IMG/VR virus record: IMGVR_UViG_3300047383_000800
Coordinates: 1-39,639 of that record
Reading direction: 5' to 3' (one strand)
Source: a virus
DNA: 39,639 nucleotides
Shown: piece by piece, positions 1 through 39,639 of the stretch
How the letters are laid out: each line of letters begins with the position of its first letter
How positions within the stretch are numbered: the first letter of the stretch is position 1
Translations under genes and position numbers: made by a program
Notes under the pieces: generated by a model
The model's database searches: none
The model's input: only the letters and a program-made list of their open reading frames with translations
What the model was told of the DNA's origin: nothing

Positions 1-20
1 TATTTGATTTTGTAAAGATT

Positions 21-413
21 ATGTTTACAAAACCTAATCAATACAAGAATGTAAAGAACTTTAATAAGAAGAGACATCACTTCATGATTAACAGATTTTT
101 TGCTATTAAATATCCATCAAACGCACATTTATTTAATGTAAATGGAATTAATGGTAATGCTGTTATCGATAGCTGGCACATGGTATCTTCAAGATTTAGA
201 TCAGTTCCAGGATGGATATACACTAAAACTAAGAAGGCAGCACCAAAGCCTAAAAAATCAAAAAAAGAATATATACCTAAAGAAGAAACAATCAAATTCT
301 TTTTACAAAGACATGAGATTGGAATGAGAGAATTCAATGATCTTAAGAAATTTAATCCTATTGAATTAAACGAAAGTTTATTGAAATTAGAAAATACAAT
401 GCAGGTATATTAA
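21..413 (+). CDS. probable clamp-loader small subunit (T4 gp62-like)
   Basis: The protein has 130 residues. After a basic start it has the block FMINRFFAIKYPSNAHLFN, then NGINGNAVIDSWHMVSSRF, a Pro/Lys-rich linker (about 72-87) and a helical C-terminus ending ELNESLLKLE. This order (F-x-INR, a phenylalanine/asparagine stretch, a helix ending in RF, then helices) matches what I know of short gp62 proteins from marine T4-like phages, which with gp44 load the gp45 sliding clamp. T4 gp62 itself is longer (187 residues) and not obviously similar. The true neighbours on the left are outside the window. The ATG at 21 is the first start. The next gene begins one base after the stop, so the two are probably cotranscribed. 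The gp62 assignment is remembered family similarity and remains tentative. Confidence 0.5.
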   Translation: MFTKPNQYKNVKNFNKKRHHFMINRFFAIKYPSNAHLFNVNGINGNAVIDSWHMVSSRFRSVPGWIYTKTKKAAPKPKKSKKEYIPKEETIKFFLQRHEIGMREFNDLKKFNPIELNESLLKLENTMQVY

Positions 414-414
414 T

Positions 415-1068
415 ATGATTAGCTATTACGACTTTAATGAAGTGGTAACAGTCATCGACACCACTCTATTCAAATATAATTACATTGATAATAAAATTAT
501 CACACTGATAAAAAATCAATTAGATTATAGGGTTGTTAATGACGGATCTCTTTTAATTAGCAAAGATCAGCTAGATTTATTTCTAAAGAAAAATTTCCAA
601 AACGATATTAATAGAATAAACGCAACGGGCTTTGAACAATTTCATAAGGAAGCTACTACTGTTTATTTTTTACATAAAATAATAAACGATTTTTTAAATC
701 TAGAATACGTTAAAATAACAATCAATAAAAATAAATCCTACAGTAGACTATCCGAAATAGACGGTGTCAAAACCCTTAGATTTAATTTTAAAGTTTTAGC
801 AGGCACTTTTAAATTATACGATATCTTTCAACAAAAGGAAGATCTTGATGAAATAAACAATACTTTAATTTCATTAGGCCTAATGAAGAAGAACGTGCCG
901 TATGCTAGACATTATGCTTCTCATATATTTAATGCATTAGATTCTTTTGTAAGATCTAGGGAAGGATCGGATGGAAAAGAATTCGATACAGCGCTTGATC
1001 TCATGGATTGTATAGAATCAAAAATCCAGGATGATAATCCTAAGATATTATTAATCACTGATTACTAG
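415..1068 (+). CDS. hypothetical protein
   Basis: The product is an unrecognised 217-residue protein, rich in Asn, Lys, Ile and Leu, with no signal peptide or membrane segment. It looks mostly helical in residues 1-100, has a likely beta stretch around 100-130 (VKITINKN, LRFNFKVLAG), and a helical end. It begins one base after the gp62-like gene, so the two are very likely translated together, which suggests a replication-linked or regulatory role. In T4 the gene after 62 is regA, but this protein is much longer and I see no RegA signature. Function unknown. Confidence 0.75.
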   Translation: MISYYDFNEVVTVIDTTLFKYNYIDNKIITLIKNQLDYRVVNDGSLLISKDQLDLFLKKNFQNDINRINATGFEQFHKEATTVYFLHKIINDFLNLEYVKITINKNKSYSRLSEIDGVKTLRFNFKVLAGTFKLYDIFQQKEDLDEINNTLISLGLMKKNVPYARHYASHIFNALDSFVRSREGSDGKEFDTALDLMDCIESKIQDDNPKILLITDY

Positions 1069-1080
1069 CTTTCTTTAACG

Positions 1081-1090
1081 AATATATAGT
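1081..1090 (+). promoter_or_regulatory. candidate late promoter motif (AATATATAGT)
   Basis: AATATATAGT lies 20 bases before the ATG of the 649-residue virion gene. Close copies occur before the sheath gene (5596), tube gene (8328), the gene at 10472 and those at 38042 and 38275. Role inferred from repetition and position. Confidence 0.4.
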
Positions 1091-1110
1091 CAAAAGATAC
1101 TAGAAATTAA

Positions 1111-3060
1111 ATGGTAACAGGATATACTGCAAACGAATACGGAGATCAGCTAATAGCGTCATTACAGGATCCTTTTCAGAATGTAATTAAGATTACTGAC
1201 TGGGAAATTATAGCAGGTTTAACAACACCACAGACAAAGGGAAAGGTAATTGTTATTGCTGGCTCTCCCACGATACAAGGGATAGGTACAGATTTTACTT
1301 ATCTTTCTAACGCAGATGAAATTGTATTAGGTAACAAAATATTTCAAGTTGAGAGTGTACCGGATGCATACACTTTGAAATTAACAACATCTCCTAATTT
1401 TTCTACACAGCCTTCGGGAATAGATTATTTTTTAGTTCCAGATCAAAGCAATAAATTTGACTATGAATTTAGATGGTCACAGACGGGAGGTTCTTTTTCT
1501 GAATTTACAGAATTAAATAAAACTTCAAATATTGGAGATTTGTTTAGTTTAGATTTTGATGGAAGTCTTCCTCTTTATTTAGATTTAAAGGCTGAGGTTT
1601 CTGCTCTTTCGGGAGGAAACTCGCTTTCTCTTATATCTATAACATATACAACCGAAACAACTGAAGGAATTGTAGAAGCGTGTCCTAATTTTTGTGTAGA
1701 ATGTTTAGATCCATTCTCAATGGACGGATGTGCCAATATTATTGTAGAAGAATGTAACGACAATTTATTCAATCCATATAATCTAAGTAAGTCAACTAAG
1801 TTTGTTAAACAGATTTCAGGATTAGTAAATAACATATTTGGACACGAAGTTAATTATTTTAGAACTGAACCAGATATGAGGACAGAAGATGTTACTCTAA
1901 TGGAATATAGTTTACATAATGTAGTGGATAATCAAACTATTAAGATTTTAGTTCCTGGAAATGAATTTCCGGAAGAAAGCATTACCTTTGATATATTTGG
2001 AATGGATTTCGCAGATTTTGAAATTCACATTACACAAGAAGAATTCGATAGAGCATTTGGAGAAAGAGATTCTAACGGAAATCTTATAAAAAGCAGATAT
2101 CCTAGATCTAAAGACTATATGTATATTCCTATTATTAATAGAATGTACGAAGTTCATACTATAGCATTGGCCGATGAATTTAATAAAACTAATTCTTATT
2201 GGAGAGTAATGCTTAAGAAGTATCAAGAAAGAACTTCAGTATCTAAAAATGAATTTGATGCAGCCACTGACGTATTAACAACGGGCGTAGAAGAGATTTT
2301 CGGAGAAAGACAAAGAGAGGAGCAAGAAAAGGACACTAACCCTCAGCAATTTCAAACCGTACTTTCAGCATATAAGGATGGAATTAGAAAATTCTATAAT
2401 AAATCACTAGATATTATAGATTTTGATCTTAAAAATAGATGGACCGTCGTTAGTAAGAATTATTATGATTTAAGTAAAATTGTAGAAAATGAAATAGCAA
2501 TTGAATATGAAGAAAACTCTAGCCTTCAATTAGGTAAAAACATTGCATTTTCTGCATGGTTTAATCCTAGATTTTCTAGTGGAACAGGAGATCATTTTGT
2601 TATAGGAGATTCTACCGCACTAACCGGATTTAAAACATACATCAACGATACGGAATTCAAAATTATGGTAAATGGAAATACTACTACATTTAATCATGGC
2701 CTTAATCTATCTCAAAAATGGTATGGTTTTGTTTTAAATATTAGTAATGAATTTTCATCAATAAGTCTTAGCATATATACTATTAATGATGCAGGCCTTC
2801 CACAATCTTCTTCTGGTAAATTATTAGAAGAATTTAATGAAGTAAAACCATTGAATGAAGTATGGAATTCAAATAGTAAATTCCAATTAAGAGGAAATGG
2901 AATGTATATGACAAATATTAGAATATTCGATCAAATGATAGAAGAGGAACAAAGATCTAATATATTAAATCAATACATAGTTAGAGATAATCAATTGTCA
3001 AGGGTGATAGACAATGCAATACCGAGTATAGGTTTTCAGAAATTTAAGCACACCAAGTAA
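1111..3060 (+). CDS. putative virion neck/tail protein with LamG-like C-terminus
   Basis: A 649-residue protein lying immediately before the terminase genes, where T4 carries neck genes 13-15. Residues 1-120 look like a beta-rich tail-protein domain. A Cys-rich patch follows (about 190-215: CPNFCVEC, DGCANIIVEEC). The middle contains YMYIPIINRMYEVHTIAL followed by YWRVMLKKYQERTSV, a pattern I associate with T4 gp14-like neck proteins. Residues about 465-620 look like a concanavalin/LamG jelly-roll (AFSAWFNPRFSSGTGDHFVI, KWYGFVLNI, NIRIFDQ), often a sugar-binding domain in tails. A candidate late promoter is 20 bases upstream. A neck protein fused to a decoration or receptor-binding lectin domain is possible; the exact role is unknown. 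Confidence 0.6.
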   Translation: MVTGYTANEYGDQLIASLQDPFQNVIKITDWEIIAGLTTPQTKGKVIVIAGSPTIQGIGTDFTYLSNADEIVLGNKIFQVESVPDAYTLKLTTSPNFSTQPSGIDYFLVPDQSNKFDYEFRWSQTGGSFSEFTELNKTSNIGDLFSLDFDGSLPLYLDLKAEVSALSGGNSLSLISITYTTETTEGIVEACPNFCVECLDPFSMDGCANIIVEECNDNLFNPYNLSKSTKFVKQISGLVNNIFGHEVNYFRTEPDMRTEDVTLMEYSLHNVVDNQTIKILVPGNEFPEESITFDIFGMDFADFEIHITQEEFDRAFGERDSNGNLIKSRYPRSKDYMYIPIINRMYEVHTIALADEFNKTNSYWRVMLKKYQERTSVSKNEFDAATDVLTTGVEEIFGERQREEQEKDTNPQQFQTVLSAYKDGIRKFYNKSLDIIDFDLKNRWTVVSKNYYDLSKIVENEIAIEYEENSSLQLGKNIAFSAWFNPRFSSGTGDHFVIGDSTALTGFKTYINDTEFKIMVNGNTTTFNHGLNLSQKWYGFVLNISNEFSSISLSIYTINDAGLPQSSSGKLLEEFNEVKPLNEVWNSNSKFQLRGNGMYMTNIRIFDQMIEEEQRSNILNQYIVRDNQLSRVIDNAIPSIGFQKFKHTK

Positions 3061-3062
3061 TT

Positions 3063-3076
3063 AGGATAAATATCCT
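3063..3076 (+). repeat. small palindrome between virion and TerS genes
   Basis: AGGATAAATATCCT is a perfect inverted repeat in the 31-base gap. It has no T-run, so a full terminator is unlikely; it could be an operator, processing site or weak hairpin. Confidence 0.3.
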
Positions 3077-3091
3077 ATAAAACTAAAACTT

Positions 3092-3745
3092 ATGTCAGAA
3101 GAAAAGAAATCAATAAAAGACCAGGCTGAAGATATTAGAAAAGAGCTTGATGAACTTATTGGCGAAAGTGTAGATATAACTGAAACCACGGACACAGATC
3201 CTGGGTTTCTTCCTATTCAACCTAAAGAAGTTCTACCTTCTTTTGGAGAATTAAAAAATAGATCTTCTAAAACAGCTAAAAAAACAATAACCGCCCTTAT
3301 GAAATTTTATCTTGCAGAAGATATTATTGAAAAGGACGAATATATTGCAGCTAAGAAAAAGATGGATGAAATGACAATGTCATCTCTCGTTTATCAATTA
3401 CAGGCCGGTGAAAGAGCCCTTACAACTCTATTAGAAACTATAGAAGATGGAGAACTAGCACCAAGAATGTTTGAAGTTCTTGCAACTCTACAAAAGTCAA
3501 TGTTAGATATTATTAAATCTCAAACAATGTATTTAATGGCAACTGAGGAAAGTGCTAAAAGAATTTCTAGAGATATAGAAATTTACAAAAAGAGAGATGA
3601 TGTTAGAGAAATAGAAGAATCAGGAGGTTCCACTGGTGATTCTGCGGTTCAGAGAGGAACTAAAGACCTTATGAGAATGATTCGATCTGGTATTAATGAT
3701 TCTGAGGTCGAAGATATCGAAGATGTAGAACCTAACGAAGAATAA
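3092..3745 (+). CDS. terminase small subunit (gp16-like)
   Basis: The protein has 217 residues with acidic ends and a helical middle. Residues about 110-155 (LETIEDGELAPRMFEVLATL, then QKSMLDIIKSQTMYL) match the central long-helix pair of T4 gp16 (a PRHMEVFATL-type block in T4), the ring-forming subunit that recognises concatemeric DNA and stimulates the gp17 ATPase. The N-terminal 60 residues and acidic tail (EVEDIEDVEPNEE) are probably disordered. It is longer than T4 gp16 (164 residues). It sits two bases before gp17, the canonical order. Assignment rests on position plus the central motif. Confidence 0.75.
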   Translation: MSEEKKSIKDQAEDIRKELDELIGESVDITETTDTDPGFLPIQPKEVLPSFGELKNRSSKTAKKTITALMKFYLAEDIIEKDEYIAAKKKMDEMTMSSLVYQLQAGERALTTLLETIEDGELAPRMFEVLATLQKSMLDIIKSQTMYLMATEESAKRISRDIEIYKKRDDVREIEESGGSTGDSAVQRGTKDLMRMIRSGINDSEVEDIEDVEPNEE

Positions 3746-3747
3746 TA

Positions 3748-5574
3748 ATGAGCGATTACGTAGGAGATAATATGTGGATTCCGAAAGGAGACAAAAGCGA
3801 TCCTGGTCAAAAGCTAGTATGGTCAACTAAGAATGTTAATGACCTTTTAGTAGCACTAGATAAAGGATATCGTCCACAGGTTTCTATGCCATTTTATGAA
3901 GGTAAGCAGTTCTTACGTAAAGGTAATATTGTATTTGAATACACTGAAGAAGAAATTACAGAGTTAGCTAAATGCGCAAATGACATCGTTTATTTTGCAG
4001 AAAAATACGCAGTAGTAATGACGGATGAGGGTATTCAACAAGTAAAGCTTAGGGAATATCAGAAAGAATTATTACACGATTTTCAAAACGAAAGATTTAA
4101 TATTGTTCTTGCTTCTAGACAAATGGGTAAAACCGTAACTGCTTCTATTTTTAACGCATGGTATTTGACCTTTAATTACGATAAGACAACTTTATTATTA
4201 GCTAATAAATCTGACTCAACGAAAGAAATTATAGATAAAGCAAAGGTAGTTATTGAAAACCTTCCTTTCTTTATGAAGCCTGGAATTATTAAATATGACG
4301 TAATGAACGTGCGTTCAGATAATGGGTGTAGATTAGTTGGACAGTCAACTACTGCAAAATCAGGTATTGGATTTACAATTCATAATTTATATCTTGATGA
4401 GTTTGCTCACGTCCATCCAACAATAGTAAATTCATTCTATGAAAACGTATATCCAACGCTCTCAGCTTCAAAGGTATCGAGAATTAACATCACTTCAACT
4501 CCAAATGGTTTTAATAAGTTCTATGAAATATACGCAGCTGCCGAAAGAGGAGATAATGAATATAAAGCTACGAGGATCGATTGGTGGCAACACCCTGACA
4601 GAAATGATGAGTGGTATAAAAGAGAACTTGGAAATTTAGGTTCTGAAGAAGCGTTCAATAGACAATATGGAAATGAATTCGTAAGTTCTTCTAATCTATT
4701 ATTAAGCCCAATGGTTATGAAAACCATGAGAAAGAATTCACATGAATTTGTATGGCACGATTTAGAAGATTTTGAAAATATACAAATAGACACTAAAGGA
4801 TTCCTAGGATTTCATAAAGATTTTGATCCTGAAGAAGCAAGGGACTCTCAGCGATTCTTTTTGTTTTCAGTAGACATTGCAGAAGGCAACGGAGGTGATT
4901 ACTCGGTAATTAATATTTTTGAAGTAGAACCAATGGAAGATAAAGATATAATTGATTCTGTGACACCCGGTGCAATGTATGATTTTTTTAGATTAAATCA
5001 AGTTGCAGTGTTTAGGTCTAACGAACACGTAATTGAAGATTTTGCAAAAGTATTATATACGCTAGGTGTTGAAATATTTAATCCTGAGAATATTAAGATG
5101 ATTATAGAATTTAATACGTACGGTTCTATTCTATTAAAATATCTACAAACAGTTTACCCTTCTAGAAATGAATTTGAAGACGAGATGGTTTTAAGATTTA
5201 AACATAGACACGATTCAAGAGCATTAAAACCAGGTATAAAATTAAAAGCCGATAATAAATCTGTATTTTGTCAAAACTTTAAAAAATTAATTGAAAATAA
5301 TAGAATAAAAATTAATGACACAGAGACAGTAAATGAAGCTAGTTTATTCGGTAGTCTTAGAAATGGCAGTTATGGTGCACAGATGGGAAATGACGATATA
5401 ATTATGACCGGAATTACTGCTACGGAATTTTTTGGAACTACAGACTATGCAGACTACATCGAAGAACTTTTAGATTTTATAGACAAAGAAAAGTACGAAT
5501 TAATGGAAAAAATACTATATCAGCAAAATGATTCAGCAGGAGATATGCAATATGATATTTATGACCTGATATAG
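3748..5574 (+). CDS. terminase large subunit (gp17-like packaging ATPase/nuclease)
   Basis: This motor protein translocates DNA into the prohead and cuts concatemers. It has 608 residues, against 610 in T4 gp17. The ATPase half shows Walker A SRQMGKT at 123-129, Walker B LYLDE at 214-218 and coupling motif TSTPNG at 249-254. The nuclease half has the acidic triad of an RNase H-like fold: SVDIAEG (D376), IIEFN (E454) and GNDD (D549/D550). All catalytic residues look intact. It starts two bases after the small subunit stop in a TAATAATG context, implying translational coupling. Confidence 0.95.
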   Translation: MSDYVGDNMWIPKGDKSDPGQKLVWSTKNVNDLLVALDKGYRPQVSMPFYEGKQFLRKGNIVFEYTEEEITELAKCANDIVYFAEKYAVVMTDEGIQQVKLREYQKELLHDFQNERFNIVLASRQMGKTVTASIFNAWYLTFNYDKTTLLLANKSDSTKEIIDKAKVVIENLPFFMKPGIIKYDVMNVRSDNGCRLVGQSTTAKSGIGFTIHNLYLDEFAHVHPTIVNSFYENVYPTLSASKVSRINITSTPNGFNKFYEIYAAAERGDNEYKATRIDWWQHPDRNDEWYKRELGNLGSEEAFNRQYGNEFVSSSNLLLSPMVMKTMRKNSHEFVWHDLEDFENIQIDTKGFLGFHKDFDPEEARDSQRFFLFSVDIAEGNGGDYSVINIFEVEPMEDKDIIDSVTPGAMYDFFRLNQVAVFRSNEHVIEDFAKVLYTLGVEIFNPENIKMIIEFNTYGSILLKYLQTVYPSRNEFEDEMVLRFKHRHDSRALKPGIKLKADNKSVFCQNFKKLIENNRIKINDTETVNEASLFGSLRNGSYGAQMGNDDIIMTGITATEFFGTTDYADYIEELLDFIDKEKYELMEKILYQQNDSAGDMQYDIYDLI

Positions 5575-5595
5575 AGTAAAATCCAAAATTACACG

Positions 5596-5605
5596 GATAT
5601 ATAGA
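5596..5605 (+). promoter_or_regulatory. candidate late promoter motif (GATATATAGA)
   Basis: This copy of the ATATATAG motif lies 28 bases before the sheath ATG, in a 59-base gap otherwise filled with an A-rich leader. Inferred from its recurrence before virion genes. Confidence 0.4.
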
Positions 5606-5633
5606 TTAAATAAAAAAATAAAATTAAATAACT

Positions 5634-8324
5634 ATGGCACTAAGTCCTCAATTATTACAATTCAAGAGTTCAGGCGTTTACAGATTAGAATTTGATAAAT
5701 CTCAAACAGCTAACATTGACGTATCTACTCTTAGACTGGTTGTTGGTCACTCAAGAAAAGGACCTTATAATACACCAGTATTAATCGAAAACGTTGAAGC
5801 TTTCATTCAAGTGTATGGAAACATTGACAAGTCGTTAGAGAAAAAAGGAATGTTCTTTCATAGATCAGCACAGGCTGCTCTTTCAAGAGGTCCTATCTTA
5901 GCTCTTAACCTTGCAGGTTTTGATTCAAATGATGTAGCTTCAGCTATACAAGTTTCAACGAACGGATCTTACTCTACTGAAGCAGTGATGGAAAGACCAG
6001 CTGGAAATACATGGGTAGCAGGAGATGCTATTCCTGGTACTGGATCACCTGAACAGGCTCCATTAGCAACTTCTATTTCAGATGCGGCACCAGCTACACT
6101 TTCAGTAGACGGTTTAACTTTAACATTAGCAGGTGTAGATTTAACATCTAGCCTACAAGGTACTTTCTATTTACTTTCAGATGCAGGTAGCGAACCTCAT
6201 ATCGCAGCAAGTGCTCAATTTGACGGTACCGATACTGTGATTACAGCAGCAGCTATTATTAATTCAAATCATGAAGATACTTCAACTAGCTTTAATATTT
6301 ATGATATGGCATCGACTATCGCTGAAGTATTACCAGACACATACTCAGAAGCTGATGTAACTGCAGACTTTACTGTTGCAACATATCCTGAATTAGGTCA
6401 TCAAACTGGAGACTATCCTTATGCTAGTTTCTTTGACACTGACAAATTTATGATTCCTTCTGATGAAAAGGTATTACAAACTTTAAATGCAGGTCCAGAT
6501 TATACTGATCCTAATCAGGTATTAAACTTTGTAAACATCAAACAAACACCTATCACAGTTTTTTCAAGAAAAGCTCAAGATACTGCAGGATTTGATATTA
6601 CTGCAAGAGAATGGTATGGTGAAGGAAATGTTCCAGCATATTTAAATGACAAAGATTTAATGTCAGATTACATGATAGATGTATTTGTATTCAAAGGTTC
6701 TTTTGATGCAGCTGCAATGGATACGGACCCAGTTTACGGATATTACTTTGATAGTAAAGGTTTAAGAAAAGATTTATTAGAACAATTTGCAAACTTAAGA
6801 CAAGTTGAAATGATAGGTTCTTATACTGGTTCTATGCTTCCAGGTTTTAAAGACTTAGAAGGAAGAAACATGTATGTTGAAACAATGATTAACGCTGAAG
6901 CTAGAAGAACAGGTTTATTCTGTGCAATCGATGAAATTTCAGTAACTGATGAATCAGCTGAAACTCCAATTGATTTAGTTGGACACACATTCAATGAAGG
7001 TGCACAAGATCAAGTGGTATTATCATATGATATTCAAAACAGATCTCACGCAGTAGATATGACAGATGTTGTATATTCTGCAAATGGAACAGATGCAGTC
7101 TTTACATATAGTGGAGCTGGTAGCTTTTCACCTGAATTCAAAAAAGGAAACTACTTTAGAAGTGGAGACAGATTAGTTTTAATTTCTCAAGTAATTAGAT
7201 CTACTTCAGGTGCAAACACGGTTTATACTGTTAAATTAACTGAAGCTGCTCCAGTAGTATTTAATGGATTCTATGTAGAATCTTTAGAAGATGCAGCGGT
7301 TTCATACGCTCCATTTGTATTAAATGGCGCCGTGATTGAAGGAGAAACTATCAATTCATGTTTAGAAGCAATAAAAGTAGGAACAGGTTTAGCTACAGGT
7401 TTAGTAGATAAAGATGCAATCGACTTCAGATACATTGTTGATACATTCGCTTCTTTTGATGGACAACTAAGAAACAAAATACAATTATCTCAATTAGCAA
7501 AAGAAAGACAAAATGCGTCAGCTATCTTAAACGCTCCAATGATAAAGGACTTTAAAGCTTCGACTGACCCTTCATTTACTTCTTCTTTTGATGGATCATT
7601 CCAAACTTCATTTATTCCAGATGGAGGTAATTTAGATAAAAACCCAACATCACTATACACATTACCAAGTATCGCAGATGGTGCAAATTATGCATTCTAC
7701 TACGGACCTGGTCTTATTGTAAGAGAAAATGGAAAAGACGTAATGGTTCCACCAGCTGCGTATGTATCTAATAATTACATAGACAAATACACAGACGCTT
7801 TACCATGGTCAATCGTTGCTGGTCCAAGAAGAGGTGTTGTTGCTGGAACTAATGTTGCAGGAGCTGAATACTCTTTTGACAAAGCAGACAGAGACATTCT
7901 AGAGCCATTCGGATATAACCCAATCGTATTCCAAAGAGGAGTTGGTTTAACTATCTTAGGAAATAAAACTGCACAGCAGTCTATTAAATCATCGCTATCT
8001 TCAGCTCACGTTAGAGAAGTGTTAATTTACATTCAAGATGCAATGGCAGATATTCTTAAAGATTACGTATTTGAATTTAATAATGCACAAACTCGTTTAG
8101 AAATAAAAACTCTAGCAGATTCATTAATGGAATCTATTAGACAAGATGGTGGTGTTTATGACTTTAAAAACGTAATGGACCAATCAAATAACACAGGTGA
8201 AGTAATTGATAACAACATAGGTATCATAGATACATTTGTTGAGCCAGTTAAAGGTTTAGAAATAGTTGTACATAGAACAACAATTCTAAATACTGGTGAA
8301 ATTTCAACCGGAAACTTTAGTTAA
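5634..8324 (+). CDS. contractile tail sheath protein (gp18-like)
   Basis: The sheath subunit polymerises around the tail tube and contracts to drive it through the envelope. The protein has 896 residues, longer than T4 gp18 (659). The N-terminus (PQLLQFKSSGVYRLEFDKS, VVGHSRKGPYNTPVLI) is the usual start of myovirus sheath proteins, and the C-terminus has the conserved helical and beta elements (REVLIYIQDAMADILKDYVF, then GLEIVVHRTTILNTGEIS) that interlock neighbouring subunits. The extra length lies in the middle (about 110-260 and 430-560), expected to be surface-exposed insertions. It is followed by the tube gene, as in T4. Confidence 0.92.
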   Translation: MALSPQLLQFKSSGVYRLEFDKSQTANIDVSTLRLVVGHSRKGPYNTPVLIENVEAFIQVYGNIDKSLEKKGMFFHRSAQAALSRGPILALNLAGFDSNDVASAIQVSTNGSYSTEAVMERPAGNTWVAGDAIPGTGSPEQAPLATSISDAAPATLSVDGLTLTLAGVDLTSSLQGTFYLLSDAGSEPHIAASAQFDGTDTVITAAAIINSNHEDTSTSFNIYDMASTIAEVLPDTYSEADVTADFTVATYPELGHQTGDYPYASFFDTDKFMIPSDEKVLQTLNAGPDYTDPNQVLNFVNIKQTPITVFSRKAQDTAGFDITAREWYGEGNVPAYLNDKDLMSDYMIDVFVFKGSFDAAAMDTDPVYGYYFDSKGLRKDLLEQFANLRQVEMIGSYTGSMLPGFKDLEGRNMYVETMINAEARRTGLFCAIDEISVTDESAETPIDLVGHTFNEGAQDQVVLSYDIQNRSHAVDMTDVVYSANGTDAVFTYSGAGSFSPEFKKGNYFRSGDRLVLISQVIRSTSGANTVYTVKLTEAAPVVFNGFYVESLEDAAVSYAPFVLNGAVIEGETINSCLEAIKVGTGLATGLVDKDAIDFRYIVDTFASFDGQLRNKIQLSQLAKERQNASAILNAPMIKDFKASTDPSFTSSFDGSFQTSFIPDGGNLDKNPTSLYTLPSIADGANYAFYYGPGLIVRENGKDVMVPPAAYVSNNYIDKYTDALPWSIVAGPRRGVVAGTNVAGAEYSFDKADRDILEPFGYNPIVFQRGVGLTILGNKTAQQSIKSSLSSAHVREVLIYIQDAMADILKDYVFEFNNAQTRLEIKTLADSLMESIRQDGGVYDFKNVMDQSNNTGEVIDNNIGIIDTFVEPVKGLEIVVHRTTILNTGEISTGNFS

Positions 8325-8327
8325 AAA

Positions 8328-8339
8328 GATATATAATAA
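8328..8339 (+). promoter_or_regulatory. candidate late promoter motif (AGATATATAATA)
   Basis: An ATATATA motif directly after the sheath stop codon and 20 bases before the tube ATG. It would give separate high expression of the tube gene. Confidence 0.35.
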
Positions 8340-8359
8340 AAATAAAACATTAAAGACTT

Positions 8360-8914
8360 ATGGCTTTACCACATTATTCACAAGATCAAACAAGCAAGGC
8401 GGGTAGACAGTTTGAACCAGTACAAGGAAACTTATTCGAGGTAACTATTTTACCTCCAGCTGGTGTAGCTGATGCACCCTTACTACTTCAACACGTTAAC
8501 ACAATTGGCGGGTTAGAATTATACAAAGAAGCAGGTACCGTCGAACAAAAATACAAGTTCTCAAAGAGATCTTATGCTGGTATGCCAGATGATACTTCAC
8601 TTACAGTGTCTATCAATTTCTCTTTAAACTTAAATGACGCAAACCAAGCTTATTTATATAAAACAATGAGACAATGGTATAACTTAGCTTATAATCCACA
8701 AACTGGAGAAATGGGCTTAAAGAAAGATTATACTGGAACAATTGTAATCGTTCAATTTAACAGAGCTGGAGATATTTTCAGAACTGTTACTCTTGAAGAT
8801 TGCTGGATTTCTTCTGGACTTCCATTCACTAACGACTTAAGTTATGAATCTCCAGAAGCTGCTGCGATGGATGTATCATGGAGATGTGATACCTTCAAAG
8901 AAGTATTAGCTTAA
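8360..8914 (+). CDS. tail tube protein (gp19-like)
   Basis: The product has 184 residues (T4 gp19: 163). It should form the hexameric-ring inner tube of the tail. The fold is predicted beta-rich, with recognisable elements NLFEVTILPP near the start, the SLTVSINFSLNL strand pair, a helix with MRQWYNLAYN, and a C-terminal DCWISSGLPFTNDLSYES strand-turn followed by MDVSWRCDTF. These match the T4-type tube family in order. It lies right after the sheath gene and ends at a strong terminator. Confidence 0.9.
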   Translation: MALPHYSQDQTSKAGRQFEPVQGNLFEVTILPPAGVADAPLLLQHVNTIGGLELYKEAGTVEQKYKFSKRSYAGMPDDTSLTVSINFSLNLNDANQAYLYKTMRQWYNLAYNPQTGEMGLKKDYTGTIVIVQFNRAGDIFRTVTLEDCWISSGLPFTNDLSYESPEAAAMDVSWRCDTFKEVLA

Positions 8915-8926
8915 TTTATTAAAACT

Positions 8927-8957
8927 AGGACGGTCTATATTCGGCCGTCCTATTTTT
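8927..8957 (+). terminator. rho-independent terminator after tail tube gene
   Basis: AGGACGG (8927-8933) pairs with CCGTCCT (8945-8951), followed by a T-rich run. It closes the sheath-tube unit. Confidence 0.85.
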
Positions 8958-8991
8958 ATGAAACAAAAATATAATATATTGATATAATAAT

Positions 8992-9210
8992 ATGTCCAGT
9001 AAATTAACAAAGAAATTACAGGTTTTACTCTCAGAGGAAGAGGTATTCATAATTAATAGGATTATCTTAAATGAAGCAATTGAAAATGGAGAAAGGCCGG
9101 TTTCGGTTTCTGCGTTCATTAGGGACCTGATTAGACAAGAAATAAACAAGAAAAGCGATCTTCAAAAGAGTTGGGATCGAAATAGAATTAAACAACTCAA
9201 ATCTAAATAA
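8992..9210 (+). CDS. ribbon-helix-helix-like small protein
   Basis: A 72-residue basic protein. It shows a short strand (KLQVLLSEEE) followed by two helices (VFIINRIILNEAIE and VSAFIRDLIRQEINKK), the arrangement of Arc/CopG ribbon-helix-helix DNA-binding proteins. The second helix, S-A-F-I-R-D-L-I-R, fits that family well. The C-terminal tail is Lys/Arg-rich. It lies between the tube terminator and the tail-assembly gene, 7 bases before the latter. A transcriptional regulator inside the virion block is unusual, and a structural role cannot be excluded. Confidence 0.65.
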   Translation: MSSKLTKKLQVLLSEEEVFIINRIILNEAIENGERPVSVSAFIRDLIRQEINKKSDLQKSWDRNRIKQLKSK

Positions 9211-9217
9211 CAATTAA

Positions 9218-16865: not shown

Positions 16866-17324
16866 ATGAAAACAGTAATTTTCGATTTAGATGGAACTCT
16901 CGCTCTTATCGACGATAGGAGAGCTATTTCCACAAAAGATAATGGTAAAATGGATTGGGACACTTTCTTCGATCCAGCAAACATTCAATTAGATAAACCG
17001 AATTGGCCAGTTATTCACATGGCACGACTTCTTAAAAAAGATGGACATCGTGTTGTAATTTTTAGTGGAAGATCTAAAGCTACTAAAGACGCAACGAAAG
17101 ATTGGTTAAACGATCTTGATATTCCATTTGATGTTTTAAAGATGCGACCAACTGCTGGAGGTTTTAAGTTTATGAAAGATGATGTATTAAAGAAAAAGTG
17201 GCTTGATGATTTATTTCCAAATACAGACGATATTACATGTGTCTTTGATGATAGAGATAAAGTAGTTCAAATGTGGAGAGATAACGGTATCACTTGCTTT
17301 CAAGTAGCTGACGGTAATTTTTAA
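16866..17324 (+). CDS. HAD phosphatase, similar to the 3'-phosphatase half of T4 polynucleotide kinase
   Basis: The product has 152 residues. FDLDGTLALIDDRR (D7, D9 nucleophile and acid) opens a HAD fold, with VVIFSGRSKATKDATKDWL (motif II Ser), K in DVLKKKW and CVFDDRDKVVQMW (motif IV acid pair). The sequence of segments matches the phosphatase domain of T4 PseT, which removes 3'-phosphates during nucleic-acid repair. No kinase domain is attached. A DNA ligase is encoded at 34364, so it could take part in end-healing, but other small-molecule substrates are possible. Confidence 0.8.
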   Translation: MKTVIFDLDGTLALIDDRRAISTKDNGKMDWDTFFDPANIQLDKPNWPVIHMARLLKKDGHRVVIFSGRSKATKDATKDWLNDLDIPFDVLKMRPTAGGFKFMKDDVLKKKWLDDLFPNTDDITCVFDDRDKVVQMWRDNGITCFQVADGNF

Positions 17325-17334
17325 AATAAAAGAT

Positions 17335-17619
17335 ATGAAATTCAAAGATTTAAAATTTAAGAAGCAACATCACGGTGGCATAGGAGCTACCGCAAAGTTC
17401 AAAGAAGTTACAGTGAGTATTCAAGCTGGTAGGTTTGTTTACAGTACTCCTCGAGAAGATGGCCTAGACTCTACGCAATACTCTTCTTTTGAAGTAGCTA
17501 TATTTAAAAATTCTAAGGATGGCGGTTTTGTCACCGATCAGTTTTTAGATACTGGAGACGAAGTTGCTGGATGGACTTCTAAGAAAGATGTTGAAAAACT
17601 TTTACAAAAATTGAGATAA
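17335..17619 (+). CDS. small hypothetical protein
   Basis: 94 residues, soluble, basic start (KFKDLKFKKQHHGGIGATAK) followed by beta-like strands (FKEVTVSIQAGRFVYSTPRE) and an acidic stretch. It ends one base before or at the next ATG (TAATGGG overlap), so the two are cotranslated. No known family. Confidence 0.6.
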   Translation: MKFKDLKFKKQHHGGIGATAKFKEVTVSIQAGRFVYSTPREDGLDSTQYSSFEVAIFKNSKDGGFVTDQFLDTGDEVAGWTSKKDVEKLLQKLR

Positions 17620-17846
17620 TGGGAATAGAAGGATTATTTTTAACAATTTTCTTAGGAGCATTTGCATTCGTAATGGGATGGATGAAAGGATGTGAAGACG
17701 AGCAATCGAGAATTAGAGAAGCTTTCAGGTCAGAAGAATATGACTATGAAGGCTTCTTTAACGTTCTTGAAAAATATGAAGAGGAGAAGGAAGCCGCTAA
17801 ACAATGGGCTAAGTTTAATAAAAAAAGAAAAAAAAATCAAAAATAA
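17619..17846 (+). CDS. small single-pass membrane protein
   Basis: 75 residues: a hydrophobic N-terminal helix (GLFLTIFLGAFAFVMGW, 5-21) followed by an acidic and then Lys-rich coiled tail (EKYEEEKEAAKQW, ending in a poly-Lys run). The stop-start overlap with the preceding gene indicates coupling. It could act at the membrane but shows no further signature. Confidence 0.6.
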   Translation: MGIEGLFLTIFLGAFAFVMGWMKGCEDEQSRIREAFRSEEYDYEGFFNVLEKYEEEKEAAKQWAKFNKKRKKNQK

Positions 17847-17857
17847 ACAGCCTAGAA

Positions 17858-17908
17858 TTTTTTTATCTCAGAAATTTTGCTTATATTAGTAGAGTAATAA
17901 TTAATAAA
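17858..17908 (+). promoter_or_regulatory. promoter-leader cassette, copy 2
   Basis: Same cassette: T-run, ATCTCAGAAATTTTG, TATATTAG at 17882-17889, then GTAGAGTAATAATTAATAAA. It is preceded by the AACAGCCTAGAA block seen in several other copies. Confidence 0.75.
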
Positions 17909-17918
17909 AGAAACCATT

Positions 17919-18119
17919 ATGGCAGAATTAAAAAATAAACAATATATGTTCACCTTTGAAGGTGGAGGTTGGAACACAGTGTGGGCCAAAACTAAACGAG
18001 GTGCAATTAAAGCCGCTCTTAAAGAATACAAAGATTCAGATTCTTTGAATCCTCGTATTGATTCTTTTCATAAAGCTACCGAAGAAGGTCTTCGAAGTGC
18101 AATGTCTCTTTTCTACTAA
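17919..18119 (+). CDS. small hypothetical protein
   Basis: The 66-residue product contains KNKQYMFTFEGGGWNTVWAK and a helix KRGAIKAALKEYKDSDSL, suggesting a small alpha/beta fold. It is the first gene of the unit headed by cassette copy 2. No family recognised. Confidence 0.6.
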   Translation: MAELKNKQYMFTFEGGGWNTVWAKTKRGAIKAALKEYKDSDSLNPRIDSFHKATEEGLRSAMSLFY

Positions 18120-18129
18120 AATAATAAAA

Positions 18130-18474
18130 ATGAATAAATTACAATCACTTAAATGCGTTGAAGTAACTTCACAGACGCAAGCCGACAATGGAACTATTTG
18201 TTACCATGATCCTATCACGAATACTGACTATCTTTCATATGAAAGTGGATATATTCGTAGAGCATACACTCGAAATTACAAAAATTATAAAGGATATGGA
18301 TGGTCTCATCGAACAATTTATCAGTTAAATCCTACTAGGAAAGCATTCTATGAATATAGAGGAAGCTCATATCCCTGCACTGAAAGAATCATGATCAAAG
18401 ATCCAAGTGAGCGTTTAGACAGACTTGCAAAGGCTGTAGTTAATTATAGAAAAACCCTTAGCAAGAATGCGTAA
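18130..18474 (+). CDS. hypothetical protein
   Basis: 114 residues from the ATG at 18130; an in-frame upstream ATG at 18058 would overlap the previous gene by 62 bases and is less plausible, because this gene otherwise begins 10 bases after the preceding stop with an A-rich leader. The protein is Tyr/Arg-rich (SYESGYIRRAYTRNYKNYKG, YGWSHRTIYQLNPTRKAFYE) with several cysteines; it might bind nucleic acid. It overlaps the next gene by 8 bases. Confidence 0.6.
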   Translation: MNKLQSLKCVEVTSQTQADNGTICYHDPITNTDYLSYESGYIRRAYTRNYKNYKGYGWSHRTIYQLNPTRKAFYEYRGSSYPCTERIMIKDPSERLDRLAKAVVNYRKTLSKNA

Positions 18475-18583
18475 ACTAAAAAACACACTTAAGCAGATTG
18501 ATAGCGTAGACATCGTTTTAATTACTGCGTTTGGACTTTATATGATTCTACTTATTTCTAACCTTTTAAAAATGGTAAACTAA
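18467..18583 (+). CDS. tiny membrane protein
   Basis: 38 residues: MRKLKNTLKQIDSVDIV, then one hydrophobic helix (VLITAFGLYMILLISNLL). It begins inside the preceding gene and shares a TAATG overlap with the next start, so it fits perfectly in a translationally coupled row. Single-pass, N-in predicted. Confidence 0.55.
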   Translation: MRKLKNTLKQIDSVDIVLITAFGLYMILLISNLLKMVN

Positions 18584-18816
18584 TGAGATATACTGTAACA
18601 TTTGAAGTATACATTGATGCAGATAACGATAAACATGCTCTTTCAAAGGGTGAACTTATAGCTGACAATCAAGAAAATAAATACGGACAATCATGGGACG
18701 TAACACAATTACACCAAACTCCTTTCGCTTCTCTTAATACAAAGAAAGTAGATATTCAAAAAATTAGAACGGAGCAAATGATTAAATTAATAGAAGAAGA
18801 TCCATTACCATTTTAA
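18583..18816 (+). CDS. small hypothetical protein
   Basis: 77 residues with RYTVTFEVYIDADNDKHALS at the start (a strand-turn-strand with Asp-rich loop) and a helical C-terminus (TEQMIKLIEEDPLPF). Overlaps its upstream neighbour by one base. No family recognised. Confidence 0.6.
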   Translation: MRYTVTFEVYIDADNDKHALSKGELIADNQENKYGQSWDVTQLHQTPFASLNTKKVDIQKIRTEQMIKLIEEDPLPF

Positions 18817-18817
18817 G

Positions 18818-19021
18818 ATGATAACATATTTGACAATAGGTTTTATTTACTCATTTATTATGCATCTCTTATGGGACTATAATAAAAGGAATGATAAAGA
18901 TTTTGAAATTAAAAAATGGACCCTGTGGGAGTCACTAGTTCTAGCTCTAACATGGCCCATCTATCTGGGATATTTTATATGGTCATTTATAGATTCATTT
19001 TTTAATAATTCTAATGAGTAA
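18818..19021 (+). CDS. small membrane protein
   Basis: 67 residues with two hydrophobic stretches: ITYLTIGFIYSFIMHLLW and LVLALTWPIYLGYFIWSFI, separated by a charged loop (NKRNDKDFEIKKW). It begins one base after the preceding stop. A two-pass topology is plausible, and such proteins in phages can be holin-like or host-membrane modulators; nothing here settles it. Confidence 0.6.
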   Translation: MITYLTIGFIYSFIMHLLWDYNKRNDKDFEIKKWTLWESLVLALTWPIYLGYFIWSFIDSFFNNSNE

Positions 19022-19051
19022 ACTTTTTTCAAATAGACAGTATAAATTATA

Positions 19052-19189
19052 ATGAAAATAGACTTTTATACACAAATAGGCCAATTTCTAATTTTACCAA
19101 CTGTTAAGATAACTTTTGATAAAACACTAAACGGATATTACGAATTAATATTCGCATGGGGAAGTTGGGGTATTTCAATCTCATTTTAA
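19052..19189 (+). CDS. tiny hypothetical protein
   Basis: 45 residues (MKIDFYTQIGQFLILPTVKI start, then a Tyr/Trp-rich beta-like end). It fills the gap between the membrane protein and the glycosylase gene and ends 3 bases before the latter's ATG. Small but well spaced; no motif. Confidence 0.45.
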   Translation: MKIDFYTQIGQFLILPTVKITFDKTLNGYYELIFAWGSWGISISF

Positions 19190-19192
19190 ACT

Positions 19193-20026
19193 ATGCCAGA
19201 ATTAGCAGAACTTAAATTTACAGCAGATTACGTTAACACTGTTTCCGAAGGAATAAAATACGTTAATGTAGTCAAAAATCCAGAACATAAATGTGAAGAT
19301 CTAGATATTCCATTTGATTTTTTTAAAATTAAAGCAGAATCCAAGGGCAAGGAAATGGTTTTAGTTATTCAGGATAATGATTCTGATAAATTTATTCCGA
19401 TTAGGATGACAATGGGAATGAGCGGATATTTTAAAGTTACGAATACAGGACAAGAGCCTAAACATTCTCATTTAAAATTTCATAGAAAAGATGGAACTAC
19501 ACTCTCCTTTGTAGATGTACGTAGATTTGGTAAATGGAAGCAAGGGTTGTGGTGGAATGATACACGAGGGGAGGATCCAACGACCTCCTTTGATTCTTTT
19601 TGGAAAGATATAATGACTAATCTAACGTCAAGGGCTTTCAAGAAACCACTCTATGAAGTCCTGATGAACCAAAAATATTTTAATGGAATAGGCAATTACC
19701 TAAGAGCAGAGATTATTTATAGAGCAGGTGACGTAGATCCTTTCTTACCAGCTGCATGGCAACTTGCCAAATATCCTAAAATCTTAGAACTTTGTCGAGA
19801 TATTCCAATGTTGGCATACGCAAAGGGAGGAGGAAGTATTAGAGATTGGGATAATCCATTTGGACAAAATGCTGTTCAAGAAAAATTCATGCTTTGTTAT
19901 GGAAACTCTAGTATGTCAAAAAGGAAAGATTCAAATGGAAGAACCTTTTGGTATGATCCAAAATGGGATAATGTTCCTACAAGTAGAGACGATTTAAAGG
20001 AATATTTACATGGCAATAGAAGCTAA
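19193..20026 (+). CDS. formamidopyrimidine/Nei-family DNA glycosylase
   Basis: 277 residues. N-terminal PELAELK supplies P2 and E3 of the Fpg/Nei active site, KGKEMVL supplies the conserved lysine (K53), RRFGKW and the helix-two-turn-helix YFNGIGNYLRAEIIYRAGDV are present. The C-terminal region (FMLCYGNSSM, then RTFWYDP) lacks the four cysteines of the normal zinc finger, so it resembles zincless forms such as NEIL1. The enzyme would excise oxidised bases and nick the strand. It overlaps the following small gene by 17 bases. Confidence 0.85.
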   Translation: MPELAELKFTADYVNTVSEGIKYVNVVKNPEHKCEDLDIPFDFFKIKAESKGKEMVLVIQDNDSDKFIPIRMTMGMSGYFKVTNTGQEPKHSHLKFHRKDGTTLSFVDVRRFGKWKQGLWWNDTRGEDPTTSFDSFWKDIMTNLTSRAFKKPLYEVLMNQKYFNGIGNYLRAEIIYRAGDVDPFLPAAWQLAKYPKILELCRDIPMLAYAKGGGSIRDWDNPFGQNAVQEKFMLCYGNSSMSKRKDSNGRTFWYDPKWDNVPTSRDDLKEYLHGNRS

Positions 20027-20195
20027 GAAGTGGTTAGACGAAAACGAATGGCCAGATAATAATATAGACAGTGATGCATTTTCTCATTACACTAAAATGA
20101 GCAGTATCATGGAACAATACGCCAGAGAATATCATGCTAAGAAATTAGAAGAAGCTCGAAAAAAAGAAGTAACACAATTTAAAAAGTTCTTATGA
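20010..20195 (+). CDS. small hypothetical protein
   Basis: 61 residues, acidic N-terminus then a helical Lys/Glu-rich C-terminus (YAREYHAKKLEEARKKEVTQ). It overlaps the glycosylase gene by 17 bases and shares ATGA with the next gene. Function unknown; the tight packing suggests coexpression. Confidence 0.55.
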   Translation: MAIEAKKWLDENEWPDNNIDSDAFSHYTKMSSIMEQYAREYHAKKLEEARKKEVTQFKKFL

Positions 20196-20824
20196 AAAAA
20201 CTAGAACGCATGCAAAACTTAATCGTCGTTGGACATCCGGACAAAAAATCATTTTGCTATAACGGAATTTTTAAAACAATCCAAGAATCTCTATTAGACA
20301 GCGATTACCTAAATGAAATACAGGTAATAGATTTATATAGAGATGATTTTTCTCAGCCAAGAAAAGATCTTATTAAAGAATATCAAGACGCTGTAACATG
20401 GGCAGATAGAATCTACTTCGTATCTCCTGTTTGGTGGTTTAGATTAACTCCTAGAATGGAAATATTCTTTGACGAAGTATTTACACCAGGATTTGCATAT
20501 AAATTTATGCCATTATTTGGAAATTATGCATATCCGAAACCATTTTTAAGCGACAAAAAGGTAAGGACATATATAACCCACGGCGCTCCTTCATTACCAG
20601 TGAGAACCCTTTATTTAAATTCAGTTAAACTACGCCTAGTGATGGGAGTATTTACATTTGTATTCGGATGGAATATTTCAAGATGGTTAAAGACAAAACA
20701 ATTTTGGTCAGTTCCTTTCGTAAGCGATACAAAAAGAAAGAAATATTTAGATAGAGTTAAAAAAGATATTAGGAGAGATCTTAAAAAACATCAAACATTA
20801 CCTACGCAGCATGAAAACATATAG
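20192..20824 (+). CDS. NAD(P)H dehydrogenase-like flavodoxin-fold protein
   Basis: 210 residues. NLIVVGHPDKKSFCYNGIFK is the FMN/FAD phosphate-binding start of the NQO1/KefF-type flavodoxin-like oxidoreductases, followed by VIDLYRDDFSQP, ADRIYFVSPVWWFRLTPRM and FAYKFM, the usual quinone-reductase blocks. It would use NAD(P)H to reduce quinones or flavins, perhaps for redox balance during infection. A shorter relative lies at 33391. It overlaps its neighbours at both ends (4 and 14 bases). Confidence 0.8.
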   Translation: MKKLERMQNLIVVGHPDKKSFCYNGIFKTIQESLLDSDYLNEIQVIDLYRDDFSQPRKDLIKEYQDAVTWADRIYFVSPVWWFRLTPRMEIFFDEVFTPGFAYKFMPLFGNYAYPKPFLSDKKVRTYITHGAPSLPVRTLYLNSVKLRLVMGVFTFVFGWNISRWLKTKQFWSVPFVSDTKRKKYLDRVKKDIRRDLKKHQTLPTQHENI

Positions 20825-21062
20825 ACCCACAAAAGAAATGAGAACTAATCCACTTTCCCTACAGGACGGAGGATCCATAGTAACAGTGATTTACGATGGT
20901 TACGTTGTTGAATTTACAAACATCAAATCTCCTTATTCGTATATTTCTTCTATTCGCTTTCGAAAGCGCAATGATATTACTCTTAGAGGTTTTTTAATAA
21001 ACGGTGAAGAATATGACATGTGTGGTGGTAATAAAGAAACAAAAATAAATAAATCAATATAA
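20811..21062 (+). CDS. small hypothetical protein
   Basis: 83 residues with beta-like segments (SIVTVIYDGYVVEFTNI, ISSIRFRKRNDITLRGFLIN) and no membrane helix. It overlaps the quinone-reductase gene by 14 bases and ends 6 bases before the epimerase. No family recognised. Confidence 0.55.
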   Translation: MKTYRPTKEMRTNPLSLQDGGSIVTVIYDGYVVEFTNIKSPYSYISSIRFRKRNDITLRGFLINGEEYDMCGGNKETKINKSI

Positions 21063-21068
21063 TATTAT

Positions 21069-21956
21069 ATGAAAAATGTATTAATCACAGGAGGTGCCGG
21101 ATTTGTTGGAAGCAATCTTATTAAGCACCTAAAGGAAGCATATCCAGAAATAAAAATAACATCTTTAGATAATTACTTCACAGGAAAAGAAGAAAACCAC
21201 GTTTCAGGTGTAACTTATTATAGAGGACATACATGGGAAGCAGATTCTATCTTTGAAAAATTAGCAGAAGACGATTATTTCGACACTGTTTTTCATTTTG
21301 GAGAATATAGTAGAATTGTTCAATCGTTTGAGGACATTGATTTTGTTCACAGGTCTATTTTATCTGGAACACCCGTTATTTTAGAATTATGTAGAAAATG
21401 GAATTCAAAATTAATTTATTCTGCGTCTTCTTCTAAATTTGGTAATAATGGTGAAGATGAAAATCTTTCTCCTTACGCTTGGATGAAGTCTAAGATGGTA
21501 GAATTAATTAAAAACTACAATACATGGTATGATTTACAATATGAAATCTGCTACTTCTTTAACGTATATGGACCTGGTCAAATTATGTCAGGTGACTATG
21601 CAACCGTGGTGGGTATCTTTGAAAGACAATTTAAAGCGGGTCAAAAATGTACAGTAGTTTCTCCTGGAAATCAAAGTAGAGATTTTACTCACGTAGAAGA
21701 CGTAGTAAGAGCACTAGGCATAGCAGCTCAAAGAAAAGATAATCATGAATGGCACTTAAGAAGTGGTGTAAATACTACAATGATTGATTTAGCAGAAATG
21801 TATGGCGATTGGGAAATGATTCCTGAAAGAAGAGGTGAAAGGTTTACAAGTGAAGACTTTCCATCTGACACTGAAGAAAAATTAGGATGGACTCCTAAAT
21901 GGAAATTAGAAGATTGGGTAAAATTAGTAACAACGCAAGAAGAAATTAATGCATAA
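21069..21956 (+). CDS. NAD-dependent nucleotide-sugar epimerase/dehydratase
   Basis: 295 residues of an extended SDR. The NAD-binding GGAGFVGS is at 8-15, the active-site YAWMK (Y136, K140) with nearby SASSSKFG at 118-125, then FNVYGPGQ and SRDFTHVEDVVRAL as in UDP-glucose 4-epimerase and related enzymes. It interconverts or dehydrates a nucleotide sugar; the exact sugar cannot be read from sequence. It overlaps the guanylate kinase by 8 bases. Part of a set of sugar-nucleotide genes (rmlC, RmlD-like, phosphomannomutase, cytidylyltransferase). Confidence 0.88.
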   Translation: MKNVLITGGAGFVGSNLIKHLKEAYPEIKITSLDNYFTGKEENHVSGVTYYRGHTWEADSIFEKLAEDDYFDTVFHFGEYSRIVQSFEDIDFVHRSILSGTPVILELCRKWNSKLIYSASSSKFGNNGEDENLSPYAWMKSKMVELIKNYNTWYDLQYEICYFFNVYGPGQIMSGDYATVVGIFERQFKAGQKCTVVSPGNQSRDFTHVEDVVRALGIAAQRKDNHEWHLRSGVNTTMIDLAEMYGDWEMIPERRGERFTSEDFPSDTEEKLGWTPKWKLEDWVKLVTTQEEINA

Positions 21957-22440
21957 AAGAAGTAAATTAGTATTAGTAGGTAAAGCAGCTGCGGGTAAAG
22001 ATTATTTAAGAACTCGTTATGAAAATAGAGGATTTGTATTTGGAGTTTCATACACTACTCGTCCACCAAGAAAAAAGGCGAATGAGAAGGAAGGAATAGA
22101 TTATTATTTCGTAAATGAAGAATCATTTAAGAAAATGATCGAAGAAGACAGGTTTGTAGAATATCAAAAATTTAATGGATGGTATTATGGAATTACTAAA
22201 GAAGAATTCGAAAGATGTGATATTATGATTTTAAATGCAGAAGCCATTGAACTATTAAGCGAAGAATATAGAAACAGATGTTTTGTAACGTATATAGATA
22301 TTCCAATTGAAGTAAGAAGGTCTAGAATCATTGAAAGAAATGATCCAGATGATAATTTTGAGAGAAGAATTCAAGCAGATGAAGAACAATTTAGAAACTT
22401 TTTGGATTTTGATTGTAGAATAACTAACCACAACTTTTAA
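21949..22440 (+). CDS. gmk: guanylate kinase
   Basis: 163 residues, shorter than usual (about 200). P-loop VGKAAAGKD (11-17 core) and the GMP-binding SYTTRPPR (34-41), EGIDYYFV, and the lid region with RIIERNDPDDNFERRI are present. It would make GDP from GMP, feeding dGTP for phage DNA synthesis. The P-loop GKAAAGKD is slightly atypical (GxxxxGKS/T in most). Start ATG overlaps the preceding stop. Confidence 0.85.
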   Translation: MHKRSKLVLVGKAAAGKDYLRTRYENRGFVFGVSYTTRPPRKKANEKEGIDYYFVNEESFKKMIEEDRFVEYQKFNGWYYGITKEEFERCDIMILNAEAIELLSEEYRNRCFVTYIDIPIEVRRSRIIERNDPDDNFERRIQADEEQFRNFLDFDCRITNHNF

Positions 22441-22463
22441 AAATAAAATAAATAAATAATAAA

Positions 22464-22976
22464 ATGGCAGATTTAAAGATGAACTTATCACAATTAGAAT
22501 CTAAGAAAGAAGAACTCATTAAAGAAATTGAAGTTACTTCTAAAGAAATATCTAATAAAACCTATGATATTGATTTTGTAACTAATTCAAATATTAGTAA
22601 GACATTAACCCACCTAGATAAAAATTATAAATGGACAATAAAGAATGCAGCCCTTGTAATTAATCTTTACGAAGAATTAAAGGCTGAAAAAACAAGAATT
22701 TCTAAGGAAGGTTCTGATGCAATAGTTTCTTTAAAAACAGTTCCATTAAACACACTATATTCAGCATTAACAACACTTGAAGGAACTGGAGTTGGTCAAG
22801 CAAAGGCATTCACAACTCTTTTAACTCAAGTTGGTAATAATATTAGTGAAGCAATGAAAAATATGCAAGATGCTAATAAAGAAATACAATCTCTTCATGT
22901 TTCTTTAGCTGAAGTAGAATCTAAAATTGAAGAGATGAATGTAGAAACAGTAACACCGGATGAAGTTAGCAAGTAA
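22464..22976 (+). CDS. hypothetical coiled-coil protein
   Basis: 170 residues. Long helices: MNLSQLESKKEELIKEIEVT near the start, LINLYEELKAEKTRI in the middle, and SLAEVESKIEEMN near the end, consistent with a coiled-coil. A TTLEGTGVGQAKAFTTLLT stretch sits between. No signal peptide or membrane helix. It overlaps the next gene by 17 bases. No family recognised. Confidence 0.65.
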   Translation: MADLKMNLSQLESKKEELIKEIEVTSKEISNKTYDIDFVTNSNISKTLTHLDKNYKWTIKNAALVINLYEELKAEKTRISKEGSDAIVSLKTVPLNTLYSALTTLEGTGVGQAKAFTTLLTQVGNNISEAMKNMQDANKEIQSLHVSLAEVESKIEEMNVETVTPDEVSK

Positions 22977-23475
22977 ATCTAAAAATAGACTAGAACTTCT
23001 TGATGTAATTCAAGAGGGTGTAAATGTCGAAGATACTTCTTTATCTATCGATAAAATCAAACAAAATTCCTATCCTTCTCTTTTAGAAAGTGTTAGCAGA
23101 TGGGTATCAGATAAAAAGGGTTTTAGTGGAGGTCTTGCAAAAGAAAAGGCCAAAACAATGATTAAGTTTGAAAGTAGTAAAACGACAGGTGCAAGAAACA
23201 TGCATTTTATGGGAACTTCTAATAAACCAACACTTACTGTCGATAGCGCAGGTATAAAGGTTGCCATTGAATTTGTAAAAGGAAGTAGAGGATCTGATCT
23301 TAGAGAAGCAATAGGTCAATCTATGATTTATTCAACTGCGTATGACTTCGTACTATGCGTATTCATAGACGGAACAGAAGATGGAAGAATTAAAGGAGGA
23401 TCTACTTCAATTACAGAGCACTATTTTTTAAACAACCTTTGGGATAATTTTAACGTTAAATTTACATTAGTGTAA
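22960..23475 (+). CDS. putative restriction-endonuclease-fold protein
   Basis: 171 residues. Residues about 95-140 contain TVDSAGIKVAIEFVKGSRGS, then LREAIGQSMIYSTAYDFVLCVFIDG. The pattern Asp, strand with Glu and Lys, then an AIGQ helix resembles PD-(D/E)XK nucleases, in which a Q on the following helix is common. The exact E-x-K motif is not clean (E-F-V-K), so this is inference. The start overlaps the preceding coiled-coil gene by 17 bases, suggesting the two function together. Confidence 0.5.
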   Translation: MKLASKSKNRLELLDVIQEGVNVEDTSLSIDKIKQNSYPSLLESVSRWVSDKKGFSGGLAKEKAKTMIKFESSKTTGARNMHFMGTSNKPTLTVDSAGIKVAIEFVKGSRGSDLREAIGQSMIYSTAYDFVLCVFIDGTEDGRIKGGSTSITEHYFLNNLWDNFNVKFTLV

Positions 23476-23477
23476 AT

Positions 23478-24011
23478 ATGCAAATATTCGTAACATCGAA
23501 CCAACAGTTCGGAAGACCTGGGGCTATCAAAAAATACGATAGACCCTTTTCGTCTCTTGAAGAGATGGATAAAACTTTAATAGAAAACTGGAATTTAACA
23601 GTTTCTGAAAATGACGTAGTATATGTCCTTGGTAATTTTGGATGGGATCCAACTACGGTTGAAAAATGTATAAATTCTTTAAATGGACATATTTATTTTA
23701 TAGAAGGAGAATTTGATAAAGCCACTGTTGACGTAAGTATGCTCCCGAACGCAGAAAATAAAATTGAAGAAATAGGTCAAATTGATTTTATCGGAGAATT
23801 TGATACATGTTTAACATATTGGCCTTTATCTATCTGGCCAGGAAAGTACTTATTAACTGGACATCCTTCTAATAGAATAAAGACGAGCCCTTCTAAGAAA
23901 ATTATAAATGTCTCATGTGACAAATGGTCATATAAACCGGTTAACATAAAATCTATCATAGGACTATTTGAAGAAAATAATTCTGAAAAAAATGAAAAAA
24001 AGTCTGTATAA
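23478..24011 (+). CDS. metallophosphoesterase-like protein with lost catalytic residues
   Basis: 177 residues with the scaffold of a phage calcineurin-like phosphoesterase (start TSxxxFG, RPFSSLEEMD, W-N-L-T-V-S-E-N-D-V-V-Y-V-L-G, SLNGHIYFIEG, YWPLSIWPGKY, NVSCDKWSYKPV). But the metal ligands are replaced: usual S-D-x-H-F-G-H is S-N-Q-Q-F-G-R (7-13), usual GD is GN (52-53), usual GNHD is GEFD (77-80), usual HGHxH is TGHPS (127-131). It is therefore probably a pseudoenzyme or has a new role. It begins 2 bases after the previous stop and ends at cassette copy 3. Confidence 0.75.
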   Translation: MQIFVTSNQQFGRPGAIKKYDRPFSSLEEMDKTLIENWNLTVSENDVVYVLGNFGWDPTTVEKCINSLNGHIYFIEGEFDKATVDVSMLPNAENKIEEIGQIDFIGEFDTCLTYWPLSIWPGKYLLTGHPSNRIKTSPSKKIINVSCDKWSYKPVNIKSIIGLFEENNSEKNEKKSV

Positions 24012-24012
24012 A

Positions 24013-24060
24013 TTTTTTTATCTCAGATATTTTGGTTATATTAGCCTAGTAATAATTAAT
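24013..24060 (+). promoter_or_regulatory. promoter-leader cassette, copy 3
   Basis: T-run, ATCTCAGATATTTTGG, TATATTAG at 24037-24044, CTAGTAATAATTAATT leader. It drives the sigma-factor gene, so the sigma factor might regulate its own class of promoters; this is inference. Confidence 0.75.
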
Positions 24061-24083
24061 TAAAAACCTAAAAAACATAATCT

Positions 24084-24683
24084 ATGGCAAGTTACAAACA
24101 ACTTACGGACAATTTCCTACAAACAAAATCAGACCAAGACTTCGCAAAACTATATAATAAAATCAAACCAGGCCTAACTTCTTATATTTACAAGATAGTT
24201 AAAGATTCAGAAATGGCAGAAGATATTGCTGTGAATACTTTAACTAAAATGTGGACTAAAATCGAACAATATAACCCTAGCTATGGAATTACAACTTGGC
24301 TATATCGTATTGCTTTTAATGATTCTTTAGGTTACATTAAAAAAAGAAACCAAACTACTTCTCTTAGTAAACTTGCAGAATATGGCGTAGAAGTAAATGA
24401 ATCTGGCGCAATGTCAAGTAGTATTAAAGATCTTGTAAATGAATACGAAGAAATGACAGAACAAGATTATTTAGAAGAAGATAATGCCCTTCAAGAAAAA
24501 TATAAAAAGACACTCGATGCAATGCAAAACTTAAAAGAAATGTATCGAGATATTCTCGTAGATAGAATGATTAATAATATGAAATATGATCAATTAGCTA
24601 TTAAATACAATCTTCCTCTACAGACAATTAAAAATAGAATTCGAAGAGGTAAAGCTTTAATCGTTGAAGCCGTAGAAAAATAA
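24084..24683 (+). CDS. ECF-like RNA polymerase sigma factor
   Basis: 199 residues. Region 2: FAKLYNKIKPGLTSYIYKIV, AEDIAVNTLTKMWTKIEQY, ITTWLYRIAFND, followed by the KKR basic end (about 18-90). Region 4: LKEMYRDILVDRMINNMKYD, QLAIKYNLPLQTIKNRIRRG (about 150-195), a helix-turn-helix that contacts -35 type elements. It would redirect the host core RNA polymerase to phage promoters, probably the virion-gene class, like T4 gp55 in role though not in sequence. It is transcribed from a cassette promoter. Confidence 0.85.
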   Translation: MASYKQLTDNFLQTKSDQDFAKLYNKIKPGLTSYIYKIVKDSEMAEDIAVNTLTKMWTKIEQYNPSYGITTWLYRIAFNDSLGYIKKRNQTTSLSKLAEYGVEVNESGAMSSSIKDLVNEYEEMTEQDYLEEDNALQEKYKKTLDAMQNLKEMYRDILVDRMINNMKYDQLAIKYNLPLQTIKNRIRRGKALIVEAVEK

Positions 24684-24778
24684 ATATGAAAGGAAGCACG
24701 AGATGCAAGAAGGAAGTAAGAATGAACCGGAGTTCGTGTTCTGTTATTGGGACGAATTTAAACCTAGCGTAGAAAAAA

Positions 24779-24991
24779 ATGATAGTAGTAGTTTACAAAA
24801 AAAGCAAGACAGCAAAGAAGATGTTCATGAAAGTATTCGAGAACGAACCAACACCGGATCGAATAATAAACATGAACGCAAGAAAACCGTTGATTCCTAA
24901 TGACTATGAAATAGTAGAATTGGGAATGGGATCAAGCTTTATTGAATTTTATAAACAAAAACATAACATTAAAAAACATGAATTGGCGTAA
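24779..24991 (+). CDS. small hypothetical protein
   Basis: 70 residues: IVVVYKKSKTAKKMFMKVFE, a strand then basic helix, then KPLIPNDYEIVELGMGSSFI and a Lys-rich end. An alternative, incompatible frame (24703-24900) overlaps it by 122 bases; this frame is preferred because it has a more regular hydrophobic pattern and overlaps its downstream neighbour by 14 bases in the style of the region. Function unknown. Confidence 0.5.
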   Translation: MIVVVYKKSKTAKKMFMKVFENEPTPDRIINMNARKPLIPNDYEIVELGMGSSFIEFYKQKHNIKKHELA

Positions 24992-25118
24992 TAATTTAGA
25001 TGAATGGGATGAAGAGTTTTATGAAAATAAACCCAGGAAAAGTAAAAAATTACCTAAAATGAAAGATATTGAAAAGTCAATGGCCAGCAAAAAAAGAAGA
25101 AATAGTAAAAATAATTAA
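24978..25118 (+). CDS. tiny basic protein
   Basis: 46 residues: an acidic-aromatic start (MNWRNNLDEWDEEFYENK) then a strongly basic tail (KSKKLPKMKD, SKKRRNSKNN). It ends just before cassette copy 4. Probably nucleic-acid or polymerase binding by charge, but unproven. Confidence 0.45.
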   Translation: MNWRNNLDEWDEEFYENKPRKSKKLPKMKDIEKSMASKKRRNSKNN

Positions 25119-25125
25119 CAAAATA

Positions 25126-25176
25126 TTTTTTTATCTCAGAAATTTTGCTTATATTAGCTAAGTAATCAATCAATAA
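25126..25176 (+). promoter_or_regulatory. promoter-leader cassette, copy 4
   Basis: T-run, ATCTCAGAAATTTTG, TATATTAG at 25150-25157, then CTAAGTAATCAATCAATAAA. It starts the deoxyribonucleotidase unit. Confidence 0.75.
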
Positions 25177-25181
25177 AAAAA

Positions 25182-25739
25182 ATGAACCAACAAGAAACAT
25201 CAATAGATAGATTAGTATCTAAGCCTGAAACCGCAACGGAAAAGGCGATAGACACTCTATTTTCTGTTTTATGTTCTTCTTCTAAAAGAAGCAAGAAGAT
25301 AGTTTATGTGGATATGGACGGTGTTCTAGTAGATTTACACGCAAAACTTAGGGAATATCCTGAAGAAATTGTAAAATCTGTAGGAAACGATATTGATAAA
25401 TTACCAGCTCTTTTCTTAGATCCTCCCCCCATGGAAGGTGCGGTTGAATCATTTAACATTCTTTGTTCTTTATTCGACGTATATATTTTATCTACTGCAC
25501 CATGGGATAATCCAGAAGCTTTAATGCATAAAAGGTTATGGGTTGAAAAGTATCTTGGAAAAAATGCATATAAAAGATTAATTTTATCTCACAATAAACA
25601 TCTTAACATCGGTGATTATTTAATCGACGATAGAGTTGCAAACGGAGCAGGTCAATTTACAGGAGAACATATTCATTTTGGAACAGAAAAATGGCCAGAT
25701 TGGAAATCTACACTAGATTATCTTATACCTCGTGCTTAA
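25182..25739 (+). CDS. 5'(3')-deoxyribonucleotidase-like HAD phosphatase
   Basis: 185 residues. KIVYVDMDGVLVDLHAKL carries the HAD nucleophile pair (D44, D46), LFLDPPPMEGAVESF and VYILSTAPWDNPEAL match the pyrimidine deoxynucleotidase (NT5C) family, followed by LILSHNKHLNIGDYLIDDRV with the acid pair of motif IV. It would dephosphorylate dNMPs and help balance pools with guanylate kinase. An N-terminal 35-residue extension precedes the domain. Its end overlaps the minus-strand gene by 17 bases. Confidence 0.82.
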   Translation: MNQQETSIDRLVSKPETATEKAIDTLFSVLCSSSKRSKKIVYVDMDGVLVDLHAKLREYPEEIVKSVGNDIDKLPALFLDPPPMEGAVESFNILCSLFDVYILSTAPWDNPEALMHKRLWVEKYLGKNAYKRLILSHNKHLNIGDYLIDDRVANGAGQFTGEHIHFGTEKWPDWKSTLDYLIPRA

Positions 25740-26100
25740 AGATAAGCTTAATCCAGTTGTATCTTTTTCTATTTTGTAGGTATTTATAATCCTTTTCATT
25801 AGCATATGCTTCTCTTTCAAATGAGATATTTCTATACGCTTTAGATCCATAGAAAAATAATTTAATAAACCATTCAGTAACATACAGGGCATAAAAGGGA
25901 AGAACCAGGAGTTCTTCTTGTTGTTTAATATGTATTGATTCGTGGTTAATAATCCTCTTCGCTCTTCCTCTCCACCATTTAGAAGAATTATATTTCTCTC
26001 TTAAAACGATAAAGGGCCAAAGTGTAATCCCACCTACCTTCATGAACCAGCTTACTGAATTTAAAAATTTGTCGTTGTATTTTATAATTGGTGTCTTCAT
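25723..26100 (-). CDS. putative zinc-metallopeptidase-like protein (HExxH)
   Basis: The only minus-strand gene. Taken from the ATG at 26100 (125 residues); an in-frame ATG at 26178 would add 26 residues, but the promoter-like TTATATATCAGATATATATT lies directly before 26100 and is more plausible as the start region. INHESIHIKQ at 51-60 holds HExxH (53-57), with E97 in ISFEREAYANE as a possible third zinc ligand. Hydrophobic segments (ITLWPFIVL; VLPFYALYVTEWFIKLFF) suggest membrane association. It faces the type IX substrate gene head-to-head. Confidence 0.7.
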   Translation of the reverse strand: MKTPIIKYNDKFLNSVSWFMKVGGITLWPFIVLREKYNSSKWWRGRAKRIINHESIHIKQQEELLVLPFYALYVTEWFIKLFFYGSKAYRNISFEREAYANEKDYKYLQNRKRYNWIKLIFKHEV

Positions 26101-26191
26101 ACAATATATATCTGATATATAATTTAAGCCCACGTCAGAACGCTGACACTTAACTTCTTGGGCAAGAAACTCAAACAATTTTTAAAATAAA
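26101..26191. promoter_or_regulatory. divergent intergenic region with nested inverted repeat
   Basis: Between the minus-strand peptidase-like gene and the plus-strand secreted protein. An inner hairpin GTCAG-AACG-CTGAC (26134-26147) sits inside GCCCA (26128-26132) and TGGGC (26159-26163). ATATATAT-like boxes on the minus strand precede the peptidase gene. Could be an operator or RNA structure for either side. Confidence 0.45.
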
Positions 26192-27289
26192 ATGATGAAA
26201 CGTATATTCATCGCATTGCTAGCACTGTATGGTTTTATAATCCATGGGCAATGCGCACCTGACGCTATAGTAAATAACATAGAAATACAGACAGGATGTG
26301 TTGGGGATATTCCAGTATATAATGTAGAATACACTGTTCTTAACATAGGTGACGAGCCTATTACCGAATACTGTATTGAAATATGGAATGAAGATTATTA
26401 TCAATGTTTTGACAGTGACCTATTTGGTAGTTATGAAATACCACCAGGGGAGGGTCAACTATTTGCTACACAATTCTTTGAATTTACTGGAAATCTAGGA
26501 GGCTTTTTTGTAGTTTCAGTAGATAGCGTTAATGATGAAATCATAACAGGTAATAATAACACAACGGTCTATTATCCAGTAGAATGGGAAGAATGCCCAA
26601 TCGAATGCACACCGGATACTGTTGAAGTTTTAACGTATATTTACCAAATAGATTCTATTTTTACCACAATATATGAAACAGATACTCTTTTTGTTGAATT
26701 ACCCAATGATACTGTTATTGAATACGTAGACAACTTTATTACAGATACCCTTTATATAGAAACAATTGATACAGTATACGTTGATGTTGAGGTTTTCGTT
26801 ACTGACACTATTACAGAAATAGAATACATCACAGAATATGTTACCGATACTCTTTTTATTACAACTGTTGACACTATCGAAGTGATCGTATATGAATTCT
26901 TAACAGATACGGTTTATGAGTATATTTCTATTGATTGTGAAACAGGATTAGAATGTATTGAAGATCCGGGTTTGACATGCCCTGATTGGACGAGTGTTTA
27001 TATTCCTAATACCTTTTCACCAAACGGAGACGGATATAATGATACATGGGAAATGATATACGACCTAGAATGCTGGGTTGATGTAGAGTTTAAGGTGTTT
27101 AATAGATGGGGAGGTTTAGTCTATGAAGGAAGAGGAGATTCCTTTGATTCATATCCATTTTGGAATGGAAGTGTAAACGGAGGAAGCTATTACGTAGCAG
27201 ATGGAATTTACATATATACGTTTTATGCGAGAAAAATAAACTCAGTAGAAATATTTAGAAGAAATGGACACATTTCAATATTTAGATAA
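26192..27289 (+). CDS. secreted protein with gliding-motility/type IX sorting C-terminus
   Basis: 365 residues. Signal peptide (MKRIFIALLALYGFIIHGQC). A beta-sandwich N-terminal domain (CARDB/Ig-like, about 25-140). Residues about 145-245 are low-complexity acidic beta repeats with recurring DTL/DTV/DTI (TDTLFVELPNDTV, DTLYIETIDTVYV, TDTITEIEYI). The C-terminal 91 residues (FSPNGDGYNDTWEM, VFNRWGGLVYEG, ADGIYIYTFYARK) are a CHU_C/TIGR04131 gliding-motility C-terminal domain, the export and attachment signal for the type IX secretion system of flavobacteria. It would be delivered to the host surface. Highly unusual for a phage. Confidence 0.8.
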   Translation: MMKRIFIALLALYGFIIHGQCAPDAIVNNIEIQTGCVGDIPVYNVEYTVLNIGDEPITEYCIEIWNEDYYQCFDSDLFGSYEIPPGEGQLFATQFFEFTGNLGGFFVVSVDSVNDEIITGNNNTTVYYPVEWEECPIECTPDTVEVLTYIYQIDSIFTTIYETDTLFVELPNDTVIEYVDNFITDTLYIETIDTVYVDVEVFVTDTITEIEYITEYVTDTLFITTVDTIEVIVYEFLTDTVYEYISIDCETGLECIEDPGLTCPDWTSVYIPNTFSPNGDGYNDTWEMIYDLECWVDVEFKVFNRWGGLVYEGRGDSFDSYPFWNGSVNGGSYYVADGIYIYTFYARKINSVEIFRRNGHISIFR

Positions 27290-27316
27290 AATAATTTGAA
27301 AAAAGTCAGCCTAAAA

Positions 27317-27368
27317 TTTTTATTTGTCACCGGAATTGGTTATATTAGTAGAGTAATAATTAATAAAA
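27317..27368 (+). promoter_or_regulatory. promoter-leader cassette, copy 5
   Basis: Variant form: TTTTTATTTGTCACCGGAAT, then TGG, TATATTAG at 27341-27348 and GTAGAGTAATAATTAATAAA. The -33-side block (TTTGTCACCGG) differs from copies 1-4 but is shared with copy 6. Confidence 0.75.
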
Positions 27369-27374
27369 CAAACC

Positions 27375-27662
27375 ATGTACACAGAACTTTCAAAAAGAAA
27401 CAGAGAATTACTTTTAAACGGAGCAAAAACAACAGGATCCTTTACAGAAGGATATTACTATATTGAAGAAAGCCTATATAGCGATGAAGCTAGTGAGCTT
27501 TATTCTTTTTGTGAATGGATCGACAATATCATTGGAGGTGCAGGCCCTGCAAACATTTCTACTTTATGGTTAGGATTTAAATATCCTGAGGTAGATGCAT
27601 TTTCTGAATCTTGTGTCTACATAAAAAAACAGATGGACAAAATTAAAGCATACTCCATATAA
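27375..27662 (+). CDS. small hypothetical protein
   Basis: 95 residues, acidic and Tyr/Glu-rich (YYYIEESLYSDEASELYSF, then CEWIDNIIGGAGPANI), no membrane helix. First gene of the unit started by cassette copy 5. Function unknown; overlaps the next start by one base. Confidence 0.6.
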   Translation: MYTELSKRNRELLLNGAKTTGSFTEGYYYIEESLYSDEASELYSFCEWIDNIIGGAGPANISTLWLGFKYPEVDAFSESCVYIKKQMDKIKAYSI

Positions 27663-28021
27663 TGAAAACATATAAAATCCAAAGACAGCCACCATTCCGA
27701 GATTTTGCGATAGTTAAAACCTTAAGCGGAACTTATGTGTGCCCTGGATGGCACCCTGTTGAACCTGGGACAACACGAGATCAGATAATCCTAATAGAAC
27801 CTGAAGACGCCCCAGTTATTAACAACCCTGTTAAAAAGTTGGTCACAAATCAAGTGAAACAAACTAAAACCTTCAGGGTATTATCTAGTAACGGTAAGTC
27901 ATATTACAATGTTCAATTTAATGGTAAAGATTGGAGTTGTGATTGTCCCGCGAGTAATTTCTTTCGAGGCCCTTGTAAACATATTAAGGCAAAGAAAGAA
28001 GAATTAATAACTTCTAAATAA
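27662..28021 (+). CDS. SWIM zinc-finger protein
   Basis: 119 residues. The C-terminal block (WSCDCPASNFFRGPCKHIKA) is a SWIM-type zinc finger, C-x-C...C-x-H, a fold that binds DNA or protein and is often linked to recombination factors. Residues 1-60 include a KTYKIQRQPP start. It overlaps the preceding gene by 1 base and lies 6 bases before a small membrane-protein gene. Confidence 0.8.
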   Translation: MKTYKIQRQPPFRDFAIVKTLSGTYVCPGWHPVEPGTTRDQIILIEPEDAPVINNPVKKLVTNQVKQTKTFRVLSSNGKSYYNVQFNGKDWSCDCPASNFFRGPCKHIKAKKEELITSK

Positions 28022-28027
28022 TTTCAT

Positions 28028-28210
28028 ATGAAAAGCGTTTTAAACATTTTAAACTCATTAGTAAAAGGATTTTCTAACCACTATTTTAGGCTGATGGGTC
28101 TTCTTTGGATTTTTGCATCTTTTGTTTATATCGGAGATCCTAGATTTTGGACCATCTTAGGATTCGGTGTAATTTTTACAGGTATTCAAAGTTTACTGGA
28201 AAAAGAGTAA
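28028..28210 (+). CDS. small membrane protein
   Basis: 60 residues with two hydrophobic stretches (YFRLMGLLWIFASFVYIG; WTILGFGVIFTGIQSLL), possibly a two-helix membrane protein. No family signature. Confidence 0.55.
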   Translation: MKSVLNILNSLVKGFSNHYFRLMGLLWIFASFVYIGDPRFWTILGFGVIFTGIQSLLEKE

Positions 28211-28286
28211 GATAATAATCAAATATTGGCAATTGTCATAGGGGGATGCAGATAAATAGATTAAATTAAAAATATTTTTATTTAAT

Positions 28287-28814
28287 ATGCCAATACAAAT
28301 TTCAGGTCAAATATCTATATCAGATATTACTAGCGAAATCCCAACTTTAATAGGTAATGTAAGTTTATATACCCTATCAACTGCAAATATAAATATTAAT
28401 AGCCCTTCTAGGCCAGATGGATCTGCTCCACATGCAATGTCAGAATTCTATGGATATGACCACTCTTATAATCCTGGTACGCTTTGGGTTGGAAGTGATC
28501 CAGCTCGAACCGATAGAGGCCAATGGGATTTATTATGTGGATATCCACTGTATATTACATACCTACTAAACACTCCATCGCCGTTAATAGGTACAAACGT
28601 TAGAAACTCTGACGGTTCAGCTTTATCCTTGCTACCCGCATATATTGCGTTTTCCGGTAAAAATGTTGCAGAGCTAGATGGAGGCGGTAATATTGCGAAA
28701 TTTCACTCATGTGTGAATATAGGTGATCCATTCGACCCAGGTAGTGGAATTGGATTAACTCCAGCCCCAGGTGAAGGAGATGATCCTGAAGATCCATTTA
28801 ATATTCCAAGATAA
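28287..28814 (+). CDS. putative virion structural protein
   Basis: 175 residues with a beta-rich, Ser/Thr/Gly-rich composition. The N-terminal part SISDITSEIPTLIGNVSLY, then SPSRPDGSAPHAMSEFYGYD resembles the repeat-like SEFYGYDH segments in Bacteroidetes phage structural proteins; the C-terminal half is Gly/Pro/Asp-rich. No signal peptide. Upstream lies about 75 bases of AT-rich sequence. Tentative; it could be a tail fibre or decoration protein. Confidence 0.5.
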   Translation: MPIQISGQISISDITSEIPTLIGNVSLYTLSTANININSPSRPDGSAPHAMSEFYGYDHSYNPGTLWVGSDPARTDRGQWDLLCGYPLYITYLLNTPSPLIGTNVRNSDGSALSLLPAYIAFSGKNVAELDGGGNIAKFHSCVNIGDPFDPGSGIGLTPAPGEGDDPEDPFNIPR

Positions 28815-28839
28815 TATAGCTATTATTTAACATTAAAGA

Positions 28840-28868
28840 AAGTGAGATTTATTCTCACTTTTTTTTTT
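28840..28868 (+). terminator. rho-independent terminator
   Basis: AAGTGAGA (28840-28847) pairs with TCTCACTT (28853-28860), ending in a run of ten T. It closes the unit before the tRNA cluster. Confidence 0.9.
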
Positions 28869-28914
28869 GAAAATAGTGAAACAAACAACCCCCTGTTGAT
28901 ATAAATACCGTAAG

Positions 28915-29016
28915 ATGAACAAATTTAAAATCAAACTGAAGATGTGGTTTATTGGAATGACAATTCCAGTTTGGTTTAGAAAGATTAGAAGACCACGTTT
29001 GTGGAACGTTCTTTGA
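28915..29016 (+). CDS. tiny basic ORF before tRNA cluster
   Basis: 33 residues, very basic and hydrophobic (KFKIKLKMWFIGMTIPVWFR, then KIRRPRLWNVL). Its last codons and stop fall within the boxA-like element GTTCTTTGA, which precedes tRNA-Leu by 19 bases. It may be a leader peptide or simply chance. Preceded by TATAAATACC at 28900. Confidence 0.4.
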   Translation: MNKFKIKLKMWFIGMTIPVWFRKIRRPRLWNVL

Positions 29017-29021
29017 TTTAT
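29008..29021 (+). promoter_or_regulatory. boxA-like element before tRNA cluster
   Basis: GTTCTTTGATTTAT, ending 18 bases before tRNA-Leu. Related elements precede the tRNA-Ser/Asp unit, the large RNA and the tRNA-Ala unit. E. coli boxA is GCTCTTTAACAA. Confidence 0.45.
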
Positions 29022-29039
29022 GGTGTAACACTACAACAT

Positions 29040-29125
29040 GCCGGAGTGGTGGAATTGGTAGACACGAGGGACTTAAAATCCCTTGGACAGTAATGTCCGT
29101 GACGGTTCGAGCCCGTCCTCCGGTA
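29040..29125 (+). tRNA. tRNA-Leu (UAA)
   Basis: Acceptor GCCGGAG (29040-29046) pairs with CTCCGGT (29118-29124), with a G-U at the outer end. Anticodon TAA in CTTAAAA (Leu, UUA codons). Long variable arm. No encoded CCA. Confidence 0.93.
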
Positions 29126-29130
29126 CAACA

Positions 29131-29256
29131 TAGAATAGAAAGAGGCAAAGGTAAATTCCCATACAAGTGTATTAATACAATGGGTTCGGCCGAAACAGCG
29201 CAATCTAAGAAGGAGACTGACGAGTCCGCGCTTAAGGGTAGCTTCTATTCTTACTT
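29131..29256 (+). ncRNA. structured non-tRNA RNA inside the tRNA cluster
   Basis: A nine-base outer stem, AGAATAGAA (29132-29140) with TTCTATTCT (29243-29251), encloses several hairpins: CCCAT/ATGGG (29158-29162 with 29180-29184) with an inner TGTA/TACA, a palindromic TTCGGCCGAA (29185-29194), AGCGC/GCGCT (29197-29201 with 29228-29232) and GACT/AGTC around a GACG loop (29215-29226). A T-run follows (29255-29260). It sits 6 bases after tRNA-Leu and 24 bases before tRNA-Arg. T4 makes non-tRNA stable RNAs in its tRNA cluster, but no homology could be checked here. Confidence 0.6.
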
Positions 29257-29283
29257 TTTTAAATCAATATAATTTTATCGAAT

Positions 29284-29360
29284 GGACCAGTAGCTCAGCT
29301 GGATAGAGCATCTGCCTTCTAAGCAGACGGTCACAGGTTCGAATCCTGTCTGGTTCACCA
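29284..29360 (+). tRNA. tRNA-Arg (UCU)
   Basis: Acceptor GGACCAG (29284-29290) with CTGGTTC (29350-29356), discriminator A, encoded CCA (29358-29360). Anticodon loop CTTCTAA gives UCU (AGA codons). Confidence 0.95.
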
Positions 29361-29361
29361 T

Positions 29362-29435
29362 GGACTTTTAGCTCAGTTGGTTAGAGCACCGCACTCATAA
29401 TGCGTAGGTCGTAGGTTCGAGCCCTACAAGGTCCA
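29362..29435 (+). tRNA. tRNA-Met (CAU), or CAU-type
   Basis: Acceptor GGACTTT (29362-29368) pairs with AAGGTCC. Anticodon loop CTCATAA gives CAU. Elongator Met is most likely because an Ile(UAU) tRNA follows; lysidine-modified Ile2 is an alternative. No CCA encoded. Confidence 0.9.
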
Positions 29436-29439
29436 CTTA

Positions 29440-29512
29440 GATCTCTTAGCTCAGTTGGTAGAGCATCACACTTTTAATGTGAGGGTCCAGGGTTCGAGCC
29501 CCTGAGGGATCA
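29440..29512 (+). tRNA. tRNA-Lys (UUU)
   Basis: Acceptor GATCTCT (29440-29446) pairs with AGGGATC (29505-29511). Anticodon loop CTTTTAA gives UUU (AAA codons). No CCA encoded. Confidence 0.95.
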
Positions 29513-29520
29513 CAATATAT

Positions 29521-29594
29521 ACTCTTGTAGCTCAATCGGTTAGAGCAGGATCCTTATACGATCAAGGCTATGGGTTCAAGTCCCGTCAAGAGTA
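29521..29594 (+). tRNA. tRNA-Ile (UAU)
   Basis: Acceptor ACTCTTG (29521-29527) pairs with CAAGAGT (29587-29593). Anticodon loop CTTATAC gives UAU, which reads AUA without lysidine. D and T arms are normal; the 27-43 base pair is mismatched (G-A). No CCA encoded. A UAU Ile tRNA is rare in bacteria. Confidence 0.88.
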
Positions 29595-29606
29595 CAGAAA
29601 GAGGAG

Positions 29607-29930
29607 ATGAGAAAAATTATTAGAAATATTAGATTTATATTTAGACGATACTTAAACTTCAGTCAAATAGACTGGACGGGTAAAGTGTCTATTACAAAAA
29701 ACAAGGATGGTTCACATACTACAAATTGGACTAAAGGGAACGATGCAACTCCAAAGGGTGCACGAAACAAGCCATTTGTGATGTGTGATCAGGATTCTAT
29801 AATTCGAAATTATACTAAAACAAAAAGAGGTACGTGCATTTTTAGATACACTGTATTAATACCAGAAGGATGGAAGAACGAAGGAGATATGTTAACAATA
29901 GAAAAGCATATAAAACCACTAGTTCAATGA
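29607..29930 (+). CDS. hypothetical protein
   Basis: 107 residues with a basic N-terminus (RKIIRNIRFIFRRYLNFSQI) and beta-like middle (GKVSITKNKDGSHTTNW). It begins 12 bases after tRNA-Ile, behind GAAAGAGGAG, an unusual purine-rich run that looks like a Shine-Dalgarno sequence in this otherwise SD-free region. The end overlaps the DUF2805 gene by 4 bases (ATGA). No family recognised. Confidence 0.65.
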   Translation: MRKIIRNIRFIFRRYLNFSQIDWTGKVSITKNKDGSHTTNWTKGNDATPKGARNKPFVMCDQDSIIRNYTKTKRGTCIFRYTVLIPEGWKNEGDMLTIEKHIKPLVQ

Positions 29931-30166
29931 ATTTTAATGAAGAACAGATAAACAGAATTATAGAAATGGCATGGGAAGATCGAACCCCGTTTGAAGCCAT
30001 AGAATTTCAATTTGGAATTAAGGAAAACGGAGTTAGAAAAATAATGAGGAAGCATATGAAAGAATCCTCATTTAAAATGTGGAGAGAACGTGTAAAAGGA
30101 AGAAAAACTAAACATAATAAAACTAGCGAATCTAAAAGATTTAAATCGCAAAATCAAAAAAACTAA
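29927..30166 (+). CDS. DUF2805/TIGR03643 family protein
   Basis: 79 residues from the ATG at 29927 (overlapping the previous stop by 4 bases); an in-frame ATG at 29870 adds a 19-residue stretch that lies wholly inside the previous gene. EEQINRIIEMAWEDRTPFEA, then IEFQFGIKENGVRKIMRKH and SSFKMWRERVKGRKTKH match this small Bacteroidetes family, which has a helix-turn-helix-like shape. It overlaps the MarC gene by one base. Confidence 0.85.
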   Translation: MNFNEEQINRIIEMAWEDRTPFEAIEFQFGIKENGVRKIMRKHMKESSFKMWRERVKGRKTKHNKTSESKRFKSQNQKN

Positions 30167-30759
30167 TGGAATTTATTTTAAACGTATTAACTGTCTTTTT
30201 GACACTTTTTGCCGTCATTGATATGCCAGGTAACGTTCCTCTCGTCATTCGTCTTAGAAAAGAAAACGGAGAAATAGAAACAGCTAAATCTACAATCGTT
30301 GCAACCATTATTATGGTTTCAATTTTATTTATAGGTGATTTATTATTTAAACTATTAGGTCTAGAAGTGTTTCATTTTGCTTTAGCAGGTTCTATGCTTC
30401 TCCTCTATTTTGGTGTTAAAATGGTTTTAGGAATTGAATCTGAAACTTCAAGTGAACCAATGCCTCCTTCTATTTTTCCTATTGCTTTCCCAATTATTGC
30501 AGGACCAGGTACTTTATCCACTATTATATCATTAAACCAAGATTTTTCTACACCAACTATTATAATCGCTATTATCGCAAACGCAATTGCTATTTTTGCT
30601 TTCTTAAAATCAGCTGATTGGATTCAAAGAAAACTTGGTAAAGTAGGTCTAACGATTATGGAAAGAGTTTTTGGAATTATTCTAATCGCAATAGGTATGA
30701 AAATTTTAATTAACGCAATGGTGTTAAGTATTAATCATGCTCTTCAAATGATAGGATAA
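30166..30759 (+). CDS. MarC family membrane protein
   Basis: 197 residues with six hydrophobic segments. FLTLFAVIDMPGNVPLVIRL, KLLGLEVFHFALAGSMLLL and FPIAFPIIAGPGTLSTII are characteristic of MarC. Function of the family is unsettled. It is tightly linked to the DUF2805 gene (1-base overlap) and to an acidic 74-residue gene downstream. Membrane cargo of this kind is rare in phages; it may have come from the host. Confidence 0.88.
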   Translation: MEFILNVLTVFLTLFAVIDMPGNVPLVIRLRKENGEIETAKSTIVATIIMVSILFIGDLLFKLLGLEVFHFALAGSMLLLYFGVKMVLGIESETSSEPMPPSIFPIAFPIIAGPGTLSTIISLNQDFSTPTIIIAIIANAIAIFAFLKSADWIQRKLGKVGLTIMERVFGIILIAIGMKILINAMVLSINHALQMIG

Positions 30760-30788
30760 ACATTTTTCATTTTTTTAGTATAAATACC

Positions 30789-31013
30789 ATGACTGGAAAT
30801 CAATACATGGATTTATCAATTGAAAACACTTTCAATGTTCTTACAGGTATTCAAACCTTTGAAGACATTTTAGAAAACGCAACAGAACCTCCTGTTTTTT
30901 TCGTAGAACCCGGTGCAGGATTAGATAATGACCAAATAGACGCCATGATAGAACATTATGAATTTTTTGAAGAGTATGAAAAGTGTGGTTTTCTTCTTAA
31001 AATGAAATCTTAA
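30789..31013 (+). CDS. small acidic hypothetical protein
   Basis: 74 residues, highly acidic (FEDILENATEPPVFFVEPGA; AMIEHYEFFEEYEKCGF). The ATG directly abuts TATAAATACC (30779-30788), a T4-late-promoter-like string that would give an almost leaderless mRNA. No known family; an anti-host protein acting by electrostatics is possible. Confidence 0.5.
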   Translation: MTGNQYMDLSIENTFNVLTGIQTFEDILENATEPPVFFVEPGAGLDNDQIDAMIEHYEFFEEYEKCGFLLKMKS

Positions 31014-31049
31014 TAATATAACATTCTACTCTTTTACTTAAAATGACAC

Positions 31050-31067
31050 TCACGATACAACTCGTGA
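31050..31067 (+). repeat. inverted repeat upstream of holin-like gene
   Basis: TCACGA (31050-31055) and TCGTGA (31062-31067) form a six-base hairpin before a TATATACTTTA box, in a roughly 110-base gap. No T-run, so it is more likely regulatory than a terminator. Confidence 0.35.
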
Positions 31068-31121
31068 ATATATACTTTATATGGATGCACAACGTATTCA
31101 TTCTTAAAAATAGTGAAAGTC

Positions 31122-31394
31122 ATGAAAAAACTTATAAGTTGGATAAGCCAAATCCTTAGAGATGAAAGAGGCAATCCATCATCAAAACGAGTTGTTGGCG
31201 TACTTGCCGGTCTCAGTTTATGCGTTACACTAATCTTAAACCAATTTACTGACATCGCTACAGCGCCCTCAGACGCACTAGTTAATGCAGTTGCCGCCCT
31301 TGCTTTTGGAGCTTTGGGCCTTTCTTCAGCTGACAAAATTTGGGGAAAACTTCAAGGAAAACAGGAAACGAAGGAAGAGGTTAAAGAAGAATAA
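31122..31394 (+). CDS. holin-like membrane protein
   Basis: 90 residues from ATG 31122; a GTG at 31113 would add three residues. LISWISQILRDERGNPSSKR precedes two hydrophobic stretches (VVGVLAGLSLCVTLILNQF; LVNAVAALAFGALGLSSADK), with a Glu/Lys-rich tail. The arrangement matches small two-pass phage holin-like proteins. No endolysin was found in this window. It ends at a strong terminator. Confidence 0.6.
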   Translation: MKKLISWISQILRDERGNPSSKRVVGVLAGLSLCVTLILNQFTDIATAPSDALVNAVAALAFGALGLSSADKIWGKLQGKQETKEEVKEE

Positions 31395-31427
31395 GAAAGA
31401 AGCGTAGGCAATTAGCATAATCTAAAT

Positions 31428-31454
31428 AAAAGGACAGAGAAATCTGTCCTTTTT
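31428..31454 (+). terminator. rho-independent terminator
   Basis: AAAAGGACAGA (31428-31438) pairs with TCTGTCCTTTTT (31443-31454). It closes the holin-like unit. Confidence 0.9.
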
Positions 31455-31545
31455 ACGTTATATTCATTAGGATATAGAATAGATAATTATGAAACATTTA
31501 TATTTAAATGAATATAATTATAAATCATTTAATTAAAAAGATAGA

Positions 31546-32256
31546 ATGAAAGTATACGTATTTGACGTAGATGGAACATTAACACCAAGTAGATTAACAA
31601 TAGATCCTAATTTTAAGAAATTCTTTTTAGAATGGATGAAAAACAAAAAGGTAATTTTTGTTACAGGATCAGACAAAGATAAAACCATAGAGCAAATAGG
31701 GTTAGATGTATGGAATGAAGCAGATGCATGTATGCAGTCATGTGGAAATCATATATTTGTCAAAGGAGAAGAGGTTTCTAGAAATCCATGGGAGGCAGAT
31801 GAATCTTTAATCGCTCTTTTAGAACAATTTTTGGTAATTTCTAAATATAGAAAAAGAACTTCGAACCACATCGAGCACAGAATAGGTCTTTGTAATTTTT
31901 CAGTAGTTGGAAGAGATTGTTCTCAAAGAGAAAGAGAAGACTACGCAGAATGGGATGATTTCAATAAGGAAAGATTAGATATGGCACAACTTATTAATGA
32001 AAACTTTCCTGAATTAGAAGCTTCAGTTGGTGGTCAAATCTCAATAGACATACACCCTAAAGGAGCAAATAAGAGTCAAGCTAAGAAATGGATCTTAGAA
32101 AATATAGGTAAAGATACCATTATAAAATTTTATGGAGATAAAACCGAAAAAGGAGGTAACGATTATGACTTAGCAAAAGTATTAGAAGCTCCACATGAAG
32201 TATATCAAGTAAAGGATTGGAAAGAAACTTATAATATATTAAAAAATGATAATTAA
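31546..32256 (+). CDS. eukaryotic-type phosphomannomutase (HAD IIB)
   Basis: 236 residues. KVYVFDVDGTLTPSR (D7, D9), FVTGSDKDKTIEQIG, IEHRIGLCNFSVVGRDCSQR and ASVGGQISIDIHPKGANKSQ, then FYGDKTEKGGNDYDL are the hallmarks of the eukaryotic PMM family (HAD IIB), which converts mannose-6-P to mannose-1-P. Length is near that of eukaryotic PMM (about 250). It is not the bacterial PMM/PGM fold. It would feed a GDP-mannose-like sugar pathway, parallel to the rmlC and epimerase genes. Confidence 0.88.
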   Translation: MKVYVFDVDGTLTPSRLTIDPNFKKFFLEWMKNKKVIFVTGSDKDKTIEQIGLDVWNEADACMQSCGNHIFVKGEEVSRNPWEADESLIALLEQFLVISKYRKRTSNHIEHRIGLCNFSVVGRDCSQREREDYAEWDDFNKERLDMAQLINENFPELEASVGGQISIDIHPKGANKSQAKKWILENIGKDTIIKFYGDKTEKGGNDYDLAKVLEAPHEVYQVKDWKETYNILKNDN

Positions 32257-32356
32257 CGTATTAATTACAATATTTGTAGTCGTATGGGTGTGGATAATCA
32301 GTGAGATTATGAATGCACCGGAATATGACGAAGACGAAAATCCAATAGAAAAATGA
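32246..32356 (+). CDS. tiny membrane protein
   Basis: 36 residues: a hydrophobic helix (INVLITIFVVVWVWIISEI) then an acidic tail (EYDEDENPIEK). It overlaps the phosphomannomutase by 11 bases and the oxygenase by 4 bases (ATGA), a coupled row. Confidence 0.6.
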   Translation: MIINVLITIFVVVWVWIISEIMNAPEYDEDENPIEK

Positions 32357-32946
32357 AATCATACATTTACGATCCGCCTAGAAACAATGCAACCGATTAT
32401 TATTATTTCAAAGACGCATTTAATCAAGAAGAATTAGATACTATAGTTAATAAAGTTTCACATATACCCTTCCAACAGGCAAATACACATTCAGGAGACA
32501 CTGATACTAGAAAATCTAAAATTAAATGGATTCCTCAAACCGAAGAATGGGAATGGCTGTATGAAAAATTAATGATGCTAGCAGGGATGGCCAATGATGA
32601 AATGTGGAAATTCGATATAACATCGGCACCTGAAAGCATTCAATATACTGAATATCACGGAGATATTAATGGTGAATATAGTTGGCATCAAGATATAGGT
32701 CCTGAGGAATTATCAACTAGAAAAATATCTATAACGGTTCAACTTTCTGACAACTCTGAATATGAGGGAGGAGATTTAATGTTTTGGATGGGAGGAAAGT
32801 CACTTGAAGATAATAATATGGTTGCTCCTAAAGGAAAAGGGACAGTTATAATATTTCCAAGTTATATATACCATTCAGTACTACCTGTGACTAAAGGCGT
32901 AAGAAAATCATTTGTTCTTTGGTTAGGAGGAGGACATTATAAGTAG
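32353..32946 (+). CDS. 2OG-Fe(II) oxygenase
   Basis: 197 residues. The Fe(II) triad reads WHQD (H112, D114) and the distal YHSVLP (H174); R184 in VRKSFVLW would bind 2-oxoglutarate. It resembles PKHD/PiuC-type prolyl-4-hydroxylases. Such phage enzymes may hydroxylate proteins or nucleobases. It lies next to the thioesterase gene, with a 3-base gap. Substrate unknown. Confidence 0.87.
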   Translation: MKSYIYDPPRNNATDYYYFKDAFNQEELDTIVNKVSHIPFQQANTHSGDTDTRKSKIKWIPQTEEWEWLYEKLMMLAGMANDEMWKFDITSAPESIQYTEYHGDINGEYSWHQDIGPEELSTRKISITVQLSDNSEYEGGDLMFWMGGKSLEDNNMVAPKGKGTVIIFPSYIYHSVLPVTKGVRKSFVLWLGGGHYK

Positions 32947-32949
32947 AGT

Positions 32950-33348
32950 ATGGAATTAATTTCAACACACCCTGTAAAAAAATCAGATTTAGGATTTCAT
33001 GGAAATCTTTTTGGAGGTAAATTATTAGCATGGGTAGATGCAGCTGGAGCTTCATTTGCTTCACAAGTATGTGATTCACCCAGAATGGTAACAGTTTTAA
33101 TAGACGAGTGTGTATTTAAAAAACCAGCAAAAGAAGGACATCTTCTTAAAATATACGGAGATGTAAAAAGTATAGGTAGAACTTCAGTTACTCTCGAAAT
33201 TGAAGCAAGATCACATAACGTTTATGACGGAAGACAGGCCATCATTTTAGCAACAAGTATAAAATTTGTTAGAATCGATGAGCAAGGAGAACCAATCCCA
33301 ATTAGCCAAAGAGTTAAAAATAAATATAAGAAATCGGAACAAATTTGA
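32950..33348 (+). CDS. acyl-CoA thioesterase (hotdog fold)
   Basis: 132 residues. HPVKKSDLGFHGNLFGGKLL, AWVDAAGASFASQV and VLIDECVFKKPAKEGHLLKI match YciA/BFIT-type acyl-CoA thioesterases; the FGG motif and catalytic D in the AWVD region are present. It would hydrolyse acyl-CoA. Very rare in phages; it may help remodel lipids or scavenge CoA. The start ATG is 3 bases after the oxygenase stop. Confidence 0.85.
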   Translation: MELISTHPVKKSDLGFHGNLFGGKLLAWVDAAGASFASQVCDSPRMVTVLIDECVFKKPAKEGHLLKIYGDVKSIGRTSVTLEIEARSHNVYDGRQAIILATSIKFVRIDEQGEPIPISQRVKNKYKKSEQI

Positions 33349-33357
33349 GGTCTCTTT

Positions 33358-33370
33358 GATATATACTTTA
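33358..33370 (+). promoter_or_regulatory. candidate promoter box (GATATATACTTTA)
   Basis: 20 bases before the ATG of the flavodoxin-fold gene; a variant of the ATATATA motif also seen at 31067-31078 before the holin-like gene (AATATATACTTTA). Confidence 0.35.
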
Positions 33371-33390
33371 AATAAAATTATAACTAAAGA

Positions 33391-33879
33391 ATGAAAGCAC
33401 TTATAGTAATTGCACAACCAGATATGAATAGCTTTGAGCAGAATGTAATGCTCAGAACTATTGCAAGAGTATTTGAAGTATTAGAAATAAAATATGAAGT
33501 ATTAGACCTTTATGTAAATGGAAAAGTAGGTCCAGAAGCAAAGCCTAAGAATTTTAAATTAAGGGTTAAGAACGCTAGCCATGTTTATATTATTGCAAAT
33601 TCTGCATGGTTACCTTTAGTTGATTTATTTTTAGAACCATATAATTTTGAAGGAAAACATGTAGAAGCGATGATTTCTCATAACAGAAAGAAAAGCGTTT
33701 GGAGATGGTTAAGTTCAGAAGTTAGATTAGCCCAATCTGCATTCGGTTCTTCGATTAAAAAACTATTTGCAATAAAAGCTAGCCATTTATGGGATGTTGA
33801 TGAGCTTTCAAAGCTAGAAAAAAATAGCTACATTAAGAAAATTAGAGAAGAAATCTTAAATGATTTCAACGAGGATTAA
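33391..33879 (+). CDS. flavodoxin-fold protein, shorter relative of the 20192 oxidoreductase
   Basis: 162 residues. ALIVIAQPDMNSFEQNVMLR and YEVLDLYVNGKVGPEAKPK, then ASHVYIIANSAWLPLVDLFL parallel the blocks of the 210-residue NAD(P)H dehydrogenase-like protein, but the W-W segment (WFRLTPRM) and the later catalytic loops are missing. It may be a paralog with reduced or no flavin activity. It ends before a UUCG-capped terminator. Confidence 0.65.
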   Translation: MKALIVIAQPDMNSFEQNVMLRTIARVFEVLEIKYEVLDLYVNGKVGPEAKPKNFKLRVKNASHVYIIANSAWLPLVDLFLEPYNFEGKHVEAMISHNRKKSVWRWLSSEVRLAQSAFGSSIKKLFAIKASHLWDVDELSKLEKNSYIKKIREEILNDFNED

Positions 33880-33897
33880 TAGCTAAATCTCGTAGAG

Positions 33898-33917
33898 AAG
33901 GAACTTCGGTTCCTTTT
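33898..33917 (+). terminator. terminator with UUCG tetraloop
   Basis: AAGGAAC (33898-33904), TTCG loop, GTTCCTT (33909-33915) and TT. A compact, very stable hairpin. Confidence 0.85.
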
Positions 33918-33960
33918 CGGGGATTAAATTGAAAATAATTTGAAAAAAAGCAGTAAAAAA

Positions 33961-34010
33961 TTTTTATTTGTCGCCGGAATTGGTTATATTAGTAGAGTAA
34001 TAATTGATAA
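33961..34010 (+). promoter_or_regulatory. promoter-leader cassette, copy 6
   Basis: TTTTTATTTGTCGCCGGAAT, TATATTAG at 33985-33992, GTAGAGTAATAATTGATAA. It starts the unit that ends with the ligase. Nearly identical to copy 5. Confidence 0.75.
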
Positions 34011-34020
34011 CAGATAACAA

Positions 34021-34362
34021 ATGAAAAAAATTCTAACATTTACTCTTCGACATTCACTTGGCGATTGTACCAATAATGGTTTAACTTCACAAAAAGATTC
34101 TATCGATATGTATTATGGATCAGATCTTAATGAAGCTCTTAATAGTGTAAGAACTGAAGGAATTCTTGATGAACTTCCAGAAGATTCTCTTATTCTTATT
34201 GAAAGAAATCTTTTTGGAAAACCTGCAAACTATGCAGTTCCAGTCAGTATTTTAAAGAAAGGTCAGCATTCAATGTCTGGTGGAAACTTCGTTTATACCT
34301 CAGACTCTAGGTTTCCTAGTGATGCTCCAATTAGTGTTCATGATAGAGTAGAAAATAATTAA
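34021..34362 (+). CDS. hypothetical protein
   Basis: 113 residues, no membrane helix. It contains KKILTFTLRHSLGDCTNNGL, DMYYGSDLNEALNSVRTEGI and SLILIERNLFGKPANYAVPV, an alpha/beta composition. First gene after cassette copy 6; the stop is one base before the ligase ATG. No family recognised. Confidence 0.6.
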   Translation: MKKILTFTLRHSLGDCTNNGLTSQKDSIDMYYGSDLNEALNSVRTEGILDELPEDSLILIERNLFGKPANYAVPVSILKKGQHSMSGGNFVYTSDSRFPSDAPISVHDRVENN

Positions 34363-34363
34363 T

Positions 34364-35653
34364 ATGAAAGAACTTAAACTTACCCAAGAATTTGTAGATA
34401 AATCAAATTCAACTAATTCCAATACGGATAAACTTAATGTAATTAAGGAATATTCTAATCAACCAGATGTCCTTAAAGTGCTGCAGTATACATATGACAC
34501 GTTTAAACAGTATTATGTTACTTCAAAAAATTGTAAAAAGAGAAGTGACCTGGTGCTTCCCTTTGGCACGTATAAAGATATATTTTCTTTGTTAGATGCA
34601 TTATCTTCTAGGCAAATCACTGGTCATTCTGCCATTGAAGCTGTAAATACCTTTGTTGAAGAGAATAAAGAGTATGAAGAATTGGTTTGGAATATTATTG
34701 ATAGAAACCTTAAAACAAGGTCTACTATCTCAATGATTAACAAAGTGGTTCCCGGTCTTATTCCAACCTTTGACGTTGCGCTTGCACAGGCGTATGATGA
34801 TAAAACTAAGAAGAAGGTTGATTGGAATGATGGATGGTACGCTAGTCGTAAACTTGATGGAGTAAGATGTTTAGCAATTATCGATGATAAAGGAAATGTA
34901 AATTTTTATTCAAGAGCGGGTAAAGAGTTTACAACCCTTGATTCTCTTAAGCCATCTATTCAAAAATTAGGTCTTACAAATATGGTATTTGATGGTGAAG
35001 TTTGTATGGTAGATGAAAATGGAAATGAGGATTTCCAAGGTATCATTAAACAAATTAAAAGAAAGGACCATACAATTGAAAAACCGTTCTATTATATTTT
35101 TGATCTTCTAACCATTAAAGAATTTAGCGATAAAGAATCTATCACTACTCTTTCTGAAAGGCTTGAAACTGCAAGAGCATACGTAATGAATGACGATTAC
35201 ATTGGAGTCTTGAAGCAAATTCTCGCTGACGACATGGTAATGGAAACCATGATGGAAAAATCAAAGAGAGAAGGATGGGAAGGTCTTATGTTACGTAAAG
35301 ATACAACGTACAAAGGTAAAAGAAGCGCAGACATTCTTAAAGTTAAAAAATTCTACGACGATGAATATGTCGTAGTTGACCTTGAAAACGCAATCAATAG
35401 GGTTATTGTTGATGGAAAAGAGGTTGAAGAAATGATGCTTAAAAACGTAGTCATTGAACATAAAGGAAGTAGAGTTCAAGTAGGTTCTGGTTTTTCTCAT
35501 GAACAAAAAAGATACTACTACGAAAATCCTAGTGAAATTTTAGGAAAGCAAATCACGGTTCAATATTTTGAAGAAACTCAAAATCAACATGGAGAACATT
35601 CTCTTAGATTTCCTGTGATTAAAGCAGTGTATGAAACAGGACGTACTTTTTAA
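34364..35653 (+). CDS. ATP-dependent DNA ligase
   Basis: 429 residues (T4 gp30: 487). The adenylation lysine is K163 in SRKLDGVR (motif I, KLDGVR at 163-168). Further motifs: YSRAGKEF (III region), MVFDGEVCMV (IIIa), FYYIFDLL (IV), EGLMLRK (V region) and ILKVKKF (VI region), then an OB-fold domain. The N-terminal 150 residues are helical as in T4-type ligases. It seals nicks in replication and repair, and could pair with the HAD 3'-phosphatase-like protein at 16866. Confidence 0.92.
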   Translation: MKELKLTQEFVDKSNSTNSNTDKLNVIKEYSNQPDVLKVLQYTYDTFKQYYVTSKNCKKRSDLVLPFGTYKDIFSLLDALSSRQITGHSAIEAVNTFVEENKEYEELVWNIIDRNLKTRSTISMINKVVPGLIPTFDVALAQAYDDKTKKKVDWNDGWYASRKLDGVRCLAIIDDKGNVNFYSRAGKEFTTLDSLKPSIQKLGLTNMVFDGEVCMVDENGNEDFQGIIKQIKRKDHTIEKPFYYIFDLLTIKEFSDKESITTLSERLETARAYVMNDDYIGVLKQILADDMVMETMMEKSKREGWEGLMLRKDTTYKGKRSADILKVKKFYDDEYVVVDLENAINRVIVDGKEVEEMMLKNVVIEHKGSRVQVGSGFSHEQKRYYYENPSEILGKQITVQYFEETQNQHGEHSLRFPVIKAVYETGRTF

Positions 35654-35675
35654 GGTATAATTTAAAAATTAATAT

Positions 35676-36377
35676 ATGATAATAGTTTTAGGTGACGGTC
35701 TTTTAGCAGCCGAACTTATTGGGCAAACAGGATGGAACTACATTTCTAGAAAAAATGATGGTTTAGACTTTAACAATTTATCAAGTTTAATTAATCTGAT
35801 TCCAGATGAATGCAATACTATTATAAATTGCATCGCGTATACGGATACGTATTCTGACAATAAAGCAAAAATGCTTAAAACAAATTATCATTCTGTTGCA
35901 AACTTGGTAGATTATTGTAATGCAAGAGAGATTAAGCTCATTCATTATTCTACAGATTACGTCTATGCAGGATCTGTTCCTAATGCAAGTGAACATGATA
36001 TTCCAATTCCAGATAGAACCTGGTATGCTTATTCTAAATTATTAGCAGATGAATATATTATTAGGCATTCTAGCGATTATCTTATCGTAAGAGGAAGCCA
36101 TAGAATTAATCCATTTCCATACGAAAATGCCTGGGAAAATCAAATAGGAAACTTTGATGATGTTGATGTTTTGGTAAAGCAATGGATTCAATTAATACGA
36201 AATAACCAAAGGGGAGTTTGGAATATAGGAACTCCTACTAAGAGCGTTTATGAATACGCTTCTAGAGAAAGAGAAGTAAATCCAATGCCAGCTCCTGAAC
36301 ATTTTCCAAAAGACACGACAATGGATCTTACTAAACTAAATACGTTTCTAGAAACTTTATTAGAAATAGAAGTATAA
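35676..36377 (+). CDS. dTDP-4-dehydrorhamnose reductase-like SDR
   Basis: 233 residues, shorter than typical RmlD (about 290). N-terminal VLGDGLLAAEL is an atypical NAD(P)-binding turn, followed by IINCIAYTDTYSDNKAKML, LIHYSTDYVYAG and YAYSK with Y117 and K121. These are the RmlD family blocks. It would make dTDP-rhamnose after RmlC, but RmlA and RmlB were not seen here unless the epimerase at 21069 serves. Function could be other nucleotide-sugar reduction. Confidence 0.8.
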   Translation: MIIVLGDGLLAAELIGQTGWNYISRKNDGLDFNNLSSLINLIPDECNTIINCIAYTDTYSDNKAKMLKTNYHSVANLVDYCNAREIKLIHYSTDYVYAGSVPNASEHDIPIPDRTWYAYSKLLADEYIIRHSSDYLIVRGSHRINPFPYENAWENQIGNFDDVDVLVKQWIQLIRNNQRGVWNIGTPTKSVYEYASREREVNPMPAPEHFPKDTTMDLTKLNTFLETLLEIEV

Positions 36378-36382
36378 TAGTT

Positions 36383-36667
36383 ATGCCGAGAGAAGTTAGA
36401 ATGACGATATGTTCAGGGTGTATTGAAGAATTCCCAAATGATGATCTTTACACTGTTAGTAGATATATGAATAGGGCAAATCCTAATCCTAAAAATTTAT
36501 ACACAACTCCATATTGTGAAGACTGTGTAAAAAAAGACAAAGAACACTACGTTGAAATTACACAAGAACCAAAAAGAATTCTAAAGGAGAAAGCAAAGGC
36601 TGAACGTGCAAAGGAGAGAGCAAAGGCAAAAAAGAAAAAAACCACCAAGAAAAATGCAAAGAAATAA
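36383..36667 (+). CDS. small zinc-finger protein with basic tail
   Basis: 94 residues. Two CxxC pairs (CSGC about 12-15 and CEDC about 46-49) form a possible zinc ribbon, followed by a strongly basic coiled tail (KAERAKERAKAKKKKTTKK). It looks like a nucleic-acid binding protein. The next gene overlaps its end by 14 bases. Confidence 0.65.
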   Translation: MPREVRMTICSGCIEEFPNDDLYTVSRYMNRANPNPKNLYTTPYCEDCVKKDKEHYVEITQEPKRILKEKAKAERAKERAKAKKKKTTKKNAKK

Positions 36668-37121
36668 AATTGGAATTACATGTTCTACATTTGATTTATT
36701 CCATGCAGGTCATGTGAAGATGTTAGAAGAAGCTAAAAAAGAGTGTGATTATCTAATAGTAGCACTGCAAACAGATCCCTCAATCGATCGACCCGACTCC
36801 AAGAACCCTCCTATTCAGTCTTTAGTAGAGAGATACATTCAAGTAAAAGCATGTAAATACGTAGATGAAATAGTTCCTTATCAAACAGAAAAAGATCTTG
36901 AAGATATTTTTGCAAGCTTTGATTTAGATTGTAGAGTTTTAGGAATTGAATACAAAGATAAAGACTTTACAGGAAAAGATACGTGTTTAAAAAGAGGAAT
37001 TGAAATCATATATAATAAAAGAGATCACAGTTTTTCTAGCACAGAGCTTCGAAACAGGGTATGGGAAGTAGAGCATGTAAAAAGTTTACAGCAAATTGAA
37101 AAAAAATTCAACAAAAGTTGA
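36654..37121 (+). CDS. cytidylyltransferase-family nucleotidyltransferase
   Basis: 155 residues from ATG 36654; an in-frame ATG at 36606 is within the preceding gene and gives a basic, uncoded-looking extension. KIGITCSTFDLFHAGHVKML holds HxGH (17-20), and HSFSSTELRNRV is the second nucleotide-binding motif, as in glycerol-3-phosphate or ethanolamine-phosphate cytidylyltransferases and adenylyltransferases. It would activate a small phosphate or sugar with CTP (or ATP). Fits the sugar-nucleotide set. Confidence 0.82.
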   Translation: MQRNKIGITCSTFDLFHAGHVKMLEEAKKECDYLIVALQTDPSIDRPDSKNPPIQSLVERYIQVKACKYVDEIVPYQTEKDLEDIFASFDLDCRVLGIEYKDKDFTGKDTCLKRGIEIIYNKRDHSFSSTELRNRVWEVEHVKSLQQIEKKFNKS

Positions 37122-37174
37122 AACTAATTTGATAACCATAGTATAATTAACTGAATTTAAAAATTATTAAGAAA

Positions 37175-37357
37175 ATGACAGATTTATTAACACAAATCCA
37201 AGAAACACTGGACTCGATTCAGGACGACGCTACCAAATTTAACGAAAAAGGAAATAAGGCAGCTGGAACAAGAGTAAGAAAAGGAATGCAAACTATTAAA
37301 GCCTTAGCACAAGATGTAAGAGTTGCAGTTTCTGAAGCAAATAAGGCAAGAGTCTAA
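37175..37357 (+). CDS. histone H1-like DNA-binding protein (Bacteroidetes type)
   Basis: 60 residues. Central EKGNKAAGTRVRKGMQTIKA and LAQDVRVAVSEANKARV match the small H1-like proteins common in Bacteroidetes genomes, which are basic and bind DNA. Unlike most, the N-terminus is more acidic (IQETLDSIQDDATKFN). The stop at 37355 is followed immediately by an inverted repeat and the large RNA locus. Likely acquired from a host. Confidence 0.8.
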   Translation: MTDLLTQIQETLDSIQDDATKFNEKGNKAAGTRVRKGMQTIKALAQDVRVAVSEANKARV

Positions 37358-37373
37358 GGTTATATAGATAACC
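37358..37373 (+). repeat. inverted repeat with TATATAG box
   Basis: GGTTAT-ATAG-ATAACC directly after the H1-like stop. It contains the TATATAG string and lies 9 bases before the boxA-like element, so it is likely part of the promoter region of the large RNA. Confidence 0.5.
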
Positions 37374-37382
37374 AAAGAAAAA

Positions 37383-37396
37383 GTTCTTTAACATAT
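37383..37396 (+). promoter_or_regulatory. boxA-like element before large RNA
   Basis: GTTCTTTAACATAT, the closest of the four to E. coli boxA (GCTCTTTAACAA). It stands about 15-20 bases after a TATATAG box, as expected for the leader of a stable RNA. Confidence 0.5.
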
Positions 37397-37846
37397 TGTA
37401 GAAGGCACATTTGATACTGATCATTGATAATGTGAGTGTATGGCTGAAAAAATCCTAATGGAAAGAGGGATTAAGGCACACCAGACATCGAACACGATTC
37501 GACTTAGTTGCTAAAAATAAGTAATTAAGACTTGACAAAGTAGAAGGTGGTAAATCGGGAAAGATAAATCTAACCAATTTTTCCGAGAGCATTGCAAGTA
37601 CCCGAAAGGAAACCTTGCCGAAAACTGACCGAAAAATCCTATCTTATAGGGGATAAGGTATGACTAAAGCTATGGTGGCGCATCAATGGAACCTAACAGT
37701 TCTGAGATGAACTCTATTAAAAAAAGAGTTAGTTAGTATGCAGTAATCATTACAATAAGACGATTTTCCAGAGCTGGTATACTCTGGTACACGATCCTTC
37801 TATGTTATAACCCAAGACCTAATGCAAATTAGGTCTTTTGGGGGTT
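37397..37846 (+). ncRNA. large structured RNA of about 450 nt, unrecognised class
   Basis: No ORF of note for 500 bases, but many paired segments. Examples: CACATT/AATGTG (37406-37411 with 37429-37434), AATCC/GGATT (37451-37455 with 37468-37472), TCGAA/TTCGA (37488-37492 with 37498-37502), TCGGGAAA/TTTTCCGA (37555-37562 with 37579-37586), GCAAG/CTTGC, AACTCT/AGAGTT (37710-37715 with 37725-37730), CCAGAG/CTCTGG (37768-37773 with 37782-37787), and a long terminator stem. I saw no conserved core of RNase P RNA, tmRNA or group I intron, though a remote member is not excluded. Large ornate phage RNAs such as GOLLD and ROOL are known; this could be one or a new class. Confidence 0.65.
37809..37846 (+). 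terminator. terminator-like hairpin ending the large RNA
   Basis: AAGACCTAA (37814-37822) pairs with TTAGGTCTT (37829-37837), and AACCC with GGGTT adds a lower stem. It forms a long bulged hairpin, probably both terminator and 3' end of the RNA. Confidence 0.75.
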
Positions 37847-37865
37847 AGAAAAACAAGTCAAAGAA

Positions 37866-38012
37866 ATGACAACAAATAACGATCAAACTAACGGCAATAC
37901 TCAATTAAATGGAGATAGAAATGCATTTAATCAAAGAGTATCTAGATTATTAATGCTAGGTAACACTAAGAAGGTAAAGTGGAGCGATAGAAGAAGATAC
38001 AGAAACATTTAG
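37866..38012 (+). CDS. small basic protein downstream of the large RNA
   Basis: 48 residues. Asn/Thr/Gln-rich N-terminus (TTNNDQTNGNTQLNGDRNAF), then a basic helix (FNQRVSRLLMLGNTKKVKWS, DRRRYRNI). Well-formed ORF 20 bases after the RNA terminator. Its basic end could bind RNA; partnership with the large RNA is only suggested by position. Confidence 0.55.
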   Translation: MTTNNDQTNGNTQLNGDRNAFNQRVSRLLMLGNTKKVKWSDRRRYRNI

Positions 38013-38022
38013 ATATATAGTA
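38012..38022 (+). promoter_or_regulatory. candidate late promoter motif (GATATATAGTA)
   Basis: It overlaps the stop codon of the preceding small gene and lies 19 bases before the lipoprotein ATG. Same motif as at 10438. Confidence 0.4.
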
Positions 38023-38041
38023 TTAAAATACCAACTTAACA

Positions 38042-38233
38042 ATGAAAAAGAAAATGATAGCATTGTCGTTAAGTTCAATACTACTATTTGGATGTGGATC
38101 TACAAAGCCTGCATCCGATGAATGTTGCAATAAGGTAGTAACAGAACAAGAGCATCATGAAAAGATTTTAAATGGAGCTTTTTTCGGCATAATAGTTTTT
38201 GCAATATTTAGCGCAATAGGAAATAAGCCATAA
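38042..38233 (+). CDS. small lipoprotein with C-terminal membrane helix (possible u-spanin)
   Basis: 63 residues. Signal peptide and lipobox end at LLFGC (C18). After a short polar, Cys-containing spacer (DECCNKVVTEQ) there is a second hydrophobic helix (FFGIIVFAIFSAI). A lipoprotein with a C-terminal transmembrane helix is the layout of unimolecular spanins, but the linker is short (about 25 residues) so this remains tentative. A candidate late promoter precedes it. Confidence 0.6.
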   Translation: MKKKMIALSLSSILLFGCGSTKPASDECCNKVVTEQEHHEKILNGAFFGIIVFAIFSAIGNKP

Positions 38234-38239
38234 TAAAAG

Positions 38240-38250
38240 AATATATAGTT
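38240..38250 (+). promoter_or_regulatory. candidate late promoter motif (AATATATAGTT)
   Basis: ATATATAG motif 24 bases before the ATG of the 154-residue protein, in an otherwise AT-rich 41-base gap. Confidence 0.4.
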
Positions 38251-38274
38251 AAACAATCAAACACAATTAAATTT

Positions 38275-38739
38275 ATGAAATACATAAAACTGTATGAAGA
38301 ATTTGTTAACGAAGCTGAGGACGTAAACATTGAAGCACTTCATGAAGAAATAGAAGCTTTAGAAGAAGGTTCTGTAAAACAAATTTTAGGATGGACTTTC
38401 TTTCCAGTTTTTTCTCTAGCAACTGTTCTTTTTCAAATAACTGCAAAAAAGAAGAAAATTAAAGGAATGATAGCTGATGAAACAGATCCTAAGAAAAAAC
38501 AAATTCTTAAGGATAAGTTAGAAGCTCTTTCATATGAAGAGGTAGCTGCTAAAGAGAAAGCCGCACAGCAGAAAGAAGATTTAGAAGCTAAAAAAGCACA
38601 AGCTAAAAAAGCTTTAACTCCAAAGGAGAAAAAACAATTAGCTAAAGAAACTGCAAAGATGCAGAAGAAATTAGATAAACAAAACAAGAAGATCGCTGAT
38701 CTAAAAAGAAGCAGTGGATTCTCTAAAGGATTCGCATAA
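38275..38739 (+). CDS. putative internal virion protein with capsid-targeting-like N-terminus
   Basis: 154 residues. MKYIKLYEEFVNEAED at the start matches the protein at 10472 (MK-x-IK-x-Y-x-x-FVNE). A hydrophobic segment (ILGWTFFPVFSLATVLFQIT) follows, then a Lys/Glu/Ala-rich coiled coil (TAKKKKIKGMIADE ... AKETAKMQKKLDKQNKKIAD). The N-terminus is like the capsid-targeting sequence of T4 internal head proteins. A candidate late promoter precedes it. Role inferred from that similarity and from the paralog. Confidence 0.6.
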   Translation: MKYIKLYEEFVNEAEDVNIEALHEEIEALEEGSVKQILGWTFFPVFSLATVLFQITAKKKKIKGMIADETDPKKKQILKDKLEALSYEEVAAKEKAAQQKEDLEAKKAQAKKALTPKEKKQLAKETAKMQKKLDKQNKKIADLKRSSGFSKGFA

Positions 38740-38765
38740 TCGTTAACTTTTTTTGAAAATAATTA

Positions 38766-38795
38766 ACCCGAGATTTTTTAGTCTCGGGTTTTTTT
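38766..38795 (+). terminator. terminator embedded in promoter cassette copy 7
   Basis: ACCCGAGA (38766-38773) pairs with TCTCGGGT (38782-38789), followed by a T-run. The T-run is also the -33 side of cassette copy 7. Confidence 0.85.
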
Positions 38796-38815
38796 GTTAT
38801 ATTAGTATAGTAATT
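38770..38815 (+). promoter_or_regulatory. promoter-leader cassette, copy 7 (variant)
   Basis: TTTTTTAGTCTCGGGTTTTTTTG, TATATTAG at 38798-38805, TATAGTAATTAAAAA leader. The leader is shorter than in other copies. It overlaps the terminator, so transcription ends and restarts at one spot. Confidence 0.7.
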
Positions 38816-38822
38816 AAAAAGA

Positions 38823-39380
38823 ATGGCAGTAATTAAATGCACCAGTTGTAAATCTATAATACCTGAACAAAGGTTAAAAATGCTTCCTCATACAAAGGAA
38901 TGCGTTGAATGTTCAAGTGAAGAAGCTAAAGGAGCAGTAGATATAGTTTATCATAAAACTGGAAATACAATACAGATAATGGATAAAGCTCAAGCAGATG
39001 CCATTAATAAGTCTGCACGTAGATCTGGATTCGGTTCTTTAAGAGCGATGAAGGGAGGAAGTGGAGGAGGAGATATGAAAGTCACACTTGGAACCACTTC
39101 TATTATTCCAAGACAACCTACTCAAGAGGATTTTGAAAAAACAGGCCAGGAAATGATGCAAATGATGGATTGGAAAGATAGGCAAAGTATCATAGATTTT
39201 CTAACAAATAAATTAACACAGCGATCTATTAATGGTTCTCAATTTAGGCAACTTAATGAAATCTTAGATCAGTTTATGCCCGAACAAAAAGAACCAATCA
39301 AAAAGAAGGAAGAAATAAAGATAGACGAGGAAACTCAATGGGCCTTTAAGAATTGGAAAAATAGCAGAGCCTTTAAATAA
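38823..39380 (+). CDS. DksA/TraR-like zinc-finger protein
   Basis: 185 residues. The N-terminal block CTSCKSIIPEQRLKMLP, then HTKECVECS is a four-cysteine zinc ribbon as in DksA/TraR proteins, which act in the RNA polymerase secondary channel. The rest differs: a Gly/Ser/Met-rich linker (GSGGGDMKV) and a helical end with IIDFLTNKLTQRS and FRQLNEILDQFMP. It lacks the DksA coiled-coil tip, so a polymerase role is not proven. Cassette copy 7 drives it. Confidence 0.65.
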   Translation: MAVIKCTSCKSIIPEQRLKMLPHTKECVECSSEEAKGAVDIVYHKTGNTIQIMDKAQADAINKSARRSGFGSLRAMKGGSGGGDMKVTLGTTSIIPRQPTQEDFEKTGQEMMQMMDWKDRQSIIDFLTNKLTQRSINGSQFRQLNEILDQFMPEQKEPIKKKEEIKIDEETQWAFKNWKNSRAFK

Positions 39381-39435
39381 CCTCAAATTTAAAAATAAAC
39401 ATTTTCTAAGAAGGTTATATAATATTCAAATTAAC

Positions 39436-39449
39436 GTTCTTAAACTTAT
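39436..39449 (+). promoter_or_regulatory. boxA-like element before tRNA-Ala
   Basis: GTTCTTAAACTTAT, 12 bases before tRNA-Ala and after a TATATAATAT box at 39417. Fourth member of the boxA-like set, but less close to the consensus. Confidence 0.45.
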
Positions 39450-39461
39450 TGAAACATTAAT

Positions 39462-39535
39462 GGGGAATTAGCTCAGCTGGCTAGAGCGCCTGCCTTGCAC
39501 GCAGGAGGTCATCGGTTCGACTCCGATATTCTCCA
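39462..39535 (+). tRNA. tRNA-Ala (UGC)
   Basis: Acceptor GGGGAAT (39462-39468) pairs with ATTCTCC (39528-39534), with one G-U. Anticodon loop CTTGCAC gives UGC. No CCA encoded. Confidence 0.95.
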
Positions 39536-39537
39536 CT

Positions 39538-39606
39538 AAGGACTATAAACAGAGCAGCTTTAACATCCTAGGCAATGGAAGCGTAAGGCTCAGGTTTTAA
39601 GTCCTT
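39538..39606 (+). ncRNA. stem-enclosed RNA between tRNA-Ala and the next tRNA
   Basis: AAGGACT (39538-39544) pairs with AGTCCTT (39600-39606), and TAAAC pairs with the adjacent GTTTTA through a one-base bulge. Inside, GAGC/GCTC (39552-39555 with 39588-39591) and AGCTT/AAGCGT can pair. The sequence is not a tRNA (no TTCRA loop) but lies between two tRNA genes. Confidence 0.5.
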
Positions 39607-39610
39607 TTCT

Positions 39611-39639
39611 GCGAAAATAGCTCAGCTGGTAGAGCATCA
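39611..39639 (+). tRNA. partial tRNA cut by window edge
   Basis: GCGAAAA acceptor, TA, then GCTC...GAGC D arm typical of tRNA. The anticodon is outside the window, so the amino acid is unknown. Confidence 0.85.

Follow-up and report, generated by a model that had tools for sequence, protein, structure and literature searches.

A myovirus fragment was found to encode a type B (gliding-adhesin class) substrate of the type IX secretion system (T9SS) that belongs to a family of proteins from marine phages whose N-terminal heads are exchanged as cassettes and whose export domain and RNA leader are kept. We propose that this phage-encoded, adhesin-like protein is displayed on the outer surface of the host cell, where its heads would exclude rival phages; for this chain as a whole we put the chances at about even.

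Genomic setting of the T9SS gene

The window, that is, the whole stretch of DNA analysed here (39,639 bases), is virus record IMGVR_UViG_3300047383_000800; the record is classed as linear, so that the window is probably a fragment. Profile matches identified the following two genes, based on which the window is part of a myovirus.

3748-5574: terminase large subunit (profile match on the window)
5634-8324: contractile tail sheath (profile match on the window)

The T9SS gene is located 17 kb beyond the sheath gene, with non-structural genes around it. Its neighbours on both sides are common to the close relatives in a conserved order of sigma factor, NT5C-type nucleotidase, small minus-strand gene, T9SS gene, 95-aa gene and SWIM protein. 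The window also encodes an ECF-like sigma factor (24084-24683), a MarC-family membrane protein (30166-30759) and a phosphomannomutase-like HAD enzyme (31546-32256), and contains eight tRNA genes (14485-14652, 29040-29595 and 39462-39536), five of which form one cluster just past the T9SS region. Between genes, an 88-nt repeat (core TTGSTTATATTAG) is present in six copies, each just upstream of a plus-strand open reading frame; the exact core occurs six times in the window and on the plus strand only, and the repeats are probably a set of phage promoters. No such core directly precedes the T9SS gene, the nearest one upstream being at 25145.

16539-16626, 17829-17916, 23984-24071, 25097-25184, 27288-27375 and 33932-34019: copies of the 88-nt repeat

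Identification of a type B sorting domain, a predicted signal peptide and a stalk

The T9SS gene occupies the position given in the original prediction (26192-27289, plus strand, 365 aa) and its product can be divided as follows.

26192..27289, plus strand: whole gene for the phage-encoded T9SS type B substrate of 365 aa (open reading frame and profile matches)
26192..26251, plus strand: N-terminus resembling a Sec signal peptide, about 20 aa (hydropathy; cleavage inferred after ...HGQ)
26255..26593, plus strand: head module B, predicted Ig-like (CARDB-like) beta sandwich, aa 22-134 (predicted structure)
26594..26929, plus strand: acidic DT-repeat stalk, aa 135-246, net charge -25 (composition; low confidence in the model)
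26930..27286, plus strand: C-terminal part, aa 247-365, carrying the type B sorting domain (CHU_C at aa 271-346)

The C-terminus had been predicted to be of the CHU_C/TIGR04131 kind, and HMM searches exceeded the curated cut-offs of both models: Pfam CHU_C (PF13585) matched aa 271-346 with 51 bits (E 1.6e-13, cut-off 27), and NCBIfam TIGR04131, named 'T9SS type B sorting domain-containing protein', matched with 39.5 bits (E 4.6e-10, cut-off 35). The domain sits at the extreme C-terminus (hmmscan match at aa 271-346/348 of 365) and, in a profile search of the genome, the match reached 83 of the 85 model positions. TIGR04131 matched none of 14 control genomes at the default threshold; when the E limit was set to 1, five of the 14 gave weak matches, all below the cut-off. 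The agreement of two curated models supports assignment of the protein to the type B (gliding-adhesin) class and upholds the original claim of a type IX secretion substrate with a gliding-motility C-terminal domain. Residues invariant in the family alignment A1 were P272, N273, P277, N278, D280, G281, N283, D284, N304-G307, W324, G338, Y340, G359 and R365, the last residue of the protein. According to a study of type B domains, five conserved motifs (A-E) in them are needed for secretion (PMC12618676).

A signal peptide had also been predicted, and charge and hydropathy bear out a signal-peptide-like N-terminus, with a net charge of +2 followed by a hydrophobic core (10-residue mean hydropathy 2.5) and the end ...HGQ. 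By the same two measures, such an N-terminus was present in 13 of 14 family proteins read from the first ATG, and in the fourteenth, L026, if a GTG start is used. The middle region had been described as an acidic, DTV/DTL-repetitive beta stalk. Its acidic, repetitive character was evident, since aa 135-246 contain no K or R and nine DT[VILF] motifs; 2,000 shuffles gave 0.93 on average and never more than 5. A folded beta structure, however, was not supported by the AlphaFold2 model, in which the stalk had a mean pLDDT of ~21-31 and hardly any regular structure.

CHU_C was the sole Pfam match of the window protein up to E 1, leaving it without SprB repeats (PF13573), which the same Pfam library detected in a huge-phage protein, and without a known carbohydrate-binding domain; Por_Secre_tail was not found by Pfam either. 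The type A sorting domain, TIGR04183, had no match anywhere in the window record.

Predicted structure

The AlphaFold2 model of the window protein, built with 15 family sequences, was weak overall (mean pLDDT 52); it shows a beta sandwich spanning residues 25-127, pLDDT values of ~60-77 over most of the head, and strands in the C-terminal domain. A Foldseek search of the PDB with this model gave a best E of 1.1e-3 and no hit under 1e-3; the CARDB structure 3idu_A was among the top PDB matches for the head (E 1.9e-3, 20% identity). After re-ranking, the head matched Ig-like domains of many unrelated proteins with Z of 9-10. In the model the head thus appears to be an Ig-like sandwich, a common fold that carries no functional hint. 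The 541-aa protein of L002 likewise gave a weak model (mean pLDDT 52.2); in the re-ranked PDB list for this model, head B is covered, and A and B together only loosely. Sequence searches for solved structures returned none for the window protein and none for the family profile A1.

Family and distribution of the T9SS gene

Relatives of the window protein were found at 29 viral loci in a search of viral contigs, and CHU_C was above cut-off in 24 of these 29 records, the five others including contigs that end inside the gene. L028 and L029 have only the stalk in common with the window protein and lack CHU_C. Judged from the translations, the family architecture runs from a signal peptide through one or two head modules and a DT stalk to an [ID]C-TGL-C element, which is followed by the type B domain; no complete copy has an internal stop. 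At the locus L024, the family gene is directly followed by a second type B gene (11152-12042, 296 aa), the head of which resembles module A by eye.

Terminase identity to that of the window was 95-96% in eight records, 73-74% in four and 23-32% in seven; a terminase match was absent in 10 of the 30 records searched. Even in distant phages such as L008 and L024 the T9SS protein is 51-57% identical, and as the terminases of such phages are only 23-32% identical, the gene has probably moved between phages.

Fifty terminase relatives with contigs of at least 20 kb, from 80 loci, were searched for the gene. In the closest clade (terminase at least 95% identical), all 14 contigs that reach the site carry it. 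It is complete in seven (the window, G001, G016, G018, G019, G020 and G022), and in the other seven (G003, G026, G032, G033, G034, G035 and G037) the contig ends inside the gene and has no CHU_C match. Repeated assembly breaks inside one gene are to be expected if the population holds several recombined versions. A further 13 contigs with terminases 93-100% identical were too short or wrongly placed for the site, as judged by their extent and the position of the terminase. Outside the closest clade, CHU_C was above cut-off in none of the 36 other terminase relatives, whose contigs are fragments, and the gene is therefore not needed by the whole phage group.

The window protein had two matches among 50,697 records of deposited phages, each in a genome larger than 630 kb that carries no annotation; a search with a generic bacterial type B domain gave three. 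Type B proteins of 1670 and 832 aa were noted in the huge phages L219 (LR756502.1, 642 kb) and L218 (LR745206.1, 635 kb), respectively, the former with 13 SprB repeats.

Exchange of head cassettes

The relatives L002 and L017 are 95.9% identical in DNA along a 9.4-kb stretch that ends at base 9 of the gene, where the alignment breaks off; the heads are unalignable in DNA, and the alignment resumes at the stalk with 96.7% identity onward. At the protein level, the C-terminal parts are identical (119 of 119 residues) and the N-terminal parts agree at 63% of the aligned residues, so that phage-encoded cargo is strongly variable between close phages. The opposite case is seen in L017 and L022, which come from phages with terminases 95% and 73% identical to that of the window and yet have 302 of 306 residues N-terminal of the domain in common. 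Taken together, the head swap between L002 and L017 and the N-terminal part shared by L017 and L022 indicate that the unit of exchange is the head and not the whole gene. The heads comprise A and B in L002, B alone in the window protein, a divergent A in L017, and A, a short linker and a different B in L023. As read from these sequences, the heads were exchanged recently compared with the time over which the genomes diverged. The presence of swapped heads on a constant display frame would suggest recognition under pressure to vary. Head swapping fits superinfection exclusion or another recognition role and singles out neither; cassette exchange is likewise expected of host-range proteins, adhesins and any antigens.

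A conserved 5' leader RNA

Upstream of the start codon, a conserved leader was identified that folds into an outer stem and a tight hairpin (z -2.17 for the window sequence).

26128..26163, plus strand: conserved 5' leader RNA (covariation, compensatory pairs)
26128-26132 with 26159-26163, plus strand: outer stem of the leader (fold and covariation)
26134-26138 with 26143-26147, plus strand: inner hairpin of the leader, loop 26139-26142 (fold and covariation)

Across eight distinct sequences, 95% of 80 cells were paired, a percentage that leans towards the structure because the latter was read from the window fold, and 13 cells were changed on both sides, double changes that do not come from one sequence. 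The covariation score was 0.432 compared with 0.160 in shuffles, none of 500 of which reached 0.432, and covariation was lost when the partners were slid by 1-3 columns. One outer pair was seen as CG, AU, GC, GU and UA, and the outer A-U pair at the base of the stem fails in four of the eight sequences. The leader alignments (A5/A6) were built from longer stretches. Where paired cells depart from Watson-Crick pairing, they are G-U as read on the plus strand, which points to a plus-strand RNA rather than a DNA palindrome.

A degenerate leader pattern found 17 stretches in the whole viral collection; with the window included, all 18 leader matches lie 28-31 nt before the start codon of the T9SS gene, which is complete to the domain in 10 and stops at the contig end in eight. 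The leader is kept with the gene despite different upstream neighbours in L016 and L022, and is missing at the distant carriers L005, L008 and L024. At the gathering threshold, Rfam matched only the eight tRNAs of the window and nothing at the leader, and membership of a known riboswitch or RNA family was discarded after a relaxed Rfam search gave a meaningless snoRNA match (E 2.2). The leader probably controls translation or timing of the T9SS gene.

Bacterial relatives, shuttle and predicted export route

The nearest bacterial C-terminal domain belongs to a 677-aa CHU_C protein on a Flavobacteriales UBA1993 chromosome (L138) and is 50% identical. In a tree of the domain, a starred group (99) contains 13 of the 15 phage sequences and one bacterial sequence, that of L138; L026 and the second copy of L024 fall outside it. 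A single clade of all phage sorting domains was not recovered, yet was not rejected (p-AU 0.341) in this tree, which is weak with 101 columns only. Among 80 bacterial loci, several match the query from residue 158-212 onward, corresponding to stalk and domain. Hosts with the machinery are plentiful, since all 35 genomes of the bacterial family of UBA1993 match CHU_C, with many domains each.

Type B substrates depend on PorP/SprF shuttles, to which they may remain attached (PMC12618676, PMC9143113); on the cell surface, PorP-like proteins are their binding partners, and the named substrates are adhesins such as SprB (PMC9143113). The shuttle (PF11751) was found in none of 30 phage records, and the same search matched all five Bacteroidota genomes used as positive controls, with 5-19 matches each. 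In bacteria, the type B genes of L142 and L208 are each followed by a gene that resembles a shuttle by its translation, consistent with PF11751 matches in both genomes. An adjacent shuttle gene is described as common and not required; in F. johnsoniae, three of 12 type B substrates are encoded away from a shuttle and have one orphan shuttle in common (PMC12618676). Phages that lack a shuttle would presumably borrow that of the host and, given that orphan substrates are known, the likely path leads through host Sec, host T9SS and host shuttle to the surface. Export to the host surface is likewise predicted from the combination of signal peptide, type B domain and a nearest C-terminal relative encoded in a Flavobacteriales chromosome. 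Based on these sequence features, an infected cell is likely to display a phage-made protein on its surface. Mutations in gld/spr (T9SS) genes of F. columnare confer phage resistance (PMC9233685), and the T9SS-dependent surface thus matters to phages.

Other phage-encoded T9SS cargo

Several further phages were observed to encode T9SS cargo of type A. L126 and L127 (G045 and G067), with terminases ~80% identical to that of the window, carry a gene for a collagenase-family (Peptidase_M9) protein that ends in a type A sorting domain, for which there was no match among deposited phages. L032, L034 and L035 encode a 245-aa protein with a cohesin domain and a type A domain; it has a ~49-50% identical relative, L220 (NC_055915.1 gp015), in the cultured Flavobacterium phage immuto, in which gp015 is annotated merely as cohesin domain-containing and a C-type lectin gene is located two genes upstream. 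In L031 and L033, a long protein with GCTDP...NYNP...DDGSC repeats ends in a C-terminal type A domain, which in L033 is below the Pfam cut-off; it is followed by a secreted, possibly outer-membrane protein of 347-369 aa that has no Pfam match and by a 94-aa membrane protein.

Proposed role and alternatives

The following mechanism is proposed. The Sec signal peptide would direct the protein to the periplasm, where, going by domain membership and published work, the type B domain would be taken by the host T9SS translocon and the substrate handed to a host PorP/SprF-type shuttle, the phage having none of its own. The protein would then be surface-anchored, with the acidic DT stalk holding out one or two small Ig-like heads. 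Exchange of the heads among phages, with export domain and leader kept, is the step seen in the sequences themselves, and the leader RNA would probably govern translation or timing of this one T9SS gene. In the last and least certain step, the displayed head may alter binding to the infected cell, most likely excluding competing phages; this might occur by masking, or by competition for export and for space on the surface with receptors that the host T9SS delivers. Superinfection exclusion would be the leading role for displayed heads because the T9SS surface matters in F. columnare and because exclusion has been proposed for type A cargo of Cryophage (see below); we hold this role less firmly than the chain as a whole.

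A more far-reaching reading is offered tentatively and with clearly less confidence, namely that marine Flavobacteriales phages of lytic type possess a cassette display system in which exchangeable heads decide which rivals are excluded, an analogue of antigenic variation. The constant frame, made up of the leader RNA, the signal peptide region, the stalk and the type B export domain, would hijack the route by which the host exports gliding adhesins, and the heads would give the infected cell a new surface.

The best of the competing explanations, which we nevertheless consider rather doubtful, is that the protein is displayed via the T9SS as an auxiliary adhesin that benefits the infected cell or its dispersal through adhesion to particles or cells, aggregation or altered gliding, and does not serve to exclude phages. 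It is supported by bacterial proteins with the same architecture of DT stalk and CHU_C, agrees with the adhesin nature of the type B substrates in the literature, and is in keeping with the cohesin and collagenase-like cargo and the C-type lectin neighbour of similar phages, which have the look of substrate or cell binding; the window protein, however, has neither an SprB repeat nor a known carbohydrate-binding domain.

It is unlikely that activity resides in the export domain, which would saturate or poison the shuttle or translocon of the host and so block the export of host surface receptors or gliding adhesins, with the head of minor importance. Conservation of the export domain amid varying heads would fit this, as would the lack of a cognate phage shuttle, which would leave host shuttles occupied, and the phage resistance that accompanies T9SS loss in F. 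columnare (PMC9233685). Folded heads of 110-390 aa are nevertheless kept and repeatedly exchanged, which suggests that the heads do something.

More improbable still is a virion protein of fibre-like or decoration type, in which the CHU_C-like sandwich would be a folding end and not an export signal. Although fibres, too, typically have acidic repeats and swapped heads, the family has a signal-peptide-like N-terminus, the gene lies amid non-structural genes far beyond the sheath, and the C-terminal domain groups with a bacterial chromosomal protein. PHROGs gave no match at all, and hence no phage fibre family with a better fit, one of the two findings that the original prediction had named as speaking against it.

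Contamination of the viral contig by a host gene, or a decaying passenger gene, is hardly credible: CHU_C proteins do abound in hosts, as in all 35 genomes of the nearest bacterial family, but the gene is found at the same place, flanked by phage genes on either side, in many viral contigs that were assembled independently, a synteny that rules out host contamination or an isolated curiosity, its nearest bacterial domain is only 50% identical, and complete copies are free of internal stops.

If surface display with heads directed against rival phages is correct, abundant marine phages reprogram the outer surface of Bacteroidota via the host's export route for gliding adhesins, and exchangeable heads and a dedicated leader RNA would serve this reprogramming. 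The published type A case would be extended to the type B, PorP/SprF-dependent route, and superinfection exclusion by surface display would become testable in lytic-type phages, for which the natural head variants on an otherwise constant export frame provide a ready-made experiment.

Comparison with known systems

A search of the open-licence PMC literature found no paper on a phage-encoded type B cargo family, and none in the open-licence PMC literature describing the protein of Virus NIOZ-UU157. Two viral proteins with the same C-terminal domain as the window protein, A0A7S9STS8 of Virus NIOZ-UU157 (Foldseek/BFVD E 1.1e-18, 28% identity) and A0A6J5NJX2 (Foldseek/BFVD E 4e-6), are annotated as 'Gliding motility-associated C-terminal domain-containing protein'.

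The UBA1993 protein of L138 is similar in its C-terminal domain (50% identical), whereas the stalk and heads of the phage proteins are unrelated to the rest of L138, as seen on inspection of its translation. Bacteroidota type B substrates such as SprB and PG1035 share with the phage protein the C-terminal type B domain, the signal peptide and the predicted PorP/SprF shuttle. They differ from it in that the latter is phage-encoded, with no shuttle in 30 phage records, and, in the case of SprB, in that the window protein lacks SprB repeats.

The one direct predecessor found is Cryophage (Bellas et al., 2020; PMC7468147). In that study, phage-encoded type A T9SS cargo is highly variable between variants, the proteins with the sorting domains are an endoglucanase, a GH39 protein and a PA14 protein, and superinfection exclusion or competition is proposed. 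The present family resembles this cargo in its phage-encoded T9SS sorting domain, strong variation and hijacking of the host machine. Compared with the Cryophage cargo as described there, it differs in having a type B domain, no enzyme domain, an acidic DT stalk that bears a non-enzymatic Ig-like head, cassette boundaries mapped at the DNA level and a gene-specific RNA leader. Phage-encoded T9SS cargo as a concept is thus already known (PMC7468147), as are domain-named viral proteins in databases; new within the literature searched is a type B family with a constant frame, cassette boundaries, a missing shuttle and a leader RNA.
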